A stretch of DNA of 64,000 bases from Haliotis asinina (taxonomy: Eukaryota > Mollusca > Gastropoda > Lepetellida > Haliotidae), in assembly GCF_037392515.1 (NCBI RefSeq), contig NC_090283.1:24616249-24680248 (forward strand), written 5' to 3'. Shown here in pieces: positions 1-64,000 of this stretch. Within the stretch, counting starts at the first letter, position 1. Each line of letters begins with the position of its first letter. The notes beneath the pieces are model-generated. The model saw only the letters and a list, made by a program, of their open reading frames with translations. It had not been told where the DNA came from and searched no databases. The position numbers were made by a program, and so were the translations under genes.

Positions 1-52
1 TGCTGCCATATTGCTGGAATATTGCTGAGTGCGACATTTAACAACAGACAAG
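1..52 (+). repeat. SINE-B 3' tail, cut by window edge
   Basis: It starts at the window edge with GCCATATTGCTGGAATATTG and ends with CTGAGTGCGACATTTAAC. This is the terminal module of the second SINE family seen here; the head lies outside the window. Confidence 0.7.
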
Positions 53-54
53 CA

Positions 55-1338
55 AACTGTGTTAAGTATAGACCATCTGACTTCGTTGTGGTACACAGAG
101 AGAATCTGTCACCATACTGTGGCTGAAGAGGTCATTGCCAGTATACAGAAAAGTACCCTAGCCAAAATCGGAATACAGAATCGTACCCTTGAATTATTCC
201 TTTCCACGGTGTATTGTAATCTTCATTGGAACTGTCATACAGTTGTATTAGTTGCATTTGATAGGAGTCTGAAACGGCCATACATGGTAACAAATATTTC
301 ACACAGCACAATACCATTTGTCATCCTTTAAAGGCGCCAGATTCTTTTCTGTATTTTGACCTTGTTTAGGGTACAGTGCTGTATACAGAAATGTACCTGG
401 GTTACGTATCTGTAGAACCTGTACCGACAATTACCCATTTAACGTTTCTGTGGTTTACAGAGCTGCTACCATAGTCTGGTACAGCCTGCACGCATAGTTC
501 AGACTTGACCGTCTTTCAGGTCAGGATCTGTCTCTGTCAAAGGGCCATGTTGAACCTCATTGTAATTCAACAACAAATACATTTTCTTAAATCCGCGTTA
601 ACACAAGCTTTAAAATGAAAGAAGAATTCCCATTACAGAAAGTTTATTTTCTGAAGAAATACACAGTTCTGTGCCAGTGTATTTGCCTGTTATTATTCCA
701 TTTTATCGATGTACGTTTTTCCACGATATAATTAGTTGGCCATGTAACATGGCAACGGAACAAACTGTGTTTAGCAACTTTTTGTGGAACCATTTTTATG
801 TGCATACTTGTTTATTTGTAGAGAGATCCCGAAATAGCTCGGGAACACTTGAAATAACCTGATTCATCCTATCTCATTAACCATTAAGTGTTATATTAGG
901 AACATTATTTATATATTATTGATATTGCAGTTCAGGGAAATAATGCCTAGCCATTTTTCAAAGCATGTGATAACAGTTAAAATGACAAGCAAAGGTTTAT
1001 TTGGAGGACTTTGTATGATATTCTTTGAAAGTGTTTTACGATTTAAATGGTTAATTTCTTTGCAAAGATTAGGTTCTTGTGTAATTCCTAAAAGCTTGAC
1101 TTACTCTTTCCATCAAGTTCCCATTTGCTTTGTAGATGGACTTCTGGAAAAGCTTCAGAATTCTGTAAACAGTTGTTAATAATTTCCATCCTACTTTTTA
1201 TTTTGTTGCTAGGAAACTAAGAGGCAGGTTTTAGATTGTAATGGGTTTGTGCCAATAATGTGACAACTGTGTGCGTCAGCACACAGGGTGATATGCTCAT
1301 GGCAACAAAATCATGGTTATGGTACTCATCTGGCCACT
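55..1338. other. Intronic sequence, no gene seen
   Basis: AT-rich sequence without recognised exons, presumably an upstream PIX intron. The open frames at 29-331, 671-862 and 919-1179 show no known domain and no consistent splice signals. Confidence 0.5.
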
Positions 1339-1637
1339 ATGTTGGGATATTGGGACATGGGATATTGGGACATGGGATGGGATATTGGGACATGGGATGG
1401 GATATTGGGACATGGGATGGGATATTTGGATATGGGTTGGGATATTGGGACATGGGATGGGATATTTGGACATGGGATGGGATATTGAAACATGGGATGG
1501 GATATTGGAACATGGGATATTGGAACATGGGATATTGGAACATGGGATGGGATATTGGGACTTGGGATATGGGATGGGATATTAGGACATGGGATGGGAT
1601 ATTGGGATATGGGATGGGATATTGGGATATTTATGTG
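1339..1637 (+). repeat. 19-base GATATTGGGACATGG minisatellite
   Basis: About 15 copies of a roughly 19-base unit, GGGATATTGGGACATGGGAT with variants (ATTTGGA, ATTGAAA, ATTGGAA); some units are cut to about 14 bases. It is open in all forward frames, giving false Gly/Trp/Asp/Met-rich proteins on + and Pro/Ser/Ile ones on -. Confidence 0.93.
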
Positions 1638-1665
1638 AAAGAGGATACTCATGGAGTTGTTTTTT

Positions 1666-1713
1666 TTAATGACTTAATGACTTAATGACTTGATCACAGA
1701 CAGACAGACAGAC
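1666..1713 (+). repeat. Short tandem repeats
   Basis: Four copies of a 10-base unit (TGACTTAATG) directly followed by about four CAGA units. Confidence 0.8.
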
Positions 1714-1904
1714 ATGGTGATATTTGGGACAAACATATTTGATCAGTTCAGACATATTTTAAGGTTTCTTATTCTAGATTTTGTCCCCTGTAAGTTAAAT
1801 TTTGTTGTTTTTTTATTTCATGGTATTGTGTTTTAGGAGACCAATACATCTGCACATGGATATTGGTATTTGTGAAATATAACAGTTTGGTTTCCGAGAT
1901 CATG

Positions 1905-2064
1905 GTGGGGGTAGCTTTGTGGTTGTAGTGTCCACACAACATGCTGAAGGCCAAGGTTCAATTCCTCACATGCTTTCAGTATATGAAGCCCACCCTGGTG
2001 CCCCTTTACACGATATTGTTGGAATATTGCTAAAAGTGGCATAAACCTAAGCTCACTGACTGAC
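1905..2064 (+). repeat. SINE-A copy, diverged
   Basis: tRNA-like head (GTAGCTTTGTGGTTG, box-B-like GGTTCAATTCC), body TGAAGCCCACCCTGGTG and tail GGAATATTGCTAAAAG. The usual (TCAC)n tail is reduced to CTCACTGACTGAC. Confidence 0.85.
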
Positions 2065-2450
2065 TTTGGCTGGTATTCTGACATCTGTTCATTAATGTTC
2101 AGAAGGTCACATCACAATATGAATGAATAAATGAGGCTCTTCTTCAGTATGAATGAAGGTCTTTGTTTCAGCCAGAATATATATTTTCAGGAGTGTTGGT
2201 TCATTATGTAAAATTTGCCCTAGTTCTGTGGACCCTGGCTAGTAAAAATTCATCAGGACCAATAAGTCACATTAAGTGATAAGTTTGCACTGTGGTCCTT
2301 GTAGCCAGTGAAATTATATATATATATTATTTATATTGATAGATAAGTAAATCTATGTGCGTTATTTAAGACCAGTGATTTTTAGACAGAACCAGTAAAT
2401 ATTGCCCACTCACTGGTCCTGTCGGCTAAGGTGAAATTTTGAAAAGTGTC

Positions 2451-2778
2451 TTAGGCCAGACCAATTCTATTTCTTGTTTTACGAATTTTTGTCCTCTGAA
2501 AACCTAAAGGCAGGCGAGAAAAAAAATAAAAATAAAATTTCCAATCAAAGTAATATTTCTTCTGAATACTCAAACTATTTTACTTTTGGCAATTTATGAA
2601 ATGAATATGGGTAAAAAAACAACCTAAAAAGTATTTTCTTGTGAGTTTACATTTTTAGCGGATAAAAACATTAGGATTTTATTTTTTGAGCAGGGGAGAT
2701 TTTGGGCTTTTTTTCTCATTCTTGAAAAAATATGGCAGGCGGATCTGTAAAACAAGAAATAAAATTGGTCTGGCCTTA
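2451..2778. mobile_element. Foldback MITE with TTA flanks
   Basis: Terminal inverted repeats of about 29 bases: GGCCAGACCAATTCTATTTC at 2454 onward, and its near-perfect reverse complement ending at 2775 (one mismatch over 29). Both ends are flanked by TTA (2451-2453 and 2776-2778), a 3-base target duplication of the kind used by PIF/Harbinger elements. Unit length is 322 bases. No transposase is present, so it is non-autonomous. The superfamily is inferred from the target duplication alone. Confidence 0.7.
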
Positions 2779-3255
2779 GGATTCTTTCCCTTGTTTGCGT
2801 AGTGCACAGCAGCAGAAAATATTTCTGATGTGGCAGTATGGCAGATGATGTCATGGGGTCATCTAAAGGTCATCATGTCTGTCAGACTTTCCAACCTTAC
2901 AGGTGAACTCTGCCATAGAGAATGTCTCACACTCCGCTGCTTGGACTAATGCCCAGCGGCTTTGGCAACTTGTAGTACTTGTGGACATACACATTGATGC
3001 AGTCTGTACTCTCTAACATCTTAGGCATTGTGGCAAGGGATTTGTACTGCTTCAGTATACGTTTCAACGAACAGACTGAAAGTTGCTGGTCAGATGGCTT
3101 GTACAAAATGTTCACACTAGTTTGAACCCTTCAGCATACTGAACCCTATAGGAAAGTAGCAACAATTTTCAGTGTGAAAAAAAATGTCACTTATCTTTAT
3201 GAGAGTGAAGTGATTTGTTTGGTTTTTTTTGTTTCTTTGTTTCATACTGCATTCA

Positions 3256-3350
3256 GGCATATTCCAGCTGTGGTGTGTAAATAATGGAGTCTGGTCCAGA
3301 TAAACTAGTGACTGACATCATGAGCATCAATTAGCCAAGTTGTGACAATC
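3256..3350 (-). repeat. SINE-B fragment
   Basis: Reverse-strand copy recognised by ATTCCAGCTG, then GTAAATAATGGAGTCTGGTC and ATCATGAGCATCAAT. The 5' head is missing. Confidence 0.6.
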
Positions 3351-3769
3351 CAGTCCATTCCATTTAGTCACCTATTGCAACAACCACAGTTTGCTGCAGA
3401 CCTACATTCTTTGAAACGAAAAATTGTATTGAATGTCAAAATGTCAGAATATCCATGAACAGTAAAATGTCCTTGCTTAGATGGCTTCGATGGAAAAATG
3501 GGAATGTTCTTTAGAATGAACTAGCACATTAAAAACCTCCGGAAAAGTTAAATCTTACCACATAAACTGGCCAAAGAAGGCAGGTTTCAACCTGGGTTAG
3601 AACTGTGTCTCCTGGCACTAATGCCTGTCTGTTCGATGACTTAATTTGAAACTAGTTTGGATACTGGGTTTTAATCCTTCCCATTAGCCAATGTCAGATG
3701 TTAGAGGTGACTAGGTGGTCAGGCTGGATATCCCCCGCAACACGTTTTTTCTTGTGGGGGTGGTTTTAA

Positions 3770-4200
3770 AATGGACTCTGTCCGTCCGTGTGTGCATGCA
3801 TGTGTCCATACACATTTGTCTTTTCCGGAACATAACTTTCAAACCATTCAATATTTCTTCACTAAACTAGGTAGATGTGGTGGTCTACTAGTGTCTTTTG
3901 GTAGTTTTGGATTTGTGAATAAAATATTTTTGCGCTTCCATGGCAATAAGTTTGACAGACTGATATTGGTGGATGTGCTCTTTTCCTGAACAGAACATAA
4001 AAACTCTTCACTGTTTCTTCACCAAATTTCATACATAGGTGTAGTGGTGAACTGGTGCCTTTTGGTAGTTTTGGATTTCTGAACGAAATGGGTTTTTTCC
4101 ATAGCAACAATTTTTGCTTTAACTCAATTTGGTGGTAGTGCTCCTTCCTGGAGCAGAGCTTTCAAACTTTCAATGTTCCCCTTCCCCTTTGCAATATACA
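3770..4200 (+). repeat. Internally duplicated repeat
   Basis: Two diverged copies, roughly 150 bases apart, of a module with TTTTCCGGAACATAA or TTTTCCTGAACAGAACATAA, then TTTCTTCACTAAA and GGTAGTTTTGGATTT; a third partial copy follows near 4140. It looks like an old interspersed repeat; family not known. Confidence 0.5.
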
Positions 4201-4869
4201 CACCAAAACATTTGACATAATCAAAACTCTTAGCAGTGTTAGATTTGGGTGAAATTTTGAGTGGGTCCAAATTTATGAAAATAATGTTTCTGGACCCCCT
4301 CCAATGTTAAATAGATGGGCAGATGTAAAATAGACGGGGTCCTCACTGAATTTGATGAGTCAAAACACTCCAAAACCCTCTTTTGAGCCAACACTGTCTT
4401 AGAGTCATGAAGAATATTTTGCCATAGCGGAATATGTTGATGACTTTGTCTTCTAATTAACATTTTGGTGCTCTTAATATCAATCACCAAAAATAATGAA
4501 ACAATATTCATCTTGCAGACATTGCTATGAGGACACATTCATCTGAGGTGCCACAGTTCAAGAGAGAGAGCATGCAGTTATATCACAGCGTGGTGAGTTG
4601 ATGCCCAAGACTGGCTGTTGTAGTGTAGTATCTTACTCCATCAGTGCTCATCTGCTTCTGGCAAGACTTATGGTCTGTTTGCAGTGAAAACGTAAACAAT
4701 ATATGATTGATGCTCATGCTGTTGATCACTGGATTCATTTGCTTCACTGTTCCATCTACTGCGCTTAACCTTTGTAGTACAAATCAATGATAACGATTTC
4801 AACCTGTGATCGTTGTTTGGTCACTGCAGCCAAATTTCAATTATTTCAGTCAATCAGAATGCCACCTGT

Positions 4870-4950
4870 GGGCGATAGCCAAGTTGTTAAAGTGTTCACT
4901 CAAAGGGTTCAGGTACAGTTGCCCATACTGATACAATATGTGAAGCCTAT
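4870..4950 (+). repeat. SINE-A fragment before PIX exon 1
   Basis: Head (GATAGCCAAGTTGTTAAAGT) and body (GATACAATATGTGAAGCC) of SINE-A without the tail. It ends about 80 bases before the acceptor of the first PIX exon in the window. Confidence 0.6.
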
Positions 4951-5029
4951 TTTGCGAGTTTACCTCCGTCGTATGGCAATATTGTTTGAAGTCCTGCTGA
5001 CTGGTTTTCCTCTTGATGGCTTGTTTCAG

Positions 5030-5124
5030 GTGCTGAAGAACATCATTGAGACGGAGAAGACCCATGTGTCGGGGATGTCTCAGATCTTACAGACCTACAT
5101 ACTTCCTCTACAGAATGCTGGCAT
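5030..5124 (+). CDS. ARHGEF7: PIX exon 1 in window: DH domain start
   Basis: Encodes partial-protein residues 1-32, beginning VLKNIIETEKTHVSGM, which matches the first conserved helix of the PIX DH domain (VLQNILETE in vertebrates). The acceptor is a TTTCAG ending at 5029 and the donor is GTAAGT at 5125. The exon starts in phase 0 and ends two bases into a codon. About 80 bases upstream lies a truncated SINE-A. An open frame continues leftward through the acceptor, but that sequence is SINE and intron. Confidence 0.9.
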
Positions 5125-6181
5125 GTAAGTATACCTGTAGAGGGAGAGGGGGCGTTGACAGGATACTGTTAGGGACCAATGGTTTGGCACTGTCATTGAG
5201 TCCTGCAACAGTGGGAAGCTCCTTTCATGAACAGGCACCAAGTCCTGAAGACAGGTCTTTGATGTGAGGATCTGTGATCTATTGTATCCTTTTCATTAGC
5301 ACCAACTTCTGTAAAGGACACAGTCAGGACTGTTTATATTTTTGAGTAACATATTGCAAGGACATTTCTGCTTTTCAGTAACTTTTCATTTTTTAGTAAT
5401 TTCCTGCTTGGACCATTTCTACTTTTGAGTAACATTTTGTTTGGATTGTTTCTATGTTTGAGTAACATTTGGCTTGGATCGTTTCTATTTTTGAGAAAAT
5501 ATTTTGTGAATATCATTTCTGTTTTGGAGTAACATTAAACTTTGAATAATATTAGGGTTTGAAATAAATAAGTGTCTGTGAGTCTTAGACACTACTAAAA
5601 TGAATGAAAAAAAATGTACTTTATTCTTTTTTACCAATTTTGTGTGTGTAAAATTTTAATTTAATTTTAATTGGTTTTCACAGAGTAAAATCAGGCAAAT
5701 GATTCTTTAATGGAACCAGTTCTGCCATGTGATATTACCAGTTAGCTTCAGGGGTAAGACAAATTTTGCCAAGCATACCCTAACGATAAACATTTAAGAG
5801 TAAGAAGACAAAATATTGATAATATTGTTGGACCAACAGGGATAAACATATGGCGGTATTCCTAGTATTTCAGTCATTTTTTTCACAAACTGATTATCAT
5901 CCTACATTATGATTGCTAATTGTCACAGATAAGCCTTTCATGTAATATGTCAGATCATGAACCTGAGTGATATGAGAAATGTTTGGCATGTCGCAGAGAT
6001 TATGATAATGTTTTGAAATAAGCTGTCAGCTTTTGCTCCCCAGGAGGAGTGATAAGGTTTGAACATAGGGCATATTTCTGTGTACAGCTTGTGTTTCCTT
6101 AGTTTGAACCATCTTTGCTGCTAAACAGAGACATGTAAATTGCATTGCATTTTCATAAGATGTTGGGTTTTTTTTAGTATA

Positions 6182-6290
6182 GGAGAAAACACGCCTCTGA
6201 GGTTTTGGTAGACAATGTAAAACAGGAGGAGGAGGGATTGTGTGATCCCGATGGTTTTACATTGTCTACCAAAACCGAAGTGTTTTCTCT
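6182..6290. repeat. Foldback hairpin element
   Basis: A perfect 22-base inverted repeat (GTTTTGGTAGACAATGTAAA at 6202-6223 against 6254-6275) around a 30-base loop, with a second outer 10-base pair GAGAAAACAC / GTGTTTTCTC. It would form a strong cruciform or hairpin. Probably a snapback MITE or a remnant of one. Confidence 0.7.
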
Positions 6291-6421
6291 ATCAAATATA
6301 CCATTGATGGGTAATTACTATGTAGATGATCATTTAATGAAGCTATATAACAATAATTGAAGCACTTGTAAAATCAATTTTTAATAAGAGTAACTATAAG
6401 AAGATAATTTAACCCCACCAC

Positions 6422-6495
6422 CTTCGCCGGCCCAGTGGCCATGTGGTAGAGCGTCTGCCTACAGATGAGAGAACTGCAGTGCCAATCCCGCTTTG
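6422..6495 (+). repeat. tRNA-like SINE head
   Basis: GGCCATGTGGTAGAGCGTCT resembles a tRNA A-box region, and GTGCCAATCCCG sits where a B box would be. It differs from SINE-A. It does not fold as a full tRNA by eye, so I call it a SINE head or tRNA relic. Confidence 0.35.
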
Positions 6496-6782
6496 GAAAC
6501 CTTTGAATTATGACTTTAGTCTTGAACGATATTTTTCAATTGATTTCAAACACTCATGTATCATTTGGATGTTGATGTTCATATAAAGTTAGGAAAAGTA
6601 AACCCTGGGAAGCGGTCTTACTAACGAAAAGTAATACCTGTCCCTCCAAACCAAAAACCTCAGATGCGGGCATTCTGGGAAAACAAGAGCTGACCTAATA
6701 TATAGTGAAAAGCACACCTTAGGTTTATGTAAAATGATTAGAAACAAGTCATTCAAATTTAACATTCTTGTAATTAAAAGAA

Positions 6783-6950
6783 TGAGTGAGTGAGAGTTAG
6801 TGTGTGAGGTTTTATGCCACTATTAGCAACATTCAACCAACATCATAGCAGGGACACCAGAATGACACATATTGTACCCATATAGGGAATCAAACCTGGG
6901 ACTTTAACTGCCAGGCTAGTGAATACTTTAACCACTAGCCTACTCTACTA
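6783..6950 (-). repeat. SINE-A copy
   Basis: Reverse-strand copy. It starts with AGTGAGTGAG (the tail), has GGGACACCAGAATG and GGGAATCAAACCTGGGA (B box reversed), and ends with AACCACTAGCCTACTC (A box reversed). Confidence 0.88.
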
Positions 6951-7849
6951 ACCTTTTTGATGGGATGGGAAAGCCACAATAACTTGATGCGCCTAGTGGC
7001 TTCAAGATCAAAAGTTGAAGTGAAGTTGATAATACAGTGTGTCCAAGTTGACAATACAATGTGTCCAACAAATACTTGATTAATAAACAAATTAATAAAA
7101 AGACCTTGGGAAACCATGTGTTTCGACTCCTCCTCTTCTTCACCTACTGTATTTCTGCACATGGCAATGATAGTAAATCAGTCTGTTAGTGAAGTAAACT
7201 TTAAAGAGAGATTCTATTTCCTGTAATATAAATGGGGCGGTAGGGTAGTGGTTAAAGATCACATATACTCCAGGTTACAGATACATAAACCTATAGAGAT
7301 ACCAGTGTACAATTTTATCATAGTCGCTACAAATTTTAGCCTCTCACTGTGCCTGTAAGATTGTACTGGAAATCTAAACAATTTAAACAAATGAATTAAA
7401 ATTTAATGTAAATGTAAATATATAGACAAAAACATATATTTTCATCAGTTAAATACATTTTTGGACTTCACTACCACATCAAATTTAATGACATATGATT
7501 GAAATAATTGCAAGTAAAAACGTAATTTTAGCAAAATTATCTATCAGAAATCTGAATCTGATTTCATTACCTTTGTGATTTTATTAGTGTTGTGTGATCT
7601 TTCTGAGAATCTGTCACTACTGTAAGTATTCAGTTTGACTACTAATTTTAGGGTCAAACGACAAATTTTGATCATTGAAACTACTACTTGCAGCACTTGG
7701 TGGTTGGCATCTCTGCACCTACGTCAGATGCAAGCTGTTCTCGTCCATTTCAATCTTAATCTCGTCCATTTCAATCAAAAGCTTGTTTGTTTCAGGGCAG
7801 ACAGATGAGGTATAATTACCTGATTAAGGTTGTACGTTGTGTGTTTCAG

Positions 7850-7945
7850 ATTGACGCCGGTGGAGTACTGCCAGCTAGTGGGAAACATTGAGCAGCTGAT
7901 AGCATTCCAGCACAATTTCCTCGCATCACTTGAGGAATGTGAAAA
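7850..7945 (+). CDS. ARHGEF7: PIX exon 2: DH domain
   Basis: Residues about 32-64: LTPVEYCQLVGNIEQLI then AFQHNFLASLEECEK. This corresponds to the vertebrate block around YLMGNLEEICSFQ and SLEECTK. The acceptor TTTCAG ends at 7849 and the donor GTAAGT starts at 7946. It enters and leaves in phase 2, in agreement with its neighbours. Intron 2 downstream is about 7 kb and holds the largest minisatellites of the gene. Confidence 0.92.
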
Positions 7946-8074
7946 GTAAGTCTACATATGTACACCTGTGGTATGTTAAAACGTGCTAGTTCAAATTAAT
8001 GGTATGTTAATTGCAGGAACGGAAACCTAGATATCCATTATAACTGGTACATTTGTGTGGAGAGTTGGTTACTA

Positions 8075-8210
8075 CTTACCTACCTACCTACCTACCTACC
8101 TACCTACCTACCTACCTACCTACCTACCTACCTACCTACCTACCTACTTACCTACCTACCTACCTACCTACCTACCTACCTATCTATCTATCTATCTATA
8201 CATACATACA
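8075..8210 (+). repeat. (CTAC)n/(CTAT)n microsatellite
   Basis: About 25 uninterrupted CTAC units, then about five CTAT units and CATA units. It produces a false Leu-Pro-Thr-Tyr open frame. Confidence 0.97.
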
Positions 8211-8759
8211 ATAAGGTGGTAGATAACATATGCTTGCTATCAAGAGTTGATTTATGAATCCTGTATTTCATTCCTAGTCTTAATATCTTGTTGGGAGATA
8301 TATACAAACCAACTTAGAATTTATCATCAGATATTTGTAAATGTTATGACTTATTGACATCTGATGTGTCAGTACTTGCACAGTGTGTATTAGTAGATGT
8401 GGTCAGTTCTATCTTCAGTCTGGCTACTAGGCGAAGTTTGCTTCAGGTGACCACAGTGATTCTAGCTTCTAAATTTGGGCTTCTGCCCTGCTTTGACATA
8501 CCACTGTATGTTGGTGCCTGAAAGTAACTGAGTGTGCATCAAGCCAAGCAGTGATTGACGTCATGAGCATTAAAGAAATCTTAAGTGATTTGGATACAAT
8601 TATCTGCATCATAGTCAGTAAATCTGGCCAAATCATCCCTCTGTTGCTTCTAACTACAAGCCAAAGACCAAATCTGTCCTGGATCTTCACTAGGTTTCAA
8701 TATGAGTCAGGGATGTTTCTTTCATGAGAAGTGACTCTGATGTCTATGGTGCTTCTCGG

Positions 8760-8983
8760 GCAGTGGGGTAGCGTAGTTGTTAAGGCGATCACTTGTCAAA
8801 GGCACCAAAGGCCTGGGTTTAATTCCCCACTTAGGTACATGTGTGAAGCCCATTTCTGGTGTCCCCTACATTGATGTTGCTGGAATATTGCTAAAAGCAG
8901 CATTAAGTCCAAATCACTCTCACTCACTCACTCACTCACTCACTCACTCACTCACTCATGCACTCACACACTCACACACTCAG
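8760..8983 (+). repeat. SINE-A copy with long (TCAC)n tail
   Basis: Complete copy: GTGGGGTAGCGTAGTTG, CCTGGGTTTAATTCCCC, AAGCCCATTTCTGGTGTC and GCTGGAATATTGCTAAAAG, then about 15 CACT/CACA units. Confidence 0.92.
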
Positions 8984-8995
8984 GTGCTTCTCGTT

Positions 8996-9990
8996 TTCAG
9001 TTCATATGGGTTTATTTGTTACCATCAAAAGTATATATATTGAGAGACTATGCATTCATCTAGTGGAGGGTATGTAAAAGTAGAGTTGAGGGGTGTCATC
9101 TGTTGCCAATTAAGAGTCAATGGTGTTGTTGCCAATGTGGATGCCGATGATGGAGAAGCTGCAGTTGGTGAAACTGACCAAAGCAGGTTATGGTCCACAC
9201 TGATTGGTCATGACAGGTCCACTTCCCCATACTACTCTGTTGCTCTTCACAGAGTGCACAGAGAGTACCCCTCTGGATCACATGCTTGCCCACCCATGCT
9301 TGAGAAAATAAAAACACAAATGTAATATAGAAAGAGGGGTTGGCTGTTTAGCCTTAAACTCGTAGCCAACAGGAACATGATCATACAGTCAAAGACAGCT
9401 ACCTTTCTGATTTTTACATCATCGCTGGAAGTTAAATCCATGTCTGTAGTCCATAGTACCTGTGTCTGCCCCCCAAGAAGTAGTGCGGTTAAGGCACTGT
9501 GAGACATTCTAGGATTCAGACGACCCAAAATAGAATTGTCTTTCAGTGATGCATAGCAATGGTGCTCAGAGGTCTAGACTAAGGAGGTTAGGAGTAATGC
9601 TGAGAGCAACTGGATTTGTGTTACTGAAGCTTCTGTAGCATGACGGTTTATAGGCCAGACCTCCCCAGACCTGACTGGCTCTTGTTTAGGAAACATGACA
9701 GGTTGGGGAAACATTAGATGAGCCTCCCTTGAAGTGGCATCTGGCTGCTGGTCAAGTACCATTGTAACAGACCTACTCAGAAGGATTTGAGTTCAGAGGT
9801 ATTCTGTCTCACCGTCCCTGAACTACATTATTTGCCATTCTGACCTGTCTTCCCAGCATCACTGAAACCCTGCATGAAGCAAATCTAGATTTCCTCAATT
9901 TCTACATTTTCCATCTCTCTTGGGCTCCTTTTCAATTTATGTTGGTTTATTTGTTAATCTCAAAATTATATGTTTTGACACTAAGCATTG
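8996..9990. repeat. ~62-base direct repeats around a 0.9-kb segment
   Basis: Sequence at 8996-9058 (TCATATGGGTTTATTTGTTA then AGTATATATATTGAGAGACT) recurs at about 75% identity at 9930-9990 (TTTATGTTGGTTTATTTGTT then TATGTTTTGACACTAAGC). The segment between is less AT-rich than its surroundings, with open frames on both strands but no recognised domain. It may be a decayed element or an old tandem duplication. Confidence 0.4.
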
Positions 9991-11490
9991 ATATTCTTTA
10001 AAATCAGACATAAAGTATTCATGAATAAACATGTGTATTTGCAAATGTATATTTGTGAACCATATTGTACTCACTTCATGGTGTAATCATTTTTGTTCTA
10101 TTGAACCTATCACTAGAGCTTTATTTGTAGACTAATGCAGTCCAGGGGTTCAAAACGTTTTTAAAAGCCACTTGACTCAAAGCAAGTGATTTTAGGAAGG
10201 TAATTTGTCCTAATTTTCATGATGACGTAATTATGAAAGAGTAAACCAACATGGTATTTGATGTTAGTGTTTACTTGACTATTTAGTGAGAAGTGATAAA
10301 TAGCAAAGAAAGATAACAATACTTTATTATCATTGTGAAATTTAATTGCTACCTTTTTAGCAGATATGAAATGAAATCCAAGTTTATTTGCAGTCTGAAA
10401 CTGTAGGTGGAAATTATCAAGTAGGCCACGGACAAGTAAGATAACATTATTTGATAGCCCCAAATGAAAACTGACTTGTCCCAGGCGTCAGGCGATGGGT
10501 TTTTTAACCCCTGCAGTCCATGAAGAAAGGTTACATATCAGATTAATAAAGAATTATCATTAGGAGAAGAGGATGGGCCTTTTTGTAAGAAACCATTAAT
10601 CTGGATCAGTATTCAAGAACAGGGTACCAGGCAGAGATAGAATGTGATAAGAACAATGTACATCAGTGTATTATTATAATGTACATCAATGGATATAACG
10701 CAAGACTGAGAGCTTTTTTTTGTAAAATCTGTTCATATCAGAGACTAGTCGTTAGTCTAGCAGTGTCAGATCTAGAGCTGAAAGTCGAAAAGTCTTCTTG
10801 ACCTGATGATGGAATTAGACATTGGGAGAATTGGCTGATCAAATCATTGTATCACAGTATATTTTTGAACATTAACTGTCTGTTATTTATATCTGTTTTA
10901 GAAATTTTCATTCAAGCTATTAATTATTACCTTGGAAGATTGTGTAAGTCGATGAGCAAGGATCTTTTGTGCATTCCGAAAACCTTTGTTCTGAGTTGGG
11001 AAGTGGATGAGGGGCTGGACCTGATAGTGGAATGAGAAATGATCAAAGCATTATATCACATACATTATAACTGGCCATACACCCACTAAGGAAATTCATG
11101 GCAAGAAAATCATACACGGGGTCCAGACAGGATGATGAATTGACAGACTCAGAGCTGGCACAGGCCGAACATTTGAAATATTTGGAAATTGTGTCTGTTA
11201 ATTTGTGAGAGACATCCTTGCATCTGATAAGCCAAGTAACCAGCTGGAATCGTATATTACTCCAGGATGTTTACACACAACACTCACACATGGTGAGGGA
11301 ACAATCTGTGATTGATTTACTACCCCCTACCTCTGCATGAAACACACACACATGTGTACAACAGTAAGAGCTCTGTGTTGTACCCCTGCAGACTCCATGG
11401 GAGAGGGGTGAGACATGGGGAATGTTGATTAGAAGCAGGAAGGAGTGAAGATAGGGTGTGTGGGTTTAGGGGATGGTTAAGGCCAGGGAT
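9991..11490. other. Intron 2 sequence, no gene seen
   Basis: AT-rich, with no exon, element or tandem repeat that I could support. Confidence 0.5.
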
Positions 11491-11499
11491 GGTGTCATG

Positions 11500-12472
11500 T
11501 TGGGTAGAGGGGTGAAAAGGTGGTACTGAACTTGGTAGGGGTGGAGGGGTGAAGGGTGGTACTAAACTAGGGTGGCGATGGAGGAGTGAAGGGTGATACT
11601 GATGTTAGTGGGAGTGAAAGGTAGTACTGAATTGTGTGGGGATGAAGGGTGGTACTGAAATTGGATTGAGGTAGAGGGAGTGAAGGGTGGTACAGAAGTT
11701 GGATTGGGGTAGAGGTGATGGGTGGTACAGAAGTTGGATTGGGGTAGAGGGGTGAAGGTGGTACAGAAGTTGAATTAGGTTTGAGGGGTGAAGGGTGGTA
11801 TGGAAGTTGATTTGGGTAGAGGGGTGAAGGGTGGTACAGAAGTTGGATGGGGGTAGAGGTGAAGGGTGGTGCAGAAGTTGGATTGGGGTAGAGGTGAAGG
11901 GTGGTGCAGAAGTTGGATTGGGGTAGAGGGGTGAAGGTGGTACAGAAGTTGAATTAGGTTTGAGGGGTGAAGGGTGGTATGGAAGTTGATTTGGGTAGAG
12001 GGGTGAAGGGTGGTACAGAAGTTGGATGGGGGTAGAGGTGAAGGGTGGTGCAGAAGTTGGATTGGGGTAGAGGGGTGAAGGTTGGTATAGAAGTTGGATT
12101 GGAGTAGAGGGGTGAAGGGTGGTATGGAAGTTGGATTGGGGTAGAGGGGTGAAGGGTGGTATGGAAGTTGGATTGGGGTAGAGGTGAACGTTGGTATAGA
12201 AGTTGGATTGGAGTAGAGGGGTGAAGGTGGTACAGAAGTTGATTGGGGTAGAGGGGTGAAGGGTGGTACAGAAGTTGGATGGGGGTAGAGGTGAAGGGTG
12301 GTGCAGAAGTTGGATTGGAGTAGAGGGGTGAAGGTTGGTATAGAAGTTGGATTGGAGTAGAGGGGTGAAGGGTGGTATAGAAGTTGGATGGGGGTTGAGG
12401 GGTGAAGGGTGGTATAGAAGTTGGATTGGGGTAGAGGGGTGAAGGGTGGTATGGAAGTTGGATTGGAATAAA
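11500..12472 (+). repeat. G-rich 36-base minisatellite
   Basis: About 25 variants of a roughly 36-base unit, GGGTAGAGGGGTGAAGGGTG then GTACAGAAGTTGGATT, with higher-order similarity between blocks around 11700-12060. The unit is rich in GGG runs on +. It leaves the minus strand open in three frames, giving false Pro/Ser/Thr/Phe repeat proteins of up to 312 residues. Confidence 0.95.
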
Positions 12473-12480
12473 GGGTGGAA

Positions 12481-12572
12481 TGAGTGTTTTGTGCTGCATT
12501 TAGCAATATTCCAGCTTTGGGGAACACCAGAAATGGGCTTCACACATACACATATGGGGAATCGAACCAGTC
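12481..12572 (-). repeat. SINE-A fragment
   Basis: Tail, body and B box only: TTAGCAATATTCCAGC, ACACCAGAAATGGGCTTC and GGGGAATCGAACC. It abuts the end of the G-rich minisatellite. Confidence 0.8.
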
Positions 12573-13497
12573 TGTTATTTCTTGTGCCTGTTTGGCAGCC
12601 TGTGAAACTTGTTTTAAAATACCACTGATGTAGTCAGAAACTGACACTACGAGTACATCTGGGTACAGATGGTACCTTTCATGGTACCATACTTAATGGT
12701 ACCTTTGATAGTACATGAAATGGTCCAAGGAGGTGATAGGGGAGGGAGGGGGATGTGGAGGAGCGACATGGATCAGGCAGACGTGTTCGCTTTCCCCTAG
12801 ATAACCCCCTTGCCCAACAGAGTGTTCCCATTATCTTCTTACAGAAGTGCTACATTAGACATCACGTAACTCCTGGAATGGTAGGAAGGTCTGATGTAAT
12901 GAGGTATCTCCTACATCTGGAGGTTGTCATGGAGAGATTGTCATGCTTCTTGCAACTCTATGAGACATGGAATATTTGTTTCAATTAAAATGATGTTAAA
13001 ATACCAGAATTATGAGTGAATTCAGAGGAGGACCTGGAATATTCCTCCTTAACATAAGAAACTGTTGCCGTGGTAATTTGAACATTTTGGCGATTGATCA
13101 TATCTTTAATGCATGAATGGTTTCTGTTGGTATCTCATGCTATGGCTGCCTATATATCTAGACTAACAGCTAGACTCTGACATGAACATATACTGATGGA
13201 AATTATTAAGGGAATACATGAACGTACAACTGTTCCCTTAACACTTGTACTTTCATGTGTTCCTCTATTTATTTCCATCAATATATTTTACAGAAGAAAA
13301 ACAATTCATAAAAGAAAAAAAATATATAATGAGAAGGAGAGAGACTTTCCTCCTGTGGAAATCTAGACTTGCCACATTTTCTAGACTTGCAAGGGATCTT
13401 GGATATATTTGTTTCACCCTCTGTAGGAGTCTTTTCTTGGTAGGGGGTGGTATTCTGTGTGAAAGATTTATGTCAGGCCTGTGTCAGTCATTTCTCA

Positions 13498-13658
13498 TGA
13501 TGGATAACCAAGTGGTTAAAGTGTTTGCAAGGTCATGCTAAAGACCCGGGTTCGATTCCCCACATGGGTACAATGTGGAGTCCATTTCGCGTGTGCCCTG
13601 GAGTGATATTACTGGAATATTGCTAAAAGCAGTGTGAAACCATGCAGTCTCACTCATT
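13498..13658 (+). repeat. SINE-A copy
   Basis: Complete head to tail: AACCAAGTGGTTAAAG, ACCCGGGTTCGATTCCCC with an intact B box, ATGGGTACAATGTGGAG, and TACTGGAATATTGCTAAAAG. Confidence 0.92.
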
Positions 13659-13780
13659 ATTATTGATGTTTTAGCAGCAATTATCTCCCTTGGATTGTTT
13701 TCTTAAGAATAAATCTTTGTAGGACATAGCATATGAAATATTGCTGCTGTTTAGTCACTCACTCACTCTGAACTACCAGT

Positions 13781-14236
13781 CCAAACAGCCTCTCCAACAG
13801 CCATCTTCAAAATCCATTCCAAATAATGATCCTAAACAACACTTATGAACAACTTCCCAAACCGCCTCTCCAACAGCCATCCTCAAAATCCATTCCAAAT
13901 AATGATCCTAAACAACACTTATGAACAACTTCCCAAACAGCCTCTCCAACAGCCATCCTCAAAATCCATTCCAAATAATGATCCTAAACAACACTTATGA
14001 ACAACTTCCCAAACAGCCTCTCCAACAGCCATCCTCAAAATCCATTCCAAATAATGATCCTAAACAACACTTATGAACAATTTCCCAAACAGCCTCTCCA
14101 ACAGCCATCCTCAAAATCCATTCCAAATAATGATCCTAAACAACACTTATGAACAATTTCCCAAACAGCCTCTCCAACAGCCATCCTCAAAATCCATTCC
14201 AAATAATGATCCTAAACAACACTTATGAACAACTTG
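13781..14236 (+). repeat. 76-base tandem repeat, six copies
   Basis: Six copies of exactly 76 bases starting at 13781, 13857, 13933, 14009, 14085 and 14161. Each has CCAAACAGCCTCTCCAACAG, AATCCATTCCAAATAATGAT and AACAACACTTATGAACAA. Only a few positions vary (CCATCTT/CCATCCT, AACTT/AATTT). Confidence 0.97.
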
Positions 14237-14411
14237 AACAACCGTTCTAAACAATCTCTTTAATGACCATCATGAGCAACCCATCCAGACAACCTGCGCA
14301 ACTGGTGCAACATCTCATTTGATCATTCTGGGCAGTCATCACTCGGTTTCAGCCCAGCCTTGACCTCTGCTCTCCGTTCAATCCAACTTTGTCACTCATT
14401 AATCATGAGAT

Positions 14412-14582
14412 TTGGTAGTCAGGTTCGTTGACTCGGCTGACATATTGTATATTATCCCAGTTGTGTAGATTGATGCTCATGCTGTTTATCGCTGTATTTT
14501 GTCCAGACTTGAATATTTACAGACGTCACCATATAGCTGAAGTATTGCTCAGCATGGCTTAAAACTAAACACTCACTCACTG
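14412..14582 (+). repeat. SINE-B copy
   Basis: GTCAGGTTCGTTGACTCGG, GATTGATGCTCATGCTGTT, TTGTCCAGACTTGAATATTT, then ACCATATAGCTG and ACTAAACACTCACTCACTG. Confidence 0.85.
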
Positions 14583-14902
14583 ACCATGGTAGCCATAGAC
14601 CATGTTTCCGTCTGAAAAGCATACCTACATTAGACTGGAGATTCTTGGTTAGAAGCGGTCCATGGCAACCTCTACAGCTGAAAGACTTCATCAGATAGAC
14701 TGTATGCTGGGCTAGGTTACTTGGTTGATAGTGTTTGATTCTACCTGAACTCCATGGATCTCCCTTCATAATATCAGTCACTTGATTTTGTGGTTCGAAC
14801 TCAGCTACCTCCCTGTCTTCAAGTGGAATTTTGCAAATTGAATATCCAACAACAGACAAATAATCCTGATTGGAATAAGACATCACTTGGTTGTTGTTGC
14901 AG

Positions 14903-15025
14903 ATTGCCCCCGATGCAGCGCCGGATTGGTGGAGTGTTCATGAAACATGCAGAACAGCTGAAGCGGTTGTACATGGACTACTGTGGCAACCACCCCAAGG
15001 CCGTCTCAGTGCTGCAGATACACAG
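14903..15025 (+). CDS. ARHGEF7: PIX exon 3: DH domain
   Basis: Residues about 64-105: LPPMQRRIGGVFMKH, then LKRLYMDYCGNHPKAVSVL, matching the PIX block QRVGGCFL...LYLTYCANHPSAVNVL. The acceptor TTGCAG ends at 14902 and the donor GTGAG follows AG at 15026. It enters and leaves in phase 2. The donor side of intron 3 carries an imperfect CTAC tetranucleotide tract. Confidence 0.94.
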
Positions 15026-15107
15026 GTGAGTTGGCTGAAGTACTACAAGATGCCAAGCAGAGTTGCCTCCCTTTGGTCTCTTTATATTGTTAGTATAGTG
15101 TCTGCTT

Positions 15108-15208
15108 GTGTTTACCTACCTACCTACCTCCCTAACCATCCATCCAACCAACCACCCACCCACCTACCTACCTACTTGCCTGCCTGCCTGCCTACCTACA
15201 TACATACC
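15108..15208 (+). repeat. Imperfect CTAC/CATC/CTGC tract
   Basis: Tetranucleotide run just after PIX exon 3: CTAC units decay to CATC, CAAC, CACC and TGCC units, then CATA. Polymorphic-type sequence, not coding. Confidence 0.93.
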
Positions 15209-15571
15209 AGGCAGGACAACTTTGTGTTTGGTTTGCTGTGTCACTGGCAAACAGTGTAGATGTTGGAGAATTGATGTGATGTGGTCATGTCTCGGTGATC
15301 TTGTTGTATATATTACAGATTTCAAGACACATTGTAGAATTGTTTAAAAAAAATTATTTGTTATCCATAAAAAGTCTTTATGTCATAATGTAAATAAGAT
15401 TCTGCAAAATGTTCTACCAAAAGCAGACTTCAGTAGTTTGCAGATACTTCAGTTTTTGACAGCTGCCTGTCAGGTTTGCTGAATGACAGGTATTGACAGG
15501 TGAGGGATAGCTATATACATCAGGTATTGTCAGGTGAGTGACAGTTATATACGTTATTGATGTGTTTTCAG

Positions 15572-15710
15572 GGAGGACCTGAGTAGATTCATGGAAAGTG
15601 TTGGCGCCACGCCCCCCGGGGCAATGACTCTCACCACCAACCTATCCAAGCCCTTCACTCGACTCGACCGATACCCTAGTCTGCTTAAGGAGCTGGAGAG
15701 GCACATTGAG
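15572..15710 (+). CDS. ARHGEF7: PIX exon 4: DH conserved region
   Basis: Residues about 105-151: [16 protein letters not shown], then [19 protein letters not shown] and KELERHIE. The LSKPF-RL-YP-LLKEL string is the most conserved DH-domain block, in the helix that contacts the GTPase switch regions, and is almost identical to vertebrate PIX. This is the strongest single piece of evidence for the gene. It ends in phase 0 at GAG, before GTATGC. Confidence 0.96.
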
Positions 15711-15754
15711 GTATGCCTTGTATCCTTCGTATCCGGTCAAACCTTGTTAGTCCA

Positions 15755-15934
15755 GAGGGCATTGGAGTTAAAGTGGTTGAAGTGTTCACTCTTCATGACG
15801 AAGGCCCAGGTTCGATTCCCTAAATGGGTATAATGTGTGATGCCCATTTCTGATATTGAACATTGCTGAAAGCTGTGTAAAACCGCTCGCTCGCTCGCTC
15901 ACTCACTCACTCACTCACTCACTCACTCACTCAG
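15755..15934 (+). repeat. SINE-A copy
   Basis: AAAGTGGTTGAAGTGTTC, CCCAGGTTCGATTCCC, ATGGGTATAATGTGTGATGC, then a shortened body, and a CTCG/CTCA tail of about 12 units. It starts about 45 bases after the exon 4 donor. Confidence 0.88.
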
Positions 15935-16304
15935 GACATTTTTCTGAGTACATTTCATATGCTTATCTTATTTTGTCAGGTATTAATATTATTAATTTGA
16001 TCAAAAATATTCAAAATGTTGTTTCATGTTGGCAGTGGAGAACTCACTCGGCCCTAGTTTGTCCAAACACTGTTAAACTGGAAAACCAACACAGATCAGC
16101 ACTAAACTTGATCTTTGATGTGTCCATGTGTATGCAGTGTCTAGTCATTACCTTGTGTCTCAGTTAGCCATGCAAGTTGCCAGTAAATTACTCTTGTAAC
16201 AGATCACTATTATGTGAAAGGAAATCTTGTTATTTGAATAAAATTGAACCTTAGCTGTTAGTATCATTTATTATTAATTATTGTTAATGAAATTATTTTT
16301 ACAG

Positions 16305-16364
16305 GAAAGCCATCCAGATCGAGGGGACACGCAAAGGGCGATAGCAGTGTACAGAGATATAGCA
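16305..16364 (+). CDS. ARHGEF7: PIX exon 5: DH domain
   Basis: A 60-base exon, 20 codons, phase 0 at both ends: ESHPDRGDTQRAIAVYRDIA. It matches the vertebrate block DYHTDRQDIQKSMAAF directly after the conserved DH motif. The acceptor is TTTTTACAG and the donor is GTAAGT. The frame stays open well past the donor, but the continuation is AT-rich and unlike PIX. Confidence 0.9.
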
Positions 16365-16829
16365 GTAAGTGACGCCACTTTAACTTCATGTCATTTGAAA
16401 AACAAATTTAAACTTGAATTCATCGCCTCAGAACTGTATCCAAAACCAGATCATTTTCTCTTCTTAACTAACTGTAATGCCAAGGACCTAAATGAAGTAA
16501 CTATCAATTTCCTTCAGGTTCAGAATCTTCTACCTCACTGGTCATCTTATCCGTTTTCAGTGAAGTTATTTGTTTTTATCCAAATTTCCAGAGATTAAAT
16601 TCATTAGTCGACATCAAAACTCTGTCCCAATAACAATCAGACTCTTTGGCATCATTAATATGATACTGTCACATTTAAAACGCTTAATTGCTGATGTTGC
16701 GTGCAGGCAGTAAAGTTCCTTACTTATAGTGTAGATACAAATCTTGGATGCAATACCTCCCAAAAGGAGTCTGTACTTAGCTGCCAAAGTGTGATCCCTA
16801 AGATAACATATGCATGCTTGGTGTTACAG

Positions 16830-16910
16830 AATTCGTGTTTAGAAGTACGTAAACTGAAGGAAATGGAGCTGGAGATTGTGACGAGTACAATAGCTGGCTG
16901 GGAGGGAGAG
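16830..16910 (+). CDS. ARHGEF7: PIX exon 6: end of DH domain
   Basis: Residues 172-198: NSCLEVRKLKEMELE, then IVTSTIAGWEGE, matching vertebrate CQEVRKRKELELQILTEAI and NWEGD. This is the last DH helix and the DH-PH linker. The acceptor is TTACAG and the donor is GTAAGA. Phase is 0 at both ends. Confidence 0.92.
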
Positions 16911-17477
16911 GTAAGACGATGTTTAGTGTCTGAGAGTGAAGAGTGAGGCGTCTGTAATTACGTCTGTAAACATTTTCCGTGTTGTGAGAGTCAGATGATG
17001 GCATTAACTCCTCAGGGGTGAGCCCAGAAATTTGACCTCTGAAGTGAGAGTCTGTAGTGTGAACTTCTGAGGTATGAACTCTCGACAAGGGAACCTCCTG
17101 TGATCTTTTTCTGCCGTGACCTTAACCTCTGGTCAGACTCCTGTGGCCTTGACCTTAAAACCTGACATTGAAATCTGTTGTACTTGTTGCATCTATAGTT
17201 ATGATGTTTTTGTAGTCTTAGCCTCCTGAGGTTCTAGTCTCTAATGATCTTAGCCTCCCAAGGACTTAGGCTCCCGAAGTCTTTTGAGGCTCATACTTTG
17301 ACCCTGACCTCCAGTGATTTTACTCTCTCAAGGTCAGAGCATTCATTCCAACTTCATGGTTACAGATAAATCTTAGGCTCTGAAATTTAGAACCGTTTGT
17401 TATCTGAGTTCGGGTCTGTTTCGTGTCTGTATTACTGTATGGCCCATGTTTATTCCACTGCAATATCTGTGTTCCAG

Positions 17478-17627
17478 TCTATAGCCAGTCTGGGTGAGGT
17501 GGTCCACCTGTCACAGGTCAAGCTGCACAAGCAGACAGGGGAGAAGCATGACCGGATATTTGTCCTGTTCCCCAACGTGCTGGTCATGTTGTCCATGAGT
17601 GCCAGACTCAGCGGGTACCAGTATGAG
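17478..17627 (+). CDS. ARHGEF7: PIX exon 7: PH domain, first half
   Basis: Residues 199-248: SIASLGEVVHLSQVKLH, then EKHDRIFVLFPNVLVMLS and MSARLSGYQYE. It matches the first PH-domain strands of PIX (IKTLGNVTYMSQV, RYLLLFPNVLLMLS, GFIYQ). The acceptor is TTCCAG and the donor is GTAAAA. It holds exactly 50 codons in phase 0. The PH domain of this family binds phosphoinositides. A full-length SINE-B begins about 25 bases after the donor. Confidence 0.95.
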
Positions 17628-17651
17628 GTAAAACTCCATATCTGTTTTTGA

Positions 17652-17900
17652 CCCATGAAGGTCCCAGCAACCCACATTCACCATAGAAGGCGACTATGCT
17701 TGTCCTAAGAGGCGACTAACGGGATTGGGTTATCAGGCTCGCTGACTTGGTTGACACAGGTCATCTGTTCCCGATTGCGCAGATCGATGCTCATGTTGTT
17801 GATCACTTGATTGTCTGGTCCAAATTCGATTATTTACAGACCGCTGCCATATAGCTGGAATATTGCTGAGTGCGGCGTAAAACTAAACTCACTCACTCAC
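17652..17900 (+). repeat. SINE-B copy, well preserved
   Basis: Near-complete: CAGCAACCCACATTCACC, GTCCTAAGAGGCGACTAACG, GCTCGCTGACTTGGTTGACA, GCGCAGATCGATGCTCATG, ATTGTCTGGTCC, GCCATATAGCTGGAATATTG, GCGGCGTAAAACTAAACTC and CACTCACTCAC. Useful as the reference copy for the family. Confidence 0.92.
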
Positions 17901-17944
17901 CCATATCAGTTTATTTGTTTTGTTGCTTGCTGAATACGCGCACA

Positions 17945-18055
17945 GCAGTATTCCAGCTAAATGATGCTGGCCTGTAAATAATCAAATCTGGACTACATAA
18001 TCCAGTGCTTGACATCAAGAGCATCGACATGCGTAGTTGGAGACAAGCATGGGTT
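17945..18055 (-). repeat. SINE-B fragment
   Basis: Reverse-strand remnant next to the complete + copy: GTATTCCAGCTAAATGATG, CTGTAAATAATCAAATCTGG, AATCCAGTGCTTGACATCAA and GAGCATCGACATGCG. Together they make a tail-to-tail inverted pair in intron 7. Confidence 0.75.
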
Positions 18056-18204
18056 GCTGAGATAGGGTTTGTGGTGTAACTGGTTATGAAGACGATTGTC
18101 CATTCTGAAAATCTGGGCCCTCGTGCAAATATTTATTTTAACAGTTGATTCTAATGTTCTTGTTATTTGTTTGTGGTTGTTTACTGTTGTTATCTCCCCT
18201 ACAG

Positions 18205-18283
18205 GGCAAGCTGCCACTGAGTGGGATGTCTGTCAACCGGTGTGAAGACCAGGAGACCTACCCAAACGGTTTCGAGATCTCTG
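18205..18283 (+). CDS. ARHGEF7: PIX exon 8: PH domain, middle
   Basis: Residues 249-274: GKLPLSGMSVNRCEDQE, then TYPNGFEIS, matching vertebrate GKLPTTGMTITKLED and NAFEIS. The acceptor is CCCCTACAG and the donor is GTAACT. It leaves in phase 1. A degenerate GATGA-type minisatellite fills most of the following 700-base intron. Confidence 0.94.
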
Positions 18284-18309
18284 GTAACTAGGCATAGAGC
18301 TTACTCACT

Positions 18310-18880
18310 TTTGCTGATAAGATGGTGGGGCGGTGATGAGATGGGTAGAACATGCTGAGGTGGTTGGGCCATTATGAAGTGGGTGGGGTGGGCCATAATG
18401 AGGTGGTTTGGACAAGATGAAATGGTTGCGCCATGATGAGGTACGTGAGCCGTGATGAGATGGTTTGGTCATGATGAAATGCTTAGGCCGTAATGAGATG
18501 GTTGGGTTGTGATAAAAGGGATGGGATGGGATGGGATGGTTAGACCATGATGAAATGAGTGGGCCAAAATGAGATGGTTGGGTCATGATGAAATGGTGGG
18601 GCCATGAATCAGGTGCGAAAGCCGTGATGAGGTGGCTAGGTCATGATGAAATGGGCCATGAGGAAATGCTATTGAGATGGTTGGACCATGATGAGATAGT
18701 TGGAGCGTGATGAGATGGTTTGGTCTTAAGGAAGTGGTTTGGCTGTGATGAAATCGTTGGGCCATGGTGAGGTAAGTGAGCTGTGATGAGGTAGGTGGTT
18801 CTTGATGACATGGTTTGGCCAGGACAAGATTTGTGGGTCATGATGAAATGGTTGGGCCTTGTTGAGATGAGATAGGAAAA
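18310..18880 (+). repeat. Degenerate GATGAAATGGTTGGGCC minisatellite
   Basis: About 25 strongly diverged units of roughly 19-21 bases with core CATGATGAAATGGTTGGGCC. It fills intron 8 between exon 8 and about 100 bases before exon 9. The minus strand gives false His/Pro/Ser/Thr open frames. Confidence 0.9.
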
Positions 18881-18984
18881 ACTTCTTGATGAACATGTTC
18901 ATCCAGAAGTTCACTGTCAGCGTCCCTGTTGCTCAGCGTAAACCATTCCTCTTTGCATGAAAGTCACACTGTGCTGTGTTTCAG

Positions 18985-19112
18985 GTAACATGATAGAGAA
19001 GATGGTGGTGACATGCGGCACCAAGGTGGAGGTGGGGCCATGGTTAGAAACTCTCCGACAGCAGGTCAACCAGACGTATCATTCCTCCTCCACCAAACCA
19101 CAGAGCTTACAG
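18985..19112 (+). CDS. ARHGEF7: PIX exon 9: end of PH domain
   Basis: Residues about 275-317: NMIEKMVVTCGTKVE, then VGPWLETLRQQVNQ and SSSTKPQSLQ. This is the C-terminal PH helix (vertebrate SMIERILVSC, LQEWVEHLQKQ) running into the linker. The acceptor is TTTCAG and the first donor is GTGAGC at 19113. The last bases of the exon with this donor are repeated tandemly downstream (see the 47-bp array), so alternative donors exist. I chose the first donor because it keeps phase 0 into exon 10. Confidence 0.93.
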
Positions 19113-19494
19113 GTGAGCCACCCCCATACCTGACTCCCAGGTATTCACAGAGCTTACAGGTGAGCCACCCCCATACCCGACTCCCAGGTATTCACAGAGC
19201 TTACAGGTGAGCCACCCCCATACCCGACTCACAGGTATTCACAGAGCTTACAGGTGAGCCACCCCCATACCCGACTCCCAGGTAATCACAGAGCTTACAG
19301 GTGAGCCACCCCCCATACCCGACTCACAGGTAATCACAGAGCTTACAGGTGAGCCACCCCCATGCCCGACTCACAGGTAATCACAGAGCTTACAGGTGAG
19401 TCACCCCCATACCCGACTCACAGGTAATCACAGAGCTTACAGGTGAGCCACCCCCATACCCGACTCCCAGGTAATCACAGAGCTTTCAGGTGAG
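19102..19494 (+). repeat. 47-base array duplicating exon 9 donor
   Basis: Nine occurrences of AGAGCTTACAGGTGAG at about 47-base spacing. The first is the true end of PIX exon 9 with its donor (junction after 19112). The following copies each carry the last exon bases, a GTGAGC-type donor, a CCACCCCCATACC spacer, and CCCAGGTAATCACAG or CACAGGTATTCACAG, which looks like an acceptor. Copies differ at only a few positions. Confidence 0.96.
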
Positions 19495-19923
19495 TGGTCC
19501 GCTCATAGAGCTTGCCGTTGACTGGTGACTGACAATACCTCAATGATAATTGAAAACTATTTGAAGCATGGGTATCAGATCATACTAAGAAGTACAAGAG
19601 CCAATACCGAAAACAGCAGATAATAAGAAAAACAAATTTAGAGTTATCTCCCTTCCATCAATTTGCATTTGCAAAAAATCAGTAAATCATACTGGACTCA
19701 GTTATTTGAAATAAAGAATTACTGTGAATGTGAAATGTTACTGGCTTGTAAGCAGAGTATACTGAAAATAATAAAGAGTGGTCAGGGTCTGCTCCAGACT
19801 GAATTCTTTACAGCCCACAGTGATGTAACTGGCATGCATATGTATACATGCAGACTGTAACATAAAACAACAAAGAAACACTGACCTACCCTATATGATC
19901 ACACCAACACATGGCTGTTTTAG

Positions 19924-20158
19924 ATCTCCATCTCCACATCTCAGCCTAGCATCAGCACGGTGAAGACGCAGGCCAAGACTGCCCAGGTGATGCAGACCCA
20001 CATCCACCAGTCTCCTCCTCACCACAAGCCAGTGCACAAGACCTGGAGCATGTCCTGTCTCCGCCCCTCCCCACCACTCCGCCCCGCCCTCATGTGCAGG
20101 GATGAGGCACTTAAGAGCCCCAAGGCTAACCGCAAGTCCACAGCCAAGAGGAAACCAG
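19924..20158 (+). CDS. ARHGEF7: PIX exon 10: basic/proline linker
   Basis: Residues 318-396. It opens with a Ser/Thr/Gln stretch (ISISTSQPSISTVKTQ), continues with a His/Pro segment and holds WSMSCLRPSPPLRPAL, the counterpart of vertebrate WSLSCLRPAPPLRPSA. It ends with a Lys/Arg-rich piece, SPKANRKSTAKRKPG. The conserved SCLRP-PPLRP segment is a hallmark of PIX. The acceptor is TTTTAG and the donor is GTAAGA. It leaves in phase 1. Confidence 0.93.
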
Positions 20159-20669
20159 GTAAGACTGAAATGTCTTACTTTGAGGATTAATGTGGAACAT
20201 GATTTGAAAAGGGGATTTGTGGCGATCCTGAGTCAGGAAATGTTTCCTTGTGAAGATGCTGGGTTATGTTAGGTTCAGCTATGTGTACTTGTCCCTTTGT
20301 GGAGGTCTGGGGTTAGGTTAGGTCCCCATCCACTTGTGCTGGTGTCCTTGTAGGGGTCTTTGAGTAGGACAGGTCTCTCTACCCACCTCTATTGGTTCTA
20401 AGAAGTGCCTTTGTTGAAACAGGAAGTCATCTTCGATGAAGCATGATGCCCCAAAGGTACGGATCATTGATCATGATCTTCTGCAGTAGTAATCTCACTT
20501 TATTGTCATAAAGCAGGAATATTGCTGAGGGAGGTCTTGAACAACAAACCAGCTAATGTCTTTTGACATTCATCAAAATGTGTCTTAGAAATTATCCTAA
20601 AATTAATAGTTTGAACAACTGGAAATGAGATCCACCACAACAAATTAGGTTGATTTGTGTTATTGTCCC

Positions 20670-21040
20670 TATACTAATATTAGTGCGAATAGTATTAGGC
20701 TCTATCTGTCTGTATCTATGGATTGGAATATCTTAAGAACCGTTGACTAGATTCTTTTCATATTTGGTATCTGGGTGTATCTCAGTAAAAGAAAGGCCTC
20801 AGTCACAGTTGGTGACCTTGACCTTCATCTCAAGGTCACACGGGGACCTTTCTTTTAGCAAGATATCTCATTCTCTGGAGATAAACATTCTCTGGATTTT
20901 CTTCATATTCAACACCAAGCTATATCCTGGGAAGGTGCAGGGCCCAGTCAATTTTGGCGACCTTCAGTTAATTTTCAAGGTCATGGCAGCTGGGGTTTTT
21001 TTTAGGAGTTTCATACGCTGTTCAAGGTCTGAGTGACTCT
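20670..21040 (+). repeat. Interspersed repeat with AGGTCA motifs
   Basis: It contains TGACCTTGACCTTCATCTCA followed by AGGTCAC, and a further TCAAGGTCA near 20978. Similar GACCTTGACCTT repeats are common in marine invertebrate DNA. Two halves share TTCTTTTCATATTTGG- and TTCTTCATATTCAA-like pieces. Family unknown to me. Confidence 0.45.
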
Positions 21041-21663
21041 TCAAAATATTTTTGTGTGTGAACAACTGCAGTGCAAGATATCAAAAGAGTTTGAGAGTAA
21101 TGGTTTTGTTGACATTTTACTTTGTCTTAAACTTCACTTTCATTTCACTTAAGTTTGATTTGATAATATGTGGCAGGGGATTATGTCACCTTAGTGACAT
21201 TGCTTGTGAAATCATAATTAGGCTCATTGTCAATGCAAGCTTTACGAAAACCTAACTGATCACTTTTGATCATGCATTATTCAATCAGCATGAATAACGT
21301 GCATATGATTAATGATTTCAAGATTGTTATAAGAATGATGTGAAAGGCAAGAAAAATCATGTTTTGATGTTTTAAGATTTGAGCAACTTTAACACTTAAT
21401 TCTCTGTTGATGTTTGTCAATTAATTTCTTGATATGACTTTTTTTTTGCTAAGTGCGGACCGGTTCTGGTGACGATTACGATGATGCTTGGCATAGATGT
21501 TAGTGAATAGCTGGTTCATGTTGTGTCTAGACTGTTAAGTCGTTCATTTCTGTTGTCAATTTCAGAATTATATTTGTACTTTTCAACTGCCATATTTCAT
21601 GTTTCACTTGATGAATATTTTTTTCCTACAAATGGAACTTCAGCCTAGTTGATGTATTCGATT

Positions 21664-21725
21664 TGTTGTTTACAAATTCGTTGTTTACCAATTTGTTGTT
21701 TACAGAGTTATTGTTTACAAGTTTA
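21664..21725 (+). repeat. 15-base repeat with forkhead-like motif
   Basis: TTGTTTAC occurs at 21666, 21681, 21696 and 21711, exactly 15 bases apart. The motif equals the core forkhead (FOX) recognition sequence GTAAACAA on the other strand. It is in intron 10, and binding is not implied. Confidence 0.8.
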
Positions 21726-22014
21726 TTATGTGTTTTCACTATAATGTACTGTAACCGTGATTGTGTTTTTGCATATTACACTACTCATCTGCGAGTTTCC
21801 ACCCCAAATTGTCGTCTTTATGCTGTTGCTATTTTGGCCTATGCACTTTTTTCACAGATAATGTTTCAAGCACATTTTACTCTAGTTGTTTTTTCCTTCA
21901 TTTTTTAAAGCCTTACATGTGCTTTCAGAATTTTCAGAGCCTAAAGTTTTTATAAAATGTTCTTATGTACACCAGATTTTGTGTGGATTACCTGAACGCA
22001 ACACATGCTGTCAA

Positions 22015-22287
22015 GGACCCGTGAAGGTCCTGGGGTAGAATAGGCCTTCAGCAACCCATGCTTGCCATAAAAGGTGACTATGCTTGTCGTAAGAGGCGAC
22101 TAACGGGATCGGGTGGTCAGACTAGCTGACTTGGTTGACACATGTCATCGGTTCCCAATTGCGCAGATCGATGCTCATCACTGGATTGTCTGGTCCAGAC
22201 TCGATTATTTACAGACCGTCGCCATATAGCTGGAATATTGCTAAGTGTGACGTAAAACTAAACTCACTCACTCACTCACTCACTCAC
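22015..22287 (+). repeat. SINE-B copy
   Basis: Near-complete: CAACCCATGCTTGCC, GTCGTAAGAGGCGACTAACG, TTGACACATGTCATCGGTTC, GCGCAGATCGATGCTCATC, GGATTGTCTGGTCCAGACTC, GCCATATAGCTGG and CGTAAAACTAAACTC, plus a (TCAC)n tail. Confidence 0.92.
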
Positions 22288-22484
22288 ATGCTGTCAAATT
22301 TTATTAAGTCTTATGTCACTGAGAAGTTAGAAATAGCAAAGTGGGAAGTCATAATTAGTTCCCAATGTATTTTCTCTAGTGCAAAAAGCGCAGAGGTTAA
22401 TCTTCTTTGCAAGGAGCATTGGAGCATTAAAGAATGATCATAGCTTTGTGGTTTAGGTTGGAAACAAAGCTGAGAAGATCTGGG

Positions 22485-22680
22485 TTAATTTAGTCTTCAA
22501 CAATCCATGCTTGTTGTAGGAGGTGATTAAAGGAATCAGGTGGTCAGACTTGGTTGACACATGTTATCATATCCCAGTTGTGATCACTGGATTGTCTGGT
22601 CCAGACTCAAATAATTACAGGCCACCACCATATAGCTGGAATATTGCTGAGTGTGGCGTTGAACAACAAAACAACAAACA
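22485..22680 (+). repeat. SINE-B copy with AAC-rich tail
   Basis: CAACAATCCATGCTTG, GGTGGTCAGACTTGGTTGAC, GGATTGTCTGGTCCAGACTC and CCATATAGCTGGAATATTGC. The tail is GTTGAACAACAAAACAACAA and not the usual (TCAC)n. Confidence 0.88.
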
Positions 22681-23080
22681 AACCGTGTCAGCTGATTGGC
22701 ATAAAGGACCATACAAGTTAAACCTATTACATTATCATAACCTGCTTCGTCCTCAGTTAATGTGTGGTGACAGAGAAGCTGTCGTAGATAAGAATTCAGT
22801 CATCTCATTATGCGCAAACAGTTAGCAAGTGTGAAAAATTGTTATATGTTTGCATGCCTGCCCTTTGAAGTTGAATTTCTAAATTGAATATTGCATGTAT
22901 TTTATACATTCATAGCATGTTATCATTTCATTTGAAAACCATATTCTTTTCATAAATTGTTTCCTGGTGTTTAAAACTGTATGATTTGTATTGAACATTT
23001 GAACATACAAGTGAAATAGAGGCATTGATGTCCAAGTCAACCTACTGCAACAGTCTGATGTGAATGGGTATTCCATGACT

Positions 23081-23318
23081 GATGACCCATGAAGATCTTT
23101 GCTAGAACTGATCTTCAGTAACCCATGCTTGTCCTGAGAGGTGACAAATGGAATGGGTGATCAGGCTTGCTGACATGAGTGACATGAAGCATATTTATGC
23201 CTTATGTATGACTTGGTTGACTTATTGTGTAGGATTGTCTGGTCCAGAGTTGATTATGGATAAATCGCCACTATTTGGCTGGAATACTGCTGAGTGTGAC
23301 ATGAAACAACAACCATCC
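23081..23318 (+). repeat. SINE-B copy
   Basis: GATGACCCATGAAGATC, GTAACCCATGCTTGTCC, GATCAGGCTTGCTGAC, AGGATTGTCTGGTCCAGAG, GGCTGGAATACTGCTGAG, then ATGAAACAACAACC. It has the same AAC-type tail as its upstream neighbour. Confidence 0.85.
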
Positions 23319-23558
23319 AACCATTATTGAAATCAGTTTTGACTGTGGTATGCTTCAAGGGGTCTGTCAAAGTGATCAACGTCCTGTATCACTTTGGTCT
23401 TTTGACTGTCTCATTCAATCATTAAGCATACAATTGTGGATTTCAGTTTCAAAGAAAAACAGATCCTTTGCATGTATAAAAACTTAAGGCTTAGGAGATT
23501 CAGGTTAGAACAAATCCTCTGCAAACTATGCTGATGGTAAGCGGTAAGAAACAGGTTT

Positions 23559-23890
23559 ACTGGCAAACAAGGATAACTTGAGTATTGACAATTGACCCAT
23601 ATTAGTATATACAAGTCCAGTCCACTGGCGCTTCCCATTGTGAGCAAATGGGCCTGAGGTTGCATATGATCAAGTGAAGTGCAATGGGTGAAGCATGTGA
23701 GAGTCTTCTGAGCAAGACATGTGCAGCTATGTGTGGAATTAATGTCATCATCATGCACTGCATGTGCACTAGCCTACATCTGCTATCATTCTCCCTTAAC
23801 AAACCAAATGGGTTTGCTCATTGCTGTGCACCTCTACTTCTCATAAATGCATTCTCTGTCCCGGTCCAACTTATCCTTGTTTGCCAGTAG
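23559..23890. repeat. Inverted-repeat element
   Basis: TACTGGCAAACAAGGATAAC at 23559 pairs with its reverse complement near 23869-23889 (one mismatch in about 22). A second weaker pair lies inside (TGAGCAAATGGG against a segment near 23815). The arrangement suggests a small foldback transposon of about 330 bases. No target duplication was identified. Confidence 0.45.
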
Positions 23891-24099
23891 GTTCAGTAAT
23901 CAAACAACAGGGATTGTTGCTCGCTGTATTGATTCCCGGTATGACTGGTACAATTTTTACACCTATACCATATAGCTGAAATGTTGCAGGTTTTGGAACC
24001 AAACAGCTCTCTCAAAGTCATTGCTAGTTAGATACCACTCATACCAAAACATATTTCTAAAATATATCTTTAAAGCTTTCTTTAACAATATATCTTCAG

Positions 24100-24192
24100 A
24101 TGACCAGAAGGTGTATAACGAAGATGCTTTCATCCTCCAAGTGATTGAAGCATACTGCAACAGTGCCAAAACAAGACACACCGTCAACTCCT
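24100..24192 (+). CDS. ARHGEF7: PIX exon 11: VIEAYC block
   Basis: Residues about 396-426: DDQKVYNEDAFILQ, then VIEAYCNSAKTRHTVNS. Vertebrate PIX has DAQILKVIEAYCTSAKTRQ at this point, just before the alternatively spliced insert region. The acceptor is TTCAG and the donor is GTGAGT. It leaves in phase 1. The next confident exon is 18 kb away, and in vertebrates this is where isoform-specific exons occur. Confidence 0.94.
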
Positions 24193-24249
24193 GTGAGTAT
24201 TTCTACACTGGCAGGGTTAGGATGAAAGTGTTACGAACATAGATCTCAT

Positions 24250-26400
24250 GTCAATGTTTCTTTATCACTTCTGTTGTGATTAAACCAGGAGTAATTCCAT
24301 GATAGCTTAAAACTGGATATTTCCTTGTTGTTTCAACTGTCTGCAAGCTGTGCAATAAATTTTCATAAAAATGCAGTTTTATCTCCCACTTAAGATAATC
24401 TGACAATCAGAGGAATCCATTTTTTTTTTTTTGGTTGGTGCCTAATGTGTGAAAATGTGCAGTGTTAAAATTGGTTCATATGGAAATAGTTTTTGGAAAT
24501 GTGAATGAAATATATGGATTATTTTTAATGCTTTTATTATCCAGATATGCTCACACTAGCATAACGAATTTGATTTGTATTCTATGCAATTTGCAATACA
24601 TCACTATATAAATCTTGCAGAAACATTTCTTGACAAAGAATGTGAAGAAACTGCATTTATTAGGGCATTACATGATATTATCACAAGATATGTTCTTGTG
24701 TCTTATAAAACACTACTGGATAGATTGATATAGCAAACTGGAGTTGTGTCCCTTTAAGCATTATATCTGTTTGGTGGGCAGTTTAGATCTGCAGTCAAAC
24801 ATGGTTTTGTAGGATTTTTCTTTGGCAATTTTGCCATCATATCAGATTTTAGAACCAGATACAGCTTAATAAACCTTCATGAATGTGCATTATTTCGGGT
24901 TTTTTTCTGAGAACGTTTTTCTTCTTGGTGAAAGTAATCCATTGTTATTCGAATCTCAGGTAGACAAATCATGTCAGAGGCACGAAAACAAAATAAAGGT
25001 ATGAAAATACCCAGGTTTTAAGTTTGTACTCGGCATTTGTGTCAACAGTTTTATATAGGTAGAATTTTACGTCACGTTTGCAGATGCATGTTGCCCGAAT
25101 TTTGAGTTTCTAACCTCTAACACATATATACTCATTAGATTTGGGTAGTAAAACGTCTAGGCGAAATTCTTGTACAGTCTGCTTTTATCATTTATTTTTG
25201 TAGGGCGAATTTTTTTTTTTTAAGTTCCACTTTCGGATAAATTAACAGTCTACTGATAATGGTTAATTTATTACCATGACAACAAATTCCAGTTTCTGAA
25301 AATGTGGACGTTCAGTGTTTATTGTTAATGTGTTGTAACAAATACAGAACATTACAAAAGTACTGGTTGCTCTGACCAAATGATGCTATCAAATGTATGA
25401 TCATAATTAAATTCTTTATTTATGAATCATAAACATCCTAATTAAATTAAATATCTAGGACTTGTGATTGTCTGATTTTGAGGGTAATGAGTGAATTGTT
25501 TTTGTCTCGACTGCTTCGAGATGTGGAGATGGTGTCTTCGAGGTGTAGTGATTGTCAGATGTTACCTGCCCTTGCCTTACAGTTTTGTACTTTCACAATT
25601 TTTAGCTGATGAATACTCAACTATTACAATTTTATACATGTTCAGAAGGCTCTGTTTGGCTGAATGAGCATGTCCGCTTCTAATATGCAGAGATTCAGTG
25701 CACCTGTACTTAAACAATATATATCCGTTTATGTTTTCCAAATTTAGCTTAAGAAGTATAAGTGTGCTTCTGACTGAGAATGTAAATTTGTTTGGATATT
25801 GCAAAAATGGCTACTTAAGTCAGGTACCAACAAGATATTTCTAATTATTTTTAATAATGAAATTTTGGCGGTTCGAATATATTTTGTACAGAAGATATTA
25901 TTCCGCTTCTTTTTCTGTGTAGGTTCAGATCTCTGCATTTAGAATGTTCATCCTGAAGGGATGTTTTGCATGTTGCCATTTTAGGCTATGTAAGGAAGAT
26001 GCCTGTTTATTAAAGGAAATTTCTTCTTGTCTGATTTTATTTTTAGGATTAAAGTGTAAATTTAAAGGCAAAATGTGGTTCTGCAAAGCTGAATAATATT
26101 CTGCATTGACGAATTTAAAAGTTCATATTAAATCCATACTCCTTTGTGCCAGAACATAATGATATGTTTCCATCGTTGTGACGTCTATTGCAAATGACCC
26201 AGATATAACGTGCAGTCTGTGCAATATGCTTTTAATGTTGAATGTTCACATCAGTATACTTGTCTTTTTATAATGTGTACCCTCAGGTATCGATAGTGAT
26301 AATGTCACTTGTTTGTAGATCACGTTTTTCTTCCTTATGTGCAGCACAAAATGCATTTTAAAAGCCGCAACTTTAGCTGAACTTAAGGCTTTGTAATGAC
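24250..26400. other. Intron 11, AT-rich, no gene seen
   Basis: T-rich intronic sequence with homopolymer T runs (24420, 25210). Apart from the candidate 39-base exon I see nothing supportable. Confidence 0.5.
24960..24998 (+). CDS. Candidate 39-base cassette exon
   Basis: A possible small exon in intron 11. It has an acceptor (GAATCTCAG ending at 24959), 39 bases and a donor GTATGA. Being 13 codons long it keeps the phase-1 register between exons 11 and 12, and reads RQIMSEARKQNK in that frame. A basic Ser/Arg/Lys peptide just before the GIT-binding block resembles the SRKES segment of vertebrate PIX. This is phase logic and weak similarity only; a chance match is quite possible. Confidence 0.25.
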
Positions 26401-26409
26401 TTTGATGTT

Positions 26410-26870
26410 TGCGTTGTGAAAACAAGATCAGTGCCCCGTTCCACCAGGCAGTCATATCACTAGGACAGTCGTAAGTGTATGTTGAAGTATCAGATAACGA
26501 TAACCTTAGTGTTACGATTGTGTTGTGAAAACAAGATCAGTGCCCCGTTCCACCAGGCAGTCATATCACTAGGACGGTCATAAGTGTGTGTTGAAGTATC
26601 AGATAACGATAACCTTAGTGTTACGATTGTGTTGTGAAAATAAGATCAGTGCCCTGATCTGCCAAGCAGTCGTAGCGCAAAGATAGTCGTAAGTCTGTGT
26701 GGAAGTATAGGAGTTATGAGCACCTTAGTGTTACGATGGCATTCTGAAAACAAAATTTGCACTCTGATCCTCTAAGCAATCGTAGGACTAAGACAGTCAT
26801 AATAAGTCTGTGTTGAAGGATGAGAGTTACGATGGCCTGAGTGTTACGATCGTGTTGTGAAAAGGGGCCC
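26410..26870 (+). repeat. 109-base tandem array
   Basis: TTGTGAAAACAAGATCAGTG recurs at 26414, 26523 and 26632 (109 bases apart), and two more diverged units follow to about 26870. Each unit contains CAGTCGTAAGTGT or a variant, TTGAAGTAT, and CCTTAGTGTTACGAT. The motif set is shared with the array at 43440-43830. Confidence 0.93.
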
Positions 26871-26879
26871 ACTGCTTTA

Positions 26880-29680
26880 GCTGAGAGGAAATGTTTCATT
26901 TGCCTTAGTTTGTGCATTTATACAAATGCTGCAATTTTATTTTTAAGCATGAGGCTTAAGTGTCTGTTTTCAGAATTGTTTGAATCTACAGAGTTATGGC
27001 TGCAAGTGGCATGATATGCTGTGCAGTTATGTACCTTGGGTGTGCTAGGATCCTGAGATAATGGTTTTGAATCCTAGATTCTCCTTGATTATGATCATTG
27101 GCATCACCATGGCTGTCACTGTAGGTATTCACAAGATGTGAAAATGTAGGACTGTGTAACTTCGAGATTTCTTCATATTGAATCTCATAACTGAAAGACT
27201 GTTCATCATAGCATAAAACAATATGCACTCACTCTGATTACAAGGGGTTGGTTAACTGCCATAACAAGTTTTCTTTTCAACTACAAGTCAAATTCTACTG
27301 TTTACCAGATTTCCTTTCCCTGTCAACCATTTGTGTCTTGGGTTAATACTGGAAATAATTTGGTTAAAGTTTCTTAAAACTTTCATGGAGAACTTAATAT
27401 CTTTTTATTATGGAGTACTTTAAGACATTGAAGTTTTTTCTCTATAACATCTAAGTAGTCGGCTTTTAAAAAGTATTTTGTGGAGAAGTTTTTAATGACA
27501 CCTGGTATGGATATTTGCAAACAAGTCAAACTCATTATTTTCTATGTAACCTGTTTTGAGTTGGACTCCCACTTTCCTTAAACTTTCACACCTTCCATCT
27601 TTTTATGACTATTTTAGCTTATATCGGGTATGTGTTTAATCCCAGGGGTTTCAGTTATAATGTTTAAATTGTTTCATAGTTTCACACTTAGATGTACGAG
27701 TATATTTTGCTACAAAATTAGTTTCTTTTGAAACAAACGTATCTTTGATCTCAAATTTGAGGATGGATTAGGTTGAAATTGTATCATTTGTTAATTGTAT
27801 CATAAATAAAAAGTCTTCAAAAGTTTAAAAGTGAAAACCTTAACTTTTTTGGGTGTTACAAGCAACACATTTTGTGTGGCCACAGCCAATCTAGGGGGGT
27901 CATAGTTTTGTTTTTGTAATATTGTAACCAAAGGGAAAGTTCAAAACTACTGGGTTTACGTTTAGTTTATAATCTGTGGACACAAATTATTTTTTGTTAT
28001 TTTTATTTATTTGTGCACATTCTTGCCACAGTTTTAAAAGTTGCTCAATTATGTAGAAGAAGCATTTTGTTTATCACCTTGGTGCGATCACTTGATGTTC
28101 AGTTTAGGGAAAGTGGGTGTGGTAAAAGCAGGGAATCTCATGCTGCATTTTGTATAATATTTTGAAATAAATATTGTAAATTTTGATTGCTGTGTCCTTG
28201 TTTGTACTGCTGTTGTAAGCACTCCCTCTGGCACTGTGTGTTGGTCTATAGCAAGGAATAAATAGTGGACCATTTACTCGAATATCTCGGCTGCATGGAA
28301 AACGTAACGATCGTTAATCTTCATTGCTGAGTTTAGTTGCTTTGAAATACAGAGATATTATTCACTCACATTCACCAGAAACATTCTCAATGCATGGTTT
28401 TTGTTTGGTGAGTTTTTTTGGATCCTGAGCAGTTATGACCTACAAAGCCCCAAAGAGTTTTCGTTTGTTAGTGATGCCAAAGAATTTTTGATGGAAATTA
28501 TGAAAATGTTCCCATGCCATCGTCTTCAATTAAATCACAGCTTCAGGGCATACTAACATGAAGTTGTTATCTTGATAAAACATTGACTTAAAAATTGTGT
28601 GAGTGAGTGATAAAAATCAAACCAATATTTTCCCCAAGACATTTACATTCAATTTCTCCTCGTCTTAACCCAGTCTGCTTTTTTCTGAAATTTGCTTCAC
28701 CCAATCTGGTTCACCCATTCCTACAGAAGTGGTTTACCTGGGCACTCGTGGTTTACCTGGTTTACACAAAACCATGAATTGTATTCCTATCCAGTCAGTT
28801 TCCCAGTTCCTCCTTTCGGACAACATTTTCATCTGTTATGGTTTTTAGCCGACACATTTTTCTGTATCTGTTATTGCAATTTGTGTTATGGACTAGTGCA
28901 TGACGTTTCCTGTTGAGAATATTTTTAAATCTGCATAGAATTTCAGGACTGTATGAAACAGATTATGAGGAAAACATTTTTATCCAATAATAAGCATTAA
29001 AATAATAGTTAGTACCCTTTTCATGCATGAAGTCTGTCTTAAGTGATTTTTTTCTGCAAGGCAAAGCATTTTTAAAGAATTGGATGACAGATTTTATTGT
29101 TCTAAGATATTAAAGCTGGAAAGAAATGTGATATTGGTTGTTCACTTTTCACTGTAACTTTCTGAAGAAGAAAATCTACCTGAAAGTTAGCTTATGTTTT
29201 GTTCCAATCTACTGGCAAACATATGTCTTGAAAAATCTGTAAACCAACAAACATGAAAACAGTGGCCTGTAAAATGTACTATTTGCAGACTTGGCACTTT
29301 CAAATGATGTGTTCCATATACTGGGTTCACCTGATTGACAGTCAAGTGAGGTCATACAATGGTTTACTTGTCAAGCATGTAATGTGTTTTAAGCCAAGGA
29401 GAGCAGCCATGTTGAACAAATATAGGCCATTACCTGCCCCTTTTCCAGAATTTTCTATCGTGTTTTATTTTTTGCAACTTCCAATTTTGATGCTCATGTC
29501 ACAATGCCCTCATATCCCCTTCAAATACATATTAGGCTATGTCATATTTTTTTTTAATTGCCAGACTGAAACACTCACTCTTTAGGATGCATGTCTTCCT
29601 GTTGGTTCGTTACATGTCCCTTGCTTATTTGTTCAAATTTGTGGAATATCAGTACTGACAACAACACTTGTTATTGTCGT
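26880..29680. other. Intron 11, no gene seen
   Basis: AT-rich, long T runs, no recognised exon or element. Confidence 0.5.
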
Positions 29681-29683
29681 CTG

Positions 29684-29900
29684 AGCAGTGAGGTAGTCTA
29701 GTGACTGAAGAATCCACTTGTCATGCAGAAAACCAGGAATGCTGGAATATTGTTGAAAGCACAGTGTTCAAAGATTGTGTTTCAAAGCAATGGGCCATTC
29801 TGTCTTGTAAGCTTCAGATATGTGTGATACACCAAAACTTCACAGGACCCATAGATGGAATATTGCTAAAAACGGCGTAAAACCAAACTCACTCACTCAC
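29684..29900 (+). repeat. SINE-A, interrupted copy
   Basis: Head and short tail at 29684-29770 (GAGGTAGTCTAGTGACTG, GCTGGAATATTGTTGAAAGC), then a second tail at 29851-29900 (GGAATATTGCTAAAAACGGC, AACTCACTCACTCAC). This is either two truncated copies or one copy with an insertion. Confidence 0.65.
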
Positions 29901-29909
29901 TTTTATGGC

Positions 29910-32900
29910 CATCACAGTAGACCTAAGACATTCAAATGAGCTACAGTACCTTGGCAATTATTTAATGTTTCACCTGACTGTTGTCAAATGCACAAGCCAT
30001 TGACTAGTATGTCTAGAATCTATGTAGGTGACAGGTGTGATATATTTGTTGTAGTGCACAGTGTTATGTGAGACCCCAGGTGTGTGATCCTCATTATACC
30101 TTCCTCTGTCAGACTTCTGTTTCTCTATCCAGCCCAGCTCTTTCACTGCACTGTATTGGATGAATTGTACTCCTGCATTCCCAACACTTAGCCTTATGAC
30201 CATGTAGAATTGTAAGACAGAAATATCTCCAAAACATTTCATTCACTCTCATCCCGTCAAATTAATGCTTTCTAAGTAGAGCTTCTTTCTAAGTATGCCA
30301 AAACGCCACGGAGACCGATTTGTAATCATTCAGATTTTATTATGTAATATTTTCATTAATTTAGAAAAGGAGTTACCTGATACTGAATAGTGGTGGTCCA
30401 AAAGGTGATGTCACTAGTCCCTCCTCCTTTGTGTTATTGTCAGAATAACAGACTTTGCCAATTAAAATAACCCAGTTTGATATTTTATATGTAGGATCTT
30501 TGGTCTATCAGATCTGTTTTGGGATTTGAGCATACCAATATGAGGACACTTATAAAACAAGATTAAATATGAGTGTTCTGACACTTCTTAAAAAAAAGTT
30601 AAATATGAGGGTTCTGACACTTTAAGCCTAAGGAGTATTCCTGTTAATAGATTACCAGTAATCCATGGTTGTCATAAGTGATGACAAAATGAATCCAGTG
30701 GCTTTTTATTCAGATGAAGTGGATTTTTGTTCTCAGTAAACATCAGTGGATTGTCTGGTTCTGACAGCTGAAATATTGCTGTTTATGCAGTTTGGCCTGT
30801 TCTAAGACACAGAGCAATTGGTTTGGTATTTAGATATTTTGACTGCTTAAAGCTTGGTTTTAATGATTATCATTTAAGACATATTTCAAACATCAGCACG
30901 AACTTCAATTACTTTGGTTAGGATAATAGTAATGTGATTATTATATTCTGAGAATATGTGATGGAAACTGAAAAAGATACATAGCAGACTCGAAAAGGTT
31001 CTGGGTAAATATCAGAAATGTGCTTAAAAAGCATCCAAGAAATGAGTCATATTATGCAATTAGAATATTATGATAATTTTTTCATACTGATAATTAATGA
31101 TAATGTTCTACACACAAGTTATCCAGCTCGACTATTTTATGTAGCAATTACTTCGCTCTAATTCATTATTTCCTCATTTTTCCAACATTGAAAAAATAAA
31201 ATGCAGAACTAAACTTAATGAAAACAGCAAAAAACTTGTGCACCAAATCAGACAAAACTGTGCATAAAAATGTGCACCACAAAAAAGTAAAGCAATCCAG
31301 AATGTGTGGCAGAAACACATGCATGTGATTTCCCTGAGGAGTCTGATGAGATACATAAGGCTATTCAGCTGTAACAATAGCGGAAGATGAAGAACCCTAG
31401 GGAGCTCAGCTGCTGCAATTATATCTGATTCCTGGGACCAGATACTGCCAGTTGCTTTGTCAATAATTTTCTTATGCCCGTGAGAAATAGAAAGCCAACA
31501 ATATATCAAGTTTCACAGGGAAATGGTTGCCAATGTTGAAAACTAGTTGAGGAGACTTCACTTTAAACCTCCCAGAATTAGGGCCACGTTCTCTCTCTCG
31601 AACATTCTGTTAAGGGTTTATACATCCTATGAGACATTTAGTCTTTACATGGAGATCATGTAAATGTTTTTGAATCAATTAGAATTGTGTCAGAAATTTA
31701 AATAAATTCATATTTATATTCATAATTTTGTGGACACAATGCTTCCATAGGGAACTTTTTAAAATTAGGTACTGTTACAGAAAACAGCTTAAAAAAGCCA
31801 CAAGGATTCCTCTTGACTGGTCCTTTTCTCACATGTGAAGATTTTGTTGTTATTAACAAAGTAATTGTCCATGGATAATTTTACAGAATTCAATCAAGCT
31901 TCATGTACATTTTATTTGCCACAAGAGTATGTACACTTCACCAGATTACTGTTTACTCAACTTGAAAAGATTATATCATGATGGTTGATTGCTCTTGAAC
32001 CACGGGAGGTAACTCCCAATTATAAAAGGGAAATAACTCATGTCTCATGTGTCCTGCTATCTCTTCATGCTGCTTGCCATGGAGCAGTGGATCTTACAAA
32101 ACTACGACTCAGCGATGGATCGGGATCCGGATCCGGATCGGGATCAAATTCCAGTGGAGGGGCATACTCAGATCCACTTATCTCCCCTGATTTGGAAGAA
32201 TATCACTTCCTTAGGGGGCGCCACATGATGCAGGGATTTTGTTGTGCTACTTTTCCCCTTGCAAGAGGATTGGCAAAAACAATTAAACGGTTGTGAATTT
32301 TTTCAAGGTTCAACGCGTCCTTCGTCCTTACGGTGCTTATAAATGGATTAGATTATGATATCATAATTAATATTACATATATGGTATATAGAATCGGGTA
32401 TTATGTGTAGTAAATACACGTTATTTGTGTAGTGGTATAGTATGAGTCTCTGTAAAATGATTTTTTGACATTTCAGTCAATTTGACTCAAGTTGTATAGG
32501 ACATATTTATCACAACAGTATTCCATATCAGGAGTAAATGGTTTCAGTGAAGCTGAAGGTCACAAGAATATGAAAACTTCAAATCATTTTACAGAGAAAA
32601 ACTTTCCAACATGGCTGAAAAGTGATTCGTTATGAGCATTGTATATGAATACACAAGCCTGGTTGGCTGTTAAAACAGGAATGACTTCTTTTCTGTGGAT
32701 TAACTCTATATACCTTTGGCAATTTACTTTTTTATTAGTTTGTTAAGAAACAATATCACTCCTTAATTTTCTTTTCTAATTCCAGTCATAACTAGGGGGA
32801 AATGTAAGCCAAATGTGCAAGTCATGTAAGCAAAAGAGAATTTAGTTTGAAAAACTTCAATTTTGGGTTTTTTCCTTTTGTTGAAAAATTATTTGTTCTG

Positions 32901-34260
32901 AAACAGGAATAAAAAAGTATCTCCTACGAAAATCCCAGACTGGTCTTATCGTGTATTACATGTCTGCAGCAAATATAATAATTGTATTGAAATTTTGGTC
33001 CACACAAAGAGGTATGTTAACTAGTTTATTTAATGAAAAATAGTTTGGAATGCTTTCCTTCCCCCTCATGGGAAATTTTTCAGGACATGAAATTCAGCTT
33101 TATTATTCAATTAAAATTCAGTAGCTCACATTTTGCCTCCTATTATACAGAAATCAATACATAATATTAAATTAATTTTTTATGATTTTGAATTGTAGTG
33201 GAAAGGATGAAAGTCAGTATGGGATTAAAGCTGAGTGAATAATTTTTCCTATGCCTCTGTGACAAAGTGTTATATGTTGAATGTCACTCTCTTTGAAACT
33301 AGCCTCTGACAAATTCATATTTTCACATATATTATGACTATAGAATTTACATTAACTGTAGAATAATTATTTATAATAAGGATGCTTAACGGGTATGTTA
33401 TCTTGTTATGTAGTATATACATATCTATAACATTATTGTTTTTTAGGACTTCAGCAATTCACCCAGACCTCGATTCAATTTGATTTTTGATATTGGACCC
33501 TTGATTCGATCATTTTCAATTCACTTCTTCATACAAGTAAAAACACAAGATTTCATTTTACTCTCAGAATCGTTTTGGGTTTTTTTTTTCAGAAATGTTT
33601 TAATGTGAAATCCATTGTCAACTTAGCAATTCATATTGAATAAATTAACCATGTATAATATTGATAGTGATTCAATTTTAAATTGCCAAGGAGCAAGGAT
33701 TGGTGTCAGCCAATCACATTAGGCCATATATCAGCGCAAAATCAAAATTGTGCTCTAGCTGTGTGTAAACAATTTAAATAGGTATTTAAATATCAATGGA
33801 AATAGTGATATGGTTATCAAAAATTGAAGTGTCAGATTCGAGTTTCTATTAATCAAACTGAATTATGTGAAAACATATCTTTAACATACATATCTACCTG
33901 TGAAGTGGTGAACAGTGAAAGTGCCTCACTGTAAAGCACAACACACTCATTCAACATATTCAAAAGAATTCAGCTGTCAAGCGTGAATTTAACAGCTGAA
34001 GTTTGTGATAATCATAACATCACTTTTCAGCCATGTTCTATGGGTTATGTATACACAAGCATCCTTGACAAGTCTCTGTATGTAATGATGATAGATTGTG
34101 ACTTGTCAGTTCTCGTGAATGTTAATAAAATTCTTAATTGTTATTTTAAAATCATTTGCAAGCATAATCCTGTAGAAAAGTGGAAGCATTTTTATAAGGA
34201 AAAAACAACAACTTTTGTTTATGGATTCCCTTCATCCTGATTTATTATATATTATGATTT
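29910..34260. other. Intron 11, mostly unassigned
   Basis: AT-rich. It includes a very degraded SINE-B-like trace at about 30640-30795 (ATCCATGGTTGTCATAAG, GGATTGTCTGG) and the candidate terminal exon at 32088-32296. Otherwise nothing recognised. Confidence 0.45.
32088..32296 (+). CDS. Candidate alternative terminal exon
   Basis: A GC-richer open stretch inside intron 11. The acceptor GAGCAG ends at 32087 behind a pyrimidine-rich tract. Joined in phase 1 to exon 11 it would read DLTKLRLSDGSGSGSG, then a Ser/Gly run, YSDPLISPDLEEYHFL and a basic tail to a stop at 32294-32296. Vertebrate PIX genes have a longer alternative C-terminus branching at this point, rich in Asp, Ser and Leu, but the sequences do not align convincingly. 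The Gly-Ser run comes from a GGATCC/GGATCG repeat. Low confidence. Confidence 0.22.
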
Positions 34261-34280
34261 CTTTATATTTTCTGTATCAA

Positions 34281-34480
34281 TAAAGCACTTTACTGGAAAT
34301 ATATTATCTATAAAGGTACTTATTTGGTATAAATAAGGTGTAAGGCTTAGCATAGATTTTGATTTTTGAAGATAATGTATTAAAGCACTTTACTGGAAAT
34401 ATGTTATGAATGAAAGTTCCTATTTGGTATGAACCCTGTAAGATAGTGAGTGGAGTTGGAAATCCATAGTGAAATGTCTT
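34281..34480 (+). repeat. 100-base direct duplication
   Basis: TAAAGCACTTTACTGGAAAT starts at 34281 and again at 34381; the following TAT-TTAT and CCTATTTGGTAT pieces are also shared. Two diverged copies. Confidence 0.8.
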
Positions 34481-34499
34481 CATCTTTGTATTCAGATTT

Positions 34500-36115
34500 T
34501 GGGATATTAAAGTGTTTTTAAGAAAGAAAGAATTAGAAAATAATGAGATATTTTTCTTCATGTTTTATTTTTGGCCTTATCAGTTTATGAATTTTTTTTT
34601 TCTTAATTTTTTTTGTGGATCTGTGCAAATTTCTGTTTATTTGATACTTCAAATATTTGTGACTGAAATTTAATCAGGTTTTTAATTTTAAACTTTCCTT
34701 AAGGGTCTTTTTATGAAGTAAGCTCTGAAACATATGTTTTGCATCCTGAATTTGGCTCATTAAAATTTTTAGTGTATTGTTACGTAAAGAAAAGTCTTTC
34801 CATGAGTGGGATGCAAACTTCATGAACCTTGAAACAAATAATGGACACCTTCCAATCAAGTTTGACGATGTGAAACTGCCAAGTAATCAGTTTACATTAA
34901 GATAGATGTTTTAATGTTTTAGACGTTGGTCTCAGGCTTGAGTCACCGGTTCCAGTTAACATTAGGAGAAATTAGAAATATTTGCGTATTGTTTGTGAAA
35001 ATACTCAGATTTACAGTCGCATAAGACTGAGCTTTCCCTGTATAGGTCAGATATAAGCAGGGTTTGTATGCAATGCTGAAAATAATGATCTATAGCTATT
35101 TGCTGGCCAAGGAGATCTGTGCTTTAGTTGTATGTCTGAACACTCCATTCAAAATAACATGTGGAAGTAATCTTTAAATAATTGCAATTTCCTTTTGTAA
35201 CAAAAAGAGTTAAAGTTGTTTTTGTTAATGTTCCTTTTTTTCCTTTTGTTGTTTTTTCTTTTAAATGAAGCGTTTCAACATTCACTCCACACAAGACTGA
35301 AAACACTGTTCTTCTTTAAGCCTTTCTGGAGGACAGAATTAAAGGTATTCAGTGTCTGTAAGGCGCCAATGAAAATTGTGTGATAGGTCAGCCCGACCAA
35401 AACATACCACATTGCACAATCTATGTTACAACTTCAGAAACATTTTTAGAACATAAGCAATATGTATTCCAAAGAGTGATTGTCATGAACAATGATAGTG
35501 ACAGAGGTACAAACGTTATTTTTAGGACTGATTTTTCATGGCATCCAAAGTGTCCTGTGAAAAGTAAAATAGCAATACGTACAACAGCAGCAGAAATCTG
35601 AGATGTCTCCCTTTTTTATGCCAGGATATGCTATTCAAAGACAAGGAGTTCAAACACTTTGCAAAATCCCAGTTTGGATCAAAATAGCAATTTCTAAGAC
35701 TTTTGGGTGAATTCTAAGAGGAATGGCAATTTTCTGCGAATCTGCAGATTTAATTCTGCAGCCTGCACACTCGCAGCTGATTTTCAGTGGAAATCACTTT
35801 CACCAGTTGCCATCCCTGTCTAGTATCTGTGTTCAATAATGTGTACTGATACAGCATCAACAAAAAATAATTCATACATAGATTCTGATTTTGCCCCTGA
35901 AGTTAAAAATAAATGAAAATAAATGAAGAAGCATTAGAATAAATTATCTGTTTAACATTCAGTGGTACAAGGGGTTTGGTTGAAGAACATACACTATATA
36001 AGAGTACACCATCTTAAATTGGAGATTTGAAGGTTAAACTGTACCTCTTTGTGAACAGTAGATTATGTATGAAAAGTTTTCTGTATGGTAAATTACTCTT
36101 GATTGGTAATCACAG
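34500..36115. other. Intron 11, no gene seen
   Basis: AT-rich sequence. The short open frames at 34674-34859 and 35380-35601 have no domain or splice support. Confidence 0.45.
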
Positions 36116-36122
36116 TGTCAAT

Positions 36123-36268
36123 GAGGGCAGTTTGGCCAAGTGGTCAAAACATTCACTTGTCAGTGTGAAGACCTGGGTTTGATTCCCTACATGGGTGCAG
36201 TAAGGAAAGCCCATTTCTGGTGTCCCCCACCCAAGCGATGTTGCTGAAAGCAGTGTAGAATCCAAATC
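36123..36268 (+). repeat. SINE-A copy
   Basis: GTTTGGCCAAGTGGTCAAAA, GACCTGGGTTTGATTCCC, AAGCCCATTTCTGGTGTCC, and a short tail GCTGAAAGCAGTGTAG. Confidence 0.85.
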
Positions 36269-36634
36269 GTACCATGTGAAATTTGCATCTATACGATTTT
36301 CATTTCAAACAGAAAGAAAACAGCTAGATGCAACTGTTTGATGCAAGATGGTTGTTGAAATTAGTGATCTACAGTGATTTATTAACCCTCTTGAAAACTG
36401 TCAGAATCAAGAATGTCAACCCATGTATGGGGCTACTGCCTGGTGCACATGCATCTCATGCGTTGCGTTTAGGGGTGATGATGAAAAGAAATGTTGGTAT
36501 GTTCACAAGATGTCTGTACTTGCTATCCAGATTGAAAGTTCAGTATATATCCATTTAAACTGTGATATGCAGTAACAAAGTTGATTAAATTGGTTCTTTC
36601 ACTCTCTCACTCTAATGTTACAATGTCGAAGAAA

Positions 36635-36799
36635 GTGGAGGGCTACCTAGTGGTCAAACTCGTTACACCGAAGACCCACGTTGATTTCCACACACTGGTA
36701 CAATATGTGGAGCCCATTCCAGGTGTCCGTGGCTGTGATATTGCTGGAATATTGCTAAATGTGACGTAAAACAAACTCACTCACTCACTCACTCACTCC
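36635..36799 (+). repeat. SINE-A copy
   Basis: GGGCTACCTAGTGGTCAAAC, ACCGAAGACCCACG, GTGGAGCCCATTCC, TGCTGGAATATTGC and a tail of about six CACT units. Confidence 0.88.
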
Positions 36800-37148
36800 A
36801 ACGTCCAAGACATAAAGATGAAAATGTGAAAAAGTAGATTTGAACACCTTTGTCTTTTAGTGTCATACTAACAAAATCTTTTCCTTTTTATTCCAAACAT
36901 TTGTTTCGTTTGGTCAATTTCTCATCACCAATGCCAATGGCAGGATCTTCTTGGCCAGCAAACATGTAACCATTTTGTATGTGTATAGCAGTTGCACAAA
37001 TGTCTATATATGCTTTACCCAGTAACCATGACAGTATGTGTTCAGGTAAACGCTTCCAGTCCAGGGTGTTCTTTGAAAATGCCATTAATGTTATATCGAC
37101 GGTAAGGAACAATTCAAAATGCCTAATTTATCAGTTTTTCTGAAGGAA

Positions 37149-37282
37149 CTGTGGGGTAGCCTAGTGGTTAAAGCATTTGCACATCACAATGAATATCCGG
37201 GTTTGATTCCCCACATGGGTACAATGAGTGAAGCCCATTTCTGGTGTTCCCCGCTGTGATATTGCTGAAAGCAGTGTGAAAG
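37149..37282 (+). repeat. SINE-A copy
   Basis: GTGGGGTAGCCTAGTGGTTA (intact A box), CCGGGTTTGATTCCCCACAT and TGAAGCCCATTTCTGGTG, with a tail cut short at AGCAGTGTG. Confidence 0.9.
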
Positions 37283-37299
37283 ACATTCAGACACACTGA

Positions 37300-38860
37300 G
37301 TTTGTCTGGAATTATTTTCTGTGTCATTTTAATTCCAATACTCAATATTTTAAGTGCATATTGATCAGTATCAATAATTAGGGCTGGTAATGTCATATGA
37401 AGGGGCCCTGATTGAGTGTTGTCATTCAATCTGCTTGGAATTATTGTTTTGTAGTTATCACCAAGCAGGGTACTCAATATTTGAAGGAAGTAGTGCTTAG
37501 TATCCAGAGTCTGGGCTTGTAATACTATGTAGGTGCCCTGATTGAGCGTTTTGATGGAGATGACACAACGAAAGAAGTTGCACAAGTTTGTATCAGATGT
37601 TATTTCGCCTTATTGCTGCATGTTCATTCAGGTGTGTGATTTGATTTGTATATAATTTCATCGCCACAATACTCATTCAATTTCATTTGCCAAAGAATAT
37701 TGTTTATAAATTTTGGAAAGTATTTTTTAATACTATTCTTTTATGGTTTTATAGAAGTTTGGTGCAAGCAACTTTCTATTTTAAACCATACATTTGTTTG
37801 TGTTTAATCGTTGACTTTAAACACAGACTCGCTTTCAAATCACTATTTTGATATCTGTTCTTAAACATACAAGACTCTTTAGTATGAATTCCAGTAAACT
37901 TTCAGGGGTTAAGCTAGCTTTAATTTAGGAGTTAGATTGTTGTTGGTGTTTTGCTGTGTTTTTTAGGAACATTAAAGACATTTATTCGAGTAAGAAGTGT
38001 TGAAAATTTTCATCAGTCCGAATATGTAGTTGATTATCAATGTCTAGAATAACAGAAAACTTTGGCCAATATTGATGAATTTGTTCAGTTGTTTTGATGA
38101 ATTTGTTAATAATTTATGTTGTATTTTGATGTTGAATTGAGACCTGTCCTTTACTCCAAAGAAAAGCAATTTTTATGCGAGAAAATATCTACAGAGCTAT
38201 TTATCAATACTAACTACAGCATATATATATATCAACAAGTGCTAGCCATGTATATAAACAATATATATCTTCCTAAGAGACTGTTTCATTTGTGGATGTA
38301 AAGTTGATCATAATAAATTTATTTGAAACAGACGTTAGTGTGCATTGTTTATGAGTAGTGTTTCATTGTTTGTTTTGGAGACTTTTTAATAACAGTCAAA
38401 CACAAATGTTTGGGACTGAAAAATTAAATGTCATAGGAAATTTTGAAATATGGTTTATGGTGTTGTTAGGGGCTTTAAGTGATAAAACAGGAATGAATAT
38501 TTGGGAACACATGAGAAGAAATTTTCTTGCTATTGTAGGGATGTAAAGCTGAACTTCCTTGTCTGAACACAGATTGGTGGTTAGAGTCAGACTCTTGCGT
38601 TCATTCTTCACTTAACCTATTTATGACAACATTCTTTTGAAACTAGGTTTGTGAAATGATTGTCTAGGAGGCCTGTACACACTGTACACACACTGTAACT
38701 GTACAGGAGGTTGTAAAGAAATACTAGTGTTTCTGTGTGGTGCTGTGAGATTGTTTTGGTCACAAGATGTGTGATGTGTCACAGGTAAGTGGAGCTTGAT
38801 GGGTTAGATGCATGGTCAGACTGTGATGTCAGTGTACACAAATGTACTAATATGTACAGG
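37300..38860. other. Intron 11, no gene seen
   Basis: AT-rich and T-biased. The 133-residue minus frame at 37184-37585 runs through the SINE-A and has no domain. Confidence 0.45.
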
Positions 38861-38869
38861 CTCTTAACA

Positions 38870-39420
38870 TACGTAAACTGATGGATCTTGTGATGAGGTT
38901 AACACTGAAGAGCTGATCAAACATTGAAATGTTTTGAAAGTTCATGTGTATTATTTGTTGTTGAATGTATTTGAGTGATGTGGGATGTGTCAGTGTTTGA
39001 CTGATGTTGAAAGCTTTTTTAAGTGATGTTGAATATTTCACCTTTTGACTGAATGAGATTATCAGTGAAATCTTTATCAAACATTGAAATGAAACAAAAA
39101 TGTTTTGAAAATTCATGTGTTTCATTTGTTGTTGAATGTGTTTGACTGATGTTGAATATTTCAGTGTTTCACTGAATTATGTGGAATATTTAAGTGTTTG
39201 AATGAAAGATGTGGAATTCTTAAGTGCTGAATTATATTGTTTCAGTCCAAATGAAGTTTGGTTTGAAGAATGTTTCACTGATTGGTTTAGTTGTGACAAA
39301 ATGTTTCAGTGTGTGCAAAATGTTTCAGATAGTGAAGCATCTTTTGTATAGTATTCTTAGTGATCGTTATTTGAGCATGTATCTTGCGTTTGAGTGTGTG
39401 GCACACGTTTGAACAATGTA
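38870..39420 (+). repeat. Degenerate TGATGTTGAATATTTCAGTG tract
   Basis: Loose repetition of TTTGACTGATGTTGAA, ATTTCAGTGTTT and ATTGAAATGTTTTGAAA elements, with one clear 120-base-spaced pair (TCAAACATTGAAATG near 38918 and 39078). Confidence 0.55.
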
Positions 39421-39479
39421 CCAGTTAATCAGCGTAGGAACAGCATTTCTACATATTTTCTGTGTTTGAGTAGTTGACC

Positions 39480-39720
39480 ATTGATAAGTGTATGACCATT
39501 ATTGGAGAGTCTGACACAGGGACCACATTTTTAGCGTTTGACAGATAGAGTATGTGACCATTATTTTAGCATAAGACACAGATAGAGAATGGGACCATGT
39601 TTTTAGTGTTTGACACAGATAGAATATGTGACCATTATTTTACCATACGACACAAGTAGAGTATGGGACCATGTTTCAAGTGTTTGACTGCTTGAGTATG
39701 CGAGTGTTGGACAAAGTGTT
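39480..39720 (+). repeat. ~76-base degenerate tandem repeat
   Basis: GTGACCATTATTTTA occurs near 39552 and 39628; GGGACCATGTTT, GTTTGACACAGATAGA and AGTATGGGACC alternate between. About three units. Confidence 0.7.
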
Positions 39721-39739
39721 TGAGCATTTGATCCTTTGG

Positions 39740-41810
39740 TTGACTGTATGAATATTGGATATTTGTCTGTGGAGTGTATGACTTAAATGTTTAAGCAGTG
39801 AAGTGCATGAAAAACATTTGACAGGATAAACACTGACATTTTCATTACACATAAGGCTATGTATGTATTAACTTCATGTTGCATTTTGAGATTTTTATAT
39901 CATGTACATATAGATGCATTTTGGTGAAATATTTGTTGATACAGAGACTGGTATTTAGTCTTATCTAACATGGTACGTGGAATGTATACAGTAACACAAC
40001 ATGAAAGTGCATCTTGATATATCATAATAAAAAAATAGTTATGCTCAATTTATGAAAAGATCTAACACTGAAACCAAACTGCATGAGCCAGACCTTAATT
40101 TATGAATGGGTATTTTTTAAAAATAATAATACAGGTAAAAAAAATGAATAATTTAATACTTATTTCATTTTATTCTTCGTTAAGTTTGGATGTAATCTCC
40201 TGTGTGTTACGTTTCAAAGTATTTGATAAACATATTGGTTCATTTGGAAGATACGTTATTAGTAAATTAAATGTATTTGAGATGCCTCCCGTTCAACCTT
40301 CTCAGGTCTGGCAGAGTGGTTTATTTCAAGTTCCTGTCAATGTAAGAAAAAGGAAAAATTGTAAAAGAAGGAAATAGATTACAGTAGACTAACAAAGGAA
40401 AACTCTAGGACAATTCTTGTGATTTGATATGAAGTCACTTATGTCAGCTAAACACAATATAAGTTCAAGTAGTTTATAATTACTTGAAAGTTATAATCGT
40501 AAGGTATTTCATTGTTCAAAATGTCTTAGGAGATACGTGTATGACAGATATGTATATATATGTATATATATATATGTCCATGTGTCCACGGCTATGAAAA
40601 TCATTGGGTAGAAAGTTTGATCATGACGAGAACATTGATCTTAACATACGATCAACATTCTTAATGATGAAACAATGGTGCTATGAAAATGTATAAGTTT
40701 AAATGATGACAATATTTACCACCACTGGATTATTTTTCTGATTGTACTACATTGTGATCATTAGTTACTTGTTGATTATTTTTGCCATTTTTTTTCTGTT
40801 TTTACCATTATTTTTAGTATAGATATAATTGACAGAATGAATTGATAGAAATGTAGTATTGATGCAGACACAGGAATGGATTATGCATTCAAATCCAGAA
40901 TGCATGGGAAGAGAACCTTGTTACAGTTCGTTCATGTTACATAGGCATGTTTCATCAGTGCATACTCACATTGATGAAATCATGAAGAGTTAAGTCCAAC
41001 AATATTTGTTATTTAGTGTTGTTATCACAGTTTGCAAAGTTGGTGTTTTATACTATTTCCGCATGTGTAGCAAGTAGATTATTTATGCATGATTAGTTCT
41101 GTTTCAGAGTCTCAGTGTATGCATGTTGAGAGTAGTGAAACTCTATTCATGAAATTGTAAAGAAAGCAGATGCAAGCTTTCCTCGTAAACCTACGTTTCA
41201 TAATTTGATGTAATTATCTTCTGGGAACAGATAAGAAGTAACTGTTTGATGTTTTGACTTATGGAGTGAATTAATGTGTAATTTTATTCATCTTTTTTAT
41301 TAAAATATATATTTAAATTTAATTTTAATTCTCAAATGATTTAAGTTTGTTCCTCAATGCATGTAGTTTCTCTTCAAGTTTCCAAGTTTTTTATTTCATC
41401 TTTTTCATCTACAAGTTACATGTGAATTCCTAATCCAAAATGTTCAGTGTTTTGGGTAATTATTTTATAGAACATTTTATACATGTGTGTATATACACAG
41501 AATTATTTACTTCAAACAAAAGGGAAATATATTTCTTTTGGAAAATTACAGGAAAAAACAAATATTAGATTCAACTACTCAGATATATTTTTTTTTCTTG
41601 ATTCACAACCTTTCTGTAAGGTTTGACAAATGGAAACCTGTGTTATCCCGGAGGGATAGGGTTTTTTTATTTAGCTTTGTCATTCATTTCATGGTTTTTA
41701 GTTAGCATTACCCACATATCGACCTAAACAACATTTTCAATTTCTTTTTCTCTGTTTGACTTTTTTGTTTGAACCAAGTACATCTGTACAAAAAGTATGA
41801 TCAGCCTGAC
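39740..41810. other. Intron 11, no gene seen
   Basis: AT-rich, with an (AT)n/(TATG)n tract at about 40545-40576. No supportable coding sequence. Confidence 0.5.
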
Positions 41811-41817
41811 CAAACGA

Positions 41818-41978
41818 GGAGGGTGGTGGGATAGTCTAGTGGTTACAGCGTCACTCGTCACACTGAAGTCTCGGGTTTAAGTCCCCAAATGGGCACAATG
41901 TGTGAAGCCCATTTCTGGTGTCCAGTGTTGCGATATTGCAGGAATATTACTAAAGGCGGCGTAAAACTAAACTCACTT
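41818..41978 (+). repeat. SINE-A copy
   Basis: GGTGGGATAGTCTAGTGGTT, TCTCGGGTTTAAGTCCCC, AATGTGTGAAGCCCATTTC, GCAGGAATATTACTAAAGGC and GTAAAACTAAACTCAC. Confidence 0.9.
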
Positions 41979-41987
41979 TTTTTTTAT

Positions 41988-42062
41988 GAACTCAAATGTT
42001 CTAAGATGAACTGAAATGTTCTGAAATGAACTCAAATGTTCTGAAATGAACTCAAATGTTGT
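41988..42062 (+). repeat. 18-base tandem repeat
   Basis: Four units of TGAACTCAAATGTTCTGAAA or a variant, directly after the SINE-A. Confidence 0.85.
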
Positions 42063-42199
42063 CCATTTTGATGACAAGACTTCAACGTATGCTTAAGAAT
42101 TAAGTTCAGTTTTGTTGCATGACTAATGAACGCAATTAATGACAAAAGTCATGCTTTGAATTAAACATTTCTGTCTTCTTCTTGCAAGACTTTGCACCA

Positions 42200-42236
42200 G
42201 TGAGACTCTCTCTCTTTCTCTCTCTCTTTCTCTTGT
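42200..42236 (+). repeat. (CT)n tract before exon 12
   Basis: Polypyrimidine CT run about 100 bases upstream of the exon 12 acceptor. It could act as a splicing-factor (PTB-type) binding tract, but that is only inference. Confidence 0.8.
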
Positions 42237-42335
42237 TTTCATTTTGTTTTATTTGCAAATTGTGTTGTCCACGCTTATTTTGTTGTGTTTTTCCTTTGCA
42301 CCTCTGGTTGTTGTCCTCGTCGTCGTGGTGATCAG

Positions 42336-42408
42336 ACGTTCTTAGTTCCCCCCACGTTCTCATTCCGGACCACGAGAAGATCTTCGATGAGACTGACTTC
42401 CAGGAAAA
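42336..42408 (+). CDS. ARHGEF7: PIX exon 12: GIT-binding region
   Basis: Residues about 427-451: VLSSPHVLIPDHEKIF, then DETDFQEK. It matches vertebrate PQVLLPEEEKIIVEE, the helix that binds GIT1/GIT2. The acceptor is GTGATCAG, about 100 bases after a CT-rich tract; the donor is GTAGGT. It enters in phase 1 and leaves in phase 2, agreeing with exons 11 and 13. Confidence 0.9.
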
Positions 42409-42481
42409 GTAGGTAGCTCACTGGCTGTGTGTATGAAAAATGTTTTGTCACTCAGTATGCTTTTTCATTCTTTTAAATTTC

Positions 42482-42812
42482 AGTCTGGGTTAGATCTTCA
42501 GCATTCTATGCTTGTCGTAAGAGATGACTAATGCGATCGGTTGGACAGGCTTGCTGACTTGGCTGACACATGTTATTGTATTCCCACTGCACAGATCTAT
42601 GCTCCTGCTGTTGATCTCTGTATTGTCTGGATACTGTTGAGTCTCGACCAGACAATCCAATGATCAACAGCATGAGTATCCATTCATCTACGCAACTGGC
42701 ATTCAGTGACGTTTCGACCAAGTCAGTGAACCTGAACACCCAATCCTGTTTGTCGCCTCTTATGACAAGCATGGGTCTGAAGATTAGTTCTAACTACGAT
42801 CTTCAGGGTTTG
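42482..42812. repeat. Two SINE-B copies in inverted pair
   Basis: A + copy (42482 to about 42645: TGCTTGTCGTAAGAGATGAC, TGACTTGGCTGACACATG, CTGTTGATCTCTG) meets a - copy (about 42645-42812: CCAGACAATCCA, ATCAACAGCATGAG, GTCGCCTCTTATGACAAGCA). They meet at GTCTCGACCAGACAAT and both lack the shared 3' tail module, giving a palindrome of about 330 bases. Confidence 0.88.
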
Positions 42813-43163
42813 CTTGAGAATTTCGTGGGAGAATATATCCCAAGCACATCTGCAGGTCATTAGACCCTAATACTGTGGATCAGGGGATTAAAACCTGTAA
42901 CCAAGCTAGTTGTGTCCTCATTATAAAACTTTGTTACTTGTTGTTCATATCGTTGACCTCTGTTTGCAAGACCATGAGTCCAGTATTAGTGACTGATGCT
43001 GCTTGCTGTGTGAATAGTCATTGCTTGCTTTCCAGGCTTCGACTTTTAATCAAATGAGTGTGTTGATAAATGTATTTGATCACAAACCTGATCCCATATC
43101 CTTGTCTATATCATCATGAACACCCTCTAATGTTTGGCTTCAGTCCTTGCTCTGAACATTGAC

Positions 43164-43338
43164 TGGGGCGGTGGGGTAGCCTAGTGGTTACTGCGTTCGC
43201 TCGTCACGCAGAAGGCCAGGGTTCGATTCCCCACGTGGGTGCAATGGGTGAAGCCCATTTTCTGGTGTCCCCCGCCGTGATATTGCTGGAATATTGCTAA
43301 AAATCGGCGTAAAACTAAACTCACTCACTCACTCACTG
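43164..43338 (+). repeat. SINE-A copy, best preserved
   Basis: Reference copy: GTGGGGTAGCCTAGTGGTTA (A box), AGGGTTCGATTCCCCACG (B box), GCAATGGGTGAAGCCC, TCTGGTGTCCCCCGCC, GTGATATTGCTGGAATATTG, TCGGCGTAAAACTAAACTC, then CACTCACTCACTCACT. The A and B boxes place it as a tRNA-derived, RNA polymerase III-type SINE. Confidence 0.95.
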
Positions 43339-43439
43339 AACATTGACTGATGTTTTGATGAATTCACAAAATGTACAGAACCATTAATTTTTGAAAACAA
43401 CCCGGAAAATTACAGTATATCAGGGTGCTGTTGTACAAA

Positions 43440-43830
43440 GCAACCATATCTCTACGTCAGTCGTAAGTCTGTGGGAAGGTGTGGGAGTCACGATCACCTT
43501 ATCGTTACGCCAGTCATAAGTATGTGGTAAAGTGTGGGAGTTACGACCACCTTATCGCAACGCCAGTCGTAAGTCCGTGTGAAAGTATGGCAGTTGTGAC
43601 CACCTTATCTCTACGCCAGTCATAAGTCTATGTTAGGGCATGGGAGTGTGCCCACCGTTATCGCTATGCCAGTCTTAAGTCTGTTTTAAGGTGTGCAAGT
43701 GTGACCACCTTATCGCTAGTAATGCCAGTCGTAAGTCTGTGTTAAGGTGTGGGAGTATGACCATACGTCATGTGTATCCATTCATTATCACTGTGTCAGT
43801 CGTAAGTCTATGTATAGATGTGAGAAGTTT
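43440..43830 (+). repeat. ~60-base tandem array
   Basis: About six or seven units, each with CCAGTCGTAAGTCTGTGT or a variant, GAAGGTGTGGGAGTTACGA, and CCACCTTATCGCTACG. The same core (AGTCGTAAGTCTGTG, GGGAGTTACGA, ACCTTA) makes up the 109-base array at 26.4 kb. It lies in intron 12, between two PIX exons. Confidence 0.9.
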
Positions 43831-43997
43831 CTACCACCTTTGTGCTAACATCACTTTGCACAATGGCACCCTGGAGACCATTTCTTACTCAAGACACATT
43901 ATGTTTTTTCTTGTGCTAGTTGATGAAATTCCTCCTGAAATGTAATAATTAGTTTGCCTCTGACAGTCTCTGACTGTGATGTGTGTCTGTCTTACAG

Positions 43998-44052
43998 GAC
44001 TCTGGTAGACACTGTCTACTCTCTCAAGGACAAGGTCAAGGAGTTGGAGCAG
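43998..44052 (+). CDS. ARHGEF7: PIX exon 13: coiled coil start
   Basis: Residues about 451-469: TLVDTVYSLKDKVKELEQ, near-identical to vertebrate LVDTVYALKDEVQELRQ. It is the start of the C-terminal coiled coil through which PIX forms trimers. The acceptor is CTTACAG and the donor is GTAAAT. It ends in phase 0. Confidence 0.95.
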
Positions 44053-44489
44053 GTAAATGCTAGTAACCCACAACTGCTTACCATTTTGTTGCTACTAGTA
44101 GCTTGGGAACTGAATACCAATGGTTAGATACTAGTTACACAGAAATTGTTTAGCAATGTGGAATGTAGTTCTCAGGAACGTGCTTATCGATACTAGTTTC
44201 CTGAGAACTGCTTATCATTGTGTTTCAACTAGATAACTTGGAAACTGTTGTCCAAAGATTTGATGCTAGTAACACAGAAAATTGGTACCAATATGTAGCA
44301 TAATTTCAAGGACAGTACTTACCCTAAAACTATTTAGAATTGATATGTTCTAGTTGCATGACGAATGCTTGCCATTTTAATGACCCAAAAATGTCCAAAA
44401 ATATTATTTGATAATTACTTAAATATTACCAAGAATAAAACAGCTAACCTACAAACCAACATCTGATACTGTGCTCTTCCAACTTTTAG

Positions 44490-44615
44490 GAGCAGAAGAA
44501 GTTGAAGAAAGACATGGAGGATGAACGAAAGGCCCGGAGACGGCTGGAGAACGTTGTCCACAAATCCATGGGGAGCAGACTCTTAGATTCAGTGAACACG
44601 GAGAGCGTGTCTTGA
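44490..44615 (+). CDS. ARHGEF7: PIX exon 14: coiled coil and stop
   Basis: Residues 470-510 plus TGA at 44613-44615. It reads EQKKLKKDMEDERKARRRLE, then NVVHKSMGSRLLDS and VNTESVS. The heptad-like Lys/Glu/Leu part continues the coiled coil (vertebrate KKMKKSLEEEQRARKDLEKLV). The C-terminus ends SVS, not the vertebrate TNL that binds PDZ proteins such as SHANK and Scribble. The acceptor is CTTTTAG. Confidence 0.93.
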   Translation, partial: EQKKLKKDMEDERKARRRLENVVHKSMGSRLLDSVNTESVS

Positions 44616-46084
44616 CCTCAGTCCATCCTTTAAGCTCAATATCAGTGGTCAGTCTCATGTACCCAGTTAAACTAAGTCTCAGCATCTTGAACAATGTCTG
44701 AACAGTGTCCTAGGGAACCTTCTGTCTGAACCCTCTACTGTGTAATTCAGGAACACAAGCTTTGTCTGTTTGAGCCCATACAGTATCCTTCAGGGACACA
44801 GACTGTGCCTGTCTGAACCTCTACTCTGTACTTCAGGAAGACAAGCGGAGTCTGTCTGATCCTCTGAACCTCTACTGTACCCTTTGGGAACACACACTGT
44901 GTCTGTTTGAACCACTTTTTTATCTTTCAGAACCTCTTCTGTGTCTTATAGGAATGGTAACATTGTCTGTCTGAACCTCTGCTGTGACAGTCTGAACCTC
45001 TGGTGTAGCTGTCTGAACCTCTATAGTATCCTTGTTGTTATTTTTGAACATGTCTGTGTTTCATGTTGTCATCAGAAGCTGTATTTTGATATTCCCATTT
45101 CGAGAGATAGTGTATCTTGCAGTCTGTTGAGTTTGCAAGTCTGAATTGATTTCCAGGGATGCAATGTCTTTCAAAGTCAGTTTTCTGATGCATACAAGTC
45201 ATGTTAGAGCAGACCTTCATCCTGGTCAAGATATTTAACATCAGTGGAAGGTTAGCCATTGAAAAATTGTGAAAAAAAATCAGAACTTTCACACTGATAT
45301 TTTAACTGACATGGCTTAAGACTTGAAGCTAGTTACCATACCACTGTAAATGTAAAACTGCTGAAGTAAAGCTGAAATTTTTGTGATGAATATTTATGAC
45401 AGATGTCATTGAGGTTGATCATTGTTACCAAAGAAACTACACACCAAAAGTTGTCCTCTGGCGTTGTATGTAGTAGAACATAGACTTAATATAATAATAT
45501 ACATAGGTGAGCTTACTAATGAGATATATATTTCATAATGCTCCGCCCTTATAGAATTGCTCTTAGTTTCAGGAATATACCACTCGACTTTTGTTTTGGA
45601 CAGTCAGACAGGGTTTTTTGCTATATATACTTTGAATATGAAAATCAGTTTGGTGTGAAAAAAGATTTAAATCAGAATTAAAGGTGGAGTAGGAGGTGAC
45701 ATATTTCATGTGACGGTAAGAAATTAACAAAGCATGTCGCTTGAATGAAATTTGGTAGGTTCAGCCAGAAGATGAGGGATCGTCAGGCGATGATCATCTT
45801 TGTAGCTTATCGTTCATGCAATATTGCTGTTATATCTTTTTGTCAGAACACATATAGGTCATATTTGATGGGAAATACAGAGAAGTTGGTTGTTATGCCT
45901 TGTTAGAAATAAGTTTTCCAAAGATGTTAGTATTCACTGTTTTCATACAGACTGTGACATAATGTTTTTGGTCCCTTTCCACAAAGAGAATGTAGTCTTA
46001 TGGCTGGCAGAAGTCAGTTTTTAAATCCTGGAGTTCAAATCATCGTAAGTTCTGACTTACATAAGAAAGTGTTAATCTGTAGGA
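44616..46084 (+). other. PIX 3' UTR / downstream sequence
   Basis: Likely 3' untranslated sequence. It begins with a degenerate roughly 57-base repeat (about 44690-45040) in which forms of TGTCTGAACCTCTACTGT and CAGGAACACA recur five or six times. The rest is AT-rich with no recognised gene. An ATTAAA occurs near 45676, but I cannot fix the true poly(A) site; a better-looking AATAAA followed by GT-rich sequence lies only near 53480. Confidence 0.4.
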
Positions 46085-46325
46085 TTCAGAGCCCCTTTGA
46101 CAGTGTTAAATTACAGGAATTTGATCATCATAGCACTTTGACTTGCCTTAGACAGTCTTAAATTATGGGAATTTGATCATCTTAGCACTTTGACTTGCCT
46201 TTTGACAGTGTTAAATTACGGGAATTTGATCATCTGAGCACTTTGACTTGCCTTTTGACAGTGTTAAATTACGGGAATTTGATCATCTTAGCACTTTGAC
46301 TTGCCTCAGACAATGTTAAGGTGTC
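46085..46325 (+). repeat. 53-base tandem repeat
   Basis: Four copies at 53-base spacing, from 46098, 46151, 46204 and 46257: GACAGTGTTAAATTACGGGA, ATTTGATCATCTTAGCAC and TTTGACTTGCCTT. Just upstream of the DIRS insertion. Confidence 0.95.
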
Positions 46326-46691
46326 ACACCATGAATGTCTGTAAAATTGGTGGCAAAGGAATTACAATCATCGTAATACTAAGAGTGTGTTAAGTATGAG
46401 AATTACAGCTTGTTCACCTAGACCTGATCGAGTGAATACTTACGCATTGTATGGCTGTGTCACAACTGGTTGGGTTTATTATTGTGAAGGGGTGCACTTT
46501 TGTCTGTTGATTGTCAACATGTCCAAACAGGCGACACAAGGTCGCTGTTTAACATTCTTTGCTCCCCTATTTAATGATGTGAACTCGACCTACCAAGTGA
46601 CCTGCTGGGTCATGAATATGTAGGGTAGCTCAGGTCAAGCTGAACATGCTATACATGGTATGACTGTCTTGAGACAGTGTCAAAGTGCTGG

Positions 46692-46756
46692 ATTCCACCT
46701 CCCCATTCCGTACTATCGGAATCCCGTGAGATGTGCGCATGCGCTGAAACATCAGT
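46692..46756 (+). repeat. DIRS left inverted terminal repeat
   Basis: It begins ATTCCACCTCCCC and runs through GTGAGATGTGCGCATGCG to ATCAGT. The reverse complement of the right terminal repeat matches it, best over the inner 30 bases and more diverged in the outer 35. The right copy extends about 45 bases further out, the unequal arrangement typical of DIRS ends. Confidence 0.88.
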
Positions 46757-46980
46757 TCGTGTGAGTTGCTTCATCAGTCGACAGCCTCCATATAAGTTCC
46801 AAGAACTTTTATTTACATAGTTAATAGACAGGATAAATCATCGATCAGAAATCGCCAGACACTTTCTGGTTGTGTCAGGAACAGTTGGGAATTTTGGACT
46901 GACCGTCTTGTGAGTGTGTGGCTAGAACACTCAGGTTTTGTCTCAGAGACCGATACGGCCACGGGTCGTGGTCTGCCAAA

Positions 46981-48309
46981 ATGGCGCAGCCAGAGGGGCA
47001 AGGGGCCAAGGGCCAGCGTGCACCCGATTCTGACAATTTCTTTGAATTTGTGGAAAACCTCACGGAGGTTACCACCATTCCTTTGGAGAGTACGTCCACG
47101 GGAGGAAAGTCAAACTCTATGCAAGGTTTCCGGAGTGAAACTGAGGGGGTCAAGAGGAAAGCCGCATCTCATAGAGAACTTGACCCCGCGGGGGAGAAAC
47201 AGTCCCCCCTTGATGCCATTTTGCGCTCGCTACTTGCAAGCCAGCAGGCCCAGTCACACACCATGGCTCAGATCAGCACAGCGTTGGCTAAAATTAGCAA
47301 CAGCGCGGAGAAGGCCGAACAAGACCGAGAATCGGCGAGTGGCGGTCAAAACAAAAACAAACATGGCGGCGCCCAGGAAATGGAGGAGGGTGAAACGTCC
47401 GACGAGGATGAAATGGACATGTTGATACACAGGTGCCTTGATCAAGGGGAGGAGACGCAGACCGATGATGAGACCGACGATTTTAATAGTCTCATGAAAG
47501 ACATGACGGAGTTTTTCGGGGAAGAAGATAAAACAGGGCCTGTGATTAACAGCGACTTAGCTAGGTCTATCAATGATGGGCTCACTAAAACCCCGAACTT
47601 GGAAAAACTCAAAGCCATTATGGAAGCTTACAAACGCCCTAAAAACCTGGAATACTTGATGTCACCCCGCGTTAATGCCGTGATTTGGCATGAGGCGAGA
47701 GCTATGACCAGGTCCAAAGACATTAACCTGCAACGGATTCAAAATCTGCTGGACAAGGCCACTACTCCGGTTATTCAAATGATGGACTCCCTTATGTCGG
47801 CAGTTGTTCACAAGAAGGACATTAACCCTAAAGAACTCCTGGGGAAAACCAAGGATGCTGTTAGAATGTTGGTGGGCCTACATAGTGATATCAACAACAC
47901 AAGGCGAGAGAATTTTAAGCCAGACCTTCGTGGGCCTTATAAACGGTTGTGCTCAGTGGATACAGTGGCAACTACAAACTTGTTTGGAGATGACCTCCCA
48001 AAGAACATAAAGGACATAACAGAGTGCAAAGAACTGAGTAACAAATTACATAGCTCTGAGAAGCAAAATAGGAGTTTTACTGCTCCATCACCCTCTCCAC
48101 GTGGACATGGCGGAGCCCACCACGGAAACAGATTCAGGCCTTATGACTCACCTTATAGAGGACATAAGAAAGGTGGTTTTACTAAAGGTAAAGGTCAGTC
48201 CTCTCACTCAGGCACATATGGACCTACAGGCCGGCACAACCAAGGACCTTTTTTAGGCAAGCGACCGACAGGGTCACCATGGAAAAAAGGGGACCAGCGG
48301 AAACAGTAG
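46981..48309 (+). CDS. DIRS gag-like protein
   Basis: First frame of the element, 442 residues from the ATG at 46981; an in-frame ATG also occurs at 46918. I prefer 46981 because it sits in AAAATGG, a good initiation context. The protein is acidic in its middle (runs of Asp/Glu, such as DEDEMD) and basic with Gly/His/Arg in its tail, fitting a nucleic-acid-binding capsid-like role. No CCHC zinc knuckle is visible. Position and composition, not similarity, support the call. Confidence 0.75.
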   Translation: MAQPEGQGAKGQRAPDSDNFFEFVENLTEVTTIPLESTSTGGKSNSMQGFRSETEGVKRKAASHRELDPAGEKQSPLDAILRSLLASQQAQSHTMAQISTALAKISNSAEKAEQDRESASGGQNKNKHGGAQEMEEGETSDEDEMDMLIHRCLDQGEETQTDDETDDFNSLMKDMTEFFGEEDKTGPVINSDLARSINDGLTKTPNLEKLKAIMEAYKRPKNLEYLMSPRVNAVIWHEARAMTRSKDINLQRIQNLLDKATTPVIQMMDSLMSAVVHKKDINPKELLGKTKDAVRMLVGLHSDINNTRRENFKPDLRGPYKRLCSVDTVATTNLFGDDLPKNIKDITECKELSNKLHSSEKQNRSFTAPSPSPRGHGGAHHGNRFRPYDSPYRGHKKGGFTKGKGQSSHSGTYGPTGRHNQGPFLGKRPTGSPWKKGDQRKQ

Positions 48310-50414
48310 AACAGTCCTGTAACCAGGGTGATGTGGAAACCGCTCAGGTGAGCTGGCTACTTGACGGTATTGGCAATACACCACAAAATTTTATGGCAGG
48401 GAAAGTTGGCTTGTGTCATGACAATTGGAGGGTGATCACGTCAGACACGTGGACACTAAAATGCATTCAGGGAGCGCGAATAGAGTTTAAGCATCAAATA
48501 TACCAGCCCGTCATACCTACACCCTTTAGGATACACAGTGACGAGTGGGAGCGGGTAGACAACGAAATCTCCCGTTTGCTTCGCATTAGTGTGATTGAAA
48601 AATGTACCCATGTTCCAGGGGAATATATATCTAACATTTTCTGCAGGGAGAAAAAAGACAGTTCACTAAGAATAATTCTGAACTTAAAAAGCTTAAACAA
48701 AGAGGTTGACTCATCACATTTCAAAATGGACACTTTCAAAACAGCGATCTATCTGGTACAAAGAGACTGTTACTTTGCATCAGTAGATTTGAAAGATGCA
48801 TATTACTCTGTTCCGATACATGCTCAAGATAGAAAATTTCTAAGGTTTTACTGGAACAATGAGCTATATGAATTCACTTGTTTACCAAATGGATTAGCAT
48901 CTGCTCCAAGACTTTTCACTAAAGTTATGAAACCTGTCTTTTCAAGCCTAAGGAAACAGGGATTTGATAACACTGCCTACATTGATGACTCCCTGTTGGT
49001 AGGGGAGACGGAAGAGTTTTGCATGGAGAATGTGAAATGTACAGTGAACACTTTAGACACATTAGGTTTTACAGTTCACCCTGAAAAATCGGTGCTAAGG
49101 CCTACAAAATCCATTACATACCTGGGGTTTGTAATTGACAGTGAAACCATGACTGTAAATTTAACACAAGAAAGAGTAAAGAAAATTCAAAAAGTGTGTC
49201 GTGACCTACTGAAGTCCAACATGACTAAAACTACCTCAATCAGGACTCTTGCTGCAGCAATCGGACAACTAAATGCTAGTGGACATGGGATGATGTTTGC
49301 ACCCTTGTACTATAAACATTTGGAAATAGTTAAGAACAAGGCTCTCAAGAGGGAAAAAGGGAACTATGATGGGAAAGTTTTGCTTGATCATACTTGTATC
49401 CATGATTTAAAATGGTGGATTGACAATGTGGGGAAAAGGCCACAGTTTCTTGACCAACGTCAGCCAGATGTACTGGTAACCTCAGATGCCTCTAAGACAG
49501 GTTGGGGCGGAGTTATGAATGGAGTTAGTGCACAGGGACTCTGGTCTAGTGAGGAAAGTGAAATGCATATAAACTCCTTAGAGCTGTATGCAGCCTGGTT
49601 AGTGCTAAAATCACTCTGCGCAGATGGCAGTCACCTTCACATAAGAATAATGATAGACAATACCACTGCAGTTGCCTACATTAATCACATGGGTGGTACA
49701 AAAATAGGATGCAATAGCATAACAAGGAAAATTTGGCAGTGGTGCATCGGACGAGACATTTGGATCTCAGCAGCTTACTTGCCAGGGACACAAAACACAG
49801 AAGCAGACTGGCACTCTAGGAATATGTGTGATGATAAGGAATGGCAATTAGATTGCAGCGTTTTCCAAACCTTAACATCCATCTATGGTACCCCATCTAG
49901 AGACTTGTTCGCCTCACGGCTGAACACACAATTGGATAGATATGTGTCCTGGCACCCTGATCCTTGTGCAGAAGCAGTGGATGCCTTTTCTGTTTTTTGG
50001 GGAAATTCTTATGACTATATTTTCTGTCCTTTTAGTGTGATCGGACCAGTCTTGCAGAAGATACACAGAGAAGCGGCCGACGTGTTAATGGTGGTTCCCA
50101 TATGGACAACCCAGCCATGGTTCACCAAGCTGCTGCAATTGTTAGTAGATTGTCCAAGGCTGCTGCCAAGATCACCAAACCTACTGACACTGAAAAACCG
50201 ACCACAAGCTTTACACCCGCTTCACCAGAAATTGCGACTGGCAGCTGTAAAATTATCAGGGGATCTATTCAAACGGAGGGATTTTCAACAGCAGTTGAGG
50301 ACATCATACTGCACTCATGGAGAGAAACCACGCACAAACAATATGGGACATATCTCTCAAAGTGGAGGTTGTTTTGCAACAAATGGAGTATCAATCCCTT
50401 TTCACCCACTTTGA
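48279..50414 (+). CDS. DIRS reverse transcriptase / RNase H
   Basis: Second frame, 711 residues, overlapping the end of the gag-like frame by 31 bases in another frame. Reverse transcriptase motifs appear in order: LNLKSLN, SVDLKDAYYSVPI, GLASAPRLF and the catalytic YIDDSLL. An RNase H domain follows (TSDASKTGWGG, NSLELYAAW, IDNTTAVAYINHMGG). After it comes the segment with WHPDPCAEAVDAF and CPFSVIGPVL that is typical of animal DIRS polyproteins. It copies element RNA into DNA. Confidence 0.95.
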   Translation: MEKRGPAETVEQSCNQGDVETAQVSWLLDGIGNTPQNFMAGKVGLCHDNWRVITSDTWTLKCIQGARIEFKHQIYQPVIPTPFRIHSDEWERVDNEISRLLRISVIEKCTHVPGEYISNIFCREKKDSSLRIILNLKSLNKEVDSSHFKMDTFKTAIYLVQRDCYFASVDLKDAYYSVPIHAQDRKFLRFYWNNELYEFTCLPNGLASAPRLFTKVMKPVFSSLRKQGFDNTAYIDDSLLVGETEEFCMENVKCTVNTLDTLGFTVHPEKSVLRPTKSITYLGFVIDSETMTVNLTQERVKKIQKVCRDLLKSNMTKTTSIRTLAAAIGQLNASGHGMMFAPLYYKHLEIVKNKALKREKGNYDGKVLLDHTCIHDLKWWIDNVGKRPQFLDQRQPDVLVTSDASKTGWGGVMNGVSAQGLWSSEESEMHINSLELYAAWLVLKSLCADGSHLHIRIMIDNTTAVAYINHMGGTKIGCNSITRKIWQWCIGRDIWISAAYLPGTQNTEADWHSRNMCDDKEWQLDCSVFQTLTSIYGTPSRDLFASRLNTQLDRYVSWHPDPCAEAVDAFSVFWGNSYDYIFCPFSVIGPVLQKIHREAADVLMVVPIWTTQPWFTKLLQLLVDCPRLLPRSPNLLTLKNRPQALHPLHQKLRLAAVKLSGDLFKRRDFQQQLRTSYCTHGEKPRTNNMGHISQSGGCFATNGVSIPFHPL

Positions 50415-51232
50415 GGCAAGGTTTAGACTTCCTAGCTCAGCTGTTTAAGTTAGGTCTCAGTTACTCGGCAATTAACACCGCCAGATCAGCCCTGTCTGCT
50501 ATTGTGAAGACGCCAGAACTGACCCATCCACACTTTGGACAGCACCCTACAGTCACAAGATTTATGAAAGGTGTCTTTAATTTGAGGCCCTCCTTGCCTC
50601 GTTATAATGTGACATGGGACGCAAGCACAGTGATAAAATATCTAAAAGGTGTTAATGAAGATGAATCCTTGCTGTTGCTATCAATGAAGTTAGCAACTTT
50701 GATACTACTGCTGTCAGGACAGAGAATTCAGTCTCTCCATTTGATTGACAACAGGAATGTAGATATTTCTAACGGACAAGTCAAGATCAGATTTGGTGAC
50801 CTGTTAAAACAGACACGACCAGGATACCAACAAAAAGAACTAACTTTTCAGAGATACCCAGACAAAGCACTGTGTGTAGTGTCTTTGCTAACCCAATACT
50901 GTGAACACACCAAGGATCTGAGAGGAGAAGAGACAGCTTTATTCATAGCCACACAGAAACCACACAGAAGGGTCTCCAAGGACACCATTACTAGATGGGT
51001 GAAGACTATGCTAAAGAATGCTGGCATCAATATGAAAATATTTAAGCCTCATAGCATAAGGGCAGCCTCCACTAGCAAGGCCTGTAACCTTAAAGTACCT
51101 TTAAAAACAATACTGAATACAGCAGGCTGGAGCAAGGACTGTGTGTTTGGACGTTTCTACAACAAACCAGTAGAAAATGACAGTGTTTTCAGTGATGCTA
51201 TTCTATCACCTGAAAATTTGAGTAGTTCTTAG
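50102..51232 (+). CDS. DIRS tyrosine recombinase
   Basis: Third frame, 376 residues, overlapping the RT/RNase H frame by about 310 bases. Similarity to tyrosine recombinases starts near residue 60 with a core-binding helical domain (SWRETTHKQYGTYLSKW). The catalytic domain shows the family's Arg (SGQRIQSL), the H-x-x-R box (HSIR) and the nucleophile Tyr (FGRFY). In DIRS elements this enzyme joins circular DNA to the chromosome in place of a DDE integrase. Confidence 0.93.
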   Translation: MDNPAMVHQAAAIVSRLSKAAAKITKPTDTEKPTTSFTPASPEIATGSCKIIRGSIQTEGFSTAVEDIILHSWRETTHKQYGTYLSKWRLFCNKWSINPFSPTLRQGLDFLAQLFKLGLSYSAINTARSALSAIVKTPELTHPHFGQHPTVTRFMKGVFNLRPSLPRYNVTWDASTVIKYLKGVNEDESLLLLSMKLATLILLLSGQRIQSLHLIDNRNVDISNGQVKIRFGDLLKQTRPGYQQKELTFQRYPDKALCVVSLLTQYCEHTKDLRGEETALFIATQKPHRRVSKDTITRWVKTMLKNAGINMKIFKPHSIRAASTSKACNLKVPLKTILNTAGWSKDCVFGRFYNKPVENDSVFSDAILSPENLSSS

Positions 51233-51438
51233 CAATACATTTGCTCTGGAAGAGCTTGATCCTGTTTCGCCGACCTAGTTAATGTGTAGAGGTTTTAGGC
51301 ATAGTGACATAAAATTTTCGCAATAATGTTTCATTGTACTTTTGGAATACATATTGAAAGAGAACGAGTATTGTGTGTGTTCTTTAACATGTGGTTGAGG
51401 GGAAAACACTTTTCTGGAAATATGCCTCCTACTCTAAA

Positions 51439-51560
51439 ATCTCACGGGATTCCGATAGTACGGAATGGGGAGGTGGAATTTAAATATTAAACGAGACTTA
51501 CCTGTAAGGTGAAGTTTGATATTAATTCCACCGACCCATGAAGTACTGAGGGATTACGTG
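51439..51560 (+). repeat. DIRS internal complementary region
   Basis: The first 40 bases are the reverse complement of the left element end, and the remainder, to 51560, is the reverse complement of the right end. They are fused at AATTT with nothing between. This equals the reverse complement of a right-end/left-end circle junction, which is what the DIRS replication model requires of this region. Confidence 0.9.
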
Positions 51561-51609
51561 CCCTCCACTCCCACCCTTGCTAGCCAGGAACCATATTTCT
51601 ACGCTAAAG

Positions 51610-51721
51610 ACTGATGTTTCAGCGCATGCGCACATCTCACGTAATCCCTCAGTACTTCATGGGTCGGTGGAATTAATATCAAACTTCACCTTACAGGTAA
51701 GTCTCGTTTAATATTTAAATT
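51610..51721 (-). repeat. DIRS right inverted terminal repeat
   Basis: It runs from ACTGATGTTTCAGCGCATGC out to TTTAATATTTAAATT. The inner part pairs with the left repeat; the outer 45 bases are specific to this end and are present only here and in the internal complementary region. The outer boundary ATT at 51719-51721 is shared with the left boundary. Confidence 0.85.
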
Positions 51722-52340
51722 AAGTAAGATCATATTAGAACTGGGATTGTCTCAAGTCATTGTCCAAGGAAGGGAACTAGATCTTCATAGATCTTTCAAC
51801 TGTCCTGTTATTAACAAACTGTAAGAGTTATGACTGTCTAAGCCCTGGAACTTACATAAGCCAAAGTCGAAATATGGGATATCATTTACCCACTGGATAT
51901 TCTGTAAGTTAATATTAAAAATTAGAAGTCGTGATTATCGCTATTGATCACTTTGTGGAAAGGGGTTGTGTGTTTTTCGTTCATATAAATCTCACGAATC
52001 TTGATCGATCTCTCAGTTAACTTTGGGAACAGATTGTTTTTGCTCATGTTGTTTATTTGCTGAAATTGTAAATATGTTTGCCCAACACATGATTTGTTTG
52101 TTGAGTTTATGTTGCAGCAGAACAATTCTGTAAACCTGTTTATTTCTGTGTATTTACTGAATTAAGAATGCTTTGTGTACATCATGAGGTTCAGGCTCTG
52201 GTTTGGCATGGTCGTCAGCGGGACGGACGGAACTGTACTTAACATGATCTCAGGATAGCAGTTTTGCCAAGCATGAAACTCAGTAGTTTCATGACTGTTG
52301 GTTCTTGTCTCTGCTGGTCAGTATTTCCAACGCCTTATAA

Positions 52341-52400
52341 GGGGTGTGGGGTAGCCAAGTGGTTAAAGCATTTATTCGTCATTGGAAAGGTGTGAGGTAT
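52341..52400 (+). repeat. SINE-A head fragment
   Basis: GTGTGGGGTAGCCAAGTGGT, then TAAAGCATTTATTCGTCA. Only the A-box half remains. Confidence 0.8.
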
Positions 52401-53546
52401 TGTACATTTGAAGGAATATGAATGGTATATTCATATATCTTGTGATAGCTTCAGAATCAAAATGGTAGAAGACATCAAACAGAATAAATTTTAAAATCTG
52501 AAGAAAATAACTCGAGTCTTCTTAAATGTTTTGTCTTTTGTGCAGTATCCAAATAGGAACCACAAGTTATAGACAGAATCAAGATTTGACAACAATTATG
52601 CAGTTCATCTCTACAAAAGCATTGAATTATGTTACCACCGTAGTTTATATGTCTTTGGCCTGTTTAAGTGTTGGTTGTTTTTTCACGATACTTTTCCGAC
52701 CTTGATAAATGTGGATTACAAGAAAAATAATGACAGAAACTGAAGTTTCAACAAAACTGTCTTATATCTTTCACTCACTTTCCTCAGATGCTTGTCTAGA
52801 AAATCTTGTTAAATATACTAATATATACCATCCTCTTTCAGTGGGGATAATGAAAGTTGTCATTTTATTTGAGAATGTACCTAACATATTACCATAATCA
52901 TTTGTTTTGTATCATGGAAACATAGAAAAATATCTTTATCATTCATGTATAAGTGGAAAATATAAAAAAAAATTCAGGCTGAGGCTGGACATGAGATGCA
53001 GCTTCCGCATTTCACAGACAGGACATATTTCAAAGTTTTCTCGTCCATTTTACTGAATCTCAAACCAAATGCTCAAATCATCAATCACTTGTTTCATTAC
53101 TGAAAACAAATTAACAGATTGATAATCTAAGTTAAAAAAAAAATTCAGATTTAGAAAGATTTGCTGGGCTTCTCGTTGCATATGTATTCTTAGAGATTTT
53201 ATGAAATTAATGTTTCCTATAGCTGTAGAATTAGTAATAACATGCTTTAATTTTACAAACATCATTATTCTTACTGTTTGCCTCTGTGATAGGTCATATG
53301 TCAGAGCAGTGCTCAGCATTAAATCAGAATTGTGATTGTATGGATTCTGTTCAAATTATTATTAATTGTACAGCAAATGTGTTTGCATTTTCATATCACA
53401 ATTAAGAAAGTGCTGAATATCTTGTTGCTGATAACCATTGTTGGATGGTTGTTGTTTATATACATTTATAATGAAAAAACAAATAAAGTATTGAAACTTA
53501 AGTGTGGGTTTGTTGTTCAACTTCTGCTTGTTTGTTGTTTGAAGCT

Positions 53547-53690
53547 GCACTCGGTCGCTCGTCGCGCCGAAGACCCGGGTTCGATACCCCACATGGGTAC
53601 AATGTGTGAAGCCCATTTTCTGATGCCCCCTGCCGTGAAATCGCTGGAATATTGCTAGAAGCGGCGTAAAACCAAACTCACTCACTCACT
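53547..53690 (+). repeat. SINE-A copy lacking head
   Basis: CGCTCGTCGCGCCGAAGACC, GGGTTCGATACCCC, ATGGGTACAATGTGTGAAGC, CGCTGGAATATTGCTAGAAG, GCGGCGTAAAACC and (TCAC)n. The A-box end is missing. Confidence 0.9.
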
Positions 53691-53699
53691 GCACTCGGC

Positions 53700-53880
53700 T
53701 ACATTCTAACTATACGGTGGAAGATAATCCAGTGATCAACACCATGAGCATCAATCTATGCATTTGGGATACAATTACATGTCAACCAAGTCAGCAAGCC
53801 TGACAACCGGAACCTGTTGGTTGCCCCTTAAAACAGTTACGGTGTGCTGAAGATCAATTCTAACCTGGATCTTCATGTAT
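53700..53880 (-). repeat. SINE-B copy
   Basis: GATAATCCAGTGATCAACAC, CATGAGCATCAATC, GTCAACCAAGTCAGC, ACCTGTTGGTTGCCCC, then AAGATCAATTCTAACCTGG. It sits 3' to 3' against the + SINE-A just upstream. Confidence 0.85.
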
Positions 53881-54459
53881 GGTTCTTATTCAAAGATTTG
53901 GTTAAATCCTGAGAAGAGTCTGGGTACATTCCAGATGAGTTACACAAATAGGAAGACATGATGTGGTGTATCAAGATGTGTCTTATTCATCTTGACGCTA
54001 AAACAGTGCGACACCAATCACTGGTTTGTCTGATAAAGAGTGAGAATTTTTTTACCACATAAGATGCATGCATGTGGAAGGAAGTAATTTACACCATATA
54101 GCCTCCTACTCAGCTTGTCCTCCCTTTCACTCATAATCACTCTACTTTCAAATACTAAATGACCTGTTGGACCTGTTTACAAAATGTTGGACCCCTTTTC
54201 CAAAATCGCACCATGTTGGAAAGGGCACTTAAATCTCCATATCATCACCACCTCCAAGAGATGATCTGCAGTGCAATTATTAAATCAAATTCTAGTTTTT
54301 TGATAGCTTTTCAACTTTTCTGGACTTTGCATGTCTTTAGCATGATATAACCAAAGTTTGTTTCAAAGCAGCAGTTTCCTCCTCTCCAATACAAATGCCA
54401 ATCCATCAGTCCGTGTTTGGTCGCAGAAGCATCTCCTATCAACAAAAATCACAAAACAC

Positions 54460-54660
54460 CAGCAGACTTCCTTTTGTACATTTTATTTCAGCACAAGTGA
54501 AATAAAACTTGCTTTTTGTGAAATAAATTACTTGAAATGATCAATAATGGTGGTATATCCAGGTACCTGCAGTCTCTGCTAGCTGCAGGCGGACATCGGC
54601 AACATCGCTGTCAACATGGGACACCATTCAGAGCCTGACCGAAAATAGGACGAATTTCAC
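54460..54660 (-). other. Candidate 3' end of a minus-strand gene
   Basis: On the minus strand a GC-richer stretch (about 54541-54636) contains short open frames ending at stops (one ends IYHHY at 54541-54543), followed within about 60 bases by AATAAA (read on the minus strand from TTTATT at 54483-54488). Base skew and SINE direction to the right also suggest minus-strand transcription. No protein family is recognised and no frame extends far, so this is a pointer and not a gene call. Confidence 0.2.
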
Positions 54661-56510
54661 ATCTATAAACTAGCTTATCTCCCTGTTTTCTATGAAATAA
54701 TAAAACTGTACATATTAGTCCTGGTGTTCTTACTAAATGCCACATCCCTCCTTCAGCATTAGTGACTACTGATTTGTAAATGTACAATTGTTCCGCAAAA
54801 TCGTAGGGTGACCAACCTTGATAGCTACATTTTCTTGCAAAGACTACAGATCACTACATCAGGTCAAGTTCTGAATGGTTGATCAGGCGACAGTAACAAC
54901 TGCAGTGACAGCAATAACTGCAGCAGCAGCAGCATTAAAAAGCTTGCAACAGCCACAAGGTATGAAGCAAATTTATATCATGCACAATGTCCTATTGGAG
55001 GTATGCTTGCCTTCTCATCACTACAGTTGCTTCCCTTTGATTGTGGCCTTGAGCCATGAACATCAACCTGCATGTGAAGGAAAATGCTCTACAAGAGAAA
55101 CATGTCCAACATTCTGTCTTATATGCTGAAGTGAACCTACATGTTTGTCTCAAAAACCTTATGATATTTGTCTTAAGGATGAAATAGGAAGTATATCGAT
55201 CAATTAATCCATACTTTTCAACCAAACTTTTCTAAGGTAATGTGTTGGTGGGGTCAGTGCATAAATCTCTAATATTATGTTGCCACAATTATAGTTTGGG
55301 ATGAAAATTTAGGAAATTCCTCATGCAACATGTTTAAAATCAGAAGAAGAGCATGCTGGCGTAACATTATTTATATAGAAAACAAAGCCTTGCTAAAAAG
55401 CGAAATAAAACGAAAATTAGCAAGACAAGGACAGCAAACAGAGAAGCTGTTACTGGGGAGAAATCACTTGCCTAATTCTTCCCGAGATCATCTCAACTGA
55501 CCACAGTCCAGAACGGACCAATGATATTAAATCTGAGACTGTCAGCTCTGGACTTCAGTGGCTGGGCTGGGTTTCTACTGGGACCAATGTCAGAGGTTTA
55601 TAACGCCTAGATAATGCCTGTCTTATTATCAAAGATACACCGTTGAAAAATCACACTATTCATGAATTCAATTACGTTTTCCTTCTCAAGCAGGTTAAAC
55701 AATGAACGCATCAATGAGCAAATAGATCTGTTTATAGATAATATTTGAAAGAAAACTCTGATGAATATGAAAATCAAGATGCCATGGAAACAAATGATGA
55801 GGTCACTCATTTTCTTAAAGGTCATATGAGGTATTTTCAACATTCAGTGAAAACTATGATTTTTTTTGCTTTATACACGTAAGAAGAGGTTAAATCCTCC
55901 CTTTTGTAACTTCCAATTGATTTGGTGACTTATTTTCATAAAAGCATGTTCTAAATATTTTGATATTATCCTCTGACAGACTGAGACAACTAGAAAAAAA
56001 CCCACACAACCAAAAAATCAGACTGAAAGATTGCCAGGTAACATTTCTAAATTTCAGCCTCATATTTGTTTCCACAGTGACAGAACATATGCATCAAATC
56101 CTTAATTCTTCAACACAGCCATCCACAGAACTAGCAGGTGTTTCAATGATCTACGGATATGTGAAATGGACAAAGGTGTCAGTATCTGTCAATCATTGGT
56201 GACAGACAGTGGTGGGTTATGTACATGTATATATAGCATGCATTGTATCATTAGATAAAGACAGGAGTCAGCAATGTATATATATATGATTAAAATCACC
56301 TAAATTCTAAAAATGCACAACTGTGACCCTTGACCCTTGACCCTTGTAGCTTTAAGGGTCTGCCATCTTTAAAACACTCCCAGATGATGAATGCTTAATG
56401 TATCTGGAGAACATGGACACTGGAGTTAAAACATATCTAAGCTTGTGGTAAATAATATCAGTTCTAGTACCCGTTGGATTTTGATTGTGTGACTGACTTT
56501 GATCTAACAT
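54660..56510. other. Unassigned, reversed base skew
   Basis: A- and C-biased on +. It includes a short Ala-rich open stretch at 54875-54960 (GCA repeats) ending at a GTATGA, which could be an exon or chance. Nothing else recognised. Confidence 0.4.
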
Positions 56511-57224
56511 ACTTTTCAGGGGTGTAACGATATTTTCATGATATTCGTTCTACAAAGTGAAATACAACCATCACACCATTTCTATACTGAACAGCAAAAG
56601 ATATGCAACTCTGACTTTTTGTCATGCTTAAAACATTAAAGTTAACGTTTACGACTAAATTGTTTTAAAAACTGCATTTTTTTTGCTGTTTGGTATATTA
56701 GAGGTTTTATGCATTTCATATGCGTTTTATACTGAAGGCTTTTACTTCACCAACACAACTTTACGTGGTTAAAGTGGAAAACTCTTTAACTGTCACGAAA
56801 AACTTAACTAATGGAGAGGAGCGAACAAAAGTCTTGGTATGAAAAACATGTTAACAAGAACACAACAAAGATTGTTCAACACATAATGTGCACAGAATTT
56901 CAGTTTTGAAAAGAAAGATATGGGGATCATGAATATTTTGGGGTACTTTGCCATTGTCTACCCATTCTTTCAAAATTCCCCCAAAATGTTCATGATCCCT
57001 TATTTCATTTTATCAGTATAAGAACAGTTTTCCCGATAACCTCTCTCAAGTACATTGAGCATTTCTCTGAATATATCAATCAGTATAATCATCTTCCTTA
57101 TCTTATTCCCCTTCAGTATATATATTTCCTTGCTCACAAGCCATCAACCTCAATGTTCTTAAGGATGCAAAAATTACGATCATTCCATTGTCGTGACAAG
57201 AATCGGTACACCCCTAAACTTTTC
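56511..57224. mobile_element. hAT-like non-autonomous element
   Basis: AGGGGTGTAACGAT starts at 56518, and its imperfect reverse complement (ATCGGTACACCCCTA) ends at about 57216. The direct repeat ACTTTTC flanks both sides (56511-56517 and 57218-57224), close to the 8-base duplication of hAT elements. AGGGGTG-type ends are common in hAT transposons. The interior has a hairpin (56918-57001: GGGGATCATGAATATTTTGG against its reverse complement) and no transposase frame. Size is about 700 bases. Confidence 0.7.
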
Positions 57225-57627
57225 CAAAAACCCCACACAGAATCATCATTCCTGGCAAGAAGGTGTAGACTGGAATAAATATGTTCAACTCCACTTCTAA
57301 AATCCTAACTCAAAGATATGAAATAAAAGCTGCTTCCATTGACAGTTATTAAAAACCATTTCATTGGTTATTCTATTCCACAGTGTTGTCACTGTGAGTA
57401 ATCCACATACAAACATGCAATATATTCAGCAATAATTAAAACCCTGTTGAGCATTACGTAATGACAGTACACCATGCAATGACTGCTACTTGTTCCTGTG
57501 TGAAGGAAACCGAGAAATGTCAACATTACAACCTTAATTCGGAAACAAATTTGAACACTGGACATCAGATTTTACATTTCAACTCTGATCTACCTAGTCG
57601 AGGACATTAGAGCTGAAACAGTTACTT

Positions 57628-57678
57628 GAGTGAGTGTGATTTTACACTGCTTCCAATGATATTCCAGCAACAGCGGGC
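57628..57678 (-). repeat. SINE-A tail fragment
   Basis: GAGTGAGTGTGATTTTACAC, then GATATTCCAGCAACAGCGGG, is the reversed tail module only. Confidence 0.65.
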
Positions 57679-57689
57679 TTAAACACTTG

Positions 57690-59150
57690 AAAAATTACAT
57701 GATCAATAGTGTGTCTAATTACTCAAGTAATCATTAGTATGACTAATTTGATCTTAACTAAAACTTACCGCACCACAAAATCTGTCAGGTTCATCACAAG
57801 TCTAAACAAGTTGTCAATGAATGAAATTATAGGTGACATTTCTTTGACACTGTTTGTATACGTTTCACTTAACAATACTGAATTTGTTTCAGAATTTTAT
57901 GACCCTCCAAAATTTGCAGTGGTTAGCACTTTCTATGACCTGACATCAAATATCCAAATTTTGGCACCTTAACTACTAATTTCTTTCAACCTCTGATCAA
58001 ACAAAGAATCCTCTATTATCATTCCTACTACTGGAGTGTCTGCAGACCTTATTAACAGGTTTCTGCAAACAAATTTTAACAAATTCATGAAAATCACAAA
58101 AATAATTGTTGATGAAGGGACTTGATGTACTTAACTGACTTGAAGTGTTCGCATGTCCAGGTTTAGTTTCATCCTGTCCACAAGTTGAATCAAGATTTAG
58201 GTCTCGGTTTCCTTCTCATGCTTATGTGATGTTCAACAAGAAAGACAGAATTCAATTTACATCTCTGGCGCTATTGTATTCCGCGCTCAAGGCATATTCC
58301 AGTGAAATTCTAGGATTCTTTAAACAGTTCTAACATTAGATCTTAAGTGTTCTGTTACGTACAAGATTCCGTTACAAGAACACTACAAAACTTCACATTT
58401 TGACATCAAGCAGAACAACTGACCATTCTCTGAACGGCTTGTGAGAAATCACAAATACTTCTACATACAAAAAGAGTTGGTCCAACTTGTGGCATCATCA
58501 CAGAACTCAGGCACATTTTGAAAACTCCATTTCTCCATATAATTATGCAGTAAGAATTATTGTCAGTGACAAATGCTACGTCAACAACCTACTGACATGT
58601 AATGACAACTGCTGTTGTCTATTTCACAAATGCTGATATTTACATCAATACATTGCAGCTGAAATTGATGCCATTTGGTATTAGTCTTGAACTCAAAACA
58701 TTAATTTCCATATCTGATTACAGGACCTAACTGAACCAAAACTTTACTTGCCCAGTCTGATGATATAGCAACTAAATTAACATTAACTGAAATTTTCTTT
58801 AAAAAGCTGAAAAATATTTTTTTTTAATTAAAAAAAGTAATAAATGGTGCAGTTTATACAAAGCCATTCATTGTTGTAATACTTGAAATAAGTCTTTGGT
58901 TGAGAGCAAAGCAAATTAGCCAGTTTACATATGAAGCAGATTTAAAACCTATTAATGACCAATGCATCATCCCATTGACATTAGATTACAATTGTTCCAA
59001 TGAATTTTGCATGCTGATATTGTAAGGAAAATACTAGTATGTAGAACCCTCAATCGATATGGTCAGTATTTCACAGGTTTGTAAACACTTTTGTTCTCCA
59101 GCAACCAAAACAGCAAGACTATCATTTACAAATAAAATTCTACAAAAAAC
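57690..59150. other. Unassigned, no gene seen
   Basis: AT-rich with A bias on +. The frames at 57709-57972 and 58145-58333 have no recognised domain. Confidence 0.45.
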
Positions 59151-59157
59151 TTGGTTT

Positions 59158-59312
59158 CAGTGAGTAAATGGGTTCAGTTTTTTGTCTGCTTTTAACAATA
59201 TTCCAGGAATAACACAGACGGGGACACATGAAATGGGCTTTTCCCTAATTGTGCCCATGTGGAGAATCGAACCCTAGTCTTAAGCATGACAAGCGAACCA
59301 CTAGGCTACTCC
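59158..59312 (-). repeat. SINE-A copy
   Basis: Tail AGTGAGTAAATGG, AACAATATTCCAGGAATAAC, GGGGACACATGAAATGGGC, TGTGGAGAATCGAACCCTAG and AACCACTAGGCTACTCC. Confidence 0.9.
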
Positions 59313-59317
59313 ATTTT

Positions 59318-59425
59318 CAGGAAGATTCCAGCAATATCATGGCAGGGGACACCAGAAAGGGGCCTCATCCCTTGTACCCCTGTGAGGAATCAAACCCGGG
59401 TCATGTGACAAGTCTACAGAACTAT
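59318..59425 (-). repeat. SINE-A, tandem second copy
   Basis: TTCCAGCAATATCATGGCAG, GGGACACCAGAAAGGGGCCT and GGAATCAAACCCGGGTC. It directly follows the previous copy in the same orientation and lacks the tail and the far head. Confidence 0.82.
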
Positions 59426-59429
59426 CTCA

Positions 59430-59880
59430 CTTTAGATTAATGGGTGATTAGATAACACTGGCAATTATCTCAAAAAACACACAACACTCAACATGCTCCC
59501 CGCCAAATTTCAAAGTAAGGCAAGCATGGGATATTCCTTCAAAGTAAGTTTATCTGACTTATTTGATCTATACACAGCATAATTTTATGATTCTTTTCAA
59601 CTAAACAGACATATCTCAACTTCAGCACACAGTAGCTGTAGTCAGAAGATGGGAGAATCGAATGTTCCCAAACTTATGAAGTACTGACGATGATCAATGG
59701 TAAATGTGACAACTGTTTGGATGCTATTTGCTTGATAACTTTCAATACATAAATCCTAAATCGTCAGGGCTGCACATAGTTAGATGGAACAGTGACATAA
59801 ATTTGAGAAGTTCAATTCCCAATGAACTGCATATGACATGAAATGTTTCATAAAGCAAGCCAGCAAACTTGTTCCGCATG
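59430..59880. other. Unassigned, no gene seen
   Basis: AT-rich; nothing recognised. Confidence 0.45.
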
Positions 59881-59885
59881 AGCGA

Positions 59886-59990
59886 CTTGTAACAATATTC
59901 CAGCAACATCACGATAGGCGACACCAGAAATGGGCTTCACACACTGAAACCATGTTGGCAATCAAACCTGGGTCGCAAGCGTGATGAGCA
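59886..59990 (-). repeat. SINE-A copy, partial
   Basis: AACAATATTCCAGCAACATC, GCGACACCAGAAATGGGCTT, GGCAATCAAACCTGGGTC, then GCGTGATGAGC. The A-box end is lost. Confidence 0.82.
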
Positions 59991-59999
59991 AAAACTTTA

Positions 60000-61530
60000 T
60001 ACCAAAAACTGTTCACAGTAACGGGGAGTATAGGTGTGACAATTTAAAACATTATTTCTGCAATATGAGGACAGTGGCGCCAATAATGACTTCATGAGTA
60101 TGGTTTTGCACTGATTTGGGCAAATAGTCCAGCAATATCTGAAATGGCTGCCAAACTAGGGCTGGCTAAACAGACTGATAATTAGAAATATTGTCAACGT
60201 GAAAAATTACGACTGATCATCAATTTGAAAATAATGTCATTGATAATTTTGTATATAAACTTCTGTGACACAGTTTCAGTCTATTCACACAAAAGACAAA
60301 GATAGGTTTTTATTAATGAGTTGCTTCTAAATTATGTTCAGGATGCTGTTATGTAAAAAGCCCATACATACACATGTCAACACAGGTGTGAAATACATTT
60401 CTTTCCTTCAGTCTTTCAGGGCACATTTGGTAAAAGATACTTTCCCGATTTTCATTCAATTGATATTTTGTTTAAGATCATCGACCTTTATTGTCTATAT
60501 GGATTGCCAACCCTACTTCGAACACTGTATCAATACATGGAATCAAATTGTGGTCTTTGGGGTGTCATGTGAATGCTTTAACCACAAACTATGCTACACA
60601 CCCCACACACACATTAACTGAACCATTTAATTAGTATAGTGTGAGTATACACCTAAACTCTTGACTACCTCCATGAATAAAATTCCTTCTAACATTAAAA
60701 AAATTAGAAACATTTAAAGACAAATGACAAGTTCAATTTTTCATATCAAAGTTCATCAAAAATATGTCACACACAAACTTGCAACATTCACAGGAGACAT
60801 TTTGGTCATATGGTCAGACTATCAACAATGCGAAATGTACAAAGACTGGATTGAAATTAGCGTCACGAAGCAGCCTGGAGCTAGCAAGGCAGTGGAGGAC
60901 GAAGCACCATTGACAGCTATAGACGTCAGTTCAGCTGATATATTTCACAGAGGGAACTGACTGGCATAAAACATTATTCGTTCTAATGCTGAAGAAGGTG
61001 GGACATGAAAGACAATCAAATACCTTGGCTGTTACACTCTTTGGATTTCAATGATGAAATTTTATTATTTATTTTATTTCCTCATCAGCAATAATGTATG
61101 TCTGTTTTGAATATATCACTGCATACTCTAAAACAGACAAAATGACGTGAGGATAATGGAATATTTAAGAGCCAAGAACTGTTTTGAAAAAAAATAGACA
61201 TGAAAGTTGAGAAAAGAGCATATGAACGAGTGAATGAGGGAGTATGGTCATATAGCGTTTCTAGCGATATTAAAATATTGTTTATATGGATGAGAGCTAT
61301 ACTTTGTTCAGTTCAACAGCTACCAATTTATGAGAACACGTAATAAGCTCTTTTTATACTCTTTCCTTCCACAGTTACAGGTGAGTTTCATCCATTTGAT
61401 CGAGGGTTCTTAGGGCTACAATGACAATAATATCTGACATTTTACATTTACTAAACTTGTTAATTCAAGCAAACACTTCCTCTTAACTACATAACTTTTT
61501 ACAGATGCAAACTCTAGGAAATAAAACATA
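60000..61530. other. Unassigned, two weak exon-like signals
   Basis: Mostly AT-rich. A GC-richer stretch at 60865-60960 reads, on +, VTKQPGASKAVEDEAP and LTAIDVSSADIF to a stop, behind an AG. At 61370-61390 a CCTTCCACAG acceptor and a GTGAGT donor enclose just six bases (TTACAG). Neither is tied to a known gene. Confidence 0.25.
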
Positions 61531-61541
61531 ATAAGAGAATT

Positions 61542-61577
61542 CCCCACCCCCACCCCCACCCCCACCCCCTCCCCCTC
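61542..61577 (-). repeat. (CCCCCA)n tract, G-quadruplex type
   Basis: Five runs of four or five C separated by single A, then C-rich CCTCCCCCT. The minus strand therefore has consecutive G runs with one-base loops, the classic sequence form for a stable G-quadruplex. Confidence 0.9.
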
Positions 61578-61694
61578 AGAAAAAGGGAAAAGCATCAATA
61601 TGCATTAACCTCTTGGCATACATGTACGGATTCATAGCAGTACCTGTCTGAAAGAAGTCTTTCCTGTTTTTTTCAGATTAACAGAGTCGAAAAT

Positions 61695-61853
61695 GAGTCA
61701 CTTTAGTTTTACGCCACTTTTAGCAATATTCCATCAAAATCACGGTAGGGGACACCAGGAATGGGTTTCACATATTGTACCCATGTGGGGAATCGAACCC
61801 AGTCTTCATGCATCATCAGCCAACACTTTATCCACTCAGCTACGTGATCAGCC
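61695..61853 (-). repeat. SINE-A copy
   Basis: TTTTACGCCACTTTTAGCAA, GGGGACACCAGGAATGGG, TGGGGAATCGAACCCAGTC and the head AACACTTTATCCACTCAGCT. Confidence 0.9.
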
Positions 61854-61869
61854 CTTCCATCATATGGAA

Positions 61870-62930
61870 GATTGGTTTGGATTTTAATTAATCCCCACAA
61901 TATGGTTCTGACAAAAATATAAAATGTTGAAATATTTAAAATATGCACTACTCATACAAGTTTATATTAATGAAGACATTATTTTTCAGCTTGAGACATG
62001 TATTGTACAGAAGAATAGTCATATATCCAAAGCTGCACCTTTAATGAGTTCACTCCTGTCAATATTTCTGAGACAGATACTTCTGAGATTGAAGTGTTCC
62101 CTTGAAGTCTGTTCACTCAATAAACAAGTCTGTTCACTCAACAAATTTAACCTATTTTCTGACTTGTGAAGTAAAGTTGGTAGTGCATCTGTGATGACAC
62201 TACCTCAGGACAAATGTGATGCTCAAAATTGTTAGCCTAACTCATAATGACACATGCAAATGCACACCGTGTCCTTTATGTTACACTAATAAACTTTCCC
62301 ATAAAAGTCCTGTTTGTAGTTTTAGCCCATTATCAAACTAAAGGACACTTCTAGAACCATTCCCTTACAAGCTTTCACCAACTCACCATGTTTCATTATG
62401 ATCAGGTCCACATAGTCGATTCCAAGAACAATCCATTTTGATTAAATTATGGCCGCAGGAAGTCAGATGGAGAATTACAAGAATCTTTAGTATCTTTCAG
62501 CCCGCAAATGCAGGATACAGGAATACTTCCCTGTTCGTAACTTCCCTGGTCTGTTCCCGTTTCACTAAGTCATGCCTTCAACATTTCCACACATAATCCC
62601 ATCTGGATTAAACACAGTTTATAAAAGTTTGAATGTGCTCCTAGAAACAACTGTATTCCGCTTAAACAATTTTAATTGAAAATAATATTTGATTGAATAT
62701 CTGCGGCAAAGACGTTTCAATATCTCATGGACAAACACGATTTATGACAGTCAGTTCACAATCAATAATTTATATATTACAATCTTCTCATGCCCTCATT
62801 AAGAATCTCAACGAAAGGTTTTGATACTTATGTAGATTACATTTCAAATCTATATAACATACATGTGCAAAAGACTAGGGCTCAATGAATAGTTAGTTCT
62901 TGCAGCATAAAACTACTAACCACACTGCAC
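61870..62930. other. Unassigned, no gene seen
   Basis: AT-rich, with a duplicated TCTGTTCACTCAA motif near 62110-62140. No exon or element recognised. Confidence 0.45.
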
Positions 62931-62934
62931 AGCT

Positions 62935-63355
62935 GACTTCATGGGGCAGAAAACCAATAGCCATGCTTCATGGTGAGTCCATGCTGCATAAAACTAACAG
63001 CCGTGCTTCATGGTGAGTTCATGCTGCATAAAACCATACAAGTTCATGCTGCATAAAACTCACAGCCATGCTGTATGGTGAGTTCATGCTACATAAAACC
63101 AAGATATGCTTCATGGTGAGTTCATGCAGCATAAAATGACATCCATGCTTCATGGCGAGTTCATGAAGCATTAAACAGAACGACCATGGTTCATGGTGTG
63201 TCAATGCTGCATAAAACCAACAGCCATACAGCACTGGTGAGTTCATGCGGCACAAATCCAACAGCCACACTTCATGGTAAGTTCATGCTGCACAGAACCA
63301 AGATATGCTTCATGGTGAGTTAATGCAGCACAAAACCAACAGCCATACAGCAGGT
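62935..63355 (-). repeat. ~41-base tandem repeat
   Basis: About ten units with ATGGTGAGTTCATGCTGCAT, AAAACCAACAGCCATGCTTC and variants. Spacing varies from about 38 to 45 bases. It produces false Met/His/Glu/Cys-rich minus-strand open frames at 63019-63602. Confidence 0.93.
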
Positions 63356-63373
63356 GTGAGAAACAGTAGTGCC

Positions 63374-63412
63374 AATGATGACGATGATGATGACGATGAC
63401 GATGATGATGAC
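63374..63412 (+). repeat. (GATGAC)n tract
   Basis: Alternating GATGAC/GATGAT units. It would read as poly-Asp or poly-His but has no exon context. Confidence 0.9.
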
Positions 63413-63691
63413 TGATATATTTTGACTGGTCACTTAATAAAGATTCTACTGGAGGCAGTATCAAGTCTGCCTCAATATTGGGATTACCTTGCCATCTATA
63501 TGAAGGTCTGTTCCATGAAAGAGCAGTAGAGTTTGACAACGCTGAGATACTGTTGGTAGAGACTTCCAAGTAAAACAATAAAACAAAAATAAACCAATTC
63601 ATTGAGACTTTCTCCTTTGGGACTGGAATCTGAACCCAAAATACTTACATCTGTCAAATCCTCTTACCTTAAACAAAAGAATTCTCTATTA

Positions 63692-63847
63692 ACTGACTGA
63701 GTTTGGTTCTACGCCACTTACAGGAATATTGCAGCAACATCACAAACGGGGACACCAGAAATGGGCTTCACACATTGTACCCACATGTGGATTTGAAGTG
63801 GGTCTTTGGCGTGACAAGCCAACGCATTAACCACTAGGCTACCCTAT
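63692..63847 (-). repeat. SINE-A copy
   Basis: TTTGGTTCTACGCCACTTAC, GGGGACACCAGAAATGGGCT, CATTGTACCCACATG, CGTGACAAGCCAACGC and ATTAACCACTAGGCTACCC. Confidence 0.92.
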
Positions 63848-64000
63848 TGCATCCTCTATTAACATGTCACTGACCTTTACAAAAGACTGTATCAGTTATC
63901 ACCAGCCATCACTAATGGGAAAATAGTAATGAAAATTAGGAAATGACATCGTTTCTACTATGCCATCTAGTTATCAAATTTAAATAAATCTGATCAGCAA

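What the first reader, a model, noticed from the sequence alone, without database searches (positions are those of the whole stretch)
19102..19494. A donor splice site amplified nine times
The last bases of PIX exon 9 with the GTGAGC donor are repeated in tandem at 47-base spacing. Each unit has a usable-looking donor, and just before the next copy an acceptor-like CCCAG or CACAG. The array could supply alternative donors, decoy sites or a chain of mini exons. The coding end of an exon is thus part of a minisatellite, which is rare and could vary in copy number between individuals.
Basis: partly seen in the sequence, partly recalled or inferred. Interest (0 to 1): 0.72.

Follow-up and report, generated by a model that had tools for sequence, protein, structure and literature searches.

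The report
Minisatellite spanning a PIX splice donor
A short stretch covering the end of one exon and the start of the next intron has been copied about nine times in tandem in a PIX (Rho exchange factor) gene, most likely a tolerated minisatellite in which the first splice site does the work; the same thing has happened in several other genes of this animal.

Summary
At 19099-19495 there are eight 47/48-base units and a 20-base ninth. The unit takes in the last 14 coding bases of a PIX (ARHGEF6/7-type) exon and its donor, so CAG|GTGAG[C/T] occurs nine times; shuffles give none. The nine are among the 15 best of 2786 GT sites in 40 kb.
Ten exons read as one frame through donor 1. Any of donors 2-9 gives one and the same truncation (...SLQ-VSHPHT-stop), because copy 1 carries an in-frame TGA. 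Acceptor-like sites in the array are weak to middling, so a chain of mini-exons is unlikely.
The kind is known: human IFI6 and ABCA7 have minisatellites over a splice donor; in ABCA7 use of the second donor was about 2%.
Of 19 CAGGTGAG arrays on 76 Mb of one contig, four start at exon ends with homology support (MRP1-, ABCC-, PIPOX- and, more weakly, GABA-B-receptor-like). On 59.6 Mb, GT-broken control motifs give about 2.5 times fewer arrays per motif.
No RNA, second animal or second species was available.

The parts
18985..19112 (+). PIX exon (ninth recognised in the window), 128 nt, end of the PH-domain region, ends in phase 0 at ...KPQSLQ
   Evidence: open frame and exon chain; tblastn with a recalled human ARHGEF7; Pfam
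19099..19495 (+). minisatellite: eight units of 47/48 bases and a 20-base partial ninth; each full unit = 14 exon-end bases + GTGAG[C/T] + intron start
19099..19112 (+). coding part of the array: last 14 bases of the exon, same as the start of units 2-8
19113..19118 (+). donor 1 GTGAGC, the only one of the nine that keeps the PIX frame without a stop
19131..19133 (+). TGA in the PIX frame 19-21 bases past donor 1; copies 2-8 have CGA at this place
   Evidence: read; translation
19160..19495 (+). donors 2-9 (first intron bases 19160, 19207, 19254, 19301, 19349, 19396, 19443, 19490); 19396 and 19490 are GTGAGT, the others GTGAGC
19113..19157 (+). hairpin potential in unit 1: GUGAGC pairs with GCUUAC of unit 2, inner AUACCUG with CAGGUAU; weaker in later units, no compensating double change seen (by eye)
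   Evidence: z -5.3 in unit 1, -1.0 in unit 8
19924..20158 (+). next PIX exon (235 nt), opens in phase 0, ...KTWSMSCLRPSPPLRP...

Best explanation
A 47-base stretch across the 5' splice site of a PIX exon was duplicated in tandem and spread by slippage or unequal exchange into a minisatellite (inferred). The first copy keeps the true exon end and donor, so the spliceosome mostly joins donor 1 to the next exon and makes normal PIX (inferred from the open frame and from the precedents). The eight later donors are redundant. When one of them is used, the exon is lengthened and translation stops six codons past donor 1 (shown by translation), giving PIX cut after the PH region, or a transcript removed by nonsense-mediated decay (inferred). 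This is a small, leaky, copy-number-dependent loss that the gene tolerates. It is one of a recurrent class in this genome: minisatellites that happen to include a splice donor, which survive because the copy nearest the exon still works.
For: Array geometry. Ten exons read as one frame through donor 1; each of donors 2-9 gives the same stop. Same anatomy elsewhere in the genome, with the protein continuing across the array from the first donor: ABCC-like gene, recalled human probe residue 76 ends at the first donor and residue 77 opens the next exon; MRP1-like gene, exon to first donor PDB 1.6e-28 and a next exon after the array; PIPOX-like gene, probe residues 35-88 then 86-159. Precedent ABCA7: 25-bp VNTR whose first GT is the exon 18 donor; retention of one unit, a frameshift, given as 2 +/- 1% (PMC5954066, passages). 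Precedent IFI6 (PMC4526556, passage; the primary paper is not held). Minisatellites are common here: TRF blocks with units >=15 cover 8.3% of the window, and turning the exon edges around the window puts on average 2.0 of 24 inside such blocks against 1 observed. In 76-base local folds donors 1 and 2 are the most open (0.48, 0.49; others 0.22-0.43).
Against: No RNA was seen, so use of donor 1 is inferred. The later donors are as strong as donor 1, and donors 7 and 9 are stronger (12.4 against 10.9). For equal competing donors the one nearer the acceptor is often preferred (recalled from the work of Eperon and colleagues; I saw only citations of such work); that would favour the stop-bearing forms. 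In a 601-base fold donor 1 is not favoured (unpaired 0.22 for donors 1-7, 0.32 and 0.33 for donors 8 and 9).
Confidence: 0.7

Rival explanations
1. Regulated switch: the array is a bank of competing donors. Cells with different SR/hnRNP balance use donors 2-9 to make a short PIX without the C-terminal GIT-binding and coiled-coil parts, or to lower PIX by decay; copy number sets the dose.
For: All eight extra donors lead to one and the same stop, and the T that makes it is found only in copy 1. Donors 7 and 9 are stronger than donor 1. At ABCA7 VNTR length correlates with exon 19 skipping and with expression (PMC5954066, passages).
Against: No sign of selection: the T in copy 1 is a single difference, and absence of variation in the exon/donor part of copies 1-8 has P = 0.064. 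In the nine similar loci read on past the first donor, the stops lie at different distances (1 to 108 nt), as expected of chance.
Confidence: 0.17
2. Micro-exons or recursive splicing: AG|GT sites in the array act as 0-, 9- or 19-base exons or stepping stones; the 9-base one would add Ser-Leu-Gln in frame.
For: C[A/C]CAG|GT scores 4.2-5.3 on the gene's own acceptor matrix, inside the range of true sites; the 9-base insert keeps the frame.
Against: Introns between neighbouring units would be 28-38 bases; no T-rich tract; the in-frame micro-exon acceptor scores -0.3 to 2.8, below the weakest true site in seven of eight copies.
Confidence: 0.05
3. RNA hairpins in the array mask or present donors and so steer the choice.
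For: The array folds better than shuffles (z -3.9); in unit 1 the donor pairs with the exon-end copy of unit 2 (z -5.3).
Against: Base changes among units break or weaken pairs and I saw no compensating one (by eye); energy goes from -16.0 in unit 1 to -6.2 kcal/mol in unit 8; donors differ little in predicted access in the long fold.
Confidence: 0.04
4. Assembly artefact.
For: Nearly identical units are easy to misassemble; no second assembly was at hand.
Against: Units differ from each other at five positions; the array was found at one place only in an assembly of 159 contigs; other genes have the same kind of array.
Confidence: 0.03

Closest known systems
ABCA7 intron 18 VNTR (human; PMC5954066, passages)
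   Same: Minisatellite that includes the splice donor of an exon; the second unit's donor is used at a low level and shifts the frame.
   Different: 25-base unit that starts at the GT itself, so no coding bases are in the repeat; length variation and splicing were measured there, not here.
IFI6 (6-16) minisatellite with multiple splice donors (human; Turri 1995, cited in PMC4526556, passage; primary paper not held)
   Same: Tandem repeat whose units serve as alternative donors, by report with three mRNA species.
   Different: 12-base unit near the end of exon 2 (recalled) against 47 bases here; different gene; use of several donors shown there.
Intron gain by tandem duplication of AGGT segments (Rogers model; PMC4974935, passages)
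   Same: Tandem duplication across a splice signal makes new GT and AG sites.
   Different: Here the donor was there already and no new intron is shown; the array runs from an exon end into an existing intron.
Donor-spanning minisatellites in other genes of the same genome (L006, L007, L025, L040)
   Same: Array opens inside a coding exon end; in L007, L025 and L040 the first donor is the one that continues the protein by homology.
   Different: Unrelated unit sequences and lengths (53, 57, 54, 32 bases).

Membership tests
Minisatellite | Head-to-tail units of about 10-100 bases, high identity | tested here: met
   47 bases, 8.4 copies, 96%
Minisatellite | Copy number varies between individuals | not testable with these tools
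   one assembly only
Donor-spanning minisatellite (IFI6/ABCA7 kind) | A true exon donor lies in the first unit | tested here: met
   exon chain and frame, (by frame and homology, not by RNA)
Donor-spanning minisatellite (IFI6/ABCA7 kind) | Every unit repeats a donor match | tested here: met
   9 of 9 copies CAG|GTGAG[C/T]
Donor-spanning minisatellite (IFI6/ABCA7 kind) | More than one of the donors is used in RNA | not testable with these tools
   no RNA data; a DNA search found no retrocopy of the spliced exons in the genome
Intron gain by AGGT duplication | A new intron between duplicated AGGT sites | tested here: inconclusive
   AG|GT sites present; introns between neighbours 28-47 bases; acceptors weak to middling
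Recursive splicing site | Pyrimidine tract + AG|GT with a good acceptor and donor half | tested here: inconclusive
   C[A/C]CAG|GTA[A/T]TC: acceptor half 4.2-5.3, donor half 3.8-6.8; no T-rich tract
PIX (ARHGEF6/7) gene | RhoGEF-PH and the RhoGEF6/7-specific region | tested here: met
   Pfam PF00621 1.1e-35, PF16614 2e-9, PF00169 8e-7

The most novel reading that the evidence does not exclude
In this genome splice donors are captured by minisatellites again and again, so that dozens to hundreds of genes carry banks of extra donors whose number can vary between animals (four homology-supported cases for one donor motif on 76 of 1143 Mb would scale to about 60; the nine judged by eye to about 135). 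This makes a hypervariable layer of unproductive or alternative splicing, and perhaps a one-sided one, with donors tolerated and acceptors not.
Probability: 0.27. Interest if true: 0.72.

Novelty: new member of a known kind. Interest (0 to 1): 0.42.

Why it matters
As a single case it adds an example with coding bases inside the unit to IFI6 and ABCA7. As a class it offers natural experiments: unrelated genes in one animal with many near-identical donors in tandem, in which the rule by which the spliceosome picks among equal sites, and the effect of copy number, could be read straight from long RNA reads.

Tried and rejected
Retrocopy of spliced PIX mRNA that would show the junction used: none; the three exons match only at the locus. 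Search of bacterial/archaeal contigs for a stray match: 0. RNA structure as a conserved element: rejected, changes break or weaken pairs. Purifying selection on the donor part of the unit: P = 0.064, not shown. A codon-usage score to tell exon-ended arrays from controls: did not separate them (Mann-Whitney P = 0.19, 19 against 16). Open frame of 30 or more codons up to the first motif: 10 of 19 test arrays against 7 of 16 control arrays, P = 0.43 (counts read, test); if 27 or more of the 30 codons before the array must be open too, 10 of 19 against 6 of 16, P = 0.29. So an open frame alone is no evidence and I rest on the four homology-supported loci; the control arrays were not looked at for homology. 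One of the 17 control arrays (C1:59639241) was not fetched. Family and structure look-ups that found nothing: PDB for the L006 exon and the L040 exon; Pfam up to E = 1 for the exons of L023, L033, L034 and of L038, L040, L043, and only an unconvincing 0.18 for L044. A first cover estimate used 20 arrays picked by hand (7.9%, mean 1.9 edges) and left out seven small ones; one search replaces it. A search for tandem CAGGTAAG donors was sent and never answered; an acceptor-motif control was wanted and not sent.

Full report
What was checked. The array is real. TRF gives 19099-19494, period 47, 8.4 copies, 96% match. The core motif occurs nine times with at most three mismatches and not once in 100 shuffles of the window. 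Units 1-8 differ at positions 20, 30, 33, 39 and 46 of the unit, and unit 5 has one extra C. The ninth copy stops after about 20 bases and has CTTTCAG|GTGAGTGG.

The host gene. I mapped 12 internal exons with GT/AG ends. The first ten join into a single open frame of about 395 codons. Pfam finds RhoGEF (1.1e-35), the RhoGEF6/7-specific region PF16614 (2e-9) and PH (8e-7). The exon with the array is 18985-19112, ends in phase 0 with CCA CAG AGC TTA CAG, and the next exon is 19924-20158. So 14 coding bases and the donor are part of the repeat unit.

How good are the sites. With recalled consensus weights the array donor CAG|GTGAGC scores 10.9; 15 of 2786 GT sites in 5-45 kb score as high, and nine of these are the array. 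With a matrix from the 11 other PIX donors it is 19 of 2786. The AG sites are less impressive. On a matrix from the gene's 12 acceptors (true sites 2.3 to 10.9 when left out in turn), C[A/C]CAG|GT scores 4.2 to 5.3, and the site for a 9-base in-frame micro-exon -0.3 to 2.8 in copies 2-9. Introns between neighbouring units would be 28 or 38 bases.

What use of the later donors would do. I translated all nine options. Only donor 1 gives PIX. Donors 2 to 9 lengthen the exon by 47 to 377 bases, and in all eight the frame meets TGA after VSHPHT. The T of that TGA is found in copy 1 only; copies 2-8 have CGA. Skipping the next exon also shifts the frame.

Structure. The array RNA folds better than shuffles (z -3.9). 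In unit 1 the donor GUGAGC can pair with GCUUAC of unit 2 around a perfect AUACCUG/CAGGUAU stem; z is -5.3 there and -1.0 in unit 8. Changes between units break or weaken pairs and I saw none that restores one, so I do not count this as a maintained element. Predicted access of the donors is the same for donors 1-7 in a 601-base fold (0.22) and somewhat higher for donors 1-2 in 76-base folds.

Is it unique. The unit was found at this one place in the assembly (1.143 Gb, 159 contigs; window at C4:24616249-24680248). But a search for three CAGGTGAG at 30-60 base spacing gave 2517 forward and 828 reverse matches against 146 and 137 for the same pattern read backwards. Large arrays count many times in these figures. 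A closer control, CAGHTGAG with the donor GT broken, gave 1195 + 962 matches for three motifs together, that is about 719 per motif against 3345. Counting separate arrays by hand in the two capped lists, on the first 59.6 Mb of contig C1, there are 14 for CAGGTGAG and 17 for the three control motifs together (5.7 each); binomial P = 0.012. Six of the 14 are among those that I judged to start in an exon; without them the remaining eight are no excess (P = 0.27), though no control array was taken out in return.

What these arrays are. The list holds 19 separate arrays on C1 up to 76.4 Mb; I fetched sequence for all 19. In nine an open frame runs up to the first donor and looked to me like an exon end (L006, L007, L023, L025, L033, L038, L040, L043, L044); in one (L034) the array starts 35 bases after an apparent donor; in nine I saw no exon. 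Open frame alone proves nothing: 30 or more open codons up to the first motif are found in 10 of 19 (L048, a second fetch of an array that I had judged to have no exon, passes) and in 7 of 16 control arrays fetched (P = 0.43), and a codon-usage score did not separate the sets (P = 0.19). Homology supports four. L007: the exon before the array matches MRP1 (PDB, 1.6e-28) and a next exon follows the array; a further, diverged copy of the exon end lies between. L025/L051: ABCC-like exon (PDB 3.7e-7); the recalled human protein goes on from residue 76 before the array to residue 77 after it. L040: PIPOX-like, residues 35-88 before and 86-159 after, with the recalled human protein; Pfam and PDB found nothing for that exon alone. 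L006: GABA-B-receptor-like, the weakest; Pfam 7tm_3 0.0028, below the curated cut-off, no PDB match, and later exons downstream at 0.006 and 1.2e-13 with the recalled human protein. The exons of L023, L033, L038, L043 and L044 have no homology support. In the nine loci reading on past the first donor meets a stop within 1 to 108 bases. In the three genes with a matched next exon (L007, L025, L040) the first donor is the one that continues the protein. That is the main indirect support for donor 1 in PIX.

How common are minisatellites here. TRF blocks with units of 15 or more cover 8.3% of the window (28 blocks); arrays with units of 30-60 and 2.8 or more copies cover 2765 of 64000 bases of the window, and 10.6% if ten stretches near other arrays, a biased sample, are added. 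Turning the 24 PIX exon edges around the window puts on average 2.0 in such blocks, at least one in 76% of turns; one is observed. So chance placement explains an array over a donor; nothing shows that donors attract them, though the excess over the GT-broken control leaves that open.

What is known. In human ABCA7 a 25-base VNTR begins at the exon 18 donor; one-unit retention is given as 2 +/- 1% and shifts the frame, and exon 19 skipping grows with length (PMC5954066, passages). In human IFI6 repeat units serve as alternative donors (PMC4526556, passage; the primary paper is not held). Repeats at exon-intron edges that may form new introns are described for human paralogues (PMC2812944, passages), and tandem duplication as a source of introns (PMC4974935, passages). 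My searches listed no paper whose title or abstract start is about donor-spanning minisatellites as a genome-wide class; I saw listings only, in an open-licence library, so this is a weak negative.

Verdict. Observation confirmed; a tolerated donor-spanning minisatellite of a known kind, recurrent in this genome; first donor productive by inference. The animal is not named by any tool; some repeats look like those of abalone (recalled, not tested).

Noticed in passing
46903-51229 +: Retrotransposon with reverse transcriptase (Pfam RVT_1 2e-22) and a tyrosine-recombinase type integrase (PF00589 8.2e-11), as in DIRS/Ngaro-like elements (class recalled).
   Followed up: partly
15487-15552 +: About two copies of a 34-base unit with CAGGTGAG inside a PIX intron, ending about 20 bases before the next acceptor; a small donor-like duplication that is not at an exon end.
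   Followed up: no
L044 (C1:76355700-76359800), reverse strand: 45-base donor-like array of 46.9 copies (2.1 kb) opening at an open frame, without homology support.
   Followed up: partly
L042 (C1:71388900-71395900): About 100 copies of a 37-base CAGGTGAG-bearing unit (3.8 kb) with no exon seen; it inflates raw match counts.
   Followed up: no
11639-12475 +: G-rich 37-base minisatellite of 22.8 copies in a PIX intron, in a stretch with strong GC skew.
   Followed up: no
L007:1353-2176: MRP1-like gene: 57-base unit, a multiple of three, repeating HRLNTIMDYDR; in the eight matched copies TGA follows at once from the donor, in a ninth, diverged one it does not.
   Followed up: yes
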